A stretch of 64,000 nucleotides of DNA from positions 1-64,000 of the forward strand of contig JAHBSZ010000002.1 of assembly GCA_019638845.1 (NCBI GenBank). The letters are read 5' to 3'. Positions 1 to 64,000 of the stretch are shown piece by piece. The position numbers and the translations under genes are program-made. Numbering within the stretch: position 1 is the stretch's first letter; each line of letters starts with the position of its first letter. The notes beneath the pieces are model-generated. The model was not told the DNA's origin, ran no database searches, and saw only the letters and a program-made list of their open reading frames with translations. The stretch comes from Salinibacterium sp. (GTDB lineage: Bacteria > Actinomycetota > Actinomycetes > Actinomycetales > Microbacteriaceae).

Positions 1-424
1 ACTGCTTCCAGAACGCGGGCGTGAGTTTCGTGTTCGAGATGCCGTCTGGCAGCGACTGGTAGACGGCCTCGTCGCCAAGCGAGATCAGTTCGGGCGAGAC
101 ATCCGGCAGCTCGACCGCTGGCACCGTGGGCATGAACGCCACGACCAGACGAGACTCGTCACCGTCGTAGGGGAATGCGGCAGCGATGCGGCGCAGTTGC
201 TCGCCCGACACGATGATGAGGTGCGTGTTCACCCCCGTGGCCGAGCGAATCGCCTCAAGAAGAAGTGGCGCGTCGACTGACCCCGAGAAAACCACGTTGC
301 CGCTGTTGAGCACGGTGACCACGTCGGTCGCACCGGCGGCTTCGAACAGCGAGCGCAGGATGGCCATCGGAACTTTCGTGGTGGGCCCAACGTTGATCCC
401 GCGCAACAGCGCAACCGACCGCAC
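1..424 (-). CDS. DUF1697 family protein (C-terminus outside window)
   Basis: Reading the minus strand from a GTG at 424 gives a protein beginning RSVALLRGINVG, the hallmark opening of the DUF1697 family, followed by conserved GATDVVTVLNSGNVVF and FPYDGDES segments. About 141 residues are present and the gene runs off the left edge; full-length members are roughly 170-180 residues, so only the C-terminal part is missing. The biochemical role of DUF1697 is unknown. The GTG start shares one base with the TAG stop of the upstream glycosyltransferase gene (TAGTG), so the two are probably co-transcribed and translationally coupled. The family call is firm; no function is inferred. Confidence 0.85.
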   Translation of the reverse strand, partial: MRSVALLRGINVGPTTKVPMAILRSLFEAAGATDVVTVLNSGNVVFSGSVDAPLLLEAIRSATGVNTHLIIVSGEQLRRIAAAFPYDGDESRLVVAFMPTVPAVELPDVSPELISLGDEAVYQSLPDGISNTKLTPAFWKQ

Positions 425-1245
425 TAGTCGGACGCCCTTGCCTCTTTGCGCAACTCGTTCTGCCGCATCGCCTTGAGTGCCGGGTACGCCGACAGCAACA
501 CAGCCATCGGAGCTCGCAGCGTCACGCTACGAATCTTGTGCTTCTGGTAGGTGCGCTCGAAGCGCATCACGTAGTTGTAGAACGCGCGCGGTGAGTCGTC
601 GAGGCGCCGAGCCGACATCCCGGTCACCATGTCCGACGAGTAGGCGACCTTGAGCTTGTGTTCGTGCAGGTGGATCGACAGGTCGATGTCCTCGTGCAGC
701 TCATCATCGGGATCCAGACAGGCCGACTCCCGGATGATCCGCCACGCCGTCGCGCGCAGTGCCATGTTGCTCCCAAACAGCAACTGGTAGTCGCGCGTGA
801 TCACGATCATCGCCCGGCGAATCGCGTCATCCGCAATGTGCCCGAACCTGCGCAGCGGCATGTCGTAGTACAGCACCGGACCGGTGCAGGCCGCGACCTC
901 CGGATCGCCGAATGCGCGAATGACCTCGGCTACCCAGGTGGGTTCGAGCACGGAGTCGGCGTCGATCCGTCCGATGATGTCCCCGCGTGCGCTGTCAAGA
1001 CCGAAGTTGCGGGTGGGGATGAGCCCCTGTACCTCGTTCTGCTGGAGGTAGACAATGGGCGCCTCGGGGTAAGCGTGCTGGAGTGCGCGGATCACCGAGG
1101 CCGTGGCATCCGTCGACTTGTTGTCGACGACGATGATCTCGAACGGCATGACCGTCTGATCGAGGGCCGCAAGTACGCACGCCTTGATGGTGTCCTGCTC
1201 GTTGTAGGCAGGAATGACGATCGACACCGTCGGCAGCAGGGGCAT
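424..1245 (-). CDS. Glycosyltransferase family 2 protein
   Basis: The 273-residue product opens with the GT2 nucleotide-sugar binding strand (VSIVIPAYNEQDTI, residues 7-20), continues with IIVVDNKSTDAT (about 38-48), and carries a DxD-type metal and nucleotide-binding motif (RIDADS, 93-98). This is a GT-A fold enzyme predicted to transfer a sugar from an activated nucleotide donor in the cytoplasm. No transmembrane segment is obvious, so it is probably soluble or peripheral. The acceptor cannot be read from sequence; cell-wall polymer or glycolipid decoration is typical of such actinobacterial enzymes. The stop overlaps the start of the downstream DUF1697 gene by one base. Confidence 0.88.
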   Translation of the reverse strand: MPLLPTVSIVIPAYNEQDTIKACVLAALDQTVMPFEIIVVDNKSTDATASVIRALQHAYPEAPIVYLQQNEVQGLIPTRNFGLDSARGDIIGRIDADSVLEPTWVAEVIRAFGDPEVAACTGPVLYYDMPLRRFGHIADDAIRRAMIVITRDYQLLFGSNMALRATAWRIIRESACLDPDDELHEDIDLSIHLHEHKLKVAYSSDMVTGMSARRLDDSPRAFYNYVMRFERTYQKHKIRSVTLRAPMAVLLSAYPALKAMRQNELRKEARASD

Positions 1246-1287
1246 GGCACAACGGTAGCCGTTCCCACTCGGAAAACGACGTGAGCG

Positions 1288-2124
1288 CTAGTGGTCTGTG
1301 ACGAAGTCGATGAGCTGCTCGACCCTGCCGAGCAACTCAGGTTCGAGGTCGGCATAGCTGTCGACCTTGCCAAGGATGTGTTGCCATGCCCGCGCGATGT
1401 CAGCCTGATCGTCGTGCGCCCAGCCGAGAGCCGCGCAGATGCCATGCTTCCACTCGGTACCGCGCGGGATCACCGGCCACTGAGCGATGCCGAGCCGCTG
1501 CGGTTTCACTGCCTGCCACACATCAATGTACGGATGCCCGACCACAAGTACGTGCTCACGGAACGGACCCCGTCCGACAGCGTCAGCGATGCGGCTCTCC
1601 TTCGAGCCGGGCACGAGGTGATCGACGAGCACACCCACTCGACGTCCCGGGCCAGGGGTGAAGTCTGCGAGCAAGGACTCGAGATCGTCAACGCCCTCGA
1701 GGTACTCAACGACCACGCCCTCAATACGTAGGTCATGCCCCCAAACCTTCTCGACGAGCTCGGCGTCGTGCCTGCCCTCGACGAATATCCGACTCGGCAA
1801 CGCAACCCGCGCAACGCGATCGGTGACCGCGACAGATCCGGAGGCACTCCTCATCGCCGGCGCCGCGCGCGGCGTCGGTTTGACGAGCTTCACGGACTTT
1901 CCGTCGACGAGGAACCCCGCCCCGAGTGAGAACGTGCGAACCGCGCCCGCGCGGCCTTCGAGCTCGACAAGCCCGTTCGCATAGGCGATGATCGCGCCGA
2001 CGAATCCGGTGCCTGTCTCCTCGAGGACGAGCCCCTTCTCGACCTCGACGGTCGGAACGGGCGCAGGTCCCCGCTGCTGACGGAAACCAGCGAGAACGTC
2101 GCTGCCATATCGGTCGTCACTCAC
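1288..2124 (-). CDS. DUF3097 family protein
   Basis: This 278-residue protein starts at GTG (SDDRYGSDVLAGF) and matches the actinobacterial DUF3097 family: an N-terminal beta-rich part ending near GKSVKLVKP, then a region beginning RIFVEGRHDAELVEKVWG that resembles a Toprim-like fold (conserved Glu, then VGVLVDHLVPGSKE and VVGHPYIDVW). The Toprim resemblance suggests nucleic-acid or phosphoryl chemistry but is only inference; the family has no established function to my knowledge. It stands between the GT2 gene (42 bases downstream) and the M23 peptidase gene (53 bases upstream) on the same strand. Confidence 0.85.
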   Translation of the reverse strand: MSDDRYGSDVLAGFRQQRGPAPVPTVEVEKGLVLEETGTGFVGAIIAYANGLVELEGRAGAVRTFSLGAGFLVDGKSVKLVKPTPRAAPAMRSASGSVAVTDRVARVALPSRIFVEGRHDAELVEKVWGHDLRIEGVVVEYLEGVDDLESLLADFTPGPGRRVGVLVDHLVPGSKESRIADAVGRGPFREHVLVVGHPYIDVWQAVKPQRLGIAQWPVIPRGTEWKHGICAALGWAHDDQADIARAWQHILGKVDSYADLEPELLGRVEQLIDFVTDH

Positions 2125-2177
2125 CGGTTGAGGCTAGCTGACGGGTGCCGTTGTTGACGGGAGCGCGCGGCGCTGGA

Positions 2178-2957
2178 TCAGATATTGACGTGGGCGACGA
2201 GCCACGGGTACGGGTCGATAGTGCTGTCGTCGACGAGCACTCCGAAGTGCAGGTGAGGGCCGGTAGCCACGCCCGTCTCCCCGACGAGCCCGAGCACGGT
2301 GCCACGTTTGATGGTCTCGCCGACGGCTACGGCGATGGAGCCGTCTTGCATGTGCGCGTAGAGCGTCGAGACCGTCTGACCGTCGATGACGTGCTGTACG
2401 ACCACCTTGTTGCCGTATCCGGTGCTGTCCCAGCCCGCCTCGGTGACGACACCATCGGCGACCACTTGGATCGGATAGCCATTTCCTGGGTCGAAGTCAA
2501 TGCCGTTGTGGAACGTGCTGCACCCGTCGCACACGCGAGGGCCGTAGCCGCTACTGATCGTCGTGCCTTGCGGCATCGGCCACTGCACCACGGAATAGGT
2601 CGAGATAGCGAAGGCGTCGCGGTGAACGGGCGCCAGATAGCCGGCCGGGACAACGTACGACTGCGATGGCACTTCCACCGGAGCGGCGGCAAACAACGAA
2701 TCGGCTTGAGCGGGGAGCGAAGGGATGCTCGTGAGCAGGCCGGTCGCGGCGATGGCGCTCACCGCGAGGATGCGGCGATTTGCGTTGAGGAAACCGATGA
2801 GGCGCGGTTCAACGAAGGTATTTCGGGCACGAAGAAACGACGAACGTGGAGTGAGCAACTGGAGATCTTTCGGAACTAGGCGCTCCGCGCGACAAGGCGC
2901 TATGAGCACGTGCAACATCGGCACATCGGTTGGGTCAAGCACCGGTCGGTGCTGCAC
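2178..2957 (-). CDS. M23 family metallopeptidase, membrane-anchored or secreted
   Basis: The C-terminal half is an M23 (LytM-type) peptidase domain. The zinc ligands are visible as HNGIDFD (His150, Asp154) and HLHFG (His237), with a further conserved His in YAHMQ (about 202). Such enzymes cleave peptide cross-links of peptidoglycan or regulate amidases. A hydrophobic stretch (residues about 63-80, after NANRR) acts as a signal anchor, preceded by an unusually long basic cytoplasmic leader of about 60 residues. The start is uncertain: GTG at 2957 gives 259 residues, while ATG at 2918 or later codons would shorten the leader without touching the domain. All motifs needed for catalysis are present. 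Confidence 0.85.
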   Translation of the reverse strand: MQHRPVLDPTDVPMLHVLIAPCRAERLVPKDLQLLTPRSSFLRARNTFVEPRLIGFLNANRRILAVSAIAATGLLTSIPSLPAQADSLFAAAPVEVPSQSYVVPAGYLAPVHRDAFAISTYSVVQWPMPQGTTISSGYGPRVCDGCSTFHNGIDFDPGNGYPIQVVADGVVTEAGWDSTGYGNKVVVQHVIDGQTVSTLYAHMQDGSIAVAVGETIKRGTVLGLVGETGVATGPHLHFGVLVDDSTIDPYPWLVAHVNI

Positions 2958-3006
2958 GGACTCTAAGGAAGCGTCAATCCGGCGGCGTCAGCGCACCGGG
3001 GCTCAC

Positions 3007-3414
3007 TCAGTCCTGGGGAATTTCCCTGTGACCAGCGTGCGTGACGATTCTGGGAGATCCATGTGGACGGGCCGCGTAGCGCCTGGAGTTGATGACAGCC
3101 ACGGTCGCCGCAATACCCGCAACAGCGCCAAGGCTTGCCCAGGCGATATCGATTGCCTGGGCATAGCCGACGGGCATCCAGATCGATTGCGCAGCCTCGA
3201 TCCAGGCCGAACCCAGCACCGCGAAAGCGACAGCGGCCCACCAGCGACGGCGACCGAGGAGAAGCACGAGCAAGATTCCCACAGGGAGAAATGCGACGAA
3301 TGGCCACACCCAGAGTCCGCGGTCGAAGGCCGGCCCACGCACGAAGGTAAGCCCGACGAGGGCGCCGAAATAGATTGCGGCAATCCCTGTGAGGATGTAC
3401 CGTTTCGCGCGCAT
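3007..3414 (-). CDS. VanZ-like membrane protein
   Basis: A 135-residue protein with about four hydrophobic segments (ILTGIAAIYFGALVGLTF, VAFLPVGILLVLLLG, WAAVAFAVLGSAWIEAAQ, IAWASLGAVAGIAATVAVI) and the conserved acidic SAWIEAAQSIWMPVGYAQAIDIAW region seen in VanZ-type proteins. VanZ contributes to teicoplanin resistance in enterococci, but most homologues are uncharacterised and the actinobacterial ones should not be read as resistance genes. It shares the strand of the M23 gene 49 bases downstream and is divergent from the DinB-like gene, with about 135 bases between the starts. Confidence 0.72.
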   Translation of the reverse strand: MRAKRYILTGIAAIYFGALVGLTFVRGPAFDRGLWVWPFVAFLPVGILLVLLLGRRRWWAAVAFAVLGSAWIEAAQSIWMPVGYAQAIDIAWASLGAVAGIAATVAVINSRRYAARPHGSPRIVTHAGHREIPQD

Positions 3415-3549
3415 GGCTCAGTATCTCTCCGTCTCCTCTGTGAAAGATGTGAGAAACGTGAGCACCACCTGAGCGACGACGCTGTCGCCGGATTCGATAC
3501 CCGGTAGCCCGGTTGGTAGCCTCAGACGAATTCATCCGGAAGGGCATTG

Positions 3550-4107
3550 ATGGAGTACGACTGGTTGTCGTTGCAGCACCGCGTCCAGCGCGAATTCTCC
3601 CGACGAATTGCTGCCGTGACGGACTGGGATGCACCCACTCCCGACGACGAGTGGAACGTTCGCGACCTCGTCGCACACGTCATCGAGGAACAACAGTGGG
3701 TTCCGTACCTGCTGGCGGGCGAGACGGTTGCGACCGCACGCAAGGAGATCGAACCGCTGCGCGGCGACCTGCGCGAAGAGTGGGAGCTGTACTCATTCGC
3801 TGCCACCGCAGCGTGGATGTCGACGCCTCCCAGCACCATCGTGCAGCTCTCGTACGACTCGGTCACCATGACCGACTATCTGCGTGAGCAGGTCTCGGAT
3901 GTCGCGATCCACACCTGGGACTTGGCCCGGGCGATCGGTGCCGACGAAGCACTCGATCCCGAGATAGTCGAAGCGGTCTGGACCGTCTTCGAACCCCAGA
4001 AAGACACCCTCGCCGCGAGCGGCTTGTACGCTCCGCCCGTTCCCCTTCCCGCCGATGCTCCACTTCTGCACCAACTGCTCGCCGTCACGGGTCGCGACCC
4101 GCGCTAG
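3550..4107 (+). CDS. TIGR03086-type DinB-like metal-binding protein
   Basis: The 185-residue product is a four-helix DinB/mycothiol-dependent maleylpyruvate isomerase-like protein. Recognisable parts are the N-terminal LSLQHRVQREFSRRI helix, the WNVRDLVAHVIEEQQW segment with a likely metal-binding His, and the family signature DVAIHTWDLARAIGAD near the C-terminal third. Members often use mycothiol or bind divalent metal; the substrate here is unknown. I chose ATG at 3550, preceded by a GGAAGG ribosome binding site, over the TTG three bases upstream. The end overlaps the convergent methyltransferase gene by four bases. Confidence 0.8.
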   Translation: MEYDWLSLQHRVQREFSRRIAAVTDWDAPTPDDEWNVRDLVAHVIEEQQWVPYLLAGETVATARKEIEPLRGDLREEWELYSFAATAAWMSTPPSTIVQLSYDSVTMTDYLREQVSDVAIHTWDLARAIGADEALDPEIVEAVWTVFEPQKDTLAASGLYAPPVPLPADAPLLHQLLAVTGRDPR

Positions 4108-5591
4108 ACGAGAAGGATGCCCGTGAGCACCAGTTCACGCACCTGCGGTAACACCTCGTCCGAGAGTTCGGTGGCATCCACGTCGAGAAGCTGCGCCACT
4201 GCATCGCAAATGACCCCGATCGGGAGCGTGCCGTCGCAGGCACCCACGACCGCCGCGAGGGCGGTGCCCAGAGGAACGGTGCGAGCGAATCCCGATCCTT
4301 GACGCAAATCCATGACCGTCGGATGCTCGTCGCCGGGCCAGTAGTGGCGTTGCTCGGTCACGTCTGCTGCGACCGTCAGCGACGCCATGGCGAGCGCGGT
4401 GTCATCCGTCGCCGCAAGCCAGTCGTGCGCGTCGAGCACTGCGGAGACCCGCTCCCCGAGGGACGCGCCGACGGCACCGTCGAGTATCTCGAAGCGCCGC
4501 AGCGTCGGCCCGCCCACTTTCGGACGTCGGAGGGTGATGTAGCCGAAGCCGACCTGTGTCACCCCGCGCGCGTTGAAATCGTCGAGCCATGCGTCATAGA
4601 GCCGATCGAACTCGGCGCCGGGGCGCGTACCGCCATCGCGAATCCAGGTCTCGGCGTAGTGCTCGACGTGCTGGCGCTCGCGCTCGATCACCCACGCGTC
4701 GAGACCCGTGAAACGCACCCACTGCTCGACGCGGGCAAGGCCATCGGCTTGGGAAAGACCCGGGCCATACTCCCAGTTGCCCAGAAGCTGGGCGACTCCC
4801 CCGGGCTCCAGGTGCTTCTCGACATCCTTGATGACGGAGGCGACGAGTGCATCGCCGATCATCCCGCCGTCGCGATACTCGTAGGCGGGCACGCCCTCGG
4901 CCGCACGCGGCGTGATGACGAATGGCGGGTTCGAGATGACGTGCCCGAAGCGCTCGGCGACGGGTTCGAACAGAGAGCCGAGTCGAAACTCGATGTTCGT
5001 GATGCCATTGAGTTCGGCGTTGAACGCGGCAAGTTCGAGAGCGCGTTGCGAGATATCCGTCGCGACGACCCGCTTCGCGTGCCGTGCGGCGTGCATGGCT
5101 TGGATGCCGCAGCCGGTCCCGAGGTCGAGAGCGAGGTCCACGGGGCTGTCGATCATCAGTCCGCTGAGCGTTGTCGAGGCGCCGCCCACGCCGAGAACGT
5201 GCTGCTCGGGGATCGCGTGGCCGAGCGCGAGTTCGCCGAGATCGGAGGCGATCCACCACGAAACCACACCGGCGCGATCGACGAAGGAGTAGGGGCGCAG
5301 GTCGAGCAAGGGCGCACCGCGTTCATCGACGAGACCGAGTGCCACGGCACCCTCGAACCCGAGGGTGGGCAGGGCGGTGGCGAGCGCGTCCGGCAGGGCC
5401 GGCAGTCCGAGGACGAACACCGTGGCGAGGGTCGCTGTCGGCGTGGTGGAGCCCTTGATCGCCCTGAGCGCGGGTACCCGCTGGCCGCGGTGAAGTGCTG
5501 CCGCGGCATCCTCGCCCCACAACTCACCAAGCGCGTCCACGGTGAATCGGGCGGCGCCGAGGTCAGCGGCGAGGTCGGCGAGTGCGGTCAC
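4104..5591 (-). CDS. Class I SAM-dependent methyltransferase with N-terminal DUF7059-type region
   Basis: A 495-residue protein with three parts: an N-terminal helical region (1-145), a Rossmann methyltransferase core with SAM motif I LALDLGTGCGIQ (153-163) and motif IV SNPPFV (220-225), and a C-terminal region of about 200 residues. The NPPF tetrapeptide is typical of enzymes that methylate exocyclic amino groups of bases or amide nitrogens of glutamine (HemK/PrmC and RlmG-like enzymes), so an N-methyltransferase acting on nucleic acid or protein is likely. The exact substrate cannot be decided. The gene converges on the DinB-like gene. Confidence 0.8.
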   Translation of the reverse strand: MTALADLAADLGAARFTVDALGELWGEDAAAALHRGQRVPALRAIKGSTTPTATLATVFVLGLPALPDALATALPTLGFEGAVALGLVDERGAPLLDLRPYSFVDRAGVVSWWIASDLGELALGHAIPEQHVLGVGGASTTLSGLMIDSPVDLALDLGTGCGIQAMHAARHAKRVVATDISQRALELAAFNAELNGITNIEFRLGSLFEPVAERFGHVISNPPFVITPRAAEGVPAYEYRDGGMIGDALVASVIKDVEKHLEPGGVAQLLGNWEYGPGLSQADGLARVEQWVRFTGLDAWVIERERQHVEHYAETWIRDGGTRPGAEFDRLYDAWLDDFNARGVTQVGFGYITLRRPKVGGPTLRRFEILDGAVGASLGERVSAVLDAHDWLAATDDTALAMASLTVAADVTEQRHYWPGDEHPTVMDLRQGSGFARTVPLGTALAAVVGACDGTLPIGVICDAVAQLLDVDATELSDEVLPQVRELVLTGILLV

Positions 5592-5642
5592 TCTCGCAAT
5601 TCAACCACTCACCTCACGGTCGAGCGGTGCCCTCTCGAGCGA

Positions 5643-6026
5643 TCAGTCCTCCAGCACGGAGAGCACGTTACCTGCGGGATCCTTGAACCAGCAGATCACG
5701 GGACCCCACTCACGCTTCTCGGGGCGTGCAATTCCGCGATCGTCGGTGAAATCACCCTCGTAGATCTTGGTCACGACGCCCTTCGCGTTGAGCTCATCGA
5801 CTGCCTTGTCGACATCCGCGACCGGGAAGTTCAAGATCGTGAAGGTCGCCGGTACGTGATCGGGCTTGGCGTAGACGAGGATCGTGGCCCCGGTTGCAAG
5901 GTGGATATCGAGGAAGCCCATCGGATTGTCCTCGACTCGAAGGCCGAGAGTATCGTGGTAAAAGGTGCGCGCGGCATCGATGTCGTCGACCGAGAACCCA
6001 CTAAATGCCTTTGCTTCTGCGAACAT
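5643..6026 (-). CDS. VOC family protein (glyoxalase/bleomycin resistance fold)
   Basis: The 127-residue protein is a single vicinal oxygen chelate domain with two beta-alpha-beta-beta-beta modules: KAFSGFSVDDIDAARTFYHDTLGL and TFTILNFPVADVDKAVDEL, closing with the typical CWFKDPAGNVLSVLE. Such proteins isomerise, cleave or bind small molecules using a metal held between paired modules. The start at 6026 is chosen because MFAEAK is preceded by GGAACGGGA; a further in-frame ATG at 6044 has no comparable site. It is divergent from the TetR gene, with a dyad between them, which suggests that the regulator controls it. Confidence 0.8.
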   Translation of the reverse strand: MFAEAKAFSGFSVDDIDAARTFYHDTLGLRVEDNPMGFLDIHLATGATILVYAKPDHVPATFTILNFPVADVDKAVDELNAKGVVTKIYEGDFTDDRGIARPEKREWGPVICWFKDPAGNVLSVLED

Positions 6027-6044
6027 TCCCGTTCCTCTCCACAT

Positions 6045-6061
6045 GTGAACACTGTAAACAC
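6045..6061. promoter_or_regulatory. Candidate TetR operator between VOC and TetR genes
   Basis: The 17-base dyad GTGAACACTGTAAACAC has matching outer triplets (GTG/CAC) and inner AC-T-GT around a central base. It lies 18 bases upstream of each divergent start region (VOC at 6026, TetR at 6079). Size and position fit an autoregulatory TetR site. The arms are imperfect, so this is inference. Confidence 0.45.
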
Positions 6062-6078
6062 TGCCATAGGATTGCCGG

Positions 6079-6717
6079 ATGAGCGAGACCCGTGCGCGAC
6101 AGACCTACCATCACGGTGATCTGGGGCCCGCTCTCCTCGCCGCTGGTATCGAACTCGCGCGCGAAGGCGGGCCCGACGCGGTGGTCTTGCGCGAGACGAC
6201 TCGCCGAGTGGGCGTCTCCCCCAATGCCGCGTATCGCCACTTCGCCGATCGCGATGCGCTGCTCGCTGCAGTCAGCGACGCAGCGCTCGCGACACTCGCG
6301 ACGGCGATCGATGCCCTGTTCGACGCAATCCCGCAGGGCACGCGCGAATCCGTCGCCCGCGCCCAGTTACGCGCAGTGGGCACCGGCTATGTCGCCTTCG
6401 CCCTCGATGAGCCGGGTCTGTTCCGTACGGCGTTCTTCGTCTCCGACAACCTCGAGCGGAGTTCAGCAGCGAGCAAGTCTGGGCCGAGCGGTCGGTCGCC
6501 GCTCGAGCTTCTCACCGTCGCGCTGGATGCGTACGTGGCATCCGGGATCATGCCCGCCGACCGTCGACCGAAGGCCGAGTTCCTCGCTTGGTCGTCTGTG
6601 CACGGGTTCGCCCTCTTGTGCATCGACGGCCCGCTGCGCACGTTGCCGCGGGATCAGGCCGACGCCGTCACCCAGCGGGTGATCGACATGGTCGAGGCAG
6701 GCTTCACCGCGCCCTAG
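6079..6717 (+). CDS. TetR/AcrR family transcriptional regulator
   Basis: The 212-residue product has a TetR N-terminal helix-turn-helix: AGIELAREGGPDAVVLRETTRRVGVSPNAAYRHFADRDALLAAVS (about residues 17-62), with the SPNAAYRHF recognition helix. The C-terminal part is a helical ligand-binding and dimerisation domain of the WHG-like type (FRTAFFVSDNL, AWSSVHGFALL). It probably represses its own transcription and the divergent VOC gene through the dyad at 6045-6061. The inducer is unknown. The FBP-domain gene follows 13 bases downstream and may share the transcript. Confidence 0.88.
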   Translation: MSETRARQTYHHGDLGPALLAAGIELAREGGPDAVVLRETTRRVGVSPNAAYRHFADRDALLAAVSDAALATLATAIDALFDAIPQGTRESVARAQLRAVGTGYVAFALDEPGLFRTAFFVSDNLERSSAASKSGPSGRSPLELLTVALDAYVASGIMPADRRPKAEFLAWSSVHGFALLCIDGPLRTLPRDQADAVTQRVIDMVEAGFTAP

Positions 6718-6730
6718 GTAGGGTGGAGAG

Positions 6731-7222
6731 GTGCAGCCGCTCAGCCCCGACGACATCCGTCGCAGCTTCGTCAACACGTCAAAGGGTGACGCATCTCGCG
6801 TTCCCATGCCGGGCCTGCATGACGTTTTGTGGGACGAAAGGGAGTACCTCGGCTGGCGCGACCAACAGGCACCCCAGCGCGGGTACCTCGTGCACTGGGT
6901 GAACGGGCAGCCACTCGGGTTGGTACTGAGAGCCTCGGAGTTCTCGCTCAAGCCCGGGATCGCGGCAATGTGCTCGTGGTGTCGCACCACCCGTCGCTCT
7001 GACGAAATATCGCTGTTCTCGGCGGCGCGCGCTGGTCAATCGGGTCGCGACGGCAACACCATCGGGACCTACCTGTGCGACGATCTCGCGTGCTCGCACA
7101 TGATCCGGATTCTGCCGCCACCGACACCCCTGCAGGATCCTGAGCAGCTGCTCGCCAGCCGAATCGAGGGTCTCTCTTCTCGCGTGCAGGCCTTCACCGC
7201 CGACGTGATGAAGACAGCCTGA
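6731..7222 (+). CDS. FBP domain (elongation factor G-binding, treble-clef zinc finger) protein
   Basis: This 163-residue GTG-started protein fits the FBP domain family: GYLVHWVNGQPLGLVLR leads into a four-cysteine treble-clef finger, CSWC (81, 84) paired with Cys116 and Cys121 in LCDDLACS. In Gram-positive bacteria, fusidic-acid-resistance proteins with this finger bind EF-G and release it from the ribosome. Stand-alone actinobacterial homologues are assumed to bind EF-G as well, but this has to be shown. All four cysteines are intact. It lies 13 bases behind the TetR gene and converges on an SRPBCC gene. Confidence 0.8.
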   Translation: MQPLSPDDIRRSFVNTSKGDASRVPMPGLHDVLWDEREYLGWRDQQAPQRGYLVHWVNGQPLGLVLRASEFSLKPGIAAMCSWCRTTRRSDEISLFSAARAGQSGRDGNTIGTYLCDDLACSHMIRILPPPTPLQDPEQLLASRIEGLSSRVQAFTADVMKTA

Positions 7223-7237
7223 CGCCGAGTTCGCTGC

Positions 7238-7729
7238 CTACCCTTTGCCCTTCGCTGCAACCTGCCTCGTTACCTCGTTGGCGATCGGCGGTAGCACCTT
7301 GCGCATGTACGGTGTCCACAACAACCCGACGATCAGACCGACGATCCAGCCGCGCCCGGGCTTGCCGAAGAACGTGTAGGTCCACCGGATGCTCGTGCCG
7401 TCGCTCACCGGATCGAAGCGCCACTCGGCGCGCGCGTGGTCAACGAGTGTGCCGAACAGCTTCTGGAAGTCGGTGAGCTCGTAGGCAAAGTAGCCGGGCG
7501 AGTCTGCATCGGTAATGGTCTCGATCACATGGCCGCCGTCGGAGAGGATGAGCATGCGGGTGTGACCGACGGTGTCCCAGGTGCCGGTCTGGTTGCGCAC
7601 CTCGACAACCGCGGGAAGCACTCCCGACTTCGGGTAGAACTTCGTCGGGTCAACCGGCCCCGCGATGTCGTACGCCTCCTTTGGCGTCCCCATCGCCGTC
7701 GCCACGGTTGTCGCGCTTGATCCCGCCAT
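7238..7729 (-). CDS. SRPBCC (START-like) family protein
   Basis: A 163-residue protein with the START-like helix-grip features: an N-terminal GTPKEAYDIAGPVDPTKFYP segment, strands around TGTWDTVGHTRMLILSDGGHVIETI, EWRFDPVSDGTSIRWTYTF, and a long C-terminal amphipathic or hydrophobic helix (GRGWIVGLIVGLLWTPYMRKVL). These domains bind hydrophobic ligands in a deep cavity; the ligand is unknown. The hydrophobic helix near the C-terminus may place it at the membrane. It lies 15 bases downstream of zwf on the same strand and could be co-transcribed. Confidence 0.7.
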   Translation of the reverse strand: MAGSSATTVATAMGTPKEAYDIAGPVDPTKFYPKSGVLPAVVEVRNQTGTWDTVGHTRMLILSDGGHVIETITDADSPGYFAYELTDFQKLFGTLVDHARAEWRFDPVSDGTSIRWTYTFFGKPGRGWIVGLIVGLLWTPYMRKVLPPIANEVTRQVAAKGKG

Positions 7730-7744
7730 GATCCGCCTTCCGCT

Positions 7745-9103
7745 CTACTGCCAGGCCGTAGGACCGGCTGAACCGGCGGCATACGATTCGAACGGCACGG
7801 CATCCTTCCGCCACGCCGCGAGGACAGGCTCGACGATGCGCCAACATTCCTCCGCGACATCGCCACGCACAGAGAGCGTCGGGTCGGACTCCAGCAAGCC
7901 CGCGAGCACTTCGCCGTACGCACTCAGCTCTCCGGATCCGAGATCGCTGTGAAGCGCGCTGCGCTCGAGGGTGAACGGGTCACCCTGGCCGTTGATGACC
8001 AGGTCGAGATCGAGGGTGGCTGGTTTGATCGAGATGCGCAGGCACGACGGCCCCGCCACGCCCGTGAGGCCGGTGGGCAGATGCGGTACCTCTTTGAACA
8101 CCACGAGCACATCCTGCCGACCAACACCAAGGGCCTTCCCCGAACGCAACATGAAGGGCACACCCGCCCAGCGCCAGTTGTCGATCTCGAGAGTGACTTC
8201 GGCTAGCGTCTCCGTGCCACGCGCGGGGTCGACCCCCTCTTCATCGACGTAGTCCGGGAGTGCGCGACCGTTGATTGTGCCAGCGCCGTAACGCGCACGC
8301 CTGCTTGAGGTGCCGTTCTTGCGCTGGGTTCGGGTGGCGCGAAGCACCTGTGCCATGGCACCGCGAAGGTCGTCAGCATCGAGGCTGGCTGGTGGCTCCA
8401 TCGCCGTGAGCGCGAGCACAAGCAACAGGTGGCTCTGGATCATGTCCACGAGAGCCCCCGCCTTGTCGTAGTACCCGGCACGGTTTTCGAGCCCGAGTGT
8501 CTCGTCGAAGACGATCTCGACCCGCTCGACATTCGGGGCCGAGAGCAACGGTTCGAATATCCGATTCGCAAAACGAAGACCCAACAGATTGAGCACCGTT
8601 GACTTACCGAGGAAGTGATCGACCCGAAATACCTGCTCCTCGGGAAGCATCGTTTCGAGGAGCCGGTTGAGTTTCCGAGCGCTCGCGAGGTCGGTGCCGA
8701 ACGGCTTCTCCAGTGCGAACATGACTCCCTTCGGGAGGTCCATCGTCGCGAGCGTCGTGCAGGCGAGGATGGTCACCGCGGGAGGAAGGGCGAAATACAG
8801 CGCAACGCGACCGGTCGCCTCTCCCAACACCCGGGCGAGATCATCCTTGCTGGTGACATCCGCCTTCAGATAGCGCGAGTTCTTCGCGACCTTGGTGGCG
8901 AGCGCAGACGACTCCGAGGCGAAGGAGGCGGTGACGGTGGCATGCCAGTCCGCATCGCTTACGTCGCCGCGATCCACGCCGATGAGGTGGAGTTCTTCCC
9001 CGCGCGACGAGCCGAGCAAGGACGCCAACCCTGGTAAGAGTAGGCGGGAGGTGAGGTCTCCGCTGGCTCCGAAAATAATGAGAGTGCCGATGTTCTGTCC
9101 CAT
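7745..9103 (-). CDS. zwf: Glucose-6-phosphate 1-dehydrogenase
   Basis: This 452-residue enzyme oxidises glucose 6-phosphate to 6-phosphogluconolactone with NAD(P)+, entering the oxidative pentose phosphate pathway. The dinucleotide-binding motif is GASGDLTSR (12-20), the conserved EKPFG is at 132-136, and the active-site signature RVDHFLGKS (160-168) supplies His163 and Lys167. Later family blocks (RFANRIFEPLL, YYDKAGALVDMIQSHLL) follow. It is somewhat shorter than the usual 480-510 residues and stands apart from the tkt-tal-zwf-opcA cluster common in actinobacteria, so it may be a second or unusual zwf copy. Cofactor preference is not decided here. Confidence 0.93.
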   Translation of the reverse strand: MGQNIGTLIIFGASGDLTSRLLLPGLASLLGSSRGEELHLIGVDRGDVSDADWHATVTASFASESSALATKVAKNSRYLKADVTSKDDLARVLGEATGRVALYFALPPAVTILACTTLATMDLPKGVMFALEKPFGTDLASARKLNRLLETMLPEEQVFRVDHFLGKSTVLNLLGLRFANRIFEPLLSAPNVERVEIVFDETLGLENRAGYYDKAGALVDMIQSHLLLVLALTAMEPPASLDADDLRGAMAQVLRATRTQRKNGTSSRRARYGAGTINGRALPDYVDEEGVDPARGTETLAEVTLEIDNWRWAGVPFMLRSGKALGVGRQDVLVVFKEVPHLPTGLTGVAGPSCLRISIKPATLDLDLVINGQGDPFTLERSALHSDLGSGELSAYGEVLAGLLESDPTLSVRGDVAEECWRIVEPVLAAWRKDAVPFESYAAGSAGPTAWQ

Positions 9104-9192
9104 TGAGCCGACCCTACCCGCGCGTGGTCACCTCGGCCAACACCTGCAGGATATGGATTGATCGAGATGATGGGCGGTGCAGACTAGATGGT

Positions 9193-9924
9193 GTGAAAAT
9201 CTTCCGGCGCACGCTCGTCATCGTTCTCGTCGTCGTCGTGCTCGCGGTGGTCGGAATCCTGTTCTATTCGAGCCTTGTCTTGCGCGGCGATCGCACCGCA
9301 GCGCTCGAGGCGTGGGAGAACCCCGCCATCGCGATCACCTCCACAGACCACTCGATCGTGATTGCTCCCACCGGAGACGCATCGGGCGCTGGGCTCGTGT
9401 TCATCCCCGGCGCGAAGGTCGACCCTTACGCCTACCTCTACAAACTTTCGGGCATCGTTGAGCAGACGGGGGCCACCGTCGTCATCACCAAGCCGACCCT
9501 CAATCTCGCGTTCTTCGACACTCGGCCGGTGTCGTTTTTCGAAGCCGACGCGCCGGATGTCACGCGCTGGTTCGTCGGCGGACACTCCTTGGGCGGCGTC
9601 CGTGCCTGCCAGCTCGCCGGCACCGACGGCACAGTCGGCCTCGTGCTCTTCGGCAGCTATTGCGCAAATGACCTCAGCGGCTCCGGTCTGGAGGTGCTGA
9701 GCATCTCTGGCAGCAACGACGGCCTGAGCACCCCGGCGAAGATCGACGCCGCGAAGCCGCTCCTGCCGGACACCACGAACTTCGTCGAAATCGAGGGGCT
9801 CAACCACGCAGGCTTCGGCGACTACGGCGTCCAAGCTGGCGATGGAGTCTCGACCCTTACCGATGAGCAGGAGCGCACCGCAATCACCGATCTACTGCGC
9901 AGCCTCTTCGACAACCCCCGCTAG
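9193..9924 (+). CDS. Membrane-anchored alpha/beta hydrolase
   Basis: The 243-residue product has one N-terminal transmembrane helix (RTLVIVLVVVVLAVVGILFYSSL) and an extracytoplasmic alpha/beta hydrolase domain. The nucleophile elbow is GGHSLGGV, the acid is probably in SGSNDGLS, and the catalytic His is in LNHAGFGDYG. A lipase/esterase-like or peptidase-like activity is expected; the substrate is unknown. GTG at 9193 was chosen because it places the positive KIFRR just before the membrane helix; the open frame extends back to 9103, but that leader is not hydrophobic and overlaps the zwf start. Confidence 0.75.
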   Translation: MKIFRRTLVIVLVVVVLAVVGILFYSSLVLRGDRTAALEAWENPAIAITSTDHSIVIAPTGDASGAGLVFIPGAKVDPYAYLYKLSGIVEQTGATVVITKPTLNLAFFDTRPVSFFEADAPDVTRWFVGGHSLGGVRACQLAGTDGTVGLVLFGSYCANDLSGSGLEVLSISGSNDGLSTPAKIDAAKPLLPDTTNFVEIEGLNHAGFGDYGVQAGDGVSTLTDEQERTAITDLLRSLFDNPR

Positions 9925-9945
9925 TCACTCAGCTACGGTGGTGAC

Positions 9946-10383
9946 ATGACCTCGGGGGATACCACCGGCGGCGGCACCCATTCCGACCTCGATGCGCTCC
10001 TCGACGCTGCACTGCGGATCGCGAAACAGAACGTGCGCATGGCCTCCTCGTTCGACCCTTTCGTGCTGGTGACGGGCTCCGACGGGCGGATGCTCTCCGC
10101 AGAGATCGATCGTTCCGAGCTGGCTAAGCACCCCGAGTCGGAGGAGCTCGTCGACGCTGCCCTCACCCAGTTGCGGGGGCTCACGGCATCCGTTCGTGCG
10201 ACTGCGCTCACTCTGGCTGCACGCCTGGCCAAGGAGCGATCCGATGCGATAGAAGTGCGGCTCGAGCACCGCGACGGGACGGCGCTGCTCGTGCTCGTGC
10301 CATATCGACGGCCGAAGTTCGGCGGGAACGTCGACTTCGGCGAAGCGACGACCTTTAGGGGTATCCCCGAAGTCTGGACGTGA
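9946..10383 (+). CDS. Conserved hypothetical protein
   Basis: The 145-residue acidic protein is not assigned to a named family by me. It has a central strand-turn-strand (FDPFVLVTGSDGRMLSAEI), an alanine-rich helix (VRATALTLAARLAKERSDAIEVRLEHRDG) and a C-terminal LVLVPYRRPKFGG. No signal peptide or membrane segment is present. The ATG at 9946 lies 21 bases behind the hydrolase stop, and 39 bases separate its stop from the UvrA-like gene. It is probably real because codon usage and spacing match the neighbours. Confidence 0.6.
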   Translation: MTSGDTTGGGTHSDLDALLDAALRIAKQNVRMASSFDPFVLVTGSDGRMLSAEIDRSELAKHPESEELVDAALTQLRGLTASVRATALTLAARLAKERSDAIEVRLEHRDGTALLVLVPYRRPKFGGNVDFGEATTFRGIPEVWT

Positions 10384-10422
10384 ACCGGCCCCATAGCGGT
10401 GGTGTCTGGTTAAGTAGACGCT

Positions 10423-12762
10423 GTGAACACAGCCGACTCCCACGACATCATCACGGTCCGCGGCGCGCGCGAGAACAATCTGCGCGACGTCTCGGTCGAT
10501 CTACCCAAGCGACGTCTCACGGTCTTCACCGGTGTCTCGGGATCGGGCAAGTCGAGTCTGGTCTTCGGCACTATCGCCGCCGAATCCCAACGACTGATCA
10601 ACGAGACCTATAGCTCATTTCTTCAAGGGCTCATGACGAGCCCCGGTCGGCCGGATGTCGACGTCATGGAGGGTCTCACAACGGCGATCATCGTCGACCA
10701 AGAGCGGATGGGGGCGAATTCCCGCTCCACTGTCGGGACCGCTACCGATGCGAACGCCATGCTGCGCATCGTGTTCTCCCGTCTTGGCGAGCCGCACATC
10801 GGGTCCCCGCAGGCGTTCTCCTTCAACATCGCTTCGGCTACCGGGTCGGGCGCGATTTCGATCGGTGACAAGAAGGCCGAGAAGCGCACGTTCACAATCA
10901 CGGGTGGAATGTGCCCGCGATGCGAGGGTATGGGCAACGTCACCGACATCGATCTCAGCGAACTCTACGACGACAGCAAGGCGCTCAGCGAAGGGGCCTT
11001 CACAATCCCCGGGTACAGCGCCGATGGTTGGATGGTCCGCATCTTCACCGAGTCCGGGCTCGTTCCCGCCGACAAGCCCATCCGTGACTTCACGAAGTCC
11101 GAACTCGATGACTTCCTCTACAAGGAACCCACGAAGGTCAAGCTCGCCGGCATCAACATGACTTACGAGGGCCTCGTGCCCAAAGTGCAAAAGTCGTTCC
11201 TCTCGAAGGATGTCGAGGCACTCCAGCCACACATCCGAGCGTTCGTCGAACGCGCTGTGACGTTCACCGCCTGTCCCGAGTGCGATGGAACCCGACTCAA
11301 CGAAGGTGCGCGGTCATCCACCGTTGCCGGTATCAACATCGCCGAAGCCTGCGCGATGCAAATCAGCGACCTCGCCGAGTGGGTTCGCGGGCTCACCGAT
11401 GCACACGTTGCACCGTTACTCGCGAACCTTCAGCAGACCCTCGACTCCTTCGTCGAAATCGGTCTCGGTTATCTCACCCTCGACCGGCCCTCCGGCACGC
11501 TCTCCGGAGGCGAGGCGCAGCGCACCAAGATGATTCGCCACCTCGGTTCGAGCCTCACCGACGTGTCCTACATTTTTGACGAGCCGACAATCGGGCTGCA
11601 CCCGCACGACATCCAGCGGATGAACACGCTCCTGTTGCAACTCCGCGACAAGGGCAACACCGTGTTGGTGGTTGAGCACAAACCCGAGACCATAGCAATC
11701 GCCGACCACGTGATCGACCTCGGGCCGGGAGCCGGCACCCACGGCGGCGAGATCCAGTACTCCGGCACCGTCGACGGGCTGCGGGCGAGTGGCACGCTCA
11801 CGGGTCGCCACCTCGACTACCGCGCACAGCTCAAGCCAACGGTGCGCACGGCCAGCGGAAAGCTCGAGATCCGGGGTGCGACCCGCAACAACCTCAAGGA
11901 TGTCTCGGTCGACATCCCCTTGGGCGTTCTCGCCGTGATCACGGGGGTCGCCGGGTCGGGCAAGAGCTCCCTCATCCATGGCTCGCTCCCGAAAGATGCC
12001 GACATCGTCTCGGTCGACCAGGCTGCGATCCGTGGTTCGCGACGCAGCAACCCGGCGACCTACACCGGGCTGCTCGACCCGATTCGCGCTGCGTTCGCGA
12101 AGGCGAACGGCGTGAAGCCTGCGCTCTTCAGCGCGAATTCCGAAGGAGCATGCCCCGTCTGCAATGGAAATGGCGTCATCTACACGGATCTGGGCGCAAT
12201 GGGCAGCGTCGCGAACGTGTGCGAGGTGTGCGAGGGGAAACGGTTCCAAGCGGAAGTTCTCGAGTACCGAGTCGCAGGCAAGAACATCAGCGAGGTTCTG
12301 GGGATGTCAGTTGACGAAGCAGTCTCCTACTTCGATGGCGAAGCGAAGGTGCCTGCGGCGCACGCGATTCTCGCCCGAATGTCTGATGTCGGGCTCGGCT
12401 ACCTCACGCTCGGCCAGCCGCTCACGACGCTGTCGGGAGGGGAGCGCCAGAGGCTCAAGCTGGCCATCCACATGGCAGAGAAGGCCGGAATCTATGTGCT
12501 CGACGAGCCGACAACCGGGTTGCACCTTGCCGATGTGGCGCAATTGCTTGCCCTGCTCGACCGCCTCGTTGACTCCGGAAAGTCGATCATCGTCATCGAA
12601 CATCATCAAGCCGTGATGGCCCACGCCGACTGGATCATCGATGTCGGCCCTGGCGCCGGAAACGACGGCGGCACGATCGTATTCGAAGGGACGCCGGCGG
12701 AACTGATCGCACACGGGAAGACCCTCACCGGACAGCACCTCAAGGACTACGTCGCTAGGTGA
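10423..12762 (+). CDS. UvrA-like ABC ATPase (short UvrA paralogue)
   Basis: At 779 residues this is a tandem ABC ATPase of the UvrA superfamily, shorter than canonical UvrA (about 950). The first Walker A is GVSGSGKSS (37-45), the second GVAGSGKSS sits near residue 510. Both signature motifs are present (LSGGEAQRTK, LSGGERQRLK) with matching Walker B blocks (FDEPTIGLHP, LDEPTTGLHL). Zinc-type cysteine modules remain (CPRCEGMG, CPECDGTR, CPVCNGNG, CEVCEGKRF). Paralogues of this length (UvrA2 or drug-resistance UvrA-like proteins) are linked to tolerance of DNA-binding antibiotics or crosslinkers rather than core excision repair. That role is inferred. Confidence 0.85.
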   Translation: MNTADSHDIITVRGARENNLRDVSVDLPKRRLTVFTGVSGSGKSSLVFGTIAAESQRLINETYSSFLQGLMTSPGRPDVDVMEGLTTAIIVDQERMGANSRSTVGTATDANAMLRIVFSRLGEPHIGSPQAFSFNIASATGSGAISIGDKKAEKRTFTITGGMCPRCEGMGNVTDIDLSELYDDSKALSEGAFTIPGYSADGWMVRIFTESGLVPADKPIRDFTKSELDDFLYKEPTKVKLAGINMTYEGLVPKVQKSFLSKDVEALQPHIRAFVERAVTFTACPECDGTRLNEGARSSTVAGINIAEACAMQISDLAEWVRGLTDAHVAPLLANLQQTLDSFVEIGLGYLTLDRPSGTLSGGEAQRTKMIRHLGSSLTDVSYIFDEPTIGLHPHDIQRMNTLLLQLRDKGNTVLVVEHKPETIAIADHVIDLGPGAGTHGGEIQYSGTVDGLRASGTLTGRHLDYRAQLKPTVRTASGKLEIRGATRNNLKDVSVDIPLGVLAVITGVAGSGKSSLIHGSLPKDADIVSVDQAAIRGSRRSNPATYTGLLDPIRAAFAKANGVKPALFSANSEGACPVCNGNGVIYTDLGAMGSVANVCEVCEGKRFQAEVLEYRVAGKNISEVLGMSVDEAVSYFDGEAKVPAAHAILARMSDVGLGYLTLGQPLTTLSGGERQRLKLAIHMAEKAGIYVLDEPTTGLHLADVAQLLALLDRLVDSGKSIIVIEHHQAVMAHADWIIDVGPGAGNDGGTIVFEGTPAELIAHGKTLTGQHLKDYVAR

Positions 12763-12798
12763 ACCAAACTCTTTGCCGCGCGGCAGCGAACCCGGAGT

Positions 12799-13281
12799 AT
12801 GAACAAACGCGTCCTCGTCATAGTTCTTGCCCTCGCCGTAATTCTGGGCGGCTCGGTCGCCGCCTATGCGGTATTCGGGTCCGGTGCCTCCCCCGACGCC
12901 CCGAGCACCCCGGTAGCTGACGCGACCCTTGCGCCTGAATCGAGCGCGCCGACTCCCGAGACCGCTGGCGCTGCTGCTGGTGTCTACGAGAACTACACCG
13001 ACACCGCGATCGCCAACGCTCAGGGAACGACCCTGCTCTTCTTTCACGCGCCCTGGTGCCCACAGTGTCGGGCCGTAGAGTCGGACATCCTCTCCAAGGG
13101 TGTTCCCGCGGGAGTCACGATCATCAAGGTCGACTTCGATAGCCGTCAGGACGTTCGCCAGCAGTACGACGTGAATCAGCAGACGACGTTCATCAAGCTC
13201 GATAGCTCCGGAAAGGAAGTCCAGCGGTTCGTCGCCTACGACAACCCGTCTCTGCAGGCCGTCATCGACGCGATGCTCTAG
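12799..13281 (+). CDS. Membrane-anchored thioredoxin-family protein
   Basis: The 160-residue protein has an N-terminal signal anchor (RVLVIVLALAVILGGSVAAYAVFG), a Pro/Ala/Thr-rich linker, and a thioredoxin fold with the active site WCPQC (Cys87, Cys90). The cis-Pro region is in QQTTFIKLDSSG. It should act on extracytoplasmic thiols and disulfides. The CcdA-like gene begins three bases after its stop, so the two form a redox pair in which CcdA passes electrons to this protein. A perfect 12-base palindrome TGCCGCGCGGCA (12774-12785) lies just upstream and may be part of a promoter or terminator. Confidence 0.85.
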   Translation: MNKRVLVIVLALAVILGGSVAAYAVFGSGASPDAPSTPVADATLAPESSAPTPETAGAAAGVYENYTDTAIANAQGTTLLFFHAPWCPQCRAVESDILSKGVPAGVTIIKVDFDSRQDVRQQYDVNQQTTFIKLDSSGKEVQRFVAYDNPSLQAVIDAML

Positions 13282-13284
13282 CCG

Positions 13285-14034
13285 ATGCTCTCCCTCCTGC
13301 TGCTCTCCTTCGTCGCGGGAGTGCTCACCATCGCGGCGCCCTGCGTTCTGCCCCTGTTGCCCGTCATCGTGGGTGGCTCGGCGGTCCGCACGGCAAGTGA
13401 CGGATCGGTCGCCGAGAGACAGTGGTACCGACCGGTCGTCATTGCCGCGAGTCTCGCCGTCTCGCTGGTGCTCTTCACGCTCCTGCTCCGCGCCACAACC
13501 GCTCTGCTGGGAATCCCGACTGTGGTCTGGCAAATCATTACCGGCGGAATCTTGATTCTGTTCGGGCTGACTCTGGTCTTCCCTGTGCTGTGGGAAAAGC
13601 TCATGACGGCGACCGGAATCCAGGCCAGGGCTAACGCCCGACTCGATACCTCCTACCGCCGCGGCGGTGTCGCCGGCGACATCTTGCTCGGCGCCGCCCT
13701 CGGGCCGACATTCGCCAGTTGCTCCCCCACGTACGCGCTCATCCTCGTCACGGTGCTTCCGGTGTCATTCGGTGAGGGACTGACCTATCTGACGGTGTAC
13801 GCGATCGGGCTGGCTGGCACGCTCCTGCTCGTCGCATTCCTCGGGCAAGCGTTCGCCCGGCGACTCGGGTGGCTGTCGAAACCGGATGGCTGGTTCCGTC
13901 GTGCCGTGGGAGTGGTGCTCATCGTGGTCGGCCTCGCGATCATCCTCGGACTCGACAAGCAATTTCAGGCCTTCGTGCTTGAGCAGGGCTGGTACGACCC
14001 GATCAGCGATTTTGAGCGGTCCATCACGGGCTGA
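13285..14034 (+). CDS. CcdA/DsbD-type transmembrane thiol transporter
   Basis: A 249-residue integral membrane protein with about six to seven transmembrane helices. The two functional cysteines of the family are visible: Cys20 in TIAAPCVLPLLPV and Cys146 in GPTFASCSPTYAL. CcdA-like proteins carry reducing equivalents from cytoplasmic thioredoxin across the membrane to extracytoplasmic thiol proteins, for cytochrome c maturation or general disulfide reduction. The partner is the adjacent thioredoxin, three bases upstream. No cytochrome c maturation genes are nearby, so a general periplasm-side reducing role is as likely. Confidence 0.87.
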   Translation: MLSLLLLSFVAGVLTIAAPCVLPLLPVIVGGSAVRTASDGSVAERQWYRPVVIAASLAVSLVLFTLLLRATTALLGIPTVVWQIITGGILILFGLTLVFPVLWEKLMTATGIQARANARLDTSYRRGGVAGDILLGAALGPTFASCSPTYALILVTVLPVSFGEGLTYLTVYAIGLAGTLLLVAFLGQAFARRLGWLSKPDGWFRRAVGVVLIVVGLAIILGLDKQFQAFVLEQGWYDPISDFERSITG

Positions 14035-14054
14035 TCGGCAATAGCATGTGCTGC

Positions 14055-14480
14055 ATGACACCCTCAATCAACTACATCGCCGTTATTCTCGCGACCCTGT
14101 CGAGCATGGTCGTCGGAACCATCTGGTACACACCCAAGGTGTTCGGGGCGTATTGGATGAAAGCCGCCAATGTCACTCCGTCGGGCAATACCAAAGACGT
14201 CATCAAGCCCATTGCCATCACACTCGTCGTGAGTTTCATCACGGCATGGGTGCTCGCGGGCGCCGCCTCGATCTCGTTCGAGTTCTACGGCGGTACTGGC
14301 AGTTTCCTGCTGAATGCGCTGGTGACGACCCTCATTCTGTGGGCCGGATTCACCGCGGCCAGGTTCATCACTCATGATGCCTTCGACGGTCGTCCGACTG
14401 GGCTCACTGTGCTCAACATTTCCCATGAATTGGTCACCCTCTTGGTCATGGCCCTCATCATCGGAGTGTGGCCAGCCTGA
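14055..14480 (+). CDS. DUF1761 family membrane protein
   Basis: The 141-residue protein has four hydrophobic segments and the DUF1761 signature: INYIAVILATLSSMVVGTIWYTPKVFGAYWMK at the N-terminus, followed by LVVSFITAWVLAGA and LILWAGFTAARFITHDAFDGRP. The family function is unknown. I prefer ATG at 14055 (MTPSINY), which matches the family start, over ATG at 14046. The stop overlaps the GTG start of the downstream coiled-coil gene by 13 bases, which is unusual and suggests coupling. Confidence 0.8.
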   Translation: MTPSINYIAVILATLSSMVVGTIWYTPKVFGAYWMKAANVTPSGNTKDVIKPIAITLVVSFITAWVLAGAASISFEFYGGTGSFLLNALVTTLILWAGFTAARFITHDAFDGRPTGLTVLNISHELVTLLVMALIIGVWPA

Positions 14481-15319
14481 TCACGCCACCACAGATCCTC
14501 GCGACGATCGCGGACCCGCTCTACGCGCTCGCCCCCGCCGAGTTCACCGCGGCACGCAACGCTGCGGCACGCGAGGTCAAGGATTCTGCTGATCTCGAGC
14601 TCGCGGCGCGCGTGCAGGAGCTCAAGAAGCCGTCGCCGGCGGCCTGGGCGGTCAACCTGCTCGCGCGCCAGCGGGCCGAGCAACTGGAACAGCTCGCGGA
14701 CCTCGGGGCGACCATGCGCGAAGCGCAGGAAGACCTCGACCGCGAGCAACTTGCGGAGCTCACCCGGCAACGCAGAGCACTCGTCAACGCGCTCGCGCGG
14801 GAGGCATCCGCGCTGGCGAAGGATGCCCGGCACAACCTCACCGTGACGGTCATCGAAGAGGTTGCCAAGACCTTGCAGGCGGCGCTCAACGATCCGGCAG
14901 CGGCGGCAGCCGTGCGCAGCGGACGCCTCGTGCGGGGGCTGGAGGCGACCGGGATCGAGCCCGTGGATCTCACCGACGCGGTAGCTGCGCCTGAGGCGTC
15001 CATGGTCTCCGCACCTCGACCCGCTGCCGAACGTAAGGCTGTGCGCGACCTCGCAGCGGTGCGAGCGGCGAAAGAGGCGGAGAAGAGGGCGGACGAAGCT
15101 GACCTCGAAGTGCGCGGTGTCGAGCGCCGCATCTCAGACGTCGAGACCCGGCGCGGGCGGCTCGAGTCGCGGCTCGCCGAGTTGGAGGAACAGGTGGGCG
15201 CGCTCGAAGACGAGTTGCGTGAATCCGACCGCGACCTGCGCTCACTCGGTCGCGAGCGTGACAGAGCTGCACGAAGATCGGCCGACCTTCGGGCCGAGGC
15301 CGACAAACTTCGCGACTAG
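14468..15319 (+). CDS. Coiled-coil hypothetical protein
   Basis: This 283-residue protein starts at a GTG inside the DUF1761 gene. It has an N-terminal Ala/Leu-rich helical half (PLYALAPAEFTAARN, KKPSPAAWAVNLLARQRAEQL) and a long C-terminal coiled coil (about 195-283) rich in Glu, Arg and Leu with clear heptads (LESRLAELEEQVGALEDEL). The KKPSPAAWAVN phrase recurs in uncharacterised actinobacterial proteins of this size. No membrane segment or catalytic motif is seen. It could be a structural or DNA-associated protein; no function is claimed. It converges on the VTC-domain gene with a four-base overlap. Confidence 0.65.
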   Translation: MASLITPPQILATIADPLYALAPAEFTAARNAAAREVKDSADLELAARVQELKKPSPAAWAVNLLARQRAEQLEQLADLGATMREAQEDLDREQLAELTRQRRALVNALAREASALAKDARHNLTVTVIEEVAKTLQAALNDPAAAAAVRSGRLVRGLEATGIEPVDLTDAVAAPEASMVSAPRPAAERKAVRDLAAVRAAKEAEKRADEADLEVRGVERRISDVETRRGRLESRLAELEEQVGALEDELRESDRDLRSLGRERDRAARRSADLRAEADKLRD

Positions 15320-16059
15320 CGGAAGTAGCGGCGAAGAACCCGCGCCCACTTGTGTGAAGGAAGATCCGAGCGCAGCGCGGCGAGACCGGTACCGAACTTG
15401 GAGATTGTCGTCGGGCGATGCCCGTGCGACCACAGCAGCCTGTCGATCTCAGAGGTTCGGACACCCGACTTGGTTTCGATGATGGCGAGATCCGGCGTCG
15501 ACAACCGGTGACCGTCGTCGGCCTCCCAACTCAGGTCGGTATCGATCGTCGCGCGGCTCGCCGATGCGGGGAGGAAGAGCGTGGTTCGGTGGTACCGAGT
15601 CACGAGCGTCGGCCGCAGGTCGAGCTCGGCTCCGTTCAGGCCGAGGCCGTCGAGCGCGGCATCCGTGTACTCCCGACCACCCGCCGTCAAGATGTCGCGG
15701 TGCACTATGTCGTACGCCACTCTGTCCTTGACCGTGGAGCTCCGCGACCCGCGGGTCTTGACTTCGAGCCACGCTTCAGCGGTATCCACGTAGGAGCGAG
15801 TGCGGATCTTGAACCTGCGGCGCCGAGCCGTCGCCGCCAGACGGTAGCTCAACAGATCAGGCGTGTCGAAGTACACCGACTCGTAGCTCGAGGCTCGCGC
15901 GCCAGCGATCTCCAAGACGCGGGTGCTCGGGTCGAGGGCGGCGAGCACTTGCGCCGCCTCGAATCGACTCAGCACGTACTTACGGTCGATGCGAGTCTGG
16001 AGTGCCGCCTTCTCGACGAGTTCGTCGAGTCCGATGGACTGCAGCTCCGCGAGGCTCAT
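15316..16059 (-). CDS. VTC-domain polyphosphate polymerase-like protein
   Basis: A 247-residue soluble protein with the VTC tunnel-fold features: RIDRKYVLSR near the N-terminus, SSYESVYFDTPDLLSYR, RRFKIRTRSYVD, AWLEVKTRGSRSSTVKDR, and late IIETKSG. In yeast Vtc4 this domain makes polyphosphate from ATP with basic residues lining the tunnel and a Glu in ExK-type strands; several bacterial homologues are annotated as polyphosphate polymerases. Its start overlaps the stop of the DUF4956 membrane gene by four bases, a pairing often seen in bacteria, which suggests a membrane-linked polymer-making unit. Confidence 0.8.
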   Translation of the reverse strand: MSLAELQSIGLDELVEKAALQTRIDRKYVLSRFEAAQVLAALDPSTRVLEIAGARASSYESVYFDTPDLLSYRLAATARRRRFKIRTRSYVDTAEAWLEVKTRGSRSSTVKDRVAYDIVHRDILTAGGREYTDAALDGLGLNGAELDLRPTLVTRYHRTTLFLPASASRATIDTDLSWEADDGHRLSTPDLAIIETKSGVRTSEIDRLLWSHGHRPTTISKFGTGLAALRSDLPSHKWARVLRRYFR

Positions 16060-16649
16060 CGCACGCTTTCGAGTGACTCGTGAGTGCGGGCGGAGTCCAC
16101 CACCGAGTCGGCGAGCTGGAAACGCACCTCCACCGTGGTCGTGTCGTTGACCGTGTCGAGCCGAAGGACGTTCACGCGGTGCACCTTGGCTGCGAGCATC
16201 CGTTCCAGCTCGACGCGCAGCTCGGGCTCGTTCGAGTACGCCCGATCCATGACGATGGTCTGCTGGCGATAGCGGCGGAACAGCGCTGGGCTGTCACCGA
16301 GAGCGACGGCAGCGACCACGAGCGCCATGAGGGCGACGACCACGGGATTGATGGTCGTCGACAGGCCAGCGAGGAGGCCGAGAGCGAGGGCGGCAAAGTA
16401 ATACGCGAGCTCGTGTTGGCTGATCTCCGAGGAGCGCAGACGGATGATGCTCAGCACACCGAACAGGCCAAGACCCACTCCGAGGCCCACCGTGGCGGTC
16501 CCGAGAATCGCGGCCACCGCCAGCACACCGACGTTGACGACGAGATAGGCGACAACGAGGTCTCGGCGACGGTGACGGGGAAAGTAGAGGCCGAATGTCA
16601 TCGCCGCAATAGCGATGAGGTCGATGCCAATCATGATGGCCTGGTCCAT
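16056..16649 (-). CDS. DUF4956 membrane protein
   Basis: The 197-residue product has four hydrophobic helices (MIGIDLIAIAAMTFGLYF, DLVVAYLVVNVGVLAVAAIL, the glycine-rich TVGLGVGLGLFGVLSIIRLRS, and NPVVVALMALVVAAVALG) and a soluble C-terminal domain. The FGVLSIIRLRSSEISQHELAYYF stretch is the DUF4956 signature. I chose ATG at 16649 with an AAGGAGCTCC ribosome binding site; a much longer upstream frame is non-coding. It is translationally coupled to the VTC-domain gene, so the two probably form one complex. Confidence 0.82.
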   Translation of the reverse strand: MDQAIMIGIDLIAIAAMTFGLYFPRHRRRDLVVAYLVVNVGVLAVAAILGTATVGLGVGLGLFGVLSIIRLRSSEISQHELAYYFAALALGLLAGLSTTINPVVVALMALVVAAVALGDSPALFRRYRQQTIVMDRAYSNEPELRVELERMLAAKVHRVNVLRLDTVNDTTTVEVRFQLADSVVDSARTHESLESVR

Positions 16650-16732
16650 GGGAGCTCCTTCGTAGTGGTTCCCGACCATTACGTCGTGCGCGCCTATGTA
16701 GTTGCTATGAACGGGTTGAGAACGGCTCCTGA

Positions 16733-17521
16733 CTACGCGAGCCAGGCATTCACGATGAGGTCCCCCCGGATCTCCCGGAGCCGATCGAGCACGCGATCGA
16801 CGGTGCGCGCACCGCCCTCCACGTCGTATGGTCCGATCGCCTTGAGTTTGCCCATTCGCACTCGCACGACCTCCCAGTTCGCGGCGCGCACGAGTCGGTC
16901 TTTCCGGTTGTCGACGAGCTCGCGTTTGCCCACATGCTCGAGCCCGTCCCGGCCGGTCGTGTCGTACTCGATCGCTACCCGCAGGTCGGGCAGCAGGATG
17001 TCTGGCCAGACCTCGAGGTGAGTGAAGAAGGGCCGAGGCACGCGCAGCGCGTTGGAGTGTGCGAGCGGTAGTCGCGTGACGAGCTTCTGACGCAGCAGGT
17101 CTTCTGCGGCGGACGCCGGGCGCGGCGCACATTCGCTGTGGAAGGCCTCGCCGACCGCGTAGTGCTCGGCGATCGACTTGACGCACAGAGTGGTACGCGG
17201 CTTCGCGGGCGCGCCAGCCCCCGCCAGCACCGAGCAGTCCGGGCACCACGTTGAACGACGGCGGGAGCCGCCTGGACGTAGCCTCTGCTCGCTCGGCGTA
17301 GCCACGAACAAGTGGCCGACGTCGCACTGCCACAACAGCCAGACATCGGCCGCCGGGGGCACCTGCGAGAGCACGATGCCGTTGTTGAGGTCGGGGTGGA
17401 ACTGGTTCACGAGTACCGGATAGGTTTCCCAAAACTCTCGGTATGACCCCACCGGATAGGGCACTGAGGCAGCCTTCGACCACTGGCGTCGCGCCCACCA
17501 GGTTCCGACATGCTCCGGCAC
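16733..17521 (-). CDS. Zinc-ribbon protein with PD-(D/E)XK/Vsr-like nuclease fold
   Basis: The 262-residue GTG-started protein combines an N-terminal FHPDLNNG/zinc-ribbon region (Cys66, then WCPDC with Cys93 and Cys96) with a C-terminal domain that looks like a small restriction-endonuclease fold: AEDLLRQKL (Glu140), EVWPDILLPDLRVAIEYD (Asp174, Glu185) and a following Lys/Arg-rich strand. These resemble DUF559/Vsr-type nucleases. A role in DNA repair or cleavage is plausible but unproven. It stands alone, divergent from the alpha/beta hydrolase gene 30 bases away. Confidence 0.65.
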   Translation of the reverse strand: MPEHVGTWWARRQWSKAASVPYPVGSYREFWETYPVLVNQFHPDLNNGIVLSQVPPAADVWLLWQCDVGHLFVATPSEQRLRPGGSRRRSTWCPDCSVLAGAGAPAKPRTTLCVKSIAEHYAVGEAFHSECAPRPASAAEDLLRQKLVTRLPLAHSNALRVPRPFFTHLEVWPDILLPDLRVAIEYDTTGRDGLEHVGKRELVDNRKDRLVRAANWEVVRVRMGKLKAIGPYDVEGGARTVDRVLDRLREIRGDLIVNAWLA

Positions 17522-17551
17522 TGTCGCAGGCTACGCCGAGCAGCCGACACA

Positions 17552-18334
17552 ATGGGTGCCATGGCGCATCCCGAAGCACCCGACCCTCGCGCCGTGGTGG
17601 CGCCCGACGGCACGAAAATCGCGACCTACGAGTGGGGCGACCCCGATGCATCCACGGTGATACTCGTCCATGGCTTCGCCTCGAGCGCCCTCGGTAACTG
17701 GAACCTCACCGGATGGGTGCGCGACCTGCTGCGCGCTGAGTTTCACGTCATCGCCATCGACCAACGCGGGCACGGCGCGAGCGACAAGCCGCACCACCCC
17801 GAGCAGTACACGATGCAGCTTCTGAGCGAAGACGTGCTGGCCGTGCTCGACACCTTCCTGCTCGATGAAGTGCAGTACGTGGGCTATTCGCTGGGCGCCA
17901 GAGTCGGGTGGAAAGCATCCCGCGACTACCCGCACCGCATCACCCGGGCCGTGCTCGGGGGGATCCCCGACGGCGATCCGCTGACCCGGTTCCGCATCGA
18001 CGAGGCGCGGCAATTCATCGCCGACGCCACAGTCCCGGATGACCGGCTCACCGCCGCGTATGTGCAGATGGCCGCGGGCATCCCCGGCAACGACCTGACC
18101 GCTTTGATCAGCCTCGTCGAGGGCATGCGCGACGGGGAACAGCCGACCGTAGACAACGCGCCGAGCCAGCCGCTGCTCTTTGCCACTGGAACCGACGACC
18201 CGATCATCGAGAAATCGCGAGCCTTGTGCGCCGCGGTACCGGATGGCACGTTCGTCGAGATCCCGGGACGAAACCACTTCAACGCCCCAACCTCGCGCGC
18301 CTTCCGGTCCGCGGCGATCGCGTTCCTGGAGTAG
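17552..18334 (+). CDS. Alpha/beta fold hydrolase
   Basis: A soluble alpha/beta hydrolase of about 260 residues with all catalytic elements: oxyanion HGFASSA, DQRGHGASDKP loop, nucleophile elbow GYSLGAR, an acid in GTDDPIIE, and a catalytic His in GRNHFNAP. The DQRGHG pattern is typical of epoxide hydrolase/haloperoxidase-like members, but the substrate is not predictable. Two in-frame ATGs are close (17552 and 17561); neither has a strong ribosome binding site, and the choice changes only three residues. It converges on the esterase gene with 23 bases between the stops. Confidence 0.82.
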   Translation: MGAMAHPEAPDPRAVVAPDGTKIATYEWGDPDASTVILVHGFASSALGNWNLTGWVRDLLRAEFHVIAIDQRGHGASDKPHHPEQYTMQLLSEDVLAVLDTFLLDEVQYVGYSLGARVGWKASRDYPHRITRAVLGGIPDGDPLTRFRIDEARQFIADATVPDDRLTAAYVQMAAGIPGNDLTALISLVEGMRDGEQPTVDNAPSQPLLFATGTDDPIIEKSRALCAAVPDGTFVEIPGRNHFNAPTSRAFRSAAIAFLE

Positions 18335-18357
18335 AGGGTCAGAACCCCCGGCTGGGC

Positions 18358-19374
18358 CTATCGCGAGACGCGGTCGAGAAACGCAACCGTCGACGCGAGG
18401 GCCGCCTGAGCGTCAGCAAGATCGAGGTGGAACTGGTACTCGTGCGGCAGGGACGGCGTGTGGGCCTGGTCGTAGAACACCGAGGTCACGGGCACGCCGA
18501 GTTCGCCCAGTCTCGCGGCAAGCTTCTCAGACTGACCGGGGGTGAGCGGATCGCCGTTGCCGCCCGAGATCCACGTCTCGGGGAAGTCTGCGGTGACGTC
18601 GTCGAGCGTGGACATCTCCTCCCCACCCGGGGTGTTCGACCAATCCTTGTCACCGAGGTACGCCCAGAGGGAGATGCGGAACCCCCAACCGCCGATGCCC
18701 GGTGCGTTCGGGATCTCGCTCACGTCGTAGATCCCGCAGTTGAGGATGACCGCGCGCAACTGCTGCTTGGTGATGGCAGGGGCAATGCCGACGGTTGCGG
18801 CATAAGCGGGATTGGTCGCGAGGGTCGCGAGTTGGCTCGTCAGGTTTGCCCCGGCCGAGTCGCCCGCGATGATGATCCGGTCGGGGTCGATGTTGTACTC
18901 GGCCGCGTGCGCAATGAGAAAGGCAAGAGCATCGTTGAGCTGGTTGAGGGCGACGGGGTATGTCGCCTCCGGCCCCACGGTGTAGTTGAGTGCCACGGCC
19001 GTGTACCCGTGGGATGCGAGGATCTGCACATAAGACCGCACGTTCGACTTGTCACCCGAGATCCACGCTCCACCGTGAATCCACACGACGGTTGCCAGCG
19101 GTGCGCTCCCCCCGGTCGGCGTGAACACGTCCAGTGCCGTGTCGGAACCGGATGCACCGTACTCGACATCGAGGAACTGCGTGAGTCCATCCTTCGGAGC
19201 GTAGGGCTCCATCTCCGCGACGGTCTTGTTGGCCGTCGACTCGAACAACGCCCGGATCAGCAGCGCGGCGGGCCACGGGCTTAGCGTCCAGACGAGGGCA
19301 GCGACCACCCCGAGAGCGAGCGCAGCGAGAGGGATCGTGCGGGCCTTGCGGCGGTACCACGGCTTCTTGGTCAC
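18358..19374 (-). CDS. HGG-type alpha/beta hydrolase (esterase), membrane-anchored
   Basis: The 338-residue protein has an N-terminal membrane helix (TIPLAALALGVVAALVWTLSPWPAALL) and an esterase domain of the hormone-sensitive-lipase type. The oxyanion motif WIHGGAW, nucleophile elbow GDSAGAN and a distal His in DQAHTPSLPHEY are present. It should hydrolyse short-chain esters or similar substrates outside the membrane. Codon usage matches its neighbours. No partner gene points to a pathway. Confidence 0.8.
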   Translation of the reverse strand: MTKKPWYRRKARTIPLAALALGVVAALVWTLSPWPAALLIRALFESTANKTVAEMEPYAPKDGLTQFLDVEYGASGSDTALDVFTPTGGSAPLATVVWIHGGAWISGDKSNVRSYVQILASHGYTAVALNYTVGPEATYPVALNQLNDALAFLIAHAAEYNIDPDRIIIAGDSAGANLTSQLATLATNPAYAATVGIAPAITKQQLRAVILNCGIYDVSEIPNAPGIGGWGFRISLWAYLGDKDWSNTPGGEEMSTLDDVTADFPETWISGGNGDPLTPGQSEKLAARLGELGVPVTSVFYDQAHTPSLPHEYQFHLDLADAQAALASTVAFLDRVSR

Positions 19375-19415
19375 GTGGCAACCCTACCGACGGTCGTCAG
19401 GCGTACCGTTGAGCC

Positions 19416-19688
19416 ATGTGTAGAAACATCCATGTGCTCCACAACTTCGAGCCTGCGGCCAACGATGACGAAGTGCACGCCGCTGCACTTCAGTACGTTC
19501 GCAAGATCAGCGGATCGACGAAACCCTCGAAAGCGAATCAGGAAGCGTTCGACAAGGCCGTGCACGAGATCGCACACATCACCCAACACCTACTGGACGA
19601 TCTCGTCGCCTTCGGTCCGCCCAAAGACCGTGAGGTCGAGGCCGCCAAAGCGAAGGAGCGCTCCGCGAAGAAATTCGCTACCGCGTAG
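19416..19688 (+). CDS. DUF2277 family protein
   Basis: This 90-residue protein begins MCRNIHVLHNFEP, the near-invariant opening of DUF2277, followed by ALQYVRKISGSTKPSKANQEAF and a basic Ala/Lys-rich tail. The family is small, widespread in actinobacteria and functionally unknown. The family members contain a conserved N-terminal CRN(I) motif, intact here. It lies between divergent and convergent neighbours and appears monocistronic. Confidence 0.87.
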   Translation: MCRNIHVLHNFEPAANDDEVHAAALQYVRKISGSTKPSKANQEAFDKAVHEIAHITQHLLDDLVAFGPPKDREVEAAKAKERSAKKFATA

Positions 19689-19714
19689 CGGTCACCACGC
19701 GGGACGGTATGCCG

Positions 19715-20140
19715 CTAGACCGCACGACGTCCGGAGAGAGCGACCCAGAGCCGGTCGGCGATGTGGGCAGCTTCGGCAGGAACGGCGAGCGGAATGGAGA
19801 TGCGAGTTGTCGCGCCGGCAACCACTGCTGTGACATCCACGGCGCCATCGTCAACGACTACAACCGCAAGCTGGCTGAGGCGCAGGCTCAGAATCGGCGC
19901 ATCTCCCCAAACGGTAATGCCCTCAGGGCTGGCCGCGATCGACAACACGGGCTGGGGGCGCCTCAGCGCCGGCATATCGAGGTGCGTGCGGATGCGATCA
20001 AGACCCCGGACCACATCCCGCGTGCCGACGGCACTGAAGACGATGGCGTGCGGATAGAGCCCTCGGAGCCCATCATGCAGCCGAACGACGTTTCCCACTG
20101 TGCCTCCCCCAGTCAGCACCATAAGAATCACAGAAGCATC
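19715..20140 (-). CDS. Conserved hypothetical protein
   Basis: The ORF encodes about 141 residues with no family I recognise. It alternates hydrophobic strands (VILMVLTGGGTVGNVV, AIVFSAVGTRDVV, LAVVVVDDGAVDVTAVVAG) and ends RLWVALSGRR. The start is unsettled: GTG at 20140 or ATG at 20131, though sequence resembling protein (TFWGERDDDAS) extends in frame up to the stop of the upstream gene at 20167, so a further-upstream unusual start is possible. It follows the 20167-20532 gene on the same strand and is probably in an operon with it. Confidence 0.5.
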   Translation of the reverse strand, partial: DASVILMVLTGGGTVGNVVRLHDGLRGLYPHAIVFSAVGTRDVVRGLDRIRTHLDMPALRRPQPVLSIAASPEGITVWGDAPILSLRLSQLAVVVVDDGAVDVTAVVAGATTRISIPLAVPAEAAHIADRLWVALSGRRAV

Positions 20141-20166
20141 GTCGTCGCGCTCCCCCCAAAACGTGG

Positions 20167-20532
20167 CTAGCGGTCTGGGGCGACCCAGGCTTCTCGTGCC
20201 GCGGGCGAGTTCAAGAGCTCGGCCGTGTAGTAATCGTCGAGTAGGTCGCGGCGCAGAAACTCCGGGTGCCGCGCTAGAAAGGTAATCGAGTCGGCGTCAT
20301 CACCCATCCGCGCGACGATCAACGTGAACCATGCCACCGTCCGGGTGTCATGGTATTTGTCCAGCTTGCCGGCGCGCACGGCCAGCGCACGGATGCCCGC
20401 CTTCAACCGCGCCAGTGCGTCAGCTTCGCCGTACCATCGCACCAGAATGAATACCGTGCGCACGTGACTCTCGTGCGGGAACGTCGAAAGCGTCCCCCGC
20501 TCGAAGCCGTCGGCAAGGTCGTCGTCGTTCAC
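20167..20532 (-). CDS. Conserved hypothetical protein
   Basis: The 121-residue product has the pattern FPHESHVRTVFILVRWYG, then a helix with GIRALAVRAGKLDKYHDTRTVAWF and a closing LLDDYYTAELLNSPAAREAWVAPD. This H-x-x-H-V plus KYH-x-T arrangement recurs in uncharacterised bacterial proteins. No catalytic assignment can be made, although the conserved His residues could bind a metal. It is divergent from the NYN gene with 17 bases between the starts. Confidence 0.6.
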   Translation of the reverse strand: MNDDDLADGFERGTLSTFPHESHVRTVFILVRWYGEADALARLKAGIRALAVRAGKLDKYHDTRTVAWFTLIVARMGDDADSITFLARHPEFLRRDLLDDYYTAELLNSPAAREAWVAPDR

Positions 20533-20549
20533 GCGAGTAGGTTATCGCT

Positions 20550-21398
20550 ATGGCTGAGCCCACCGAGACCCGCGTCGCTGTCTACATCGATTTCGACAAC
20601 ATCGTCATCTCCCAGTACGACAACACGCACGGCCGGGGGACGTTCATCAAGGAGAAGGCCAGAGCCGCGGGCGGCAAAACCGCGGAACGCCTCGAGGCTG
20701 CCGACGTCAACATCGGCGCGATTCTCGACTTCGCCTCGTCATTTGGTGCCGTCGCCATCAGCCGCGCCTACGCGGACTGGGCCGCGCCAGCGAACACGCG
20801 GTACCAGAAGCAACTCGTCGAGCGCGCCGTCGACCTCGTCCAACTTTTCAACACGTCGGGCACCAAGAACGGTGCAGATATCCGACTTGCCATCGATGTC
20901 GTCGAAGACCTGTTCCGGCTCCCCGATGTCACGCACGTTGTGATTGTCGCCGGCGACTCCGACTACATCCCCCTGGCGCAGCGTGCACGACGCCTCGGGC
21001 GCACGGTCATCGGTATCGGAGTGGCTGGCTCCACGAGCGCGGCCTTCAAGAACGCGTGCGATGACTTCTCGTACTACGGTGACCTTGATGAGTCGGATAC
21101 CCCAGACTCGCCCGAGCCGGTAGCGATCACCCCCGCCGAACCCGAGGTCGTGGAATCCACCGATCCCAAGCGCGACGCCCGCAAGCTGCTCGTGCGCGCA
21201 CTGCGAGCCCGCAACGACGACGTCGACGGGTGGGTGATGGCATCGACGCTCAAGTCACAGATGAAGCGCCTCGACGCAGCATTCGATGAGAAGAAGGCCG
21301 GCTACAAGTCGTTTACCGACTTCATCAAAGCCAACTCGTCGCTCGCCGAACTGCACGAAGACGGCCAAAACAGACGCGTTCGGCTGAAGTCTCGCTAG
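20550..21398 (+). CDS. NYN domain ribonuclease-like protein with C-terminal OST-HTH/LOTUS-like region
   Basis: A 282-residue protein with an N-terminal NYN (PIN-like) domain. Acidic catalytic-type residues are in VAVYIDFDNI (Asp14, Asp16), NGADIRLAIDVVEDL (about 109-123) and VIVAGDSDYIPLA (about 131-143). A Pro/Glu linker leads to a small winged-helix-like region (RKLLVRALRARNDDVDGWVMASTLKSQMKRLD ... GYKSFTDFIKANSSL), matching OST-HTH/LOTUS domains that bind RNA. Such proteins are predicted single-strand ribonucleases with roles in RNA turnover. No adjacent partner is obvious. Confidence 0.85.
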   Translation: MAEPTETRVAVYIDFDNIVISQYDNTHGRGTFIKEKARAAGGKTAERLEAADVNIGAILDFASSFGAVAISRAYADWAAPANTRYQKQLVERAVDLVQLFNTSGTKNGADIRLAIDVVEDLFRLPDVTHVVIVAGDSDYIPLAQRARRLGRTVIGIGVAGSTSAAFKNACDDFSYYGDLDESDTPDSPEPVAITPAEPEVVESTDPKRDARKLLVRALRARNDDVDGWVMASTLKSQMKRLDAAFDEKKAGYKSFTDFIKANSSLAELHEDGQNRRVRLKSR

Positions 21399-21406
21399 CC
21401 CTAGGA

Positions 21407-21575
21407 CGTCTGAGCTTCACGGGACTCGTCTCACTCGACGGCTTTGTCAATGACGCTGGCGGCAACTTCGACTGGCAGCGGTACCCGATTCCTTCCGAAG
21501 AATGCCTGTGCACGTCTCACCCTCGCCGATTCGCGAGTGGTCGAGAACGGTGTCATCCACGTGCACTACCGCAAA
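21407..21575 (+). pseudogene. Remnant of a dihydrofolate reductase-family (RibD C-terminal) gene
   Basis: Two frames fuse here. Bases about 21407-21475 encode RLSFTGLVSLDGFVNDAGGNFDW, the N-terminal signature of RibD-type dihydrofolate reductase-family proteins. Bases about 21474-21575 in another frame encode GSGTRFLPKNACARLTLADSRVVENGVIHVHYR, the C-terminal strand pair of the same family. The middle of about 110-120 residues is missing, the junction falls at a shared GGCAGCGG, and there is no good start codon. The gene has therefore collapsed by an internal deletion with frameshift. Confidence 0.72.
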
Positions 21576-21607
21576 CGAGATCAGAGTCGATCAGCCGGCC
21601 GTCTCTG

Positions 21608-22351
21608 TTACGGGAGAATGCCTTTGACCTTATTGAGCGTCCCGGTGGGAATGCCGGACACGGATTCCGAAACGGATTCCGAAACAGTTTCCGTGACAGT
21701 TTCGGTAACAGCCTCCACAGACTTCGTCGTATCGGCGACAGCTGAGCCCACATCGCCAACAACACCGGTAGTGGGCAGGTCGACAATTCCTGTCGTGTCG
21801 TGAAGATCAACCTTGCCTGTGCCGACATCAGCGGTGCCGACTGTCGAACTATTCGCCCCCGTGCCGGTACCTCCCACTGCTTCAGGAGTCGTACTCGTCT
21901 TAGTGCGGTCGCTGGGCGCTTCCCCCTCATCAGTCGTTTCCGGGCCAACCACCCCTGGCGGCACTACGAGGGAAACAATCTGATTGAACGCGTCCTGCGC
22001 TCCTGAAGGAAGCAGCCCAGCGGATCCCGCACTTACGACGGCTGCAGCACCCGAAGCTGCACCCAAGATGATTGTCACCGTGACGCCGAGCCCGAACAGA
22101 CCCGAAACTGTTCGTCTGGCACCGGATCCGGTTGCTTCGCCGTCCGCCACGGCATCCCTCTGCATGACAATGGGCGTCGCGGACAAATCCAACCGGGTGG
22201 CGAGAGCTGCCGACGGTCGCGGTGCAGACCCGATTGCCGCACTGCGATATTCCGCGAGCAGATCCGCCAACTGATCCAGATCCGGGCGTGCGGGCACGCG
22301 ACCATGCGCGAGCTCGAAAGCTTCGGTATCTGATATCCGTGTGGTGTTCAT
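21608..22351 (-). CDS. Single-span membrane protein, probable anti-sigma partner
   Basis: The 247-residue protein has a cytoplasmic N-terminal part of about 85 residues, one transmembrane helix (SGLFGLGVTVTIILGAASGAAAVVSAG) and a Thr/Ser/Gly/Val-rich extracellular tail. Its ATG is separated by one base from the stop of the ECF sigma gene (TGA-G-ATG), the usual arrangement of a sigma factor and its membrane anti-sigma protein, but no zinc-finger (HxxxCxxC) motif is visible. The tail ends with 12-base DNA repeats that encode ETVT/ETVS/ESVS-type units. A regulator-of-sigma role is inference from context. Confidence 0.65.
   Translation of the reverse strand: MNTTRISDTEAFELAHGRVPARPDLDQLADLLAEYRSAAIGSAPRPSAALATRLDLSATPIVMQRDAVADGEATGSGARRTVSGLFGLGVTVTIILGAASGAAAVVSAGSAGLLPSGAQDAFNQIVSLVVPPGVVGPETTDEGEAPSDRTKTSTTPEAVGGTGTGANSSTVGTADVGTGKVDLHDTTGIVDLPTTGVVGDVGSAVADTTKSVEAVTETVTETVSESVSESVSGIPTGTLNKVKGILP
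21662..21709. repeat. Four 12-base tandem units in a membrane-protein tail
   Basis: Two exact copies of GGATTCCGAAAC (21662-21673, 21674-21685) are followed by two diverged copies (AGTTTCCGTGAC, AGTTTCGGTAAC). They encode a repeating four-residue unit (E/T-S/T-V-S/T) in the extracellular tail of the 21608-22351 product, so copy number may vary without breaking frame. Confidence 0.8.
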
Positions 22352-22352
22352 C

Positions 22353-22979
22353 TCACACCGGTAATCGTTCGAGGGTCGCAAAAGGGTACGGCTTCGTCGA
22401 AACTTTTTTTCGAAGGCTCGCAAGGGCCCGTCTTTGCAAGGCCTTCACTGCGCCAGGTTTCTTGTGCAGCACCTCCGCGATCTGCTCCACAGTGAGGTCG
22501 GAAACAATGCGCAGCACCATGACGTCGCGCTGGTCGGCAGGCAGCGAGTCAAGCAAAGAAAGCACGGAGATGTCCGAAATGTGGGCGTTTGCTGCCTCTT
22601 CCGCGCTGGGCGTCGACCGTGCATCTTGCTCCGGGGTCCACTGCACGGTTTCGCCACGTTTGCCTCGCTGGCGCAATTCGTCGACGAGCCGCCGATAGGC
22701 GATCGAGAAGATGAAGGAGCGGAATTCCGACTCGGATCCCACGAACGTCGTGAGCTGTTCGAACACCGTGAGGAACACGTCACTCGCGAGATCCTCGGGC
22801 TCGCGTGCGCCGCGACCGCGGGCGAAGCCCACAACGGTCGGCGAGTATTCGCGCCAGAGCGTGGTGCAGGCCCAAGGCGTTCCGGCCTGAGCTGCTGCCA
22901 ACACCGTCTCGAAAGACACGCCTGCGGCGCGCGATTCCCCCGATGCGATTCCCACACCCAGAGAGTAATCGGGGTACAC
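22353..22979 (-). CDS. ECF-type RNA polymerase sigma factor
   Basis: The product has sigma region 2 (TLWREYSPTVVGFARGRGAREPEDLASDVFLTVFEQL ... FRSFIFSIAYRRLVDELRQR) and region 4 (LLDSLPADQRDVMVLRIVSDLTVEQIAEVLHKKPGAVKALQRRALASLRK), so it directs core RNA polymerase to a specific promoter set. The start is uncertain because the frame is open to 23078 but the upstream gene ends at 23026; GTG codons at 22979 and 22955 are plausible, neither with a convincing ribosome binding site. The downstream membrane protein gene starts one base after its stop, so the pair is translationally coupled. Confidence 0.85.
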   Translation of the reverse strand: MYPDYSLGVGIASGESRAAGVSFETVLAAAQAGTPWACTTLWREYSPTVVGFARGRGAREPEDLASDVFLTVFEQLTTFVGSESEFRSFIFSIAYRRLVDELRQRGKRGETVQWTPEQDARSTPSAEEAANAHISDISVLSLLDSLPADQRDVMVLRIVSDLTVEQIAEVLHKKPGAVKALQRRALASLRKKVSTKPYPFATLERLPV

Positions 22980-23025
22980 GAATAGTCGCACGCCCCAGTA
23001 AGGAGGGTACGCCGGAGCGCCCACA

Positions 23026-23757
23026 TCACACCTTGAGGAAGAAACCCCAGACGGTGTTCGACAGCTCCCCAGCAGCAAAAGTGACTTCGCGGCCGTCGAC
23101 GGTGATCATATATTCGGGCATGTCGTGCAACTGGGTGGGGTAGCTCGGATGCCGCATCCACACGATCTCGCCCGTGTCGTTCCACGAGTGCTGCCACGGG
23201 TTCACTCCATCGAGGTCGATCGCCTCGCCGTCGAACACGATCCCGGCGGAGCGCCAACCCGGCGTCTCGTGTGGGGTGACGGGATCGAGTGGCCGCCGCA
23301 TCCGTTCTTCCATGAGAGTGCCGCGCACAACCTCTCGTTCTCCCGTGGCGACGAACCCGCTGCGCTCGTAGAGGCGCCGGGCAGCATCGTTGCCGTCAGA
23401 CACCCACAACGCGACGGCGTGGGCAGCGGCATCCTGCGCCCAGGTGGAGAGGTGCTCAATCAACTCGGAAGCAAGGCCGCGACCGCGGAACTCAGGCTCA
23501 ACCCAGAGCCCGACGATCTCGCGCGAGCCGATCTCGTGCCGATCCCGGATGCCCGTGCCGATACCCACCGCGGCGCCTGACACTTCCGCGAGCAGAGTGT
23601 GCGAGCCCGCAAGCCGCGCGGCCCACCACTCGTCGGGTTGCGCTAGCTCTGCCTCGAGCGTCGACCCGAACGCGTCGGGCGCGAGTTCGAGCGACCGCAA
23701 TCGCAGCGCGCGGTAGCCGCGCCAGTCGGCCGGGGTTGCCCGGCGAACTGTTGCCAT
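23026..23757 (-). CDS. GNAT acetyltransferase with an extra C-terminal domain
   Basis: Residues 1-155 form a GNAT domain: PADWRGYRALRLRSLE, VGLWVEPEFRGRGLASELI (acetyl-CoA loop RGRGLA) and ALWVSDGNDAARRLYERSGF. Residues about 160-243 form a separate small domain (AGIVFDGEAIDLDGVNPWQHSWNDTGEIVWMRHPSYPTQLHDM ... VTFAAGELSNTVWGFFL) that is not part of a normal GNAT protein. The acceptor is unknown. The ATG shares a base with the TAA of the upstream oxidoreductase gene (TAATG). Confidence 0.8.
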   Translation of the reverse strand: MATVRRATPADWRGYRALRLRSLELAPDAFGSTLEAELAQPDEWWAARLAGSHTLLAEVSGAAVGIGTGIRDRHEIGSREIVGLWVEPEFRGRGLASELIEHLSTWAQDAAAHAVALWVSDGNDAARRLYERSGFVATGEREVVRGTLMEERMRRPLDPVTPHETPGWRSAGIVFDGEAIDLDGVNPWQHSWNDTGEIVWMRHPSYPTQLHDMPEYMITVDGREVTFAAGELSNTVWGFFLKV

Positions 23758-24767
23758 TACACCACGCCGATCACGATCTTGCCGCGGTGCTCGGATGCAT
23801 CGAATCTGGCCATCGCGAGTGCGGTGTCCGCAAGCGGGTACACCGTGTCGATGAGCGGTTTCAGAACACCGGATGCCGCGAGCTCGGCAACCTCGGGAGT
23901 GCTCTTGTTGTACTTGAGCCAGAGCATCCGCACCTGCTTGCCACTCCTGCGACTGATGAGGCGACCCCAGAGCGCGAGGCCGAGGAGGCTCGACGTGGTC
24001 GCGCCGACCGTCGCGTAGACGCCCCCGGGGGCGAGAGCGCGCGGCAAGCTGAACGGCGATCGGGTGAGGCGAGTGTCGACGATCACGTCGAACTGCTCGC
24101 CACTGCGGGTGAAGTCGACAGCGCGGTAGTCGAGGGTGCGCGCGAAACCGACCTCGCGCAAGAAGTCTTGTTTGTCCGCGTTGTCGACGCCGACGATATC
24201 GCGCACGCCATGGTGGGTGGCGAGTTGGGCGATGAGTGGCCCGACCCCTCCCCCGGCACCGTTCACGAGCAGGCGGTGTTCGGGCTTGAGCTGACCAATG
24301 TCGAAAAGTGACTGCATGGCGAGATTGCCCGCGTGCGGCAGGGCGGCCGCGTCGACGTACGACAGCCCGTCGGGAATCCGGGTGAAAGCCTGCTCCGAGG
24401 TGCTCAGGTACTCCGCGAACCCGCCGTTGCCGTGCTCGGATAGGTCACCGAATACGCGGTCCCCGCGGCTAAACCGCGTGACACCTGGGCCGACGGCGAC
24501 GACTTCGCCCGCAACATCCGCGCCGAGGATGCGACCACGGTGCCCGCGTACGCCACCGAAGAGCCGCACGAAGAACGGCTTGCCTCGGATGAGCGACCAG
24601 TCTGCGTCGTTGAATCCCGTCGCGTGCACGCGCACCAATACTTCGCCGTCGCCGACTGTCGGGCGCGGCACCGTGCGCAACTCGAGGTTGCCCGTCTTGC
24701 CGTAGGCAGTTTGGACAATGGCTCGCATCGTGGCGGGCTGGGTGTCGGGCATTGGTTCGGGCGACAT
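23757..24767 (-). CDS. NAD(P)-dependent quinone oxidoreductase-like MDR protein
   Basis: The product is a zinc-free medium-chain dehydrogenase/reductase. The N-terminal GroES-like half reads AYGKTGNLELRTVPRPTVGDGEVLVRVHATGFNDADW, the hinge GRILGADVAGEVVAVG, and the Rossmann half begins LLVNGAGGGVGPLIAQLA with the NAD(P)H-binding GAGGGVG. The absence of the structural zinc cysteines places it with quinone oxidoreductases and enoyl reductases; the substrate is unknown. ATG at 24767 (MSPEPMPD) is the preferred start. It is divergent from the second ECF sigma gene and coupled to the GNAT gene. Confidence 0.82.
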   Translation of the reverse strand: MSPEPMPDTQPATMRAIVQTAYGKTGNLELRTVPRPTVGDGEVLVRVHATGFNDADWSLIRGKPFFVRLFGGVRGHRGRILGADVAGEVVAVGPGVTRFSRGDRVFGDLSEHGNGGFAEYLSTSEQAFTRIPDGLSYVDAAALPHAGNLAMQSLFDIGQLKPEHRLLVNGAGGGVGPLIAQLATHHGVRDIVGVDNADKQDFLREVGFARTLDYRAVDFTRSGEQFDVIVDTRLTRSPFSLPRALAPGGVYATVGATTSSLLGLALWGRLISRRSGKQVRMLWLKYNKSTPEVAELAASGVLKPLIDTVYPLADTALAMARFDASEHRGKIVIGVV

Positions 24768-24844
24768 GATCAGCAGCCTACCGACGAACAAGTCCCCCAG
24801 AACGTTGGGTTGTGATGCGGCGCAGCGGTGAGCATGCTGGCCTC

Positions 24845-25327
24845 ATGGTCACCACCGACGCGTCGTTCGAGCGCGCCTATGTTCAGTACCTACCCGCTGT
24901 CAGCGGCTACCTCTACCGACGCGTGGATCGGCAGCACGTTGAAGACCTTGCCGCCGATGTATTCGCGATCGCGTGGCGTCGGCGAGCCACCGTCTCTGAG
25001 GGCGAAGAGTTGCCCTGGCTATATCGGATCGCCGCCAACGTCGTGGCCAACCACCGTCGAAAGCAGGCTTCGGGCGCTGCACTGTTCGCCTCGCTGCGAC
25101 CGGCAGACTCAGCCCCCTCGGCCGAAGAGATCGTGTCGGCCGACGCGACCCTCGCTGCGGCCTGGCGGCAACTCCGCCCTGCCGAACGTGAGGTACTCGC
25201 GCTCGCACTCGTGGAGGATCTCACCCCCGCAGAGCTCGCGGTGGCCCTCGGAGTGAGCGTGAACGCGGCGACGATCCGTGTGCACCGGGCGCGCGCCAAG
25301 CTCGCCGGCCTTCTTGCAACGGAATGA
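24845..25327 (+). CDS. ECF-type RNA polymerase sigma factor
   Basis: A 160-residue ECF sigma factor. Region 2 is seen in FERAYVQYLPAVSGYLYRRVDRQHVEDLAADVFAIAWRRR and LPWLYRIAANVVANHRRKQ; region 4 in AAWRQLRPAEREVLALALVEDLTPAELAVALGVSVNAATIRVHRARAKL. Start ATG at 24845 (MVTTDASF) is preferred over ATG at 24812, because family members start close to region 2. The following gene encodes a single-span membrane protein beginning 49 bases downstream, probably its anti-sigma or signal partner. Confidence 0.88.
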   Translation: MVTTDASFERAYVQYLPAVSGYLYRRVDRQHVEDLAADVFAIAWRRRATVSEGEELPWLYRIAANVVANHRRKQASGAALFASLRPADSAPSAEEIVSADATLAAAWRQLRPAEREVLALALVEDLTPAELAVALGVSVNAATIRVHRARAKLAGLLATE

Positions 25328-25375
25328 ATTTCTGACGCCAGTGAAAGAATCGCGCGCTCGCGACATATCCCCGGT

Positions 25376-26707
25376 ATGAGCAACGATCACGACGACCTTC
25401 GCCGACGCCTCCGCAGCAGCCTCGATCGCGGTGTGGCCCCCGAGCTTTCCGCCGAGGTGGTGAGTGGGGCATCCGGTCGCCCCACCCCGCATCTCGCCAA
25501 CCCGGCCCGCACACTGCGAATTGCCGGAGCTGCCGGGGTGGTGCTCGCGGCAGTAACCGTGGGTGCGCTGGTAGTGCCGGGCCTGACGCGAGCTCCGCTG
25601 TTCACTGCGGCCGCGGCATCCGACACCTCGGCGCTCGGCGCGAGCGACGCTATCTCTAGTGACGCGAAGATCGGGTGGTGGGTTGAGTACCACTACACCG
25701 CTGGCGCTGCGCTGTCGACGGAAGGGGGCTCCGGGCCTGTCTACCAACTCGTGCTTGACTACGCCGACCCGGAAGCTCGCACCGCCGACCTGGCCGGGGC
25801 CCTTGGCATCGACGGGACAGTGACCAAAGCCGACTATTCGGACGCGACCTACCCGACCTGGATAGTCGGCCCGCAAGACGGCTCGGCCGCCAACCTCACG
25901 GTCAGCGCGTTCGGCACCGGCGACTGGTGGTTCAACGATCCCTCGGTCGCTTCCATCTACATCTGCGATCCGTCGGTGACGGCCGCGGACGCCGAGAGCT
26001 ACGGATGCGTACTGCCGTCCGAGGCGCCAGCAAATCAGGCTCCCACGGGAGAGGCCGCGCGATCCCTTGCGCAGGCGCTGTTCGCATCCACCGGCTACAC
26101 GACGGATGCCGCGGCCATCGAGGTCACCTCGGACACCTACGGCACCAGCGCGAGCGCCTACCTCACCATTGACGGCGTCAAGACAGCGCTCGGGTGGAGT
26201 GCGTACTGGACGAACACCGGTGGGCTCTCCTACGCCTACGGACACTCCGTGCGACTCGAGTCGCGCGGTACTTTCAACACCATCTCTGCGTCGGATGCCG
26301 TGCAGCGACTCACCGACTACCGCTGGTATGGCTCGGCTGGCCCCGACTACCAGGGTGGCGCGATCTTGTACTCGGCGAAGGCCGGTGACGGGGTAGCAGT
26401 AGACCCCGCAGAGGGCTCCGACACCGAGCCGACCGCCACCCCCGATGACACCAGCGCGCCCGTCGACCCGTCGACTGATGTGCCCGTCGACCCATCGACC
26501 AACATTCCGGTCGACCCCGCACCCGAGCCCACGCCCGAGGTCGTCGAGGTGACCGTCGACAACGCGACCCCGACGCTGCTTCTCATGTGGGATGTCGACG
26601 GCAACGCGTGGCTCGTCCCCGGCTACGCGATGAAGACTCCCGAAGGCTGGTGGAACTCGGTGGTCAGCTTGATCGACGGGGTCATCGCGCTGCCCGACCT
26701 CATGTAG
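25376..26707 (+). CDS. Single-span membrane protein downstream of ECF sigma factor
   Basis: This 443-residue protein has a short basic cytoplasmic segment (about 1-45, DDLRRRLRSSLDRG), one transmembrane helix (LRIAGAAGVVLAAVTVGALVVPGL) and a large extracellular region. Near the C-terminus is a Pro/Asp/Thr linker with VDPST repeats (VPVDPSTNIPVDP) followed by a compact hydrophobic end (LLLMWDVDGNAWLVPGYAMK). The layout fits an anti-sigma or sensor protein for the adjacent sigma factor, but no ZAS zinc finger is visible. Function is inferred from neighbours only. Confidence 0.65.
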   Translation: MSNDHDDLRRRLRSSLDRGVAPELSAEVVSGASGRPTPHLANPARTLRIAGAAGVVLAAVTVGALVVPGLTRAPLFTAAAASDTSALGASDAISSDAKIGWWVEYHYTAGAALSTEGGSGPVYQLVLDYADPEARTADLAGALGIDGTVTKADYSDATYPTWIVGPQDGSAANLTVSAFGTGDWWFNDPSVASIYICDPSVTAADAESYGCVLPSEAPANQAPTGEAARSLAQALFASTGYTTDAAAIEVTSDTYGTSASAYLTIDGVKTALGWSAYWTNTGGLSYAYGHSVRLESRGTFNTISASDAVQRLTDYRWYGSAGPDYQGGAILYSAKAGDGVAVDPAEGSDTEPTATPDDTSAPVDPSTDVPVDPSTNIPVDPAPEPTPEVVEVTVDNATPTLLLMWDVDGNAWLVPGYAMKTPEGWWNSVVSLIDGVIALPDLM

Positions 26708-26725
26708 ACGGCTCAAGCACGGACC

Positions 26726-26761
26726 GCACAGAGGGGGCCGCCCTTGTGGCCCTCTCCGTGC
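26726..26761 (+). terminator. Candidate hairpin before the PLP decarboxylase gene
   Basis: A stem of 14 positions with 12 pairs (GCACAGAGGGGGCC opposite GGCCCTCTCCGTGC) and an eight-base loop lies between the membrane protein stop at 26707 and the ATG at 26780. No T-run follows, so it is either a weak intrinsic terminator or a leader structure that covers the ribosome binding region. Confidence 0.45.
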
Positions 26762-26779
26762 GCGGCTACGGTTGCGGCC

Positions 26780-28162
26780 ATGCCCTTCGACCCGGACGAC
26801 TACACGGAAGCGCTCGATCGGGCCCGGGCTCATGCCGCTGACTGGTTGGGGTCCGTACCCACTCGACCCGTGCATCCGACCTCCACTGCCGACGAGCTGG
26901 CGACGCTCTTCGGGAGGCCGCTACCGGACTCCCCCACCGACCCGGCCACGGTGATCGATGAGCTCGTGACGACGGCCGAGCCGGGCCTGATGGCCATCGG
27001 TTCGGGTCGCTTCTTTGGTTGGGTGATCGGCGGCACGCTGCCCGCCGCACTCGCTGCCGACTGGATGGTCAGCACCTGGGATCAGAACAACGGCATGCGA
27101 TTCGCCACTCCTGCGACGGCAGCGCTGGAGGAGGCCGCCGGCGCGTGGCTGCTCGATCTTTTGGGTCTGCCTGCGGGCGCAGATGTCGGATTCACGACCG
27201 GTGGCACTTCGGCGAACATGGCCGGCCTCGCCGCCGGACGGGGCGAAGTGCTGCGCCGCGTCGGCTGGGATGTCAACGAGCGCGGCCTCCAGGGCGCCCC
27301 AGTGATTACCGTGCTCGCCGGTGAGCAGGTGCACGCGTCGGTGCTGCTCGCGCTGCGCTACCTCGGGTTGGGTGCGCCCCAACTGGTGCCCGCCGACGAC
27401 CAGGGCCGCATGCGTCCGGATGAACTCGCCCTCGCCCTCGCCGAGATCGACGGCCCCGTGCTGGTGGTGCTCCAAGCAGGAGAGCTACATTCCGGTGCGT
27501 TCGACCCGATGCGCGAGTGCATCGAGATCGCGCACGAGAACAGCGCGTGGGTGCACGTCGATGGGGCGTTCGGGCTGTGGGCTGCGGTCAGCCCGCGGTG
27601 GGCATCCGTACTCGACGGTCTCGACACCGCCGACTCATGGGCGACCGACGCCCACAAGACGCTCAACGTGCCCTACGACTGCGGGGTGGTGATCGTCGCC
27701 GACCCGAACGCCATTCGGTCGGCGTTCAGCGTTCGCACCGACTACCTCATCCACCCGGCCGAGGGTCGGGCCGACCCGTTCGACCTCGTGCCCGAGCTCT
27801 CGCGCCGCGCTCGCGGGGTTCCGGTGTGGGCGGCGCTTCGCTCGCTCGGACGTTCCGGGGTCATCGACCTCGTCGAAGGCCTCGCCGCGAACGCTCGCGC
27901 TCTGGCCTCGGGGTTGGCCGCTCTGCCCGGCGTCGAAGTACTCAACGACGTGGTGTTCACGCAGGTGAGCCTGTCGTTCGGAACCGACGAGCGCACCCGC
28001 GAAGTCACCGAACGCCTCATCGCCGACGGCGCAGTCTGGATGTCTGGCTCCCGCTGGCAGGGCCGCGCGGTGCTGCGCATCTCCGTGAGCAACTGGTCGA
28101 CGGATGCCGCGGACGTTGCCGCCTCGGTGGAGGCGGTTGCTCAGGCTATGCGGTCTAGCTGA
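26780..28162 (+). CDS. PLP-dependent decarboxylase (group II amino acid decarboxylase family)
   Basis: The 460-residue enzyme is a fold-type I PLP protein of the pyridoxal-dependent decarboxylase family. Visible elements are the cofactor-stacking GGTSANMAGLAAGR region, AGEQVHASVLLALRYLG, the aspartate in WVHVDGAFGLWAAV that holds the pyridine nitrogen, and the Schiff-base lysine in DAHKTLNVPYDCG. Members decarboxylate aromatic or acidic amino acids (tyrosine, tryptophan, aspartate, glutamate) to amines. The specificity is not readable, and no transporter is adjacent to suggest a substrate. Its end overlaps the convergent HicB-like gene by eight bases. Confidence 0.85.
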   Translation: MPFDPDDYTEALDRARAHAADWLGSVPTRPVHPTSTADELATLFGRPLPDSPTDPATVIDELVTTAEPGLMAIGSGRFFGWVIGGTLPAALAADWMVSTWDQNNGMRFATPATAALEEAAGAWLLDLLGLPAGADVGFTTGGTSANMAGLAAGRGEVLRRVGWDVNERGLQGAPVITVLAGEQVHASVLLALRYLGLGAPQLVPADDQGRMRPDELALALAEIDGPVLVVLQAGELHSGAFDPMRECIEIAHENSAWVHVDGAFGLWAAVSPRWASVLDGLDTADSWATDAHKTLNVPYDCGVVIVADPNAIRSAFSVRTDYLIHPAEGRADPFDLVPELSRRARGVPVWAALRSLGRSGVIDLVEGLAANARALASGLAALPGVEVLNDVVFTQVSLSFGTDERTREVTERLIADGAVWMSGSRWQGRAVLRISVSNWSTDAADVAASVEAVAQAMRSS

Positions 28163-28478
28163 GCCGCGAACTCACAAGCCGGTTGAGACTGACGTTCTCC
28201 TCGGCAGCACGGATCGCGAGCGCACGGTGCAGCTCGGGCGGAATCCGCAGCTTGAACTCGCCGCTGTAGCGGCGTTCCGCGAACGGCTGCGGTACAGCTT
28301 CACCGCTGGACTCAAGGTCGGCCACCACTCCCTCGACCACCTTGATGATTCCGTTCAGCGCACGGGTCTGATCGCGGTCCAACCATGAGAGGGAGGGGAA
28401 CTCCGCGACGAGCCCGACGAACTCGTCGTCTTCCGCAGACCACGTGACGCGGTACGTGTAGTGCTCGATGTTGGTCAC
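28155..28478 (-). CDS. HicB-like antitoxin-family protein
   Basis: A 107-residue protein. Residues 5-45 look like a HicB partial RNase H-type fold (YTYRVTWSAEDDEFVGLVAEFPSLSWLD), residues 75-107 form a ribbon-helix-helix DNA-binding tail (GEFKLRIPPELHRALAIRAAEENVSLNRLVSSRL). HicB antitoxins normally pair with a small HicA mRNA interferase. No HicA-like frame is recognisable on either side, so this may be an orphan antitoxin or a transcription factor. An inverted repeat upstream (28493-28508) could be its operator. Confidence 0.8.
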   Translation of the reverse strand: MTNIEHYTYRVTWSAEDDEFVGLVAEFPSLSWLDRDQTRALNGIIKVVEGVVADLESSGEAVPQPFAERRYSGEFKLRIPPELHRALAIRAAEENVSLNRLVSSRLS

Positions 28479-28492
28479 TGGTCTTGCTCCAC

Positions 28493-28508
28493 TCTCGCTA
28501 TCGCGAGA
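28493..28508. promoter_or_regulatory. Inverted repeat upstream of HicB-like gene
   Basis: TCTCGC-TATC-GCGAGA is a perfect six-base-arm repeat 15 bases upstream of the HicB-like ATG, in the 85-base gap behind the tocopherol-cyclase-like gene. As the product has a ribbon-helix-helix tail, this is a plausible autoregulatory site; it could also be a short hairpin in the transcript. Confidence 0.4.
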
Positions 28509-28563
28509 CCTATGGTGTCACTATTGACCCCACAATTCAACGGTGTTCCACGACGCATTTCGA

Positions 28564-29589
28564 CTAAAGAGCGAGCAGCCGCTCGGTGTCGCCGAACACT
28601 TCGAGCCCGGCACACTCCGCAACGCCCTCCAGCAGCACGACACCGTTGTGGTCGCTGTGCCGGAACTCGATGCGGGCATCCAAAGTCTCTTCGACCCGCT
28701 GGTGCATCGCCGTGCGCAGTGGAGCGTGCAGTAGTCCGCCGCGCACGCGCTCCGCAGTGAGCTCGAGCACACCGTCGGGGCCGCTGACCGACCAGCGCAC
28801 GTGGCTGTCGTCGATGCTTAGCGCGCGCTCGGTTGAGCGGTTGTACGTAGTCCATTTGTGCAGCCGCCCGCCGTGACGGAACCCGATGATCGACCCGCGG
28901 AACGACCCCCGGAGCCACGGGATGATCGCGACGGAGGCGATGAGTGAGGCATCCGTGCCGTCGCCCGTGGTGGTGTCGATGTGGTTGCTGGCCATCCATA
29001 CATACCCGGCCGGGAATGCTTTGCCCCAGTCTTTCTCGATGTAGCCGCGGCCCTGATCGAAGGATGTCGCGGCCCCCTCGACCTCGAGCGATCCCCGCAA
29101 CTCGTGGCCGAACGAGACGATGCCGTGGAAGCACTCCATGAACGGCACCAGTCCGTACCAGCCCATGATGCCGGGCTCGCGCGCCGTCACCGGCCACGGC
29201 ACCAGCGGCGTCGCGTAGTCGATGCGCCCCTTCAACTGCGGCAGGTCGAGGGTCACGCCCTCCGACGAGAACCGGTTGCCGCCGACCTCGACGTCGAATT
29301 CGCGATCGGATGCTCGGAACTCCTCGACCGGGAACCGGTGGTACCAGGAGCGGCCGGTTAGGCCGTCTAGGACTTGGACGAAGGCTTCGTCTTTTGTGCT
29401 GCTCTCGTTGGCTTGGTCGCCGCCGGTCGCGAGCCCGCGGAAGACGCCGGGGATGACCGCCCACCGCTGCGAGCGATCCGCCGACACGAGCTTGATGTAC
29501 CACCCCTCGAAGAACCCGCGCGTGACGCCGGTGCCGTGATAGGCCTCAGGGTGTTGGACGCCGCGGATGGTGGCGGCTGGGGTGCGCAT
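28564..29589 (-). CDS. Tocopherol cyclase-like (lipocalin-type) protein
   Basis: The 341-residue product matches the tocopherol cyclase-like family: HPEAYHGTGVTRGFFEGWYIKLVSAD at the N-terminus, AVIPGVF, then MGWYGLVPFMECFHGIVSFGHELRG and GYIEKDWGKAFPAGYVWMASNH. Plant tocopherol cyclase closes the chromanol ring, but bacterial homologues are found in organisms without tocopherol, so a lipid-related or carotenoid-like function is more careful. No signal peptide is visible. It is divergent from the reverse transcriptase genes, and marks the last ordinary gene before the low-GC region. Confidence 0.8.
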   Translation of the reverse strand: MRTPAATIRGVQHPEAYHGTGVTRGFFEGWYIKLVSADRSQRWAVIPGVFRGLATGGDQANESSTKDEAFVQVLDGLTGRSWYHRFPVEEFRASDREFDVEVGGNRFSSEGVTLDLPQLKGRIDYATPLVPWPVTAREPGIMGWYGLVPFMECFHGIVSFGHELRGSLEVEGAATSFDQGRGYIEKDWGKAFPAGYVWMASNHIDTTTGDGTDASLIASVAIIPWLRGSFRGSIIGFRHGGRLHKWTTYNRSTERALSIDDSHVRWSVSGPDGVLELTAERVRGGLLHAPLRTAMHQRVEETLDARIEFRHSDHNGVVLLEGVAECAGLEVFGDTERLLAL

Positions 29590-29609
29590 GGGTTACATGG
29601 TAGGGGTGT

Positions 29610-29628
29610 CCCTCCTACCTTCGGAGGG
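29610..29628. other. Small hairpin in the leader of the tocopherol-cyclase-like gene
   Basis: CCCTCC and GGAGGG form a six-base stem with loop TACCTTC, 21 bases upstream of the divergent start at 29589. On the minus strand the GGAGGG/CCCTCC arms could hide or show a ribosome-binding-like sequence. Role unknown. Confidence 0.35.
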
Positions 29629-29775
29629 TCTCGGCGCCACCACACCATTGCACGCCCGCATCCGACGATGGCAGCCATCGAAAAGCTCTAGCTGTCGGTG
29701 GACTTGCCACGCCGTCTCTGGCGAGAGGGTCCGTTCAACTTCATACCTTGGCGCTTGAAATACACAGGCAGGTCA

Positions 29776-29800
29776 ATCTTTGCTCCCTCGGAGCAAAGAT
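29776..29800 (+). other. Perfect 11-bp hairpin upstream of the Drt3a gene
   Basis: ATCTTTGCTCC and GGAGCAAAGAT pair perfectly around a CTC loop. The hairpin lies about 85 bases upstream of the GTG at 29884 in a stretch with no recognised gene (29590-29883). An ACACA run occurs just before it (29762-29766). A tiny frame (ATG 29812 to TGA 29883) ends directly against the GTG start and could couple translation. The hairpin may be a leader element, a terminator stopping upstream transcripts, or part of a non-coding RNA. Confidence 0.6.
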
Positions 29801-29883
29801 TCAGCGGTGCCATGACTCCCCGATTCCTCAACGCCCAATCAGTGAGCAAGCACGTAAAACTCGCGCCGGGCGGTTGGGCCTGA

Positions 29884-31302
29884 GTGATACTTGCGACTAG
29901 ACCGAGCTACGCTCAGTATTGTTGCCCGCACTCGCCGATCAGATTGGACCACTTGGACCAAACATTCTCGACGCGCAACCTTAGGAAGGCATGGGACCTA
30001 GAAACTAGGAAGGGAGTCAATCTCGCAAGAAGGCTCCAACTTCCCGGTGATCCTTCAGACATCCACCTGCAAGCGATAAAGGCAAATTACTCAAGCACCG
30101 CGCGGACCCGGAAAACAGTACGGGAATTGCGAAAGTCTGGCGCCAAACCCGACAAGATCCTGAAAGCAGAAGATCGGCTCAAGTCACTGAGAGCAAAGCG
30201 TGAAGACCTCGTGACGGCATTCGTCGGGCGAGTTCGCGATGCCCTAGAAGACCCAACCTTTGGGATCGGCATATCGGTGAGCTACCGAGCCAAGGGAGTC
30301 GACGTCTACCGACTCGACGCTCCATACGCGATCAACTTCATGGCCGTAAAGGCCTTGAGCCTCAATCTGCGGCGCGCTTTTTCAATCCGCCCATCGAGCC
30401 GCGACGATATCGTGAGCCAGGTAACTCGACTACTCAATGACCACTATCCAAAATCAGTCATCCGTGGCGACGTTTCTAAGTTTTACGAGTCAATTGATCA
30501 TTCCAGGTTGCTAGATACCTTGCGGGAAAGCTCAGTCTTAAGCACGGCTACACTCACCTTGATTGCCAAATTGCTGAAGAGCTACTCAGATATTTCGGGA
30601 TCAACGGTCGGCCTTCCGAGAGGAATCGGTCTAAGCGCGGACCTGTCTGAAGTGTTCATGCGGAGTCTGGACGCACATTTCACGCGACTTGATTCAGTAG
30701 TCTTCTACACCCGGTTTGTCGACGATATTTTGATTGTGTCCCATCCTGGCAACGGTGCAAACGTGTTGTCTGAACTCGACGTTCAGTTGTCGGCTCGAGG
30801 GCTAAGCCTCAACAGAACCAAAAGCAGCGTTCGCGAGATGGCGAACGACGGCACCCTGGCCCATATCCCGTTTCTTGGTTACTCGCTTGAATACCGCGGC
30901 CGACGCTTACTCGTCGGGCTGTCGCCAAACCGTCTCGAGAAAATCAAGCGTCGTCTGGACGCTAGTTTTGCGAGCTACACCGCCTCCCGCTCGCCGAGCG
31001 CAAAGGCGAAGACGATGCTGATGAAGCGGGTTAGGTTTCTGTCGACCAACACGCGACTCGCCAATAATAAGCGCCGTGCCTTTGTCGGAATTCGGTTCTC
31101 GAATCGATTTGTGAACGACCCGAGCCAACTCGCATCACTGGACGCAAGGTTGGCGGGCCATATCGCAACCTTGTCAGATGCCGCTCTCGCCAAGAAGCTT
31201 GGGACATATAGCTTCATACGAGGTTGGTCCGAGGGCACTTTCACCCGCCACCGTCTAACCGACTTCGAAGCCATCGCCAGCGCATGGAGGAAACTTGGCT
31301 AA
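29884..31302 (+). CDS. drt3a: Antiviral reverse transcriptase Drt3a-like (UG3-type)
   Basis: A 472-residue reverse transcriptase. Palm motifs are motif A RGDVSKFYESID (194-205; Asp196), motif B GLPRGIGLS (243-251), motif C FVDD (278-281, the catalytic Asp pair) and the following GLSLNRTKS and FLGY blocks. The opening LDQTFSTRNLRKAWDLETRKG resembles the start of known Drt3a/UG3 proteins. Family resemblance begins at about 29953 (TTG), so the true start may be TTG 29944 or 29953 rather than GTG 29884. The overlap with a second, different RT gene is the DRT type 3 arrangement, a phage-defence system working with a non-coding RNA. Base composition is visibly poorer in GC than neighbours, consistent with transfer. 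Confidence 0.85.
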   Translation: MILATRPSYAQYCCPHSPIRLDHLDQTFSTRNLRKAWDLETRKGVNLARRLQLPGDPSDIHLQAIKANYSSTARTRKTVRELRKSGAKPDKILKAEDRLKSLRAKREDLVTAFVGRVRDALEDPTFGIGISVSYRAKGVDVYRLDAPYAINFMAVKALSLNLRRAFSIRPSSRDDIVSQVTRLLNDHYPKSVIRGDVSKFYESIDHSRLLDTLRESSVLSTATLTLIAKLLKSYSDISGSTVGLPRGIGLSADLSEVFMRSLDAHFTRLDSVVFYTRFVDDILIVSHPGNGANVLSELDVQLSARGLSLNRTKSSVREMANDGTLAHIPFLGYSLEYRGRRLLVGLSPNRLEKIKRRLDASFASYTASRSPSAKAKTMLMKRVRFLSTNTRLANNKRRAFVGIRFSNRFVNDPSQLASLDARLAGHIATLSDAALAKKLGTYSFIRGWSEGTFTRHRLTDFEAIASAWRKLG

Positions 31303-33319
31303 ACGGCGAGTAGACGCGCCACGGAGCGAACACCGAGTGGTGCTATCAGATGTTCTTCCGTATGAGGTGCCCGCCCAGTACAGCAACCGACATTTCTACA
31401 AGTTCTTGGCGGACAACGCGGTTCGACTTGAAGGTACTGAAGTCAGTTGGCGAAGCAACTCGAACAAGACGCGGACAGTTGAGCTTGTACTCAAGCTCAT
31501 TTTTGGCATTGCGCCGAACGCAGCAATCAAACGACACCCCAACGGCAGGCGATCTTTCGCCTCAGTCGATGACAACACGATCCCCTTCAGCTTTCGCGTA
31601 GCGAAGTCAGAAAACGACTATCGAACGTTGTCGATTCCTCACCCGCGGAGCCAAATTCGGGTCTCGGCCTTCTACAGGGACGAGTATGCCGCGCTTCTGT
31701 ACTTCGCTGGAAAGAGTCCATTTTCGCTCCGCAAACCTGTGCGGGTAGGGAAGTACTCATTCGCCGAGGACCAACTCCACTCGCAACTCCGTGCGACTTG
31801 GGCCGCTGGCGTTTCCGAGAATAGCCAAGAGTACGAGACCTTCAAGTCGTACTTTGCATATGAACGATACTCGAATATCTACAAGTTCTACGAGTCGCCC
31901 GAGTATCAGGCCATGGAGAAGCGCTACAAGCATCTCCTCCGGCTGGATATCTCAAAGTGCTTTGAATCGATCTATACCCACTCGATCAGTTGGGCTGTCT
32001 ACGGCAAGGAACTCGTGAAGGATAACTATTCACGGAAATCTCGAACATTCCCAGAACGGTTCGATGAGCTAATGCAGAAGCTCAACTACAACGAGACGAA
32101 CGGGATACTCGTCGGGTCGGAGTTCGCACGCCTCTTTGCAGAGATCATTCTTCAGGCAGTGGACGGTGCTGTACTCCGCCAATTGGAGAAACTCGGACTC
32201 CGTCGAGGGAGGCACTTTGAAATTGTGCGGTACGTCGATGACTACTTTGTGTTCTTCGATCGCTTGGGTGACGAATCAAGAATCAAGGGCACAATTACGG
32301 AACAACTCAAGATTTATGGCCTCAGCCTCAATGGCGAGAAGGAGCTTCGGGGCGCAAATCCGGACATCACTCCCATCTCAATCGCAAAGAGCCGCATATC
32401 CCGCCTCTTGGAAGAGCGAATTGGTTCAGCGGCAGTTGCCAGTACTGCAGGTCGGCCCGGACTCATCTCGGGCGGCAAGTCGAGTACCGCCCTCATCACC
32501 GACTACAAGACAATTATCAAGGAGACCTCCGCCCCCGAAAAGGACGTTCTGAACTACACCCTTAGTATTCTCGAACGACGGATAGTCGAGGCTCTGAAGG
32601 AGTTCTCGAGTTTGAAGACAACCGACGGCGACGAAGAGGACCTCGCTGCGGCCATCGCCGCACTTGTGGAGTTTGCGTTCTTTATCTACAGCGCATCGCC
32701 GAAAGTTAATCCGACCGTGAAGCTGTGTCGAATCGTTGTCAATGTTTCGCAGTTTGCGATCAACAAGCCCTTCAGGGGTTCGCAAAGATCCAGGATCCTT
32801 GACGCGGTGTTTTTCGAGATTCGATCCCAACTAGAAAGATCTCACGGTGATGAGGACTTGCAAGTCGAAAAGCTCTACTTGCTTAGCGCCCTTGTCCCCC
32901 TCGGCCCTGCCTACTTGCTTCCTGCAGAGGAGATCGAGCGGATGTTCTCGATCGACGCCACTGGAAAAACTGCAGTGCTGCAAGCGCCGCTCAACCATTT
33001 TGCGCTCACCACCCTCCTTCACTACGTCAAACGTCAATCGAGATATACAGCGATTAGGCTTGTGGCAGAAGCCGAGTGGATAAGGCGTGTGAAGGAGTCA
33101 AGGGCTCACGATGCCGAGCGAGTCTTGCTCATCCTTGATGCAGCGTCCTCTCCATTTCTCAGTCAAGCTTCGAAATTGACTATCCTTCTTCACGCTGGGC
33201 TTACGGCGCGGAAGGACAGGTTTGGCGTGATGCGCCTCGCCCCTGCGTGGTTCACCCGGTGGCGCGGATTCGATCTCGGCTTAGAACTAGACCTCAAGCG
33301 AAATCAAGAAGTATATTGA
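31295..33319 (+). CDS. drt3b: Antiviral reverse transcriptase Drt3b-like (UG8-type)
   Basis: The 674-residue product is a second, distinct reverse transcriptase. Motif A is LLRLDISKCFESIYTHS (Asp218), motif B NGILVGSEFARLFAEI (269-284), motif C YVDD (313-316), then YGLSLNGEKE (341-350). About 300 residues follow as an alpha-helical C-terminal extension without a recognised nuclease motif. Translation starts at TTG 31295, inside the end of drt3a, with a strong GGAGG at 31286-31290 deciding the start. The pair matches UG3+UG8, the defining composition of DRT3. In recent work, as I recall it, Drt3b makes a repeat-sequence DNA strand complementary to the one Drt3a makes from the ncRNA. No integrase or transposase accompanies it. 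Confidence 0.85.
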   Translation: MAKRRVDAPRSEHRVVLSDVLPYEVPAQYSNRHFYKFLADNAVRLEGTEVSWRSNSNKTRTVELVLKLIFGIAPNAAIKRHPNGRRSFASVDDNTIPFSFRVAKSENDYRTLSIPHPRSQIRVSAFYRDEYAALLYFAGKSPFSLRKPVRVGKYSFAEDQLHSQLRATWAAGVSENSQEYETFKSYFAYERYSNIYKFYESPEYQAMEKRYKHLLRLDISKCFESIYTHSISWAVYGKELVKDNYSRKSRTFPERFDELMQKLNYNETNGILVGSEFARLFAEIILQAVDGAVLRQLEKLGLRRGRHFEIVRYVDDYFVFFDRLGDESRIKGTITEQLKIYGLSLNGEKELRGANPDITPISIAKSRISRLLEERIGSAAVASTAGRPGLISGGKSSTALITDYKTIIKETSAPEKDVLNYTLSILERRIVEALKEFSSLKTTDGDEEDLAAAIAALVEFAFFIYSASPKVNPTVKLCRIVVNVSQFAINKPFRGSQRSRILDAVFFEIRSQLERSHGDEDLQVEKLYLLSALVPLGPAYLLPAEEIERMFSIDATGKTAVLQAPLNHFALTTLLHYVKRQSRYTAIRLVAEAEWIRRVKESRAHDAERVLLILDAASSPFLSQASKLTILLHAGLTARKDRFGVMRLAPAWFTRWRGFDLGLELDLKRNQEVY

Positions 33320-33320
33320 T

Positions 33321-33500
33321 GGCGCGCACCCAGCTACTCGCGCCGTGACTCTGATCTGAAGCGTCGAAAACTGCAGTGTCGTTGCGGCTACACACCAGCG
33401 CGAACGGACTGTTCCATCAAGGTCCAGGACGGGGCCGAGCACACTGGGTCGCTCGGCCCAACCCGCCTGCCGCGGCCGTCATTTCGAGGCTGCGGCAGGC
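33321..33500 (+). ncRNA. Candidate DRT3 non-coding RNA (hairpin-rich, ACACAC)
   Basis: Directly after the drt3b stop is a gene-free stretch with a row of possible stems: GGCGCG/CGCGCC (33321-33344), GGAC/GTCC (33406-33425), GGGCCGAG/CTCGGCCC (33432-33459, loop containing CACAC) and a nine-base stem GCCTGCCGC/GCGGCAGGC (33465-33500). Between the first two is an exact ACACAC (33390-33395) in a small GCT/AGC loop. DRT3 systems use a structured RNA, and an AC-repeat template has been reported for Drt3a as far as I recall. The last stem may instead be the old gatB terminator. Ends are guesses; expression is untested. Confidence 0.45.
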
Positions 33501-33511
33501 ACAACCCGCTT

Positions 33512-33752
33512 CTACTCCACTGCGAAACCCGCCTGCTCCAGCACCAGCTCGCGCACCGGCGCGGCATCCGCTCTGCCCTGCATCGCCTTCATCACCGCAC
33601 CGATCACGGCACAGGCGGCCTGCACCTTGCCCTCGCGGATCTTCTCGGGCACGTCGCAGAGCCGCCAGCGTTTCGTCGATCACGGCGATGAGCGCGGTGC
33701 CATCCGACACCACCTCGAGTCCACGCGACTGCACAACCTCGGCCGGGGGTGC
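33512..33752 (-). pseudogene. Second, frameshifted copy of the gatB 3' end
   Basis: The minus strand encodes [29 protein letters not shown] and, after a two-base deletion near 33650-33660, [26 protein letters not shown] ... [14 protein letters not shown] and a stop at 33512. This aligns along its whole length with the last 78 or so residues of the intact gatB at 38078-38312, roughly 85-90% identical at the DNA level by eye. The C-terminal ending (AGFAVE versus ERAGQ) differs, so it is a diverged allele, not a recent duplicate. Upstream homology stops near 33752. Confidence 0.88.
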
Positions 33753-33781
33753 GCGCCGTATCCACAGCCTCCCGATATCAA

Positions 33782-33805
33782 GTGGACTAACCGATCTTAG
33801 TCCAC
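33782..33805. promoter_or_regulatory. Perfect inverted repeat, candidate Phd/VapB operator
   Basis: GTGGACTAA and TTAGTCCAC form perfect nine-base arms around CCGATC, ending 12 bases before the ATG of the antitoxin gene. Toxin-antitoxin complexes bind such repeats to repress their own operon. Position and symmetry make an operator likely. Confidence 0.65.
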
Positions 33806-33817
33806 CACCCTTAACCC

Positions 33818-34078
33818 ATGCGATCGGTCAACATCCATGACGCCAAGACCCACTTCTCGCGACTCGTCGACGACGTCGCTGAGGGTGAATCCGTCGTGAT
33901 CGCCAAGGCCGGCTCCCCCGTCGCCCGGTTGGTGCCCCTGGACGCGGAACCGAGCCGTCCGCGCAGCCTCGTGGGGTTCCTGAGCGGGCGGATCAGCGTC
34001 CCCGACGACTTCGACCGGATGGGTGCGGACGAACTCGCGGCACAGTTCGAGGGCGCGGGCCCCGCGGCATCCCGGTGA
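33818..34078 (+). CDS. Phd/YefM-family antitoxin (VapB partner)
   Basis: The 86-residue protein begins RSVNIHDAKTHFSRLVDDVAEGESVVIAKAGSPVARLVPL, a complete Phd/YefM DNA-binding domain. The C-terminal part (LVGFLSGRISVPDDFDRMGADELAAQFEG) is the usual toxin-neutralising tail of antitoxins paired with PIN toxins. The GTG start of the toxin overlaps its TGA by four bases (GTGA), giving coupled expression. The perfect repeat at 33782-33805 is a likely binding site for the complex. Confidence 0.9.
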   Translation: MRSVNIHDAKTHFSRLVDDVAEGESVVIAKAGSPVARLVPLDAEPSRPRSLVGFLSGRISVPDDFDRMGADELAAQFEGAGPAASR

Positions 34079-34461
34079 TCTACCTGCTCGACACCCAGCT
34101 CATCCTGTGGGCCGCGGCCGACTCTGACCGCCTAAGCGACACCGCGCGCGACCTGCTCACCGACGAAGCGAACGAGTTCATGTTCAGCTCGGCCGCAATC
34201 TGGGAGATCACCATCAAGTCGACGCTGGGGCGGTCCGATTTCTCGGTGGATGCCCGGCTCCTGCGCCGCGGACTGATCATCAATGGCGCACAAGAGCTCC
34301 CCATTACGAGCGAGCACGCTCTCGCCGTCACCGACCTCGCGCCGCTGGACAAGGATCCGTTCGACCGAATCCAGATCGCACAGGCGCGGGCCGAAGGGAT
34401 TGTGTTGCTCACCACCGACGAGACGGTGGCCGCGTATGGGGCTCCGGTGGAGTTGGTTTAG
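34075..34461 (+). CDS. PIN-domain ribonuclease toxin (VapC family)
   Basis: A 128-residue PIN domain protein. The acidic catalytic residues are in IYLLDTQLILW (Asp6), SAAIWEITIKS (Glu about 45) and LDKDPFDRIQIAQA (Asp about 99 and 103), with a closing LLTTDETVAAYG (Asp about 118). VapC toxins cut specific RNAs, often initiator or other tRNAs or rRNA, to stop growth. All acidic positions are intact, so the toxin looks active and is held in check by the overlapping Phd-type antitoxin. Confidence 0.9.
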   Translation: MIYLLDTQLILWAAADSDRLSDTARDLLTDEANEFMFSSAAIWEITIKSTLGRSDFSVDARLLRRGLIINGAQELPITSEHALAVTDLAPLDKDPFDRIQIAQARAEGIVLLTTDETVAAYGAPVELV

Positions 34462-34508
34462 GGAACTCGCCACGGTGACGCCAAGCCCACCCGGACTACG
34501 CTGCCCCT

Positions 34509-34883
34509 GTGAGTGAGATGGAGCCGCGGCAGCCGACCGAGGGCGAGGTAGCCCCCAAGCGCTTTCCCCAAGAAGTAGTGCCGGTCCCGATTGAGGATCT
34601 TCGAGAGTTGTTGGTTGAAGCCACCCGCAACACCACGCTCACAACCTTCTTCGGTCAGTTCTACACCGGCTGGATGTTGTTGGACATGAAACTCCGAGTA
34701 ACGCCGGTCGACTCTGGGCATACTCGAATCGAAGTCGAGGTGACGGGCAAGAATGGAATGTTCGACACCCTCCTGTTCGTGCAGCGTCGTAGTGCAATCG
34801 ATCGATTCTTCGTCGCGATACAGGACGAAGTCGATCGTCGGGCGCGATGGCGCTCCGACCCGCACAAGCCAATCGAGAACTAG
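34509..34883 (+). CDS. Hypothetical protein
   Basis: The 124-residue GTG-started protein is not recognised. It has a Pro/Glu-rich N-terminus, then FGQFYTGWMLLDMKLRVTPVDSGHTRIEVEVTGKNGMFDTLLFVQRRSAIDRFFVAIQDEVDRR, which looks like a small alpha+beta fold (a helix and two strands with a final helix). There is no signal peptide. Lying between two toxin-antitoxin modules, it may be part of the accessory cluster, but nothing ties it to either module. Confidence 0.55.
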   Translation: MSEMEPRQPTEGEVAPKRFPQEVVPVPIEDLRELLVEATRNTTLTTFFGQFYTGWMLLDMKLRVTPVDSGHTRIEVEVTGKNGMFDTLLFVQRRSAIDRFFVAIQDEVDRRARWRSDPHKPIEN

Positions 34884-34939
34884 ACCATCTGGGCGCGACC
34901 GTCAGGCGTAAAATCCGAAACACCCTGCCATTGTTCGTA

Positions 34940-34956
34940 TGTACAATCGACGTACA
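34940..34956. promoter_or_regulatory. Candidate operator of the DUF1778/GNAT module
   Basis: TGTAC and GTACA arms around a seven-base spacer lie just before the AAGGAG ribosome binding site of the DUF1778 gene. TacA-type antitoxins bind short palindromes at this place to repress their operon. Arms are only five bases, so this is a moderate guess. Confidence 0.45.
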
Positions 34957-34969
34957 AGGAGTGCACCCT

Positions 34970-35269
34970 ATGGCCACGACAAATCCCTCCGCGGTTGAAC
35001 GCGAGAACAAGGACTCGCGCATTAATGTGCGGCTCGCACCATCCCAGGCGACCCTCATCCGGCGCGCGGCGGAGGCGGACCACAAGAGCGTGAGCGAGTT
35101 CGTCATCAGTAGCGCTGCAACCGCTGCCGAGCACGTTCTCGCCGACCGCCGATGGTTCACCGTCGATGACGCGACCTGGCGTGCGTTCGAGGAGTTGCTC
35201 GAGCGTCCGGCGGAGTACAAGCCGCGCCTCGCCGAGTTGCTGGCCAGGGACACCCAATTCGTTGACTGA
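34970..35269 (+). CDS. DUF1778 antitoxin (TacA-like)
   Basis: The 99-residue product carries a ribbon-helix-helix DUF1778 domain: DSRINVRLAPSQATLIRRAAEADHKSVSEFVISSAATAAEHVLAD. The C-terminal part (FTVDDATWRAFEELLERPAEYKPRLAELLARDTQF) is the conserved tail that occupies the acetyl-CoA site of GNAT toxins. ATG at 34970 follows AAGGAG with eight bases spacing. The frame is open far upstream to 34847, but that part is not protein-like. Its stop overlaps the TTG start of the GNAT toxin by eight bases. Confidence 0.9.
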   Translation: MATTNPSAVERENKDSRINVRLAPSQATLIRRAAEADHKSVSEFVISSAATAAEHVLADRRWFTVDDATWRAFEELLERPAEYKPRLAELLARDTQFVD

Positions 35270-35780
35270 CCGCGCTAGGTTCGGGCGCCCGAGAAAGCTA
35301 GATCCAGCAGACCCGGTGCGCGAGTTTGGGTGCGGGCAGCCCGATCTGGACGAGTGGATCGGTCGCTACGCCCTCACGAGTCAGCAGTCCGGCATGTCGA
35401 CCGTGTTCGTCAGCACGTCGGCCTCGCGCATCGCCGGGTACTACGCACTCGCGACCGGCGGGATCGACTACGCGCAGGCCCCGGCGCGCGTCGCGAAGGG
35501 GGTGCCGCGGCATCCGGTGCCAGTCATTCTGTTGACGCGGCTCGCCGTTGACTCGCGGCATCAGGGCGAAGGTCTGGGCCGGATGCTCGTGGGAGACGCG
35601 CTCCTGCGCGTCGACCGCGCCGCCGCCGAGATCGGGGTGCGGGCGCTCCTCGTGCACGCGAAGGACGAGCACGCGCGGAACTACTACCTGCGGCTCGCCG
35701 AGTTCGAGCCGTCGCCGACCGACCCGCTGCACCTGTTTCTGTTGATGAAAGATCTGCGGAAGAGCATTACCGGGCTATGA
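35262..35780 (+). CDS. GNAT toxin (TacT-like aminoacyl-tRNA acetyltransferase)
   Basis: A 172-residue GNAT protein with the TacT-type features: REFGCGQPDLDEWIGRYALTSQQSGMSTVFV, GYYALATGGIDY, VILLTRLAVDSRHQGEGLGRMLVGDAL (acetyl-CoA loop RHQGEGLG), and LLVHAKDEHARNYYLRLAEFEPSPTDPLHLFLLMKDL. TacT toxins acetylate the amino group of charged tRNAs and block translation. The start is TTG 35262, overlapping the antitoxin stop, because the preceding in-frame sequence is a shadow of the antitoxin gene. The catalytic Tyr in NYYLR is present. Confidence 0.88.
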   Translation: MTDRARFGRPRKLDPADPVREFGCGQPDLDEWIGRYALTSQQSGMSTVFVSTSASRIAGYYALATGGIDYAQAPARVAKGVPRHPVPVILLTRLAVDSRHQGEGLGRMLVGDALLRVDRAAAEIGVRALLVHAKDEHARNYYLRLAEFEPSPTDPLHLFLLMKDLRKSITGL

Positions 35781-35795
35781 TTACCTATTAGTAAT
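35780..35795. promoter_or_regulatory. Inverted repeat upstream of XRE regulator gene
   Basis: ATTAC-CTATTA-GTAAT is a perfect five-base-arm repeat that starts at the last base of the GNAT gene and lies 18 bases before the GTG start of the XRE-family gene. It is AT-rich within GC-rich DNA, as expected for a promoter-overlapping operator of an autoregulating antitoxin. Confidence 0.5.
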
Positions 35796-35812
35796 GAAAT
35801 GAGGTGATTCAC

Positions 35813-36388
35813 GTGACCGCAGAGACTCTCGTGCGTAGTTCTCGCCGCGCCAGTCGTCTGAGCCAGAAGGCGCTCGGTGAGCGATCGGGTGTGGCCGCGT
35901 CATCCCTCTCCCTCATTGAGAGCGGAGACCGCATCCCCACGGTCGCCACGCTAGAGCGCCTGCTGGCGGCGACCGGACGGTCGCTCGTGAGCATCCCCAC
36001 CCGTCGTGCGGATACCGCAACCATCGCCGAACGTATCGCCGCCGCTGTGAGAGAGGGTGAGCCTGCCAGCGCGCTGCGCCACTTCATCCAACTCAACGAC
36101 AACCTCGCGGCGGAGCACCACGAAGTGCGGTTCGCACTCACGATCGCCGAACCGGCGCCGACCGGGGTCAAACATTGGGATGCTGCCATCGCGGCGCTCG
36201 TCGAATATCGGCTTCAGGAAGCAGGGCTGCCCGTCCCGGCGTGGACGCAGGATCCCTCACGCACGCTCCGCAAGTCGTGGACATTCACCGCCGGGCGCTA
36301 CGTCGTTCCGGTTGATCGTGCGCGTGTGCCGAAGTCGTTTCTCGACCGGAATGTGCTCATCGACGAGGACACACTGACGAGCTACTGA
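35813..36388 (+). CDS. XRE-family transcriptional regulator (antitoxin-like)
   Basis: A 191-residue protein with an N-terminal helix-turn-helix: LVRSSRRASRLSQKALGERSGVAASSLSLIESGDRIPTVATLERLLAATG (about 6-55). The C-terminal part (FIQLNDNLAAEHHEVRFALTIAEPAPTGVKHWDAAIAALVEYRL) recurs in regulators placed before nucleotidyltransferase genes. GTG at 35813 follows GAGGTGA. Its TGA overlaps the ATG of the next gene (TGATG). The pair resembles a regulator/nucleotidyltransferase toxin-antitoxin or AbiE-like unit. DNA target is probably the repeat at 35780-35795. Confidence 0.8.
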   Translation: MTAETLVRSSRRASRLSQKALGERSGVAASSLSLIESGDRIPTVATLERLLAATGRSLVSIPTRRADTATIAERIAAAVREGEPASALRHFIQLNDNLAAEHHEVRFALTIAEPAPTGVKHWDAAIAALVEYRLQEAGLPVPAWTQDPSRTLRKSWTFTAGRYVVPVDRARVPKSFLDRNVLIDEDTLTSY

Positions 36389-36948
36389 TGAGCCTCAATC
36401 GGGACGACCTGATCCGCGGACTCCGCGAGGTCGTTGCGCTGTTGCGCGAGCGCGGGGAGCCGGCGGGCATCCGTATCGTCGGCGGTGCCGCACTGTCGTT
36501 GCGTTACTTCGAGCGGCGCACCACCGAGGATGTTGATGCGAAGGTGCATCCGGTCGATGCGGCGCTGGCGGCCGCGGCCGACATCGGTGCCGCAAACGGT
36601 TGGCCCGAGGACTGGCTGAACACGAAAGCCGACCACTTCATCCCGATCGCAAACGACGTCGGGTGGGAGTCGCTTTACGTCGACGGCGATGTCAGCATCT
36701 GGGTGGCATCCGCGCCCGCCCTTCTGGCCATGAAGCTCCGCGCAAGCCGCGCGGGCCGTGATGATGACGACATCGCGAACCTGCTCGCAATCTGCAGTGT
36801 GGACAACGCCGTCGCAGCAGCCGATCTATACGAATCTTTCTACCTAGGCGAAGTGCTACCCGACAAGGCCGTGCGGATGCTCGGCGCGATCTTCACGAAA
36901 GGGTTGCCCGAGGTACCCGACAAGCCACCGCGACCCGACTTCGGCTGA
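36388..36948 (+). CDS. Nucleotidyltransferase-fold protein (DUF6036/AbiEii-like)
   Basis: The 186-residue product has a minimal nucleotidyltransferase signature: RIVGGAALSLRYFERRTTEDVDAKVHPVD (28-57), where the GGAAL loop and the TEDVDA acidic pair would hold nucleotide and metal. Then LLAMKLRASRAGRDDDDIANLLAIC matches the helical part of DUF6036/AbiEii-type enzymes. Known relatives pyrimidinylate tRNA ends as toxins (MenT, AbiEii). It overlaps the XRE gene by one base, consistent with coupled expression of an antitoxin and a toxin. Toxicity is untested. Confidence 0.75.
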   Translation: MSLNRDDLIRGLREVVALLRERGEPAGIRIVGGAALSLRYFERRTTEDVDAKVHPVDAALAAAADIGAANGWPEDWLNTKADHFIPIANDVGWESLYVDGDVSIWVASAPALLAMKLRASRAGRDDDDIANLLAICSVDNAVAAADLYESFYLGEVLPDKAVRMLGAIFTKGLPEVPDKPPRPDFG

Positions 36949-36993
36949 GCTGACTGCCCACCCCACGTCACACCCCGCTGCTACCGTAAGCGC

Positions 36994-38064
36994 GTGACCC
37001 ACCAGCTCACGCGCGACGAGGCCCGACGCATCGTCGTGCGCGCGCAGTTGCTGGATGCCGACCGCGCCGGTGACGTCGTCGAGGTGGCCGAGACGTTGGG
37101 TGCGATCAAGATCGATCCGACGTCGACGATCGCGCCGGCCGAGCACAGCATCCTCTGGTCCCGCATCGGCTTGGGTTACGAGCCGGTCCAGCTCTCGAAA
37201 GCGGTCGAGACAGATCGGCTGCTGTTCGAGTTCGATGGCGCGTTCCGCCCGATGAGCCTTCTGCCGCTCATGCTGCCCGGCATGCGGCGTTGGCCCCAGC
37301 GGGCGAGCACGCGCGAGTGGCTTGAGGCCAACGACAGCTTCCGCACGGACGTGCTGGCCCGGCTGCGCGCGGAGGGGCGGCTGCGGGCATCCGACATTCC
37401 CGACACCGCCACGGTGACCCGCCCGCCCGACGGTTGGTACGGCACCAATCAGGTTGTGCACATGCTCGACTTCTTGCAGCGGCAGGGGGAGGTCGCCGTC
37501 GTGGGCCGCGAGGGTCGCCACCGGCTCTGGGATCTGGCCGAGCGCGTCTACCCGCAGAACCTCCCCGAGTACGAACTCGAAGAAGCGGAACGGATGCTCG
37601 CCGAGCGCCGCCTGCAGGCGGCAGGTATCGCGAAGCAGAAGTCACCCTGGACCAGAGTGGGAATGGCGGGCGAGGCCGCCACGGTCGAGGGCAGCTCGTG
37701 GAAGTTTCGCGTCGACCCGGAGGCCATCGCCGCACTCGACGACGACCCCGGCGGTCGCGTGGCCTTGCTCAACCCGTATGACGGCATGCTGTTCGACCGC
37801 CCGCGCCTGAAAGAGCTCTTCGAGTTCGAGTACGTTCTTGAACAGTTCAAGCCGAAACCGCAGCGCAAGTACGGCTTCTTCGCGTATCCGATCCTCATGG
37901 GCGACCGGTTCGTCGGGATGCTCGACGCCGCGGCATCCGACGACAAGCTCACCGTCAACGCGGTGCACGAGTTTCTGCCGTTCGACGCTGAGGAAGACGA
38001 GATGGTGCGCGCCGAGATCGCGGACCTAGCGCAGTGGCTGCAGGTTGACGTATCAGCGTGGTGA
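36994..38064 (+). CDS. YcaQ/AlkZ superfamily winged-helix protein (HTH_42)
   Basis: The 356-residue protein belongs to the winged-helix DNA-binding superfamily of crosslink-repair glycosylases: RDEARRIVVRAQLLD, EHSILWSRIGLGY, RRWPQRASTREWL, GTNQVVHMLDFLQRQGEVAVVGREGRHRLWDL, LLNPYDGMLFDRPRLKELFEFEYVLEQFKPKPQRKYGFFAYPILMGDRFVG. AlkX/YcaQ enzymes use a Gln-hydrophobic-Asp motif before the SILWSR block, but here it reads KID (Lys39-Asp41), so the glutamine is replaced. The protein may have lost glycosylase activity or act differently. Its stop is 13 bases from that of gatB; the genes converge. Confidence 0.78.
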   Translation: MTHQLTRDEARRIVVRAQLLDADRAGDVVEVAETLGAIKIDPTSTIAPAEHSILWSRIGLGYEPVQLSKAVETDRLLFEFDGAFRPMSLLPLMLPGMRRWPQRASTREWLEANDSFRTDVLARLRAEGRLRASDIPDTATVTRPPDGWYGTNQVVHMLDFLQRQGEVAVVGREGRHRLWDLAERVYPQNLPEYELEEAERMLAERRLQAAGIAKQKSPWTRVGMAGEAATVEGSSWKFRVDPEAIAALDDDPGGRVALLNPYDGMLFDRPRLKELFEFEYVLEQFKPKPQRKYGFFAYPILMGDRFVGMLDAAASDDKLTVNAVHEFLPFDAEEDEMVRAEIADLAQWLQVDVSAW

Positions 38065-38077
38065 CCCGCCAGAAGCG

Positions 38078-39592
38078 CTACTGCCCCGCCCGCTCCAGCA
38101 CCAGCTCGCGCACGCGCGCGGCATCCGCCTTGCCCTGCATCGCTTTCATCACGGCGCCGATCACGGCGCCAGCCGCCTGCACTTTGCCTTCGCGGATCTT
38201 CTCGAGCACATCGGGCTGAGCCGCCAGCGCTTCATCGATCGCGGCGATGAGTGCAGTGTCATCCGACACCACTTCAAGCCCACGCGACTGAACGACCTCG
38301 GCCGGCGTGCCCTCGCCAGCGATGACGCCTTCGAGTACCTGTCGCGCGAGGCGGTCGGTGAGGGAGCCCATGTCGATAAGGAGCGCGAGCTCCGCCACAT
38401 GGGTCGGCGACACCAAGGTCGACGAGTCGACGGATGCCTCGTTCGCAAGCCGCGCGATCTCGCCCGTCCACCACTTCCGGGCGGCCGCCGGGCTCGCGCC
38501 CGCCGCCACCGTCTCCTCCACCTCAACGAGGAGGCCGGAGTTGACCACGTCCTGGAACTCGAGGTCCGTGAAGCCCCACGCCTGCTGCAGTCTCTTCTTA
38601 CGGATTGACGGCGCCTCGGGGAGGGCGGCACGCAACTCCTCGATCAGCTCGAGAGAAGGTTCAACGGGAAGGAGGTCGGGTTCTGGGAAGTATCGGTAGT
38701 CATCAGCATCGCTCTTGGGGCGCCCGGCCGAGGTCACCCCCGTGTCCTCGTGCCAGTGGCGCGTCTCCTGGGTGATCGTGCCGCCCTTTTCGAGAATCGC
38801 CGCTTGGCGCTGAATCTCGTAACGGATCGCGCGCTCGACGGAGCGCAGGGAGTTCACGTTCTTGGTCTCGGTGCGCGTACCCAGCGTGCCGGAGCCGCGG
38901 GGGCTGAGCGAGATGTTCGCGTCGCAGCGGAGGTTGCCGCGCTCCATCTTCGCTTCGGAGATGCCGAGCGACACGACGATGTCACGGATGGCGCTGACGT
39001 ACGCCTTGGCGAGCTCGGGGGCATCCGCCTCGGCGCCCGTGATCATCTTCGTGACGATCTCGACGAGGGGAACGCCCGCGCGGTTGTAGTCGACGAGCGA
39101 ATACTCGGCGCCCTGGATGCGGCCGGTCGCGCCACCCACGTGGGTGAGCTTGCCGGCGTCCTCCTCCATGTGGGCGCGCTCGATCTCGATGGTGAACGTC
39201 TTGCCGTTGGCGAGTTCCACCTCGACCTGCCCATCGAACGCGATGGGCTCGTCGAACTGGCTGATCTGGTAGTTCTTGGCGAGATCTGGGTAGAAGTAGT
39301 TCTTGCGAGCGAAGCGGCTGGATGACGCGATCGAGCAGCCGAGCGCGAGACCCAAGCTGATCGAATACTTGATCGCCTGCTCGTTCACGACGGGAAGGGA
39401 ACCGGGCAGTCCGAGATCCACCGGGGTGATCGTCGTGTTCGGCTCGTGGGCCACGTTGCCTGCCGCAGCGGGGTTCGGGGCATCCGAGAACATCTTCGTC
39501 TGGGTGTTGAGCTCGACGTGCACCTCGAAGCCGAGCACCGGCTCGTACAGTTCGAGAGCGCGGTCGTAATCCATCAGGTCAGCTTTAGCCAC
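38078..39592 (-). CDS. gatB: Asp-tRNA(Asn)/Glu-tRNA(Gln) amidotransferase subunit B
   Basis: The 504-residue protein begins [32 protein letters not shown], has the [15 protein letters not shown] and [21 protein letters not shown] blocks, the [14 protein letters not shown] and [14 protein letters not shown] blocks of the kinase domain, and a YqeY-like C-terminal tail ([20 protein letters not shown]). GatB activates Glu or Asp on misacylated tRNA and accepts ammonia from GatA. It is usually contiguous with gatC and gatA; here about 4.4 kb of other genes intervene, and its 3' end has a degenerate second copy at 33512-33752. Confidence 0.97.
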
Positions 39593-39601
39593 CCGACGAT
39601 T

Positions 39602-40561
39602 CTACGGGCGCGTCGGGATCGGTTCGGTCGCGGCGGGCATCTCGAGCGGCTCGATGGGCATCGTGACCCTTCGCTCGGCATACACGAAGAGGATGCCGGC
39701 GAGGATGAGCACTCCGCCGAGCAGTTGCGAGAACGTGAGCACCTCACCCAACAGCAGCCACGCGAAGAGTGTCGCGAAAACCACCTCGAGCAAACCGAGG
39801 AACGACATCAGCCGGGAGCCGAGGAGGCCTGTTCCGATGATGCTCGCCGCGTAAGCAATGGCCGTGCCGAACACTGCGACGATGCCGAGCAGAACCCACC
39901 ACGGTGCTGTCGTACCTGAGTACGGAATATCGGTGAACACCATCCGGAAAGGAATGACCCCTGTTGCACCGACCAGGAACAGGATCACCGAACCCATCCC
40001 CAAGCCGCTCCAAGCGAGCGCGACACCGGGCAACCCGTCACTGGGGCGCGCAGCGATGAGGTAATACCCCGCCGCACCAATCGCTGCGAGGAACGCGAAG
40101 AAGAGACCCAGGGAGTCGACGGAGGCGAGCGGGCCCGGGCCCACGACAAGCACAAGTCCCGCGATCGCGATGGCGGAGCCCACGAGCACGACGCGTTTCG
40201 GCATCCGGCGGGTTGTCACCCACGCGAACAGGACGAGCAGGACCGGAGCGAGGTATTCGACCAATATTGCCGTGCCCACGGGGATGCGTGAGACGGCGAT
40301 GAAGTAGGTGAGTTGGCAGCCGGCGACGCCGATGAGACCCATGCCAAACACCCGCCAACGGCCACGCCAGAGGGCTGCCCACCGGCCCCGCAACGCATAG
40401 AACGCGACCGGCGCGAGAAGGATGCTACCAATCAATGTACGCACTGCTACGGCTGCCGCGGGGCTCCATCCTGCCTCCAGGAGTGGCTTGATGAACGGGC
40501 CCGATGTGCCGAAAGCGAGCGACGCGACAACCGCGATGATGATGCCGCGCATGGCCTGCAT
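39602..40561 (-). CDS. EamA family (drug/metabolite) transporter
   Basis: This 319-residue membrane protein has about ten hydrophobic helices and the two EamA repeats (AVVASLAFGTSGPFIKPLLEAGWSPAAAVAVRTLIGSIL; LLGIVAVFGTAIAYAASIIGTGLLGSRLMSFLGLLEVVFATLFAWLLLGEVL). These carriers export amino acids or other small metabolites. ATG at 40561 (MQAMRGIII) follows GGGAAAGG; the longer frame starting at 40684 is not needed. It is divergent from a CGNR regulator gene, which may control it. It sits between gatA and gatB. Confidence 0.87.
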   Translation of the reverse strand: MQAMRGIIIAVVASLAFGTSGPFIKPLLEAGWSPAAAVAVRTLIGSILLAPVAFYALRGRWAALWRGRWRVFGMGLIGVAGCQLTYFIAVSRIPVGTAILVEYLAPVLLVLFAWVTTRRMPKRVVLVGSAIAIAGLVLVVGPGPLASVDSLGLFFAFLAAIGAAGYYLIAARPSDGLPGVALAWSGLGMGSVILFLVGATGVIPFRMVFTDIPYSGTTAPWWVLLGIVAVFGTAIAYAASIIGTGLLGSRLMSFLGLLEVVFATLFAWLLLGEVLTFSQLLGGVLILAGILFVYAERRVTMPIEPLEMPAATEPIPTRP

Positions 40562-40621
40562 TTCTGTGCCTTTCCCTTGATCTGATGCTGACGGTACTCT
40601 TAGCGAGAATAAGGAGTCAAA

Positions 40622-41170
40622 TTGCTTTTTGCCCCTGACACAGTTTTGACGCTGGAGTTCACCGTCGACCTCGCCAACACCCATCCGTCGGCCTCACGCA
40701 CCGGACTCGACGAGCTCTCTACGCCAGCCTCCCTGACGGCCCTTGTCGGTGCGCACGCCTACTCCGGACGCTTCGATCGCGACCTTGCAGAGCTCGGCGA
40801 AGTGCGGGAAACACGCGAGCTGCTGCGCTCGATCTGGGCCCTTGATCGGGATGCCGCGGCGCTCGAAGTGAATCGGATGCTTCGCGATGCCAACGCCCTC
40901 CCCTTCCTCATGCGCCACGACCATTTCGACTGGCATCTTCACGCCACTCCCCCGGATGCTCCGCTCGCCGAGCGCATCCGGGTCGAGGTTTCGCTGGCGC
41001 TGATGGACGTCATCCGTTCGGATGAAATGCACCGTTTGCGTAGCTGCGAAGCACCCGATTGCGAGGGATTGCTCGTCGACCTGTCGCGAAACGGATCCAA
41101 GCGTTTCTGCAGTGTGCGCTGCGGGAACCGGATGAACCAGCTCGCGTACCGCGAGCGTGCGGGGAGTTAA
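40622..41170 (+). CDS. CGNR zinc finger (ABATE-type) regulator-like protein
   Basis: The 182-residue product has an N-terminal ABATE-like stress domain (TLEFTVDLANTHPSASRTGLDELSTPASLTALV) and a C-terminal zinc finger with the naming motif: CEAPDCEGLLVDLSRNGSKRFCSVRCGNRMNQLAYRER. The four Cys and the CGNR block are intact. Members are predicted to be DNA-binding transcription factors. TTG at 40622 follows AAGGAG. It is divergent from the EamA transporter gene with 60 bases between starts, a common regulator-exporter layout. Confidence 0.85.
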   Translation: MLFAPDTVLTLEFTVDLANTHPSASRTGLDELSTPASLTALVGAHAYSGRFDRDLAELGEVRETRELLRSIWALDRDAAALEVNRMLRDANALPFLMRHDHFDWHLHATPPDAPLAERIRVEVSLALMDVIRSDEMHRLRSCEAPDCEGLLVDLSRNGSKRFCSVRCGNRMNQLAYRERAGS

Positions 41171-41931
41171 CAGCCCGGCCCGCTGGGGTGAATCGTGCAG
41201 TTGTGATTGACGAGGACAGTCTTGGCATTGCCGACCGTGATCTGGAGTCGGTTGGCGGGAAGGTTGAGAGTGCCGGCGATGGGCGTCCATGGTCCGCCGC
41301 CGTAGCGATATTCGGCGGTGTAGGTGACATCGAGATCGATGGAGTAGGTGCCGTAGGCCGTGTATATGTGACTCGTCGGCGTGGGATCGAACTCGGGGAT
41401 GGACTGCGCGGACCAGGTTGAGCCCGGCTGACTTCGGGTTGCGTGCGCGCCATCGCCGTATGCCCAGTGCCAGCTCACTGGCGTGAAACGCACGGATGCC
41501 GGTTGCCCCAGGAGCTGCCCGTCACGTATGTGGGTGCCGCCCGTGGCGTAGAAGTTGGTGTCGAGCCCGGCGATGGTCCAGCCGTTGGGTTGCATGTGGT
41601 CCACGGGCGGGACCGGCCGAAAAGCGGCTATGTCAGCGAGAGTCACCGGTGCCGTCACCGTGGCCGGGATCGGGCGGAGGCACGTCGTCGAGGCGGGATC
41701 GTCGCAGGACGCGAACGGGTCCGGGTTCGGGGTGGTGGACCCGTTGGTCGTTGAGCCCGATGAGCCCGTGGAAGTGGTCGTGCCCTCCAGGGTGGCGGCG
41801 TCGGGGGTCAGGTTGGCGGAGACTGTGGGGCAGGTGCCCGTCTGCGCGCCCAGCACGGAACAGTTGGGACCGCTCGCAGGTGCAGTGACCCCAATCGTCA
41901 GAATCGTTGCTGCGATAATCAATCCGCGCAA
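41167..41931 (-). CDS. Secreted hypothetical protein with PKD-like region
   Basis: A 254-residue exported protein: an N-terminal signal peptide (RGLIIAATILTIGVTAPASG), a low-complexity Ser/Thr/Gly linker (about 50-70) and a C-terminal beta-rich region. There, PVSWHWAYGDGAHATRS followed by TSHIYTAYGTYSIDLDVTYTAEY is the W-x-W-x-x-G-D-G plus H-x-Y-x-x-x-G-x-Y pattern of PKD domains. Four to six cysteines may form disulfides. It overlaps the preceding lipoprotein gene (41919-42455) by 13 bases, so the two form an operon. Function unknown; surface binding is a guess. Confidence 0.7.
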   Translation of the reverse strand: MRGLIIAATILTIGVTAPASGPNCSVLGAQTGTCPTVSANLTPDAATLEGTTTSTGSSGSTTNGSTTPNPDPFASCDDPASTTCLRPIPATVTAPVTLADIAAFRPVPPVDHMQPNGWTIAGLDTNFYATGGTHIRDGQLLGQPASVRFTPVSWHWAYGDGAHATRSQPGSTWSAQSIPEFDPTPTSHIYTAYGTYSIDLDVTYTAEYRYGGGPWTPIAGTLNLPANRLQITVGNAKTVLVNHNCTIHPSGPGC

Positions 41932-42455
41932 TAGCTCACCTCCGCCCAGACCTGACTACCGCTAAGTTGGAGGTCGTTTCCTTGTGCTCCGAAACTCACC
42001 TCGAGAGGTATCCGATTCGACCGATCTGGAGGCGTTATGTCAACGCCGCCAGCGTCGAACACCCGGACATCCGTCACGTCCAGACATAGGTATACGGTTA
42101 TCCCGTCATCGTCGTAGCGCTGGAGCAGCAATGTGTCGAATGTCGAAGCACCCTGGGTTCGATTCCCTGTCAATTCAAACTCTTCGAACCGTGCGGAGGA
42201 CTGGACGAGTTCTTCGTCGGTGACGAAATCCCTAAGTCGCTCAGGGTTCGCACCACCTTCCGATGAGATCGCGTCGGACACCGCGAGGTACGCCCCGTAC
42301 GCCGCCTCCGCCGCTGCGAGGGCCTCCTCGTCGGAGGCGAACATCGGGGCACTCGTGGGAGTGGGTGGCACCGTAATGTGCGGGGCCGGCCCGTGGCATC
42401 CGGCGATCGCGAAAATGAGCACGGCCGCAGCCGGGAGGTACAGGTGTCGTGGCAT
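41919..42455 (-). CDS. Putative lipoprotein
   Basis: The 178-residue product has a lipoprotein signal peptide ending in a lipobox (LIFAIAGC, Cys about 20), a Pro/Thr-rich spacer and a soluble domain (DEEALAAAEAAYGAYLAVSDAI ... GNRTQGASTFDTLLLQRYDDDGITVYLCLDVTDVRVFDAGG). No known family is recognised; small actinobacterial lipoproteins of this layout are common and unstudied. Its 3' end overlaps the PKD-like gene by 13 bases. Both lie in the block inserted between gatA and gatB. Confidence 0.7.
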   Translation of the reverse strand: MPRHLYLPAAAVLIFAIAGCHGPAPHITVPPTPTSAPMFASDEEALAAAEAAYGAYLAVSDAISSEGGANPERLRDFVTDEELVQSSARFEEFELTGNRTQGASTFDTLLLQRYDDDGITVYLCLDVTDVRVFDAGGVDITPPDRSNRIPLEVSFGAQGNDLQLSGSQVWAEVSYCAD

Positions 42456-42600
42456 CCCTCGACGTTATCCAACGCGCGTAGACATGCGGCGGTTTATCCA
42501 CACAACCAAGACCGGCCCTCGCCACCCTGCCGAGCGATCACTTGTCCACAGATGTCGCCAACAACTAGAACATATCTTCGAAACTCGTCATAATATATGT

Positions 42601-43935
42601 ATGACTTCATATGGCGCCTACTCCGCACTCGCGGACCTCAATGCGCCCTTCACTCCGCCTTCACCGGCGGCGTGGGCCGACATGGAGTTACTCGAAGCGC
42701 AGCGCACCCTCGCCCAGATTCGCCGGCGTACGGATGCCGCGGCTGCAGTCCTCGCAGCAGAAATCAAACACCGCTCTCGCCCCGAACTCGGCTACACCGG
42801 CCTCGCTGCGCGGCTCGGCGCTCGCACTGCGGAAAACTTGATCCAGCAAACAACCGGCATTTCGAAGCACGAGGCCCACGCTTTGACTCGAGTGGGCACT
42901 CTGCTGACGAACGAATCGACGCCCTGGCTCGGAGCTGTCGGCGACTCCGTCACAGCAGGAGAGTCGTCAGTTGCCGAAGCTGATGTCATCCGAGCCGGCT
43001 TGGGCACCCCCGACGACACCGTCACCGAGGCAGTGCTCGCGCACGCCGCCGCGCAACTATTGGCTGAAGCGCCTGATCTCACCGTCGAACGTCTCGCCGC
43101 ACGCGCGCGCGAACTGCGCAGCGAGCTCGATCTCGACAACGTCGCTGAACGTGAAGAGATGATGCGTAGTCGGCGCTACCTGCACATCTCCCCGCAAGCA
43201 GATGGAATGACCCGGGTGTCCGGCCTGCTGGATCCGGAATCTGCTGCGACCATCGTCGCGGCGTTCGACGCGGCGACCTCCCCGCGGCGGGGTGGCCCCA
43301 GATTCGTCAGCGACGACGGCAAAGCCCGCGCTCAGCGCATCGTCGACGACCCGCGCACGACCGATCAGCTCATGCTTGACACGTTCGTCGATCTCGTAAG
43401 AATCGCCACCCTCGCTGACGATGGCACAGTTCTCGGGAGCACCCAGCCGACCGTTCACATCCTGGTCACAAAGAGGGAACTCGACCTCGATCGCGGTGCC
43501 GGACACCTCGAAGGCCAGAAAGACCCCGTCAGCCTGCATACAGTGCGCCGGAATGCTTGCTCAGCCGGAACAATCCCCATCCTGTTTGACGGACGGCAAC
43601 CACTCGACGTCGGTCGAGCCCACCGATATTTCAGTCCGCGACAAAAGGTCGCGATCGCTGCCCGCGACGGAGGCTGCATCTTCCCCGGCTGTGAAAGACC
43701 ACCGTCCTGGACCGAAACTCACCACACCGATGAATGGCAATACGGCGGGAAAACGAACATTCGCGACGGCGTTCTTCTCTGCAGACACCATCACATGCTC
43801 ACTCACAACAATAAGTGGCGTGTAATTCGGAAAGACAACAGGTACTACCTCGTACCGCCGCGCTCGATCGATCCCGACCAAACGCCGATACCCGCGCAGA
43901 GCCGTGGAATCGCCGCACGAAAGCTCATCGGCTAG
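42601..43935 (+). CDS. DUF222/HNH endonuclease family protein (13E12-type)
   Basis: The 444-residue product has an N-terminal DUF222 domain (residues about 20-290; AQIRRRTDAAAAVLAAEIKHRS, GISKHEAHALTRVGTLL) and a C-terminal HNH nuclease domain: FSPRQKVAIAARDGGCIFPGCERPPSWTETHHTDEWQYGGKTNIRDGVLLCRHHHMLTH. The paired CxxxxC and HH/H residues are intact. Such genes are scattered in many copies in actinobacterial genomes and behave like selfish or mobile elements without a known transposase. Here one sits directly downstream of gatA, 33 bases from its stop on the opposite strand. The 140-base stretch before it is AT-rich close to the start. Confidence 0.9.
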   Translation: MTSYGAYSALADLNAPFTPPSPAAWADMELLEAQRTLAQIRRRTDAAAAVLAAEIKHRSRPELGYTGLAARLGARTAENLIQQTTGISKHEAHALTRVGTLLTNESTPWLGAVGDSVTAGESSVAEADVIRAGLGTPDDTVTEAVLAHAAAQLLAEAPDLTVERLAARARELRSELDLDNVAEREEMMRSRRYLHISPQADGMTRVSGLLDPESAATIVAAFDAATSPRRGGPRFVSDDGKARAQRIVDDPRTTDQLMLDTFVDLVRIATLADDGTVLGSTQPTVHILVTKRELDLDRGAGHLEGQKDPVSLHTVRRNACSAGTIPILFDGRQPLDVGRAHRYFSPRQKVAIAARDGGCIFPGCERPPSWTETHHTDEWQYGGKTNIRDGVLLCRHHHMLTHNNKWRVIRKDNRYYLVPPRSIDPDQTPIPAQSRGIAARKLIG

Positions 43936-43968
43936 ATGCGCCGCGATCGATCTACCGCAATGCTCCGG

Positions 43969-45465
43969 CTAGGCGAGAGTCGGCGCCTGACTGATCAACG
44001 TGTGGCCCCACTTTTCCTCGAGCAGACGCTCCAGCGTCGCACCGAGTGTGTACAGCCGGGCATCCTCGCGCGCCGGGGCCATGATCTGGAAGCCGACAGG
44101 CAGGCCGTCCTCCGGAGCAAGCCCGATGGGCAGACCCATACCGGGCACCCCCGCGAGGTTCGCCGGAATCGTGGTCACGTCATTCAGATACATCGCCAGA
44201 GGATCCTCCAACTTCTCACCGAACTTGAACGCAGTAGTAGGAGCAGACGGCGAGACGAGCACATCCGCCTTCTCGAAAGCAGACGCGAAGTCACGCTGGA
44301 TGAGCGTCCGCACCTTCTGAGCGCTCCCGTAGTAGGCGTCGTAATACCCGGCAGAAAGGGCATAGGTGCCAAGGATGACGCGGCGCTTCACTTCGGCGCC
44401 GAAGCCAGCCTCGCGCGTTGCCGACATCACGTCCTCGACAGTTCCACTCACCTTCGAGCGCATACCGAAACGCACCGAGTCGAATTTCGCCAAGTTACTG
44501 GATGCCTCCGCCGGCAGAATCACGTAGTAGGCGGCCACCGCATACTCGAAGTGAGGGGCAGAGACTTCCACGATCTCCGCACCTGCGGCAGTCAGCAGCT
44601 CAAGAGCCTCGTGGAAGCGCTGGGAAACGCCACTCTGAAAGCCCGGACTGTCCAACTCCTTCACGACGCCAACTCGCAGACCCTTAAGCGACTCGGCGCG
44701 CGCACCCTGGCGAGCCGCCGCAGCGAACGACGGCCATTCATCCTTCAAGGAAGTGCTGTCGCGGGGGTCGTACTTGCCGATCACATCGTGAAGCAACGCA
44801 GCATCGAGAACCGTACGCGAGACCGGGCCGACCTGGTCGAGAGACGACGCGAGAGCGATCGCGCCATAGCGAGACACTCCGCCGTAGGTGGGCTTCACCC
44901 CGACCGACCCTGTCACCGCTGCTGGTTGGCGGATCGAGCCGCCCGTGTCCGAACCGAGAGCGAGCGGCGCCTCGAACGCTGCAACCGCCGCAGCAGAACC
45001 GCCACCAGAACCACCGGGAATCCGGTCGAAATCCCACGGGTTCTTAGTAGGACCATACGCCGAGTGCTCAGTCGAGGAGCCCATCGCGAACTCGTCCATG
45101 TTGGTCTTGCCGAGTGGAATCAGCCCCGCCGCACGCAACAAAGCCACCGGGGTCGCATCGTACGGCGGAACCCAACCCTCAAGAATCTTCGATCCCGCCG
45201 TCGAGGGCATACCGATCGTGCAGAGCACGTCCTTGATCGCCACCGGAACACCAGCGAGCGGACCAAGCTTCTCCCCCGCCGCCCGCTGAGCATCCACGGA
45301 TGCCGCAGTCGCAAGCGCCTCGGAATTCACATGCAGGAACGCATGCACGTCGCCATCCACCGCCGCGATGCGATCCAGGTGCGCCTGAGTGGCCTCCACG
45401 GACGAGACCTCACCCGAAGCAAGCTTTGCGGCCAAGTCGGCGGCGCTCAGAGTGATCAAGCTCAC
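43969..45465 (-). CDS. gatA: Asp-tRNA(Asn)/Glu-tRNA(Gln) amidotransferase subunit A
   Basis: The 498-residue enzyme is an amidase-signature protein. The catalytic Lys is in [12 protein letters not shown], the Ser-Ser pair in [34 protein letters not shown]. It releases ammonia from glutamine and passes it to GatB. Length and family blocks ([48 protein letters not shown]) are normal. Its ATG overlaps the gatC stop by four bases. Instead of gatB, its stop faces the DUF222/HNH gene. Confidence 0.97.
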
Positions 45466-45761
45466 TGCTCCTCCCCCAAGATTGCGCTGACCTTGAATCG
45501 AGAACCATCGTGCTCCGGCGCCCCGGCAAGCGCCTGCTCCGTCGTGAGGGTTTCGCCGGGAACATCTGGTCGAAAAATGTTAACCAGCGGGATCGGGTGG
45601 CTCGTCGCGGGAACGTCTGCGGTTGCGACCTCGCTCACCTTGGCCACTGAGTCGACGATCACACTCAGTTCGCCGGTGAGCTTCTCGATCTCCTCGGAAG
45701 TGAGCGCGATGCGCGCGAGATTCGCGAGGTGGGACACGACGTCGGTCGTGATTTCAGACAT
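45462..45761 (-). CDS. gatC: Asp-tRNA(Asn)/Glu-tRNA(Gln) amidotransferase subunit C
   Basis: A 99-residue protein with the GatC pattern: [62 protein letters not shown]. GatC wraps around GatA and GatB and stabilises the complex. ATG at 45761 (MSEITTD) is the normal start; an in-frame upstream extension to 45872 is not part of the family. It leads the gatC-gatA unit; the 208 bases upstream to 45969 hold no gene and probably the promoter. Confidence 0.95.
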
Positions 45762-45969
45762 GCGACTCCGAAGGTGGCGTGCGGAAGGGGACCGCACAAG
45801 TCTATTCGCCGGGTGGAGGCTCTCTCCGCGCGCGATGCGAGACCAGCGGGAACGAGCTCCGCCGATGCGCAATGCCGCCGACGTTCGGGGCCCGTCGACA
45901 TGCGAGTCCGACCTGCATACGAGCTCCGCCGACGGCTCGCCGGATGCCGCTCACGCGCGCGCCTTTGCG

Positions 45970-46527
45970 TTACTGACCTATCGCCGGACGGCACGCACTC
46001 TCGCCCTGCAACGTCATGGCGCGATCGCTGACGCGGAAAATCAGTTGCTCGTTTGCCTCATTCCTGGCAAGAAGCTGCACCACCGGACCGATCCTGGTGC
46101 GCTCGACGGTGTAGCCGAGTTCTGTCCAACTCGCAGTCACACTCCGCAAAACTGCGGTCGTGCCGGGTGCAGTGGTGTCCTGTTCGTTAGCCATGGGCGC
46201 GAGGCGCAGCGCGGAGTAGGTCCGGCCGGCCAACCCAAAGGAGATGACGCAACCCCTGCTGCTTGCGGAGTCGAGGTTCTCCCACTCCCCACCAACAAGG
46301 TCCGCAGTCGAGTCGACCACGGCGTAGAAGTCGTCACGCGTCTGCTCAAGAGTCGGGGCACCCACCAAAGAATCGACGTGAACCGGGACCATGCAACTGC
46401 CCAGAAGCAAGGTGGGAAGCACGAGAAAGCACGCGGCCCCCCAGCCGCGTGCTATACCCCGTGCTGCAGCACGTGATGCATGCAATCGTGCATGCAGTGC
46501 CGCACCCCTTGCAGTACTTCGCCGCAT
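45970..46527 (-). CDS. Putative lipoprotein
   Basis: The product has a basic N-terminus, a hydrophobic segment and lipobox (FLVLPTLLLGSC), and a soluble domain (EQTRDDFYAVVDSTADLVGGEWENLDSASSRGCVISFG ... TASWTELGYTVERTRIGPVVQLLARNEANEQLIFRVSD). Small actinobacterial lipoproteins of this type are widespread and unassigned. I chose ATG 46527 because GGGGG precedes it; the N-terminal codons run through the palindrome cluster at 46461-46505, and a start further downstream (TTG within that cluster) is possible. It follows the DUF1023 gene on the same strand. Confidence 0.65.
   Translation of the reverse strand: MRRSTARGAALHARLHASRAAARGIARGWGAACFLVLPTLLLGSCMVPVHVDSLVGAPTLEQTRDDFYAVVDSTADLVGGEWENLDSASSRGCVISFGLAGRTYSALRLAPMANEQDTTAPGTTAVLRSVTASWTELGYTVERTRIGPVVQLLARNEANEQLIFRVSDRAMTLQGESACRPAIGQ
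46461..46505. repeat. Palindrome cluster near the start of the lipoprotein gene
   Basis: The 12-base palindrome GTGCTGCAGCAC (46461-46472) is followed by TGCATGCA-ATCG-TGCATGCA (46477-46496), in which each eight-base unit is itself self-complementary. Together they make a compact symmetric block inside the likely signal-peptide coding region. It could be a protein-binding site or an RNA structure affecting translation. Confidence 0.7.
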
Positions 46528-46623
46528 TGGACCCCCATCGCAAGTGCGTCTGGGATCAAAAGTACGCACCCGGCGGGGCGCTGTCTTGTCCCCTTCCGGG
46601 GCTCCCTCGTGCTGGGGGTGCAG

Positions 46624-47976
46624 CTAGTTGCCGGAGCTGACGAACTGCCCTTGACCGATACTGATGAGCGCAAAGTTCCGCATCGACTCGGTACCAGCTG
46701 AGAAGTACTCGTTGTGGCCCACGGAAGCCGCGAGCGCCTGCCGCGTCAGCGCGTCTAGTCCGCCACTCACCCCCATGGGCTTTGCGCCGTAGCTCTCGGC
46801 GCCAGGGTCACTACCAAAGTAGGCGCTGTTGGGGATCGGATCCCACGCGGCCTCCCCCACGTAGACGTTGCTGTTGCGAACGTGGAGCTCGGCCACCGAC
46901 TTCGCGGGACTACCCGGCGAACCGACCAGCGCGAGCGCGTCAATCTGGAAGTTGTACTCGGTAAGGGCCATAAGCGCGGCAGTGGATCCGTAGGAGTGCG
47001 CGATAACCGAGATGTACGGCTCGTTGCCAGCCCGGATCGCTTGGAGACCTTCGATGGCACCAGCGAGAGCATCCCTGCCCTCATTCGCGTTCTGGATGCC
47101 TCCCACGTTTGTGAGGTTCGGCGTGTGATAGCCGATCCAGGCGACCGTTGCGACAGTGGGAGCCGAGTCCGCCGCCGTCGGCGCCGTTCCTGCCCCCGGA
47201 CCGAGCAGTGCGAGCCAGCTCAGTTCCTCATCGTGGAGTCGGGATGCGGCATCCACCCAGTCCCCCATCTGGTTCTCGATGGTGAAAAACATGCCGGGAA
47301 CGAGGTAGCTCACATAGTCGGCGGTCCGCAGGTTGCCAATGACGATCGCAGCTCGACCTTGACCGGTGACATCGAGGCTCATGAGCGTGCGATCAGCGGA
47401 ACCGCTCCCTGGTTTCTCTGCCGCTAGCGCGTCGCTGATCGACTGCAGCATGTGAAGCTGCTGTTTCGCGGATTCCACGACCGTACGGCCCGACTCGGTA
47501 TCGATGGTGCTCTGCAGGCTCTTCATCGTGGACGTCAGAACTGTGCGATTCGCGAGGTCCCGGATGGAATACGGCACCCCGTCGAGGTTGCCCACGAACT
47601 GTGGGCTGGCGTCACGAAGGGCGAGTTTGGAATTGAGATCGAGGGACGCCCACCACAGCGTGACGTCGTGGGCTGGTGGTGGGGTTGTCATCAGAGCATC
47701 GATCGAACTCTGGTGGGTTGCAACCCAATCCGAGATCGAATCGCTGGGTACCAATGCAAGCTGATCGAGAACGCGCGCGCCCTTGATTTGCTCGGCCGCA
47801 CCCCCGGCGGGCTCGGGGCCGATGAAGGGAAGTGGCGGTGCATCCGGAATGGCGAGCGAATGCACCAAGGAATCCACCGACTGCGCTGGGTACTGCACGA
47901 TTTCGGGAACGCCGAAAACCCCAGCGACAGGTCCGAGTGTCACCGAGGTCACGAGAGCTGCGATTTCGAACAGCAA
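46624..47976 (-). CDS. DUF1023 alpha/beta hydrolase
   Basis: The 450-residue protein has a DUF1023 alpha/beta hydrolase core in its C-terminal half: TVAWIGYHTPN, then nucleophile elbow VIAHSYGSTAA, and a His near the C-terminus (ASVGHNEYF). The first 200 residues are helical, with an N-terminal hydrophobic stretch (FEIAALVTSVTLGPVAGVFG) that may be an export signal. TTG at 47976 is read as the start after an AGGGGA site. Actinobacterial members are predicted secreted lipases or esterases of unknown substrate. Confidence 0.8.
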   Translation of the reverse strand: MLFEIAALVTSVTLGPVAGVFGVPEIVQYPAQSVDSLVHSLAIPDAPPLPFIGPEPAGGAAEQIKGARVLDQLALVPSDSISDWVATHQSSIDALMTTPPPAHDVTLWWASLDLNSKLALRDASPQFVGNLDGVPYSIRDLANRTVLTSTMKSLQSTIDTESGRTVVESAKQQLHMLQSISDALAAEKPGSGSADRTLMSLDVTGQGRAAIVIGNLRTADYVSYLVPGMFFTIENQMGDWVDAASRLHDEELSWLALLGPGAGTAPTAADSAPTVATVAWIGYHTPNLTNVGGIQNANEGRDALAGAIEGLQAIRAGNEPYISVIAHSYGSTAALMALTEYNFQIDALALVGSPGSPAKSVAELHVRNSNVYVGEAAWDPIPNSAYFGSDPGAESYGAKPMGVSGGLDALTRQALAASVGHNEYFSAGTESMRNFALISIGQGQFVSSGN

Positions 47977-48228
47977 TTCGGGGTTCCCCTATTTGCGCGA
48001 GTTATGCGCCGCGTGTCGACGCGCAACCGCGCACCCCCATGGTAGGGGATAGAACGCCCCGTTTGGGGGGTTACCACTGTTTCTATTGTTAAAATTGTTA
48101 ATTGAAGATCCGCCGGGTTACAGGGATTTTGCCCGAAATCGGGCATCGGGGGTCGACAACGTCGTTTTCGGGGTACACCGAATTCGGGCCTGCCAAGGCC
48201 TTGGGGCGATCTATGAAGGGGCTGGACG
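47977..48228. other. Intergenic region between DUF1023 and ligA genes
   Basis: No gene was seen. It contains an AT-rich patch with a repeated ATTGTTAA (about 48085-48103), a CCCC-GTTT-GGGG inverted repeat (about 48056-48067), and GCCCG-AAAT-CGGGC (48131-48144). The AT-rich patch is the best place for the DUF1023 promoter on the minus strand, and the GCCCG hairpin a possible ligA terminator, though no T-run follows it in that direction. Confidence 0.45.
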
Positions 48229-50535
<2,307 letters not shown>

Positions 50536-50603
50536 TTACGGAGCGAGTCCGACGTTACTCAGCGTGATTCAAGATGTGCGCAGGCGGCCGGCCGGACGGC
50601 TGA

Positions 50604-51776
50604 TCAGACGCTCGATCCGGCGCCGGATCCGTTCAACACTGGCACCGCAGACACCGTCCGATCAACCGTGCACTGCCCGAGCACGCGCGTGCCGACGTAC
50701 AGCACCGCGGTCTGGCCGGGCGAGAGGCCCGTGATCGGTTCTGTCGGGTTGATGACGAGTTCGACATCGTCCGTCGAGCCAGTCGAGCCCGTCGAGACCC
50801 ATGCCGTCGCAGGTACCGGGTCGGCGTGCGCCCGCACCTGTACCTGGCACGCGAAAGTATCGCCGGGGGCATCCACATAGCCGGATGCCACGGGGTCGAG
50901 CCCCGCCCAGCTGAACCTGCTCCCCGCCAGCTCGGTGATCGCAAGTGCCTCGCGCGGGCCTACCACCACCTCGTTGCTCTTGGGCCGGATTTCAAGCACG
51001 AACCGGGGCTTGCCATCGTCCGTCGGGTAACCCACGTTGAGACCCTTGCGCTGCCCGATCGTGAACGCGAGCGCTCCCTCGTGCTGGCCGATGACTCCGC
51101 CATCACGATCGAGGATGTCGCCCTGTTCGGCCCCGACCTTGTCGGCAAGCCAACCGCGCGTATCACCGTCCGGGATGAAACAGATGTCGTGCGAGTCGGG
51201 CTTCGTGGCGACACTGAACCCGCGGGCTGCCGCCTCGGCGCGCACTTCGGCCTTCGAGGGCGTAGAGCCGAGCGGGAACATCGCGTGAGCCAGTTGCTCG
51301 GTGGTCAGCACGCCGAGCACGTAGCTCTGGTCCTTTGCCCCATCGGATGCCCGGTGCAACTCACGGTTTCCCGCATGGTCAGTGACAATCGACGCGTAGT
51401 GGCCGGTGACCACAGCGTCGAAGCCAAGCGCGAGAGCCTTCTCGAGGAGTGCGGCGAACTTGATGCGCTCGTTGCACCGCATGCACGGGTTGGGGGTGCG
51501 GCCCGCCGCGTACTCGGCGATGAAGTCGTCCACGACGTCGAGGCGGAACCGCTCGGAGAAGTCCCATACGTAATACGGAATGCCGATGAGGTTCGCCGCG
51601 CGCTGGGCGTCCATGGAGTCTTCGATGGTGCAGCAACCTCGGGCTCCCGTGCGCAGAGTTCCGGGCATCCGGCTCAGAGCCAAGTGCACGCCGACAACCT
51701 CGTGGCCGGCGTCGACCGCTCGCGCGGCAGCGACTGCGGAGTCCACTCCCCCGCTCATCGCCGCCAAGACCTTCAT
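50604..51776 (-). CDS. mnmA: tRNA-specific 2-thiouridylase
   Basis: A 390-residue PP-loop enzyme that thiolates U34 of tRNAs for Lys, Glu and Gln. The P-loop [14 protein letters not shown] opens the protein, the first catalytic Cys is in TPNPCMRCN, and the second in [19 protein letters not shown] and [10 protein letters not shown] blocks also fit. The cysteine desulfurase gene lies upstream on the same strand, giving sulfur donor and user together, but with a 268-base GC-rich gap in between. Length is near the family norm with a slightly longer C-terminus. Confidence 0.96.
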
Positions 51777-51905
51777 CCTTCGAGCCTAACCGGGATGTCG
51801 GTGGGCGTCTTCCGGAGCGAGCCGGCCGCTGTGCGTTCCGGAGGATGGCGCGCCGCGATATCCGGCAGCGGACAGGGTTTTGCGGCGCGGCGTCCTCCGC
51901 AACGG

Positions 51906-52040
51906 CGCGGGGCGGGACGGGGCGGGGGGCGCGGGACGGGGCGGGACGCGGGGCGGGACGCGGGGCGGGACGGGACGGGGCGGGGCGGGGCGGGGCGGGG
52001 CGGGGCGGGACGGGGCGGGGCCGGAGCGGGAGGGGAGCGG
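51906..52040. repeat. G-rich low-complexity tract (GGGGC/GGGAC units)
   Basis: The plus strand consists of repeated GGGGC and GGGAC blocks, with six to seven consecutive GGGGC units between about 51976 and 52010. Runs of four or more G with one-base spacers could fold into G-quadruplexes; the minus strand, which is the sense strand of the flanking genes, is C-rich. It lies between the cysteine desulfurase stop and the mnmA start and encodes nothing. Length is likely unstable and hard to sequence. Confidence 0.9.
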
Positions 52041-52044
52041 CGGC

Positions 52045-53220
52045 TCAGCGACCGAGAGTCGGCGAGCGGTCGGCGAGACCCGCCGTCCGGGCACGATCGA
52101 CGGCCGCGGGCAGGGCCGCAACGAGGGCGTCGACCTCGGCCGCCGTCGAGTCCGTGCCGAGCGTTATGCGGAGCGCGCCGCGAGCGTCGGGCTCCGAGAG
52201 GCCCATCGCGAGAAGCACATGGGACGCCTCCGGCACGCCGGCCTGGCAGGCTGAACCCGTCGAGACGCTGAAGCCGGCGCGATCCAGAAGAAAGAGCAGC
52301 GAGTCGCCTTCGCACCCGGGGAACGTGAAGTGCGCGTTGATCGACAGCCTGTCGACGGGATCACCGCGCAGCACCGCCGTGGGCACAGCAGCCCGGATGC
52401 CCGCAATGAGCCGATCCCGCAAGGCGATCATGCCGGTGAGATCTCGACTGGCTCGATCCGCGAGCTCGGCCGCAACGCCGAACGCAACGGCACCCGCCGC
52501 ATCTTGGGTACCCGACCGGGCACGTTGCTGGTTTCCGCCGTGGATGAGCGGGGTCACCGTCGCCGAACGGGAGATCACCAAGGCTCCGATGCCCACCGGT
52601 CCGCCGATCTTGTGGGCGGAAATGCTGAGCGCCGCGAGTCCCGAGGCCGGAAAGTCGATCGGCACATGACCATACGCCGCGACCGCGTCGCAATGAACGG
52701 GAACTCCGTGAGCAGCGGCAAGTTCGACAACCGAGGCGACAGGCTGGACGGTGCCCACCTCGTTGTTCGCGAGCAACACGGTCACGAGGGCCACATCATC
52801 GGCGAGCGCCGATTGCACGTACGCCAAGTCGATGCGGCCGACCGCGTCGACTGGGATCCAGTCGATCACTGCACCCTCGTGCTTCTCGAGCCACTCGACG
52901 GTGTCAATGGTGGCGTGATGCTCGGCTCGCGAGACCAAGATGCGGCGCTTCGAGGGCTTGAGCGAGCGCTGTGCCCAGAACAATCCCTTGATCGCGAGAT
53001 TTATCGCCTCGGTGCCACCCGACGTGAACGTGACCTCAACCGAGTCGGCACGCACAGAGGCAGCGACCCGCTCACGCGCCTCCTCGAGCATCCGTTTCGC
53101 TTCTTGCCCCTGCGAATGTATCGATGAGGGATTGCCCACGACCCCCAGCGCGGAGACGTACGCGGCCAGTACCTCGGGGCGCAGCGGAGTCGTCGCCGCG
53201 TGGTCGAAGTAGACGCTCAT
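52045..53220 (-). CDS. Cysteine desulfurase (NifS/IscS family)
   Basis: A 391-residue fold-type I PLP enzyme that takes sulfur from L-cysteine. The PLP lysine is Lys204 in SISAHKIGGPVG, and the persulfide Cys is Cys325 in STGSACQAG. The N-terminus FDHAATTPLRPEV and NNEVGTVQP block are typical. Where relatives usually have DAVQA near the cofactor, this one reads DAVAAYG, with Ala for the Gln that contacts PLP; this needs an alignment. The ATG at 53220 is divergent from glgX. It probably feeds MnmA and other acceptors. Confidence 0.93.
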   Translation of the reverse strand: MSVYFDHAATTPLRPEVLAAYVSALGVVGNPSSIHSQGQEAKRMLEEARERVAASVRADSVEVTFTSGGTEAINLAIKGLFWAQRSLKPSKRRILVSRAEHHATIDTVEWLEKHEGAVIDWIPVDAVGRIDLAYVQSALADDVALVTVLLANNEVGTVQPVASVVELAAAHGVPVHCDAVAAYGHVPIDFPASGLAALSISAHKIGGPVGIGALVISRSATVTPLIHGGNQQRARSGTQDAAGAVAFGVAAELADRASRDLTGMIALRDRLIAGIRAAVPTAVLRGDPVDRLSINAHFTFPGCEGDSLLFLLDRAGFSVSTGSACQAGVPEASHVLLAMGLSEPDARGALRITLGTDSTAAEVDALVAALPAAVDRARTAGLADRSPTLGR

Positions 53221-53259
53221 GTAACAAGCATGACTCACGTGGCGTTTACTCTTATCCCC

Positions 53260-55341
53260 ATGCCTGATCACCTTGCCGACCTCGGAGTACGCCTCGGTGA
53301 CACAGGCGGCGAACTGCGGGTGTGGTCGGCGTCCGCAACAAGCATGGAGCTGTGCTTGTTCGACGAGAAGGATCCTGCGTGGGTGGCGAAGACCGTCCCC
53401 CTGGCCAAGGGCGATGGGGATGTCTGGTCCGCTGAGTCGACACTCTTGGTGCCCGGGATGCGGTACTCGATCCGCGCGAACGGTCCGAGCACTGCCGGCC
53501 ACGCCTTCGATCCGAACGTGCACCTGATCGACCCGTACGCACGCGGGCTCGCCCGCACCAGCAGTGGCGACTGGCGCGGATACGTGCAAGAACCGGACTC
53601 GTTCGACTGGGGCACGTCGAGCAAGCCAGGCATCGGCATGGACCACACCGTGATCTATGAGGCCCACGCCAAGGGCATCTCGAAGCTGAACCCCGACGTC
53701 CCGGAAGAGCTTCGCGGAACCTACGCCGGTCTCGCCCACGAGTCGACGATCACGTACCTGAAGGAACTCGGTGTCACGACGGTCGAGCTACTACCCGTGC
53801 ACCAGTTTGTCAGCGAACAGCGACTCATCAATCAGGGGCTCACCAACTACTGGGGGTACAACACACTCAACTTCTTCACCCCCCATGCGCTGTATGCAAG
53901 CCGGGAGGCACAGTTCGGCGGCACGGGCGCGGTATTGCGCGAGTTCAAGGGGATGGTGAAGCTCCTGCATGAGGCTGGCCTCGAAGTGGTTCTGGACGTC
54001 GTCTACAACCACACCGCCGAGGAGGGGTTGGGCGGACCGACCACGAGTCTCCGCGGCCTCGACAACCGGAACTACTACCGCCAGTCCCCCGACGGTGTCT
54101 ACGTGGATGTCACCGGCTGCGGCAACTCGGTCAACACCGCTACCCCCGCTGCGGCGCGTCTCATCCTCGATTCCCTGCGGTATTGGACGAACGAGGTGCA
54201 GATCGACGGATTCCGATTCGACCTCGCGGTCACGCTGGGGCGCGACGAGAACAACGAGTTCCAGCCCGAGCATCCGCTGCTCCTCGCGATCCGCGACGAT
54301 CCGCAGTTGCAGAGCGCGAAGATCATCTCCGAGCCTTGGGATCTGGGCATGGGCGGATGGCAAGTCGGTAAGTTTCCCGGGGCCGACTCTGGTGCCAGTG
54401 CTGAATCCGACCGGGGGCGCGGCTGGTCCGAGTGGAACGACGGATACCGCGACCGGATGCGCGACTTCTGGCTCACCGATATCGGCTCAGCGCGCGCACA
54501 CGGGTCAGCGCCCAACGGAATCGGATCCCTTGCTCGGCGGCTTGCGGGCTCTGCCCATGTGTTCACTCACGAACGCGGGCCGATGGCATCCGTGAATTTC
54601 ATCACTGCCCATGACGGCTTCACGATGGCAGATCTGACCGCCTACAACGAGAAACACAATCTCGGAAATGGCGAGAAGAACCGCGACGGAACAGACAACA
54701 ACCACTCGTTCAACTACGGGGTCGAAGGCCCGACAAACGATGCCACGATCACGGATGCCCGGTGCAAGGCGATGCGCAACCTGCTCGGTACCCTGCTCCT
54801 CTCCGCGGGCGTCCCCATGCTTACCGCAGGCGACGAGTTCGGCCGCTCCCAGCGTGGCAACAACAACGCGTACAACCAAGACGGCGAACTCACCTGGGTT
54901 CCATGGGTCCGCGAGGACTGGCAGGATGAGCTGCTCGAGGTCACTCGGCAACTTATCCAGTTGCGAGCGGAGAATCCGGCTCTGCGGCCGGTCCGCTACG
55001 GGAGGTGGGGCGAGACCATTCCCTCGGCGACCCAGATGGACTGGTACAACAAGCAGGGACATTCCATGAGCGAAGAGGATTGGGACTCACCAGCCGAACG
55101 CACCCTGCAGTACCTTGCCGCGTCCACTCCGGAGTTCGAGGAGTTCAACCGCATCCTGCTCATTGTGCACGGGCTCGAAGACGACGTGACCGTGACCCTT
55201 CCGGAACACGCAGGCGTGACCTCGTACACCTTGCTGTGGGACTCCGCCGTCGAGGACGCCACGGAGTCGATGCTCGAGCACGGACCCGGCAGTGAACTCA
55301 CCGTTGCCGGCACCTCGATGCAACTGTTCAGGGCACATTGA
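53260..55341 (+). CDS. glgX: Glycogen debranching enzyme
   Basis: The 693-residue GH13 enzyme hydrolyses alpha-1,6 branch points of phosphorylase-limited glycogen. An N-terminal CBM48 domain (LGDTGGELRVWSASATSMELCLF) precedes the catalytic barrel, with nucleophile Asp in IDGFRFDLAVTLG, acid Glu in AKIISEPWDLG and the transition-state Asp in ITAHDGFTMADL. GlgX blocks such as YEAHAKGISKLNPDVPEELRGTYAGLA are present. ATG at 53260 (MPDHLADLG) is chosen over ATG 53230 by family comparison. The ybaK gene starts at the stop codon. Confidence 0.94.
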   Translation: MPDHLADLGVRLGDTGGELRVWSASATSMELCLFDEKDPAWVAKTVPLAKGDGDVWSAESTLLVPGMRYSIRANGPSTAGHAFDPNVHLIDPYARGLARTSSGDWRGYVQEPDSFDWGTSSKPGIGMDHTVIYEAHAKGISKLNPDVPEELRGTYAGLAHESTITYLKELGVTTVELLPVHQFVSEQRLINQGLTNYWGYNTLNFFTPHALYASREAQFGGTGAVLREFKGMVKLLHEAGLEVVLDVVYNHTAEEGLGGPTTSLRGLDNRNYYRQSPDGVYVDVTGCGNSVNTATPAAARLILDSLRYWTNEVQIDGFRFDLAVTLGRDENNEFQPEHPLLLAIRDDPQLQSAKIISEPWDLGMGGWQVGKFPGADSGASAESDRGRGWSEWNDGYRDRMRDFWLTDIGSARAHGSAPNGIGSLARRLAGSAHVFTHERGPMASVNFITAHDGFTMADLTAYNEKHNLGNGEKNRDGTDNNHSFNYGVEGPTNDATITDARCKAMRNLLGTLLLSAGVPMLTAGDEFGRSQRGNNNAYNQDGELTWVPWVREDWQDELLEVTRQLIQLRAENPALRPVRYGRWGETIPSATQMDWYNKQGHSMSEEDWDSPAERTLQYLAASTPEFEEFNRILLIVHGLEDDVTVTLPEHAGVTSYTLLWDSAVEDATESMLEHGPGSELTVAGTSMQLFRAH

Positions 55342-55811
55342 GCGGCACGCCAGCCACCGTCGCGCTCGTGACTGCAGGAATTGCCTTCACGGCGCACGAG
55401 TATGCGCACGACCCCGGTACGACCAACTATGGGATCGAGGCGGCCGAAGTGCTCGGGCTCGACCCTGGTCAGGTGTTCAAGACGCTCATGGCCGAAGTCG
55501 ACGGACGCCTCGTGGTCGCGATCGTGCCCGTCTCCGGAAAGCTCGATCTCAAAGCGCTGGCAGCGGCAGTCGGCGGCAAGAAGGCTGGGATGGCCGACCC
55601 GAAGGTTGCGGAAAAGCGCACGGGCTACGTTGTCGGCGGGATCAGCCCGATCGGACAAAAGATCGCGCATGACACGGTGCTCGACGAGACCGCCGAACTG
55701 TACGACACGATCTTTGTATCAGGCGGGCGACGCGGCTTCGACATCGAGCTGGCGCCAGCGGACTTGCTGAGGATCACTGCCGCGGTGATTGCGGCGATCG
55801 GCCGTAGTTAG
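55338..55811 (+). CDS. ybaK: Cys-tRNA(Pro)/Cys-tRNA(Cys) deacylase YbaK-like
   Basis: A 157-residue YbaK/EbsC protein that removes cysteine mischarged on tRNA(Pro). Family blocks are seen in TNYGIEAAEVLGLDPGQVFKTLMAEVDGRLVVAIVPVSGKLDLKALAAAVGGKKAGMADPKVAEKRTGYVVGGISPIGQK. The Lys in QVFKTL is the usual catalytic or binding position. TTG at 55338 overlaps the glgX TGA by three bases, so translation is coupled. The end overlaps a tiny convergent gene by four bases. Confidence 0.93.
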   Translation: MSGTPATVALVTAGIAFTAHEYAHDPGTTNYGIEAAEVLGLDPGQVFKTLMAEVDGRLVVAIVPVSGKLDLKALAAAVGGKKAGMADPKVAEKRTGYVVGGISPIGQKIAHDTVLDETAELYDTIFVSGGRRGFDIELAPADLLRITAAVIAAIGRS

Positions 55812-55951
55812 CGCGTGGCGACCAGAAACCCGAGGATGACAAGAGCAACCACAGCGACCCCGGCAATCGCGTAGAACGGCGATACTGCCCGGCGGGGCGT
55901 GCTTTCCGTGGTGACGGTCTCAGTGTCGACTGACTCAGTGCGCAGTGTCAT
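55808..55951 (-). CDS. Small single-span membrane protein
   Basis: ATG at 55951, preceded by an AGGAA ribosome binding site, encodes 47 residues: a Thr/Ser/Glu-rich N-terminus (MTLRTESVDTETVTTEST) and a C-terminal hydrophobic helix (FYAIAGVAVVALVILGFLVATR). The layout (polar head, one helix, short basic end) fits a tail-anchored membrane protein. A similar small gene lies at 56198-56344 with the same leader features, so the two are probably paralogous or co-regulated. Function unknown. Confidence 0.6.
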   Translation of the reverse strand: MTLRTESVDTETVTTESTPRRAVSPFYAIAGVAVVALVILGFLVATR

Positions 55952-56012
55952 GGTGGGTTCCTGGTTCGGGTCAGGCGGGGAGCGGGTCTTCCCCTAGTGA
56001 GAAATCTATTGG

Positions 56013-56060
56013 TCGGCAGAAGTGCGGACAAGGGCTGTAACCCTCCCATTCCGGGGGTCA
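56013..56060. repeat. Upstream block shared by the two small membrane protein genes (copy 1)
   Basis: TCGGCAG then GGACAAGGGCTGTAACCCTCCCA and CCGGGGGTCAC recur with few changes at 56407-56454. On the minus strand, the block gives TTGTCC with TAGATT 17 bases later, a plausible -35/-10 pair. The conserved sequence may include a regulator site. Confidence 0.6.
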
Positions 56061-56197
56061 CTCGTTTGGGGGCCATTCACCCACTTGACTGGACTCGGAA
56101 GCGCGACCCTCGACGCTTCGTTAACGACAACGAGTCGGCGCCTTCGGGTGGCGTCGACTCGTCGTCGGATGATGCGGAGGTTACTTTCGGGTGTGCC

Positions 56198-56344
56198 TTA
56201 GGAGAGCACAGCGACTACGGCCGCGAGCGCCACGAGGGCGATCGTGATGCCGACAGAGGCGATAAAGAACGGCGAAGCGAACGTGGTGTTCGCGCCTGCC
56301 TGGTCGATGGTGCTCATCTCGGTGTTCCTGTCGATTGTGTTCAT
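56198..56344 (-). CDS. Small single-span membrane protein
   Basis: ATG at 56344 gives 48 residues (an alternative ATG at 56317 gives 39, also with an AGGAA site). The product has a polar N-terminus (MSTIDQAGANTTFAS from the second start) and a C-terminal helix (FFIASVGITIALVALAAVVAVLS). It resembles the 55808-55951 product in size and layout. The upstream DNA of both genes shares a near-identical 48-base block. The role is unknown; such peptides may modulate a larger membrane complex. Confidence 0.55.
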   Translation of the reverse strand: MNTIDRNTEMSTIDQAGANTTFASPFFIASVGITIALVALAAVVAVLS

Positions 56345-56406
56345 GTCACGGTTCCTGGATTCGGGTCCTGGAAGAGATCGGGTATCTCTTGGATCAATAC
56401 TCACTG

Positions 56407-56454
56407 TCGGCAGTAGGGGGGACAAGCCCTGTACCCTCCCCACAACGGGGGCAA
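56407..56454. repeat. Upstream block shared by the two small membrane protein genes (copy 2)
   Basis: Matches 56013-56060: TCGGCAG, then GGGACAAGCCCTGTACCCTCCC and CGGGGGCAAC. Partial further copies of the GGGGACAA...GGGGTACAG motif occur at 56544-56563 and, inverted, at 56584-56601. The rest of the 56345-56638 gap shows no gene. Confidence 0.6.
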
Positions 56455-56638
56455 CGGCATCACGGGCGCGTAACCCAGTGTTTACAACGAAGTTGGCGTT
56501 TGGGGTACAGATCCAGTCCCCCATGAGGACTACAGGCACTATTGGGGACAAAACGGGGTACAGCGACCGGAAGGGGTGCTGAATTACCCCCTTGTCCCCA
56601 GTTCGGGGCGAACCGCAACTATCCCGCTACTGCCAAGA

Positions 56639-59197
56639 CTATTCAGCCACCGCGATGAGTCCCATTTCGGCGGGGGAAGCGAGCGATCGGTGATTCGGTA
56701 CGACGCGAACCGTGTATCCAAAACTCCCGGCCCGAGCCAGCGGCACCGTGCCAGCAAAGATCGCAGCAGCACCTTCGGCGGGTTCGGCGAAGGGAAGCGG
56801 CAAGTGCTGCACCTCATCCAGGCGGTCGCCCTCGTGCGCGCGACCGTAGACCACCTCGACCGCGAGGTCCTGTGGAGTGAGGCCACCCAGAGCGATCGTC
56901 GCGCGCAGGTGCAGGTCGTCCCCCACCTGCGGCACGGCATCCCATCCCCCTGATTCGACGTGGGTGACATGAACGGCGGGCCACGCCGCGGTGACCCGCG
57001 CCTTCCAATCCGCGAGCTCGCGAGCGGGCTCGTACCCGCTGACGCTCATCGCCGTCTCGGAATGCGAGGCAGGAATGTACAAGCGCTCCACGTACTCCTT
57101 GACCATGCGGTCTGCCGAGAGCGCGGGCGAGAGCGTGGCGAGGGTATGCCGGATCGACTCGACCCAGCGCGTCGGTACGCCGTTCTTCGCGCGGTCATAG
57201 AAGCGAGGGGCGATCTGGTGCTCGATGAGGTCATACATACTCTCTGCTTCGAGCTTGTCGCGCTCGGCACCGTCGCCGGCCGAGTCCGCGGTCGGAATTG
57301 CCCAACCGTTTTCCTCGTCGTAGAACTCCGCCCACCAGCCGTCGAGGATCGACAGGTTGAGGGATCCGTTGAGTGCGGCCTTCATCCCCGACGTGCCGCA
57401 CGCTTCGAGCGGACGCAAAGGGTTGTTCAGCCAAATGTCGGTACCCGGATAGAGCAACTTGGCCATACCGATGTCGTAGTTCGGCAGAAACACGATCCGC
57501 TTGCGCACGTCGATCTCCTGGCTGAACTCGACGAGTCGCTGAATGAGGCGCTTGCCTTCGTCGTCAGCCGGATGCGACTTGCCTGCGATCACGAGTTGGA
57601 TGGGCCGCTCGGGGTGGAGCAGCAGTGCGCGCAGTCGGTCCTCGTCATGCAGCATGAGCGTGAGCCGCTTGTAGGTCGGAACCCGTCGCGCGAAACCGAT
57701 TGTGAGCACGCTGGGGTCAAGTAGCTCGGAGAACCACGCCGGATCCCCCACACCAGGATTCTGTTCCTGCCATGCTGCGCTCACGCGGCGCCGGGCATCG
57801 TGAACGAGTTGTTCGCGCATCCGGCCACGCACGTCCCACAGATCAGCATCTGAGACCGCCTTCGCCGACGACCAGTCGACGACGGTCGTGTCTGCGGTGC
57901 CGAACTTCTGCTGCGCGAGCTCGAGCATTGCCGGATCGGTCCAACTGGGGGCATGCACGCCGTTGGTGACCGAGGTGATGGGCACATCATCCGCGTCGAA
58001 TCCGGGCCACAATTCTCCGAACATCCCACGGGAGACTTCTCCGTGAAGAAGCGAGACGCCATTCGCGCGTTGTGCGAGCCGAAGCCCCATCACTGCCATG
58101 TTGAACATCGACGGGTCACCGCCGACATAATTCTCTTCACCGAGGTTCACCACATCGGCCGCGACCACGCCCGGGAGCAGGTCGGTCGAGAAGTACTTCT
58201 CGATCAGGTCGATCTCGAATCGATCGATTCCGGCAGGAACGGGCGTGTGCGTCGTGAAGACAGTCCCGGCACGAACGACCTGAAGCGCTTCCGCGAATGC
58301 GAGACCGTCTCCGATGAGGTCGCCGATGCGCTCGAGGCCGAGGAATCCGGCGTGGCCTTCGTTGGTATGGAACACCTCGGGGAACGGCGTCGAGGTCAAT
58401 TCGGTGAATGCCTTGATCGCCCGCACCCCGCCGATTCCGAGCAGCAGTTCCTGCAATAGACGGTGTTCCCCGCCGCCGCCGTAAAGACGGTCTGTGACCG
58501 TGCGCAACGATTCCTCGTTCTCGGGAATGTCGGTGTCGAGCAACAACAGGGTGATGCGGCCGACCTTGACCTGCCAGATGCGCGCGCACAGTGCGTGACC
58601 GCCCGGAAGCGACAGGGTGACGTGGGCGGCAGTGCCATCGGGATTACGGAGTACGCGCAGGGGAAGCCCATCCGGATCGAGTACCGGGTAGCTCTCCTGC
58701 TGCCAGCCCTCACGTGAGATCGCCTGGCGGAAGTAGCCCGCGCGATAGAACAACCCGACCCCGATGATCGGCACACCGAGATCGCTGGCGCTCTTGAGAT
58801 GATCGCCAGCGAGGATGCCGAGGCCGCCCGAGTACTGCGGCAGGGCTGCGGCAATGCCGAACTCGGGCGAGAAGTAACCGATCGATGCTGGGGCATCCTT
58901 GAGCGTCTGGTACCAGCGCGGCTTCTGCAGGTAGTCGTGGAGATCGTCGCGCAAGATCACGGTGGTCGCCACGAACGCGTCGTCCCCGGCCAGTTCGTCG
59001 AGGCGGCCCGGGCCGACCGCCCCCAGCAGCGCGATTGGATCGTGGCCGGTTTGTTCCCACAGTTCGGGATCGACCGACCTGAACATTTGACGCGTCGGCT
59101 CGTGCCACGACCAGCGCAAGTTGCTCGACAACTCGTCAAGTGCCGAGAGCGCCTCGGGCAAAACAGTACGGACGGTAAACCTGCGGATGGCCTTCAC
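56639..59197 (-). CDS. glgP: Alpha-glucan (glycogen/maltodextrin) phosphorylase
   Basis: The 852-residue GT35 enzyme releases glucose 1-phosphate from the ends of alpha-1,4-glucans. The N-terminal DUF3417 part (EALSALDELSSNLRWSWHEPTRQMFRSVDPELW) marks the short actinobacterial type; then EFGIAAALPQYSGGLGILAGDHLKSASDLG, EVFHTNEGHAGFLGLERI, TFTTHTPVPAG-like and the PLP lysine block RPLEACGTSGMKAALNGSLNLS. It is divergent from glgE with 109 bases between the starts and a strong inverted repeat there. It provides degradation of the storage glucan. Confidence 0.94.
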   Translation of the reverse strand: MKAIRRFTVRTVLPEALSALDELSSNLRWSWHEPTRQMFRSVDPELWEQTGHDPIALLGAVGPGRLDELAGDDAFVATTVILRDDLHDYLQKPRWYQTLKDAPASIGYFSPEFGIAAALPQYSGGLGILAGDHLKSASDLGVPIIGVGLFYRAGYFRQAISREGWQQESYPVLDPDGLPLRVLRNPDGTAAHVTLSLPGGHALCARIWQVKVGRITLLLLDTDIPENEESLRTVTDRLYGGGGEHRLLQELLLGIGGVRAIKAFTELTSTPFPEVFHTNEGHAGFLGLERIGDLIGDGLAFAEALQVVRAGTVFTTHTPVPAGIDRFEIDLIEKYFSTDLLPGVVAADVVNLGEENYVGGDPSMFNMAVMGLRLAQRANGVSLLHGEVSRGMFGELWPGFDADDVPITSVTNGVHAPSWTDPAMLELAQQKFGTADTTVVDWSSAKAVSDADLWDVRGRMREQLVHDARRRVSAAWQEQNPGVGDPAWFSELLDPSVLTIGFARRVPTYKRLTLMLHDEDRLRALLLHPERPIQLVIAGKSHPADDEGKRLIQRLVEFSQEIDVRKRIVFLPNYDIGMAKLLYPGTDIWLNNPLRPLEACGTSGMKAALNGSLNLSILDGWWAEFYDEENGWAIPTADSAGDGAERDKLEAESMYDLIEHQIAPRFYDRAKNGVPTRWVESIRHTLATLSPALSADRMVKEYVERLYIPASHSETAMSVSGYEPARELADWKARVTAAWPAVHVTHVESGGWDAVPQVGDDLHLRATIALGGLTPQDLAVEVVYGRAHEGDRLDEVQHLPLPFAEPAEGAAAIFAGTVPLARAGSFGYTVRVVPNHRSLASPAEMGLIAVAE

Positions 59198-59234
59198 CCA
59201 ACCACCCTAGGGCAGTCGCGGTGGGCAGCAGTAA

Positions 59235-59261
59235 AGCGCTTGCAGCCGGTATGCAAGCGCT
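59235..59261. promoter_or_regulatory. Perfect inverted repeat in the glgP/glgE promoter region
   Basis: AGCGCTTGCA and TGCAAGCGCT are exact reverse complements around a seven-base spacer. The TTGCA/TGCAA core is typical of LacI-family sugar regulator sites. It lies 38 bases from the glgP start and 46 bases from the glgE start, so one protein could control both directions. No LacI-family gene lies in this window. Confidence 0.65.
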
Positions 59262-59306
59262 CCCGGTATCCTTCGGGGAACGAGTACGAGGGAGTACGGT
59301 CGAAAC

Positions 59307-61316
59307 GTGAGTGTTGAGTACAAACCGAAGCTGGGCCGGATCCCCATCCGAGACCTGACGCCCCAACAACCCGAGAACCGCTGGCCTTCGAAAGCGTTCG
59401 CGGGCGAGGTGGTGACCTTCGGCGCGAGCGCGTTCCGCGAAGGGCACGACCTGCTCGGTGTACACCTAATCATCACCGATCCGGCCGGCGCATGGACCAC
59501 TCACCGCATGCACCCGGGCGATCCCGGAACCGACCGCTGGCACGCCGATGTACAGCTGCACACCGAAGGCACGTGGACGTGGCGCGTGCGAGCGTTCGCC
59601 GACGATTGGGCGACCTGGCTGCACAATGCTGCCATCAAGATTCCCGCTCGCATCGACGTCGATGTGATGGTGCTCACCGGCGCCGAACTTCTTGCGCGGG
59701 CCGGAACGCGAAAGGTCGTTCAGGACGCTGTCGCTGCCTTCGCCGACCCGACACTGGCTGCCGAAAACAAGCTCGCCATCGCCCTCGACCCCAAGCTCAC
59801 CTTGGCGATCGACGCGAAACCGCTCGCGAGCCTCACCACCGAAAGTGAGTCGCTCACCATCCGCGTGGAACGCACCCGCGCGGGCGTCGGCAACTGGTAC
59901 GAGTTCTTCCCGCGCAGCGAGGGCGCCAAACGGGCAAAGGATGGCACGTGGACGAGCGGCACCTTCCGCACGGCCGCGAAGCGCATCCCCGCCGTTGCCG
60001 CGATGGGCTTCGACGTGCTGTACCTACCGCCGATCCATCCGATCGGGGAGGCATTCCGCAAGGGGCCGAACAACAGCCTCGACACAAAGCCGGGTGATCC
60101 GGGATCCCCGTGGGCGATCGGTGGCGCCGCGGGCGGTCATGACGCCGTGCATCCAGACCTCGGCGACCTCAAAGACTTCAGCTACTTCGTGGGTGTCGCG
60201 ACCAAGAACAACATGGAGGTCGCCCTCGATCTCGCGCTGCAGGCGTCACCAGATCACCCGTGGGTTACCGAGCACCCCGAGTGGTTCACAACACTGCCCG
60301 ACGGCTCGATCGCCTACGCCGAGAATCCGCCCAAGAAGTACCAAGACATCTACCCCATCAACTTCGACAACGACCCGGTAGGGATTCGCGAAGAGGTGCT
60401 GCGGATCATCCGGCACTGGATCGCGTTGGGGGTGCGGATTTTCCGAGTCGACAACCCGCACACGAAGCCGTTGCAGTTCTGGGAGATCGTGCTGCATGAG
60501 ATCAACACCGAGTTCCCAGACGTCATCTTCCTCGCCGAAGCCTTTACCCGTCCCGCGATGATGCAGGCACTCGCTCAGGTCGGATTCCAGCAGTCGTATT
60601 CGTATTTCACGTGGCGCAATACGAAGGAAGAACTCGCGGAGTTCTTCGAGTCGATCTCGCACGAGACGTCGGGCTGGTTCCGCCCGAACCTGTTCGTGAA
60701 CACCCCGGACATCCTCACCGAGTACCTGCAGTTCGGCGGCCCCGCCGCATACAAGATCCGCGCGACGCTCGCCGCGACCGCTGCTCCGCTGTGGGGCGTG
60801 TATGCGGGCTACGAGCTGTTCGAGGATGTTGCCCGGCCCGGCAGCGAAGAGAACATCGACAACGAGAAGTACGAGTACAAACAACGCGACTGGGCCGGAG
60901 CCGAGAAGGCGGGCACTTCGCTCGCGCCGTACCTGCAGCGACTCAATCTCATCCGCGCTGCCCACCCCGCGCTTCGCCAATTGCGCAATTTGGATGTGCA
61001 CTGGAGCAAGGACGAGTCGATCCTTGTGTACACCAAGTATCTTGCCGCCGAGCACAACGACGGGATCGTCGATGCGGTAATCGTCGTCGCGAATGTTGAC
61101 CCGCATTCCGTCCGCGAGACGACTGTGCACCTCGACCTCAGTCGTATCGGCCTCCCGCTCGATGCGAGGTTCACGGTGACCGACCTGATTACGGGCGCGA
61201 CCTTCGAATGGGGAGCGGACAACTACGTGCGGCTCGATGCGTTCGGCGAGCCGTGCCACATCCTGCACGTGCACGCGCCGCTGACGAGCCCCGAACCGAC
61301 CAAGAAGGGCCGCTGA
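59307..61316 (+). CDS. glgE: Alpha-1,4-glucan:maltose-1-phosphate maltosyltransferase
   Basis: The 669-residue GH13_3 enzyme extends alpha-glucan with maltose units from maltose 1-phosphate. It starts at GTG 59307 (MSVEYKPKLGRIPIRDLTPQ). Family blocks are RAGVGNWYEFFPRSEG, GFDVLYLPPIHPIGEAFRKGPNN, the nucleophile Asp in VRIFRVDNPHTKP, the acid Glu in FLAEAFTRPAMM, and QSYSYFTWRNTKEEL. The downstream glgB starts at its stop (TGATG). The maltose-1-phosphate source (maltokinase with TreS, or GlgM) is not in the window. Confidence 0.95.
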   Translation: MSVEYKPKLGRIPIRDLTPQQPENRWPSKAFAGEVVTFGASAFREGHDLLGVHLIITDPAGAWTTHRMHPGDPGTDRWHADVQLHTEGTWTWRVRAFADDWATWLHNAAIKIPARIDVDVMVLTGAELLARAGTRKVVQDAVAAFADPTLAAENKLAIALDPKLTLAIDAKPLASLTTESESLTIRVERTRAGVGNWYEFFPRSEGAKRAKDGTWTSGTFRTAAKRIPAVAAMGFDVLYLPPIHPIGEAFRKGPNNSLDTKPGDPGSPWAIGGAAGGHDAVHPDLGDLKDFSYFVGVATKNNMEVALDLALQASPDHPWVTEHPEWFTTLPDGSIAYAENPPKKYQDIYPINFDNDPVGIREEVLRIIRHWIALGVRIFRVDNPHTKPLQFWEIVLHEINTEFPDVIFLAEAFTRPAMMQALAQVGFQQSYSYFTWRNTKEELAEFFESISHETSGWFRPNLFVNTPDILTEYLQFGGPAAYKIRATLAATAAPLWGVYAGYELFEDVARPGSEENIDNEKYEYKQRDWAGAEKAGTSLAPYLQRLNLIRAAHPALRQLRNLDVHWSKDESILVYTKYLAAEHNDGIVDAVIVVANVDPHSVRETTVHLDLSRIGLPLDARFTVTDLITGATFEWGADNYVRLDAFGEPCHILHVHAPLTSPEPTKKGR

Positions 61317-63499
61317 TGGCATCCAAGAAGGTCGACATCCCCGCACTTCCCGAGCTGCATCCGGACCACATTGCCTCCCTCGTGAGCGGCTCCCACCCCC
61401 GGCCGCACGACGCTCTCGGCCAGCATCCGGTCGACGGCGGTTTCGTCATCCGCACGGTACGTCCGCTGGCCGCTGCCGTGGTCGCAGTGCGCGCCGACGG
61501 ACTGCGAGTCCCGCTTTCACACGTCTCCGATGGCCTGTGGCAGGGGTTCGCGCCGGCCCCCGGCCAGCCCTACCTTCTCGAGACGGACTACGACGGTGGT
61601 CCGAGTTGGACAGCAGATGACCCGTACCGGTTCGTGCCCTCCGTCGGCGAGATCGACCTGTATCTCTGGGGTGAAGGGCGTCACGAACAGCTCTGGCACG
61701 TTCTCGGTGCCCACTACCGCCCGCACGAGGACGTCGCGGGAACGTCGTTTTCCGTGTGGGCTCCGCACGCGAAGGCGGTGCGGGTCGTCGGCGACTTCAA
61801 CGACTGGAACGGCGTGGGGCATTCGATGCGCCGCCTCGACGATAACGGCGTGTGGGAGCTGTTCGTCCCCGCGCTCGAACCAGGCGCGGCCTACAAGTTC
61901 GAATTGCTCACCCCGTCGGGCGAATGGGTCAAGCGCGCAGACCCGATGGCCCGCTACACCGAGATTCCGCCGCTCACCGCATCGAAGATCGGGCAATCGC
62001 TCTACCAGTGGGGCGATGACGACTGGATGACCCGTCGGGCGCAAACCGACCCGCACAACTCGCCCATGAGCGTCTACGAGCTGCACGTCGGCTCGTGGCG
62101 TCCGGGGCTCGACTACCGTGCCCTCGCCGACCAGCTCATCGACTACATCCAGCAGCTCGGATTCACGCACGTGGAGTTCATGCCGCTCGCCGAGCATCCG
62201 TTCGGCGGGTCCTGGGGCTACCAGGTCACCGGCTACTACGCCCCGACCAGCCGGTTCGGGCATCCGGACGACCTCAAGTACCTCATCGACCGCCTGCACG
62301 GCGCGGGCATCGGCGTCATCATGGACTGGGTGCCCGGGCACTTCCCGAAAGACGAGTGGGCTCTCGCGAAGTTCGACGGCGAAGCGCTCTACGAGCACGC
62401 CGACCCACGCCGCGGTGAGCAGATGGACTGGGGCACGCTGATCTTCGATTTCGGGCAGTCGCAGGTGCGCAACTTTCTGGTGGCGAACGCGCTGTACTGG
62501 CTCGAGGAGTTCCACATCGACGGGCTGCGCGTCGACGCCGTGGCATCCATGATTTACCTCGACTACTCCCGCAAGGAGGGCGAGTGGCTGCCCAACATCT
62601 ACGGCGGGCGCGAAAACCTGGAGGCGATCAGCTTCCTGCAGGAGGTCAACGCCACCGCGTACAAACGAAATCCGGGCATCGTGATGATCGCCGAGGAGTC
62701 GACGAGTTGGCCCGGCGTGACCAAGCCGACCGCGGCATCCGGGCTCGGCTATGGCCTGAAGTGGAACATGGGGTGGATGCACGACTCCCTGCAGTACATG
62801 CAGGAAGACCCGATGTACCGCTCGTACCACCACAACGACATCACGTTCTCGTTCTTCTACGCGTTCAGCGAGAACTTCCTGCTGCCCATCAGTCACGATG
62901 AAGTCGTGCACGGCAAGGGATCGCTATTGCACAAGATGCCCGGAGATCAGTGGCAGAAGCTTGCCAACGTGCGCGTCTACCTCGCATTCATGTGGGCACA
63001 CCCCGGCAAACAACTGCTGTTCATGGGTAGCGAGTTCGGGCAGCCCTCCGAGTGGAGTGAAGAGCGCGGACTGGACTGGTGGATTCTGGACCAACCCGTG
63101 CACCAGGGCTTGCAGAAACTCGTCGGCTCGCTCAATGCTGCCTATTCATCGCATCCCGCGCTGTGGGAACAGGACAACGACGCCGCCGGCTTCGAGTGGA
63201 TCGATGGCGGCAACTCCGCCCAAAACGTGGTGGCGTTCCTGCGCTGGTCCCGCGCCGGGACGCCGCTGGTAGGCATCTTCAACTTCTCGGGCGCACCCAT
63301 CGGCCCCTACCGAATCGGTCTGCCCTTTGCCGGTGTGTGGGACGAGGTCATCAACACGGATGCCACTGAGTTCGGTGGCTCAGGGGTCGGGAACTACGGC
63401 TCCGTCACCGCGAGCGACGATGGGTTCCAGGGCCGACCGGCCTCGGTCGAGTTGACCCTGCCACCGCTTGGTGGACTGTGGTTGGCGCCGCACGCCTAG
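61316..63499 (+). CDS. glgB: 1,4-alpha-glucan branching enzyme
   Basis: The 727-residue GH13_9 enzyme makes alpha-1,6 branches. An extra N-terminal domain and CBM48 (TSFSVWAPHAKAVRVVGDFNDWNG) precede the barrel: EHPFGGSWGYQVTGYYAPTSRFG, nucleophile Asp in DGLRVDAVASMIYLDYSR, acid Glu in IAEESTSWPGV and the transition-state Asp in PISHDEVVHGKGS. ATG 61316 overlaps the glgE stop by one base, so they form an operon in the GlgE pathway. A frame extension upstream to 61208 is glgE sequence. Confidence 0.95.
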   Translation: MASKKVDIPALPELHPDHIASLVSGSHPRPHDALGQHPVDGGFVIRTVRPLAAAVVAVRADGLRVPLSHVSDGLWQGFAPAPGQPYLLETDYDGGPSWTADDPYRFVPSVGEIDLYLWGEGRHEQLWHVLGAHYRPHEDVAGTSFSVWAPHAKAVRVVGDFNDWNGVGHSMRRLDDNGVWELFVPALEPGAAYKFELLTPSGEWVKRADPMARYTEIPPLTASKIGQSLYQWGDDDWMTRRAQTDPHNSPMSVYELHVGSWRPGLDYRALADQLIDYIQQLGFTHVEFMPLAEHPFGGSWGYQVTGYYAPTSRFGHPDDLKYLIDRLHGAGIGVIMDWVPGHFPKDEWALAKFDGEALYEHADPRRGEQMDWGTLIFDFGQSQVRNFLVANALYWLEEFHIDGLRVDAVASMIYLDYSRKEGEWLPNIYGGRENLEAISFLQEVNATAYKRNPGIVMIAEESTSWPGVTKPTAASGLGYGLKWNMGWMHDSLQYMQEDPMYRSYHHNDITFSFFYAFSENFLLPISHDEVVHGKGSLLHKMPGDQWQKLANVRVYLAFMWAHPGKQLLFMGSEFGQPSEWSEERGLDWWILDQPVHQGLQKLVGSLNAAYSSHPALWEQDNDAAGFEWIDGGNSAQNVVAFLRWSRAGTPLVGIFNFSGAPIGPYRIGLPFAGVWDEVINTDATEFGGSGVGNYGSVTASDDGFQGRPASVELTLPPLGGLWLAPHA

Positions 63500-63518
63500 C
63501 GCACGCTGTCGGCGGAAA

Positions 63519-64000
63519 TCAGTAGAGCAGCCCGGTGAGCCTTCTGCGCGCGGCGACGACGCGCGGATCCTCAGCACCGGCAATCTCGAAATACTCGAGG
63601 ATGCGCGCGCGGAGGGTGTTCTTTCCGGCGTGGTCGAGCGTCGGAAAGAGGTCGAGAAGACGCCCGAACGCGTCGTCAACGTGGCCACCGGCAACATCGA
63701 GATCCGCAACCGCGAGCTGAGCGGCGAGGTCGGCCGGAGCCGAGGCTGCCGCGCTGCGCAGGGCCGCGGCATCCGTACCATCGAGACGCGCGAGGAGTGA
63801 GACCTGCGCGAGGCCCGCGACAGCGAGCTGATCACGCGGGTTCTGAGCGATGGCGGTCTCGTACTCCCGGATCGCGGTAGCGAAGTCACCTGCAGCGATG
63901 GCGTCATACGCCTCCTGATGGTGCGGGGGCAGCGGTTCTTCGACGGGCTCGGCGGGCTCGGCCGAGGCGTCGACCGGGATCGTCCCCTGCACCCCGTTTT
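63519..64000 (-). CDS. YbbN-like (thioredoxin/TPR co-chaperone) C-terminal part
   Basis: Only the C-terminal part of about 160 residues lies inside the window; the frame is open to the right edge. TPR-like helices (HHQEAYDAIAAGDFATAIREYETAIAQNPRDQLAVAGLAQVSLLARL ... AVADLDVAGGHVDDAFGRLLDLFPTL) and the ending ARRRLTGLLY match the tetratricopeptide C-terminal half of CnoX/YbbN-type proteins, which hold oxidised or unfolded proteins for refolding. The expected thioredoxin domain would be encoded beyond 64000. Identification rests on the tail, so confidence is moderate. It converges on glgB. Confidence 0.78.
   Translation of the reverse strand, partial: NGVQGTIPVDASAEPAEPVEEPLPPHHQEAYDAIAAGDFATAIREYETAIAQNPRDQLAVAGLAQVSLLARLDGTDAAALRSAAASAPADLAAQLAVADLDVAGGHVDDAFGRLLDLFPTLDHAGKNTLRARILEYFEIAGAEDPRVVAARRRLTGLLY

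Follow-up and report, generated by a model that had tools for sequence, protein, structure and literature searches.

Part of the DNA made by DRT3 systems arises without any nucleic-acid template. The study of EcoDRT3 from E. coli links their control to RecBCD, a complex that includes RecC and that E. coli needs to tolerate the system (PMC13174585). About 97% of UG3 reverse transcriptases (RTs) sit beside a UG8 RT (PMC8934634). Here, we analysed a window of 64,000 nucleotides of Salinibacterium sp. DNA, in which an earlier note had proposed a DRT3 operon of two overlapping RT genes. Our best reading is that the locus is an ordinary, complete DRT3, ncRNA template included.

ORF inspection of positions 29884-33319 confirmed both frames of that proposal (29884-31302, a GTG-initiated frame of 472 codons, and 31295-33319, 674 aa), which lie adjacent on the + strand with an 8-nt overlap; both stay open, and drt3b has no internal stop. 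The first gene, drt3a, encodes a UG3 RT that is predicted to be RNA-templated and is recognized by NF041747 and PADLOC. As most relatives begin at about M(L/I)DQ(S/T)FS in the alignment, Drt3a likely starts not from the GTG at 29884 but from the TTG at 29953 (MDQTFS..., 449 aa), so that drt3a spans 29953-31302 (+ strand). The second gene, drt3b (31295-33319, + strand), encodes a UG8 RT with a helical C-terminal part, which, based on NF041748, its residues and a structural model, is predicted to be protein-primed and protein-templated. The UG3+UG8 composition holds, far above chance level, with NCBI profiles, Drt3a reaching 310.7 bits with NF041747 (curated cut-off 200) and Drt3b 615.9 bits with NF041748 (curated cut-off 350; all 647 profile positions covered), as well as with PADLOC profiles (1.9e-94 for Drt3a, 6.1e-176 for Drt3b). 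In the profile check suggested earlier, Drt3a and Drt3b are the best families and all other RT families listed score far lower, e.g. 585 bits for Drt3b on the window's Drt3b in PADLOC vs 158 for Drt6, 131 for Drt4 and 89 for AbiK; with scores this much lower, we rejected the view that either protein is of the group II intron, retron or another UG type, and the UG3/UG8 pair is present. Moreover, Drt3a matches the Drt3a of PDB 9z6y (6.3e-17).

The catalytic pairs and motif A aspartates are intact, as had been claimed. Drt3a carries FVDD at 278-281 (D280, D281) and the motif A aspartate D196, its catalytic aspartates being invariant across 16 aligned rows (compared without loci L013, L099, L101, L102 and L104), and Drt3b carries YVDD at 313-316 (D315, D316) and D218, with catalytic aspartates invariant across 15 aligned rows. 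In Drt3b, E24/R110/D218/R279/YVDD/Y674 correspond to E22/R71/D182/R241/YVDD/Y666 of EcoDRT3, i.e. 6/6 checked sites are kept, where the numbering was verified on L130, whose Drt3b matches PDB 26cz across all 667 residues, and the rows of L013 and L017 are incomplete and uninformative on E22, R71 and (L017 alone) D182. Among these sites are the residues with which the E. coli enzyme primes or templates poly(dCdA) (PMC13174585). Y674, the predicted C-terminal priming tyrosine, is invariant in 15/15 Drt3b alignment rows, and the predicted protein-template residues E24 and R279 (Eco E22 and R241) are present in the window's enzyme. Since the other rows, among which the 26cz enzyme is absent, are just 26-38% identical to the window's Drt3b, the predicted identity of the product rests on these residues and the template. 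The long C-terminal extension that had been noticed reappears in an AlphaFold model (mean pLDDT 77.4), in which helices prevail from about residue 397 onwards up to the C-terminus. Foldseek searches with this model gave DRT4, UG15, AbiK and DRT6 (E 1.3e-11 to 2.6e-9), though the TM-scores, normalised by query length, are modest (about 0.45-0.51).

The earlier note had called the operon complete without having located an ncRNA, and yet correctly so, as the locus extends beyond the two genes: a predicted template ncRNA lies downstream of drt3b at about 33320-33465 (+ strand, ends approximate), placed by AC tracts in kin and a shared 12-mer. Its ACACAC template (33390-33395, + strand) begins 70 nt past the drt3b stop, inside the conserved box ACACACCAGCGC (33390-33401), which recurs 3' of drt3b in three DRT3 loci of the same family as well as one E. 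coli plasmid DRT3 and, among 98 loci compared, is confined to DRT3 loci. An AC tract follows drt3b in 19/19 loci first compared and in 27/27 of an enlarged set, near-copies included, in which, as in later comparisons, L133 replaces L017 with its split gene. In 14 of the 19 loci the tract falls into the first 80 nt after drt3b, vs 1.77 expected from shuffles and 38/1761 in other 80-mers of the same loci. A strong hairpin 3' of the template (33432-33459, + strand), found by predicted folding and a shuffle test, may serve as ncRNA 3' element, the best 50-nt hairpin past the template (-31.6 kcal/mol) being matched by 0/30 shuffles, and is followed by a further inverted repeat at about 33465-33500; a signal scan reported no terminator-like site in this hairpin region. 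In DRT3 the template is expected in a loop of a structured ncRNA; here the 3' hairpin is the one element that stands out, the core folding no better than its shuffles. Anchored alignments of the ncRNA region gave inconsistent helices, and an Rfam scan of the window at gathering cut-offs gave no match. A candidate ncRNA upstream of drt3a (ACACA at about 29760) was dropped because the relatives' tracts lie downstream.

The operon differs from its surroundings, as had been stated, with a GC content of 0.53-0.54 over 30-33 kb vs 0.60-0.70 in the remaining 1-kb blocks of the window. GC3 is lower as well, being 0.62-0.63 in the operon and, as examples elsewhere, 0.86 at 28564-29589, 0.86 and 0.84 at 33818-34461, 0.87 at 36994-38064 and 0.86 in gatB. 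A profile search of same-genus genomes gave a Drt3b match in 0/9 congeners listed. In line with this and the unlike composition, the DRT3 operon was probably gained horizontally, as already presumed. In viral contigs four stretches fit a pattern, none being a relative, and phage records contain nine partial RT matches, none reaching 80% coverage.

A gatB-linked defence hotspot adjoins the operon. A displaced gatB 3' end (33528-33746, - strand; 86% to intact gatB, 2-nt gap) marks the insertion hotspot beside the operon, and sequence comparison places the intact gatB at 38078-39592 (- strand), with its 3' end at the edge of the variable region. The cargo between the two (33818-38064, + strand), which lies outside DRT3, comprises, according to Pfam, a Phd/YefM-PIN pair, a TacA1-GNAT pair, an XRE regulator with an AbiEii/DUF6036-type nucleotidyltransferase and an AlkZ-like protein; in PADLOC, one cargo protein had weak helix-turn-helix-type matches and nothing more was found. 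Plasmid DNA matches to the window come from 26 records, whose named genera all belong to other phyla, and, among the matches listed, mostly concern toxin-antitoxin genes, so that they do not place the host. The best match of the window's GatB in the plasmid collection is an Arthrobacter record (65%), and from this match together with an AdnAB-type nuclease the host looks actinobacterial, in agreement with the earlier assignment.

RecC, searched for as the marker of RecBCD, was undetected in 7/7 same-family genomes with a DRT3-like Drt3b, with the E. coli control being detected; as far as RecC shows, the window's host thus departs from the guard model of EcoDRT3, in which the host encodes RecBCD. 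All seven genomes contain a paired nuclease locus with two nearby PF12705 genes. The pair of the window's host matches both chains of 6ppj, 6ppr, 6ppu and 7sjr, which we take to be mycobacterial AdnAB; the host has an AdnAB-type gene pair, and by analogy AdnAB would fill the role of RecBCD there.

Taken together, we regard it as highly probable that the locus is a complete, probably functional and probably horizontally gained DRT3 that works as EcoDRT3 does. The chemistry and the abortive outcome are taken from EcoDRT3 (PMC13174585), and we infer the same for the window's host. Drt3a would bind the ncRNA encoded directly 3' of drt3b and recopy the ACACAC stretch into poly(dTdG). Drt3b would prime from its C-terminal Y674 and add alternating dC and dA without a nucleic-acid template, R279 and E24 acting as the gate, and poly(dTdG) and poly(dCdA) may then anneal to form repetitive double-stranded DNA, which the host nuclease would clear until a phage disables the nuclease, finally resulting in cell arrest. 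The idea that an actinobacterial version makes a different product finds no backing, as the ACACAC template and the protein-templating residues equal those of the E. coli system, suggesting the same product as far as can be told from the sequence.

That the ACACAC after drt3b is a coincidence, with the real ncRNA located elsewhere or absent, is very unlikely. Plain ACACAC does occur seven times in the whole window, and the local fold is unremarkable, both for the whole ncRNA piece (z -0.42; 61/200 shuffles as good), in a second test of the ncRNA core (z +1.01; 174/200 as good) and for the hairpin 5' of the template (63/100 as good), but the exact 12-mer ACACACCAGCGC has one copy in the window (0.01 expected), at the expected place and strand, and every other DRT3 locus compared has its tract at most 222 nt past drt3b. 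A system with intact genes that is nevertheless silent or non-functional in this host, be it as a recent import, for want of a fitting guard nuclease or with an unexpressed ncRNA, would agree with the composition, which is not yet host-like, with the undetected RecC, which belongs to the complex required for tolerance of EcoDRT3 in E. coli, and with the scan upstream of drt3a, which gave no site for the sigma-70 consensus, other promoter types being outside its reach. However, frames, active-site residues and template are all intact, which is unexpected for long-silent DNA, and six further same-family genomes, RecC again undetected, encode a DRT3-like Drt3b (scoring above the cut-off in five of them) together with AC tracts; thus, RecC-less hosts do maintain DRT3, and we consider a silent system improbable.

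A candidate ncRNA promoter inside the end of drt3b, TAGACC - 18 nt - TATATT (33288-33317, + strand; inferred from the sigma-70 consensus scan), is the sole promoter-like site in the 4.3 kb scanned (1.5 expected by chance), and its -10-like hexamer covers the Val673, priming-Tyr674 and stop codons of drt3b. Short-leader loci have promoter-like matches at the drt3b end in excess of a synonymous-codon null (near-copies L012, L131 and L132 omitted), so that, at the nucleotide level, the closing drt3b codons of the window's group, that of the priming Tyr among them, resemble an ncRNA promoter more than codon usage would give by chance. For this promoter alone, there is a credible competitor with somewhat less than an even chance, namely that the GTA-TAY-T conservation reflects an ncRNA 5' end inside the gene: the codon bias at Val673 indicates constrained nucleotides and does not tell the cause, several loci have a weak -35-like match, and Bacteroidota loci share the hexamer although Bacteroidota normally use another promoter consensus. 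In contrast, 8/16 short-leader loci share the position of their best -35/-10 match, with a spacer of 18 nt and agreement at 8-10 of 12 bases, as a promoter would give, and the eight long-leader loci do not exceed the null. Among the columns of the codon test, F281 ranked first, with S141, L286 and S225 behind V673; the high ranks of the serine columns S141 and S225 may reflect the two codon sets of serine. Returning to the embedded promoter, we tentatively propose, as a reading less likely than not, two DRT3 groups that differ in RNA layout, the window's group having the ncRNA promoter in the last drt3b codons with the priming-Tyr codon in the -10 box, and an actinobacterial DRT3 that guards AdnAB and not RecBCD; if true, phage inhibitors of AdnAB would trigger actinobacterial DRT3. 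Template position and candidate embedded promoter would make a simple rule to find the ncRNA in short-leader DRT3 loci, which a covariance model from EcoDRT3 relatives may miss.

A first Drt3b tree left the placement of the window unsettled. Two later trees, both without near-copies L012, L131 and L132 and the second also without L005, L007 and L024, join the window with same-family DRT3s (97/99 and 98/96), and a 100/100 split parts it from the clade that contains the characterised 26cz enzyme. The group of the window covers Actinomycetota, Bacteroidota, Campylobacterota and Pseudomonadota. As the locus is a complete DRT3 outside the 26cz clade in a genome in which RecC was not found, it allows one to ask whether the product is constant across the family, and likewise whether RecBCD specifically must act as the guard or any nuclease that acts on double-strand ends can do so.

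EcoDRT3 (PDB 26cz; L130, E. coli F404, 667 aa) has the same order drt3a-drt3b-ncRNA, the same ACACAC template and identical residues at the E22/R71/D182/R241/YVDD/Y666 positions. In contrast, its template lies 128 nt past drt3b vs 70 nt in the window, its Drt3a has 398 aa vs 449, its priming Tyr is penultimate whereas the predicted one in the window ends the protein, and its host relies on RecBCD (PMC13174585), RecC being undetected in the window's host. The different RNA suggested for an actinobacterial version is found in so far as the distance to drt3b is unlike that of EcoDRT3, but since DRT3s of other phyla share the short distance, it is not an actinobacterial trait. The class 1 UG/Abi polymerases DRT4, UG15, AbiK and DRT6 resemble the modelled fold of the window's Drt3b, but are single-RT systems without a Drt3a partner. 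The same-family loci L002, L003 and L004 (genomes G011, G267 and G259) have related hosts, the same box ACACACCAGCGC and, as in the window's host, undetected RecC and paired PF12705 genes; with identities of 35-36% for Drt3b and 30-33% for Drt3a, these loci and the window hardly share one recent acquisition, judged by their sequences. The second E. coli DRT3 type (L133, strain GYB01), found in nine genomes with at least 80% query coverage, belongs to another phylum, its host is expected to have RecBCD, and its Drt3b is about 36% identical to the window's (plasmid copy). It has a short leader, a VY-stop ending and a Drt3a of 449 aa, just like the window, and shares the box ACACACCAGCGC with it (plasmid copy L017).

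The earlier note had read two overlapping reading frames as the reverse transcriptase (RT) pair of a complete DRT3 operon, and this naming was correct. Both frames, drt3a (29953..31302, forward strand) and drt3b (31295..33319, forward strand), were confirmed within the stretch given there (29884-33319). The first product matches the Drt3a profile NF041747 with 310.7 bits (cut-off 200), the second the entire Drt3b profile NF041748 with 615.9 bits (cut-off 350), the PADLOC profiles being concordant (1.9e-94 and 6.1e-176, respectively), and an RVT_1 domain (Pfam) was found in each. The catalytic residues that had been named agree with the alignments of both RTs, and the lower GC content also holds, i.e. 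0.53-0.54 over drt3a/drt3b vs 0.60-0.70 in the remaining 1-kb blocks of the window. Drt3a probably starts at the TTG codon at 29953, as the resulting protein of 449 residues, opening with MDQTFS, matches its relatives. The system is genuine and complete, and its template RNA can now be located.

According to the main text of PMC13174585, the E. coli system EcoDRT3 has an ncRNA with an ACACAC template encoded 3' of drt3b. In the window, ACACAC is found at 33390-33395, 70 nt past the drt3b stop, inside the 12-mer ACACACCAGCGC, which occurs once in the 64-kb window vs 0.01 expected. This 12-mer is present in 6 of 98 fetched loci, all of them DRT3; as L001 and L083 both represent the window, five different places remain, the others being the same-family loci L002, L003 and L004 and the E. 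coli plasmid locus L017. More generally, ACACAC or CACACA lies within 80 nt after drt3b in 14 of 19 DRT3 loci (1.77 expected from shuffles), and an AC tract follows within 222 nt in all 19, as well as after drt3b in 27/27 loci of an enlarged set in which near-copies are counted. The predicted fold is unremarkable vs shuffles, both for 33320-33465, the predicted ncRNA (z -0.42), and for 33345-33425 (z +1.01), and a hairpin just 5' of the template was matched by 63/100 shuffles; the exception is the hairpin on the 3' side of the template (equalled by 0/30 shuffles). Hence, the ACACAC template is well supported, whereas the structure and the ends of the predicted ncRNA are not. A divergent DRT3-like locus of the same family (L007, genome G298; Drt3b 315 bits, below the cut-off) carries the tract TCACACA, and its Drt3b ends in IY with an ATA codon.

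In EcoDRT3b, as described in the main text of PMC13174585, dA and dC are gated by E22 and R241 with R71 and D182 also involved, YVDD is catalytic and DNA is primed by Y666. The 667-residue Drt3b of E. coli F404 (L130) aligns with PDB 26cz along its full length and has E, R, D, R, YVDD and Y at positions 22, 71, 182, 241, 276-279 and 666. The window Drt3b contains E24, R110, D218, R279, YVDD at 313-316 and Y674 as last residue. Exceptions in other loci are D instead of E and IDD instead of VDD in L022 and N at the R71 position in L024, the rows of L013 and L017 being incomplete. An AlphaFold model of the window Drt3b (mean pLDDT 77.4) has DRT4, UG15, AbiK and DRT6 as top matches with modest TM-scores, as would be expected of a helical-repeat enzyme of class 1; DRT3 structures are absent among the best 50 structural matches listed.

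The 24 Drt3b proteins placed in a tree fall on the two sides of a 100/100-supported branch: eight come from loci with a long leader, i.e. 91-221 nt between drt3b and template, and 16 from loci with a short leader (24-73 nt). Since this tree has no root, neither side can be called a clade from it. The 26cz-type EcoDRT3 lies on the long-leader side and the window on the short-leader side. For Drt3b of 9z6y, two long-leader members gave 301.8 and 284.4 bits, more than the window (214) or L133, the other E. coli type (226.5), which suggests that the 9z6y protein may also belong to the long-leader group. Drt3a comprises 444-482 residues in short-leader vs 398-424 in long-leader loci (L013, L099, L101, L102 and L104 set aside; start codons partly chosen here and partly as annotated), the window protein having 449. 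The window's own place in the tree is unsure: the first tree gave it no resolved position, and subsequent trees put it with the same-family DRT3s (support 97/99 and 98/96).

The final drt3b codons of short-leader loci often read GTA-TAY-T, i.e. TATAYT running from Val through the priming Tyr into the following codon or stop. The column of window residue V673 is Val in 15/16 of these loci (GTA 11, GTT 4, GTG 0, GTC 0) and ranks second of 170 columns in how far codon identity exceeds what codon usage predicts (z 5.73, 0/1000 draws), with no signal in the three remaining Val columns. It is not unique, as F281 outranks it and high scores were likewise obtained for S141, L286 and S225. F281 itself is encoded by TTT in 15/16 short-leader genes, the strongest bias of the 170 columns. 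Over the last 15 codons the summed -35/-10 score of the 16 short-leader loci is 133 vs 121.7 +/- 2.7 for synonymous versions (0/400), and the -10 part alone reaches 75 vs 66.8 +/- 1.7 (0/2000), but these statistics and the codon test treat as separate draws loci that share ancestry and are thus not independent. The eight long-leader loci exhibit no excess over synonymous versions (131/400; -10 alone 821/2000). In 8/16 short-leader loci the top-scoring site occupies one common position, with an 18-nt spacing and 8-10 of 12 matches; in the other eight it lies elsewhere or has another spacing. The window site, TAGACC-18-TATATT, was found once vs 1.5 expected by chance. Hence, the end of drt3b appears to be under nucleotide-level constraint, for which a candidate promoter is the likeliest cause; the main rival is that the ncRNA starts inside drt3b.

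Directly past the ncRNA lies a displaced gatB 3' end (33528-33746, 86% identical), separated from intact gatB (38078-39592) by toxin-antitoxin-like genes; a decarboxylase gene (26780-28162) lies left of the operon. The gap between decarboxylase gene and gatB is 0.7 kb in congener G1054 and ~39 kb in G1056, and in G1057 a tocopherol-cyclase-like remnant is <0.3 kb from a gatB remnant, compared to 5 kb, including DRT3, in the window. Displaced gatB 3' pieces of at least 97 nt also occur in G1057 and G282. Within ~4 kb of the gatB 3' end in further congeners, defence-like genes resemble Gabija (G1045), LmuB (G1055) and PDC-M28C (G282), from a scan of ten chosen proteins, four with any match. Based on the displaced pieces, the varying flank gaps and the defence-like cargo including DRT3, the gatB 3' end looks like an insertion/defence hotspot in this genus (window; L089, L092, L093, L094, L096). 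The stretch 33673-34461, i.e. the remnant's end and a Phd/PIN toxin-antitoxin pair, recurs in G1057 (L092 8272-9063) with 90.5% identity, so that these two elements apparently travel as a unit.

In E. coli, the 26cz-type EcoDRT3 adjoins a tyrosine integrase (L129, L130) and, in L130, also tRNA-Thr; the neighbouring genes (phage polarity suppression, ogr/Delta-like) are presumably P4-like, and the site is a phage-satellite location. On plasmid CP083496 drt3b is split into two reading frames (L017 4001-6044), and a stretch at least 99% identical is annotated as drt3a and drt3b in seven chromosome-sized E. coli records.

Six of 398 genomes in the family sample, including the window's, exceed the Drt3b cut-off, G298 falling below it at 315 bits, whereas the window's own genome is the only one in the class (1/394) and phylum (1/296) samples, which overlap with each other and with the family sample; nine congeners searched within the family sample gave no Drt3b match. 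RecC was undetected in all seven same-family genomes with DRT3-like Drt3b (the six above the cut-off and G298), the E. coli control being positive, and likewise in 3/3 Bacteroidota MAG hosts (completeness not given). All seven contain two PF12705 matches with starts 3.2-4.4 kb apart. The pair of the window's host, the one compared, matches the two chains of 6ppj/6ppr/6ppu/7sjr almost end to end (best E 5.2e-150 and 1.1e-117); the database listing names these structures helicases, and we take them to be mycobacterial AdnAB. A third PF12705 match in this genome (G000:C1:774587-775141, L054) is weaker and unpaired. In E. coli, according to the main text of PMC13174585, DRT3 is not maintainable once any one RecBCD subunit is missing and is set off by phage Gam. 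If this mechanism holds in the window's host, with RecC undetected, another nuclease must take the part of RecBCD, and the AdnAB-type pair would be the obvious candidate.

The terms 'actino', 'AdnAB' and 'AddAB' are absent from the main text of PMC13174585. In a literature collection lacking most subscription papers, we found nothing on UG3/UG8 in actinobacterial defence and nothing relevant on DRT reverse transcriptases in Microbacteri- taxa; novelty of these points does not follow from this. Taken together, the window locus is a complete DRT3, an already-known kind of system, with ordinary predicted chemistry, and it is worth a second look for its group, its hosts without detectable RecC and the apparent nucleotide constraint at the priming codon.
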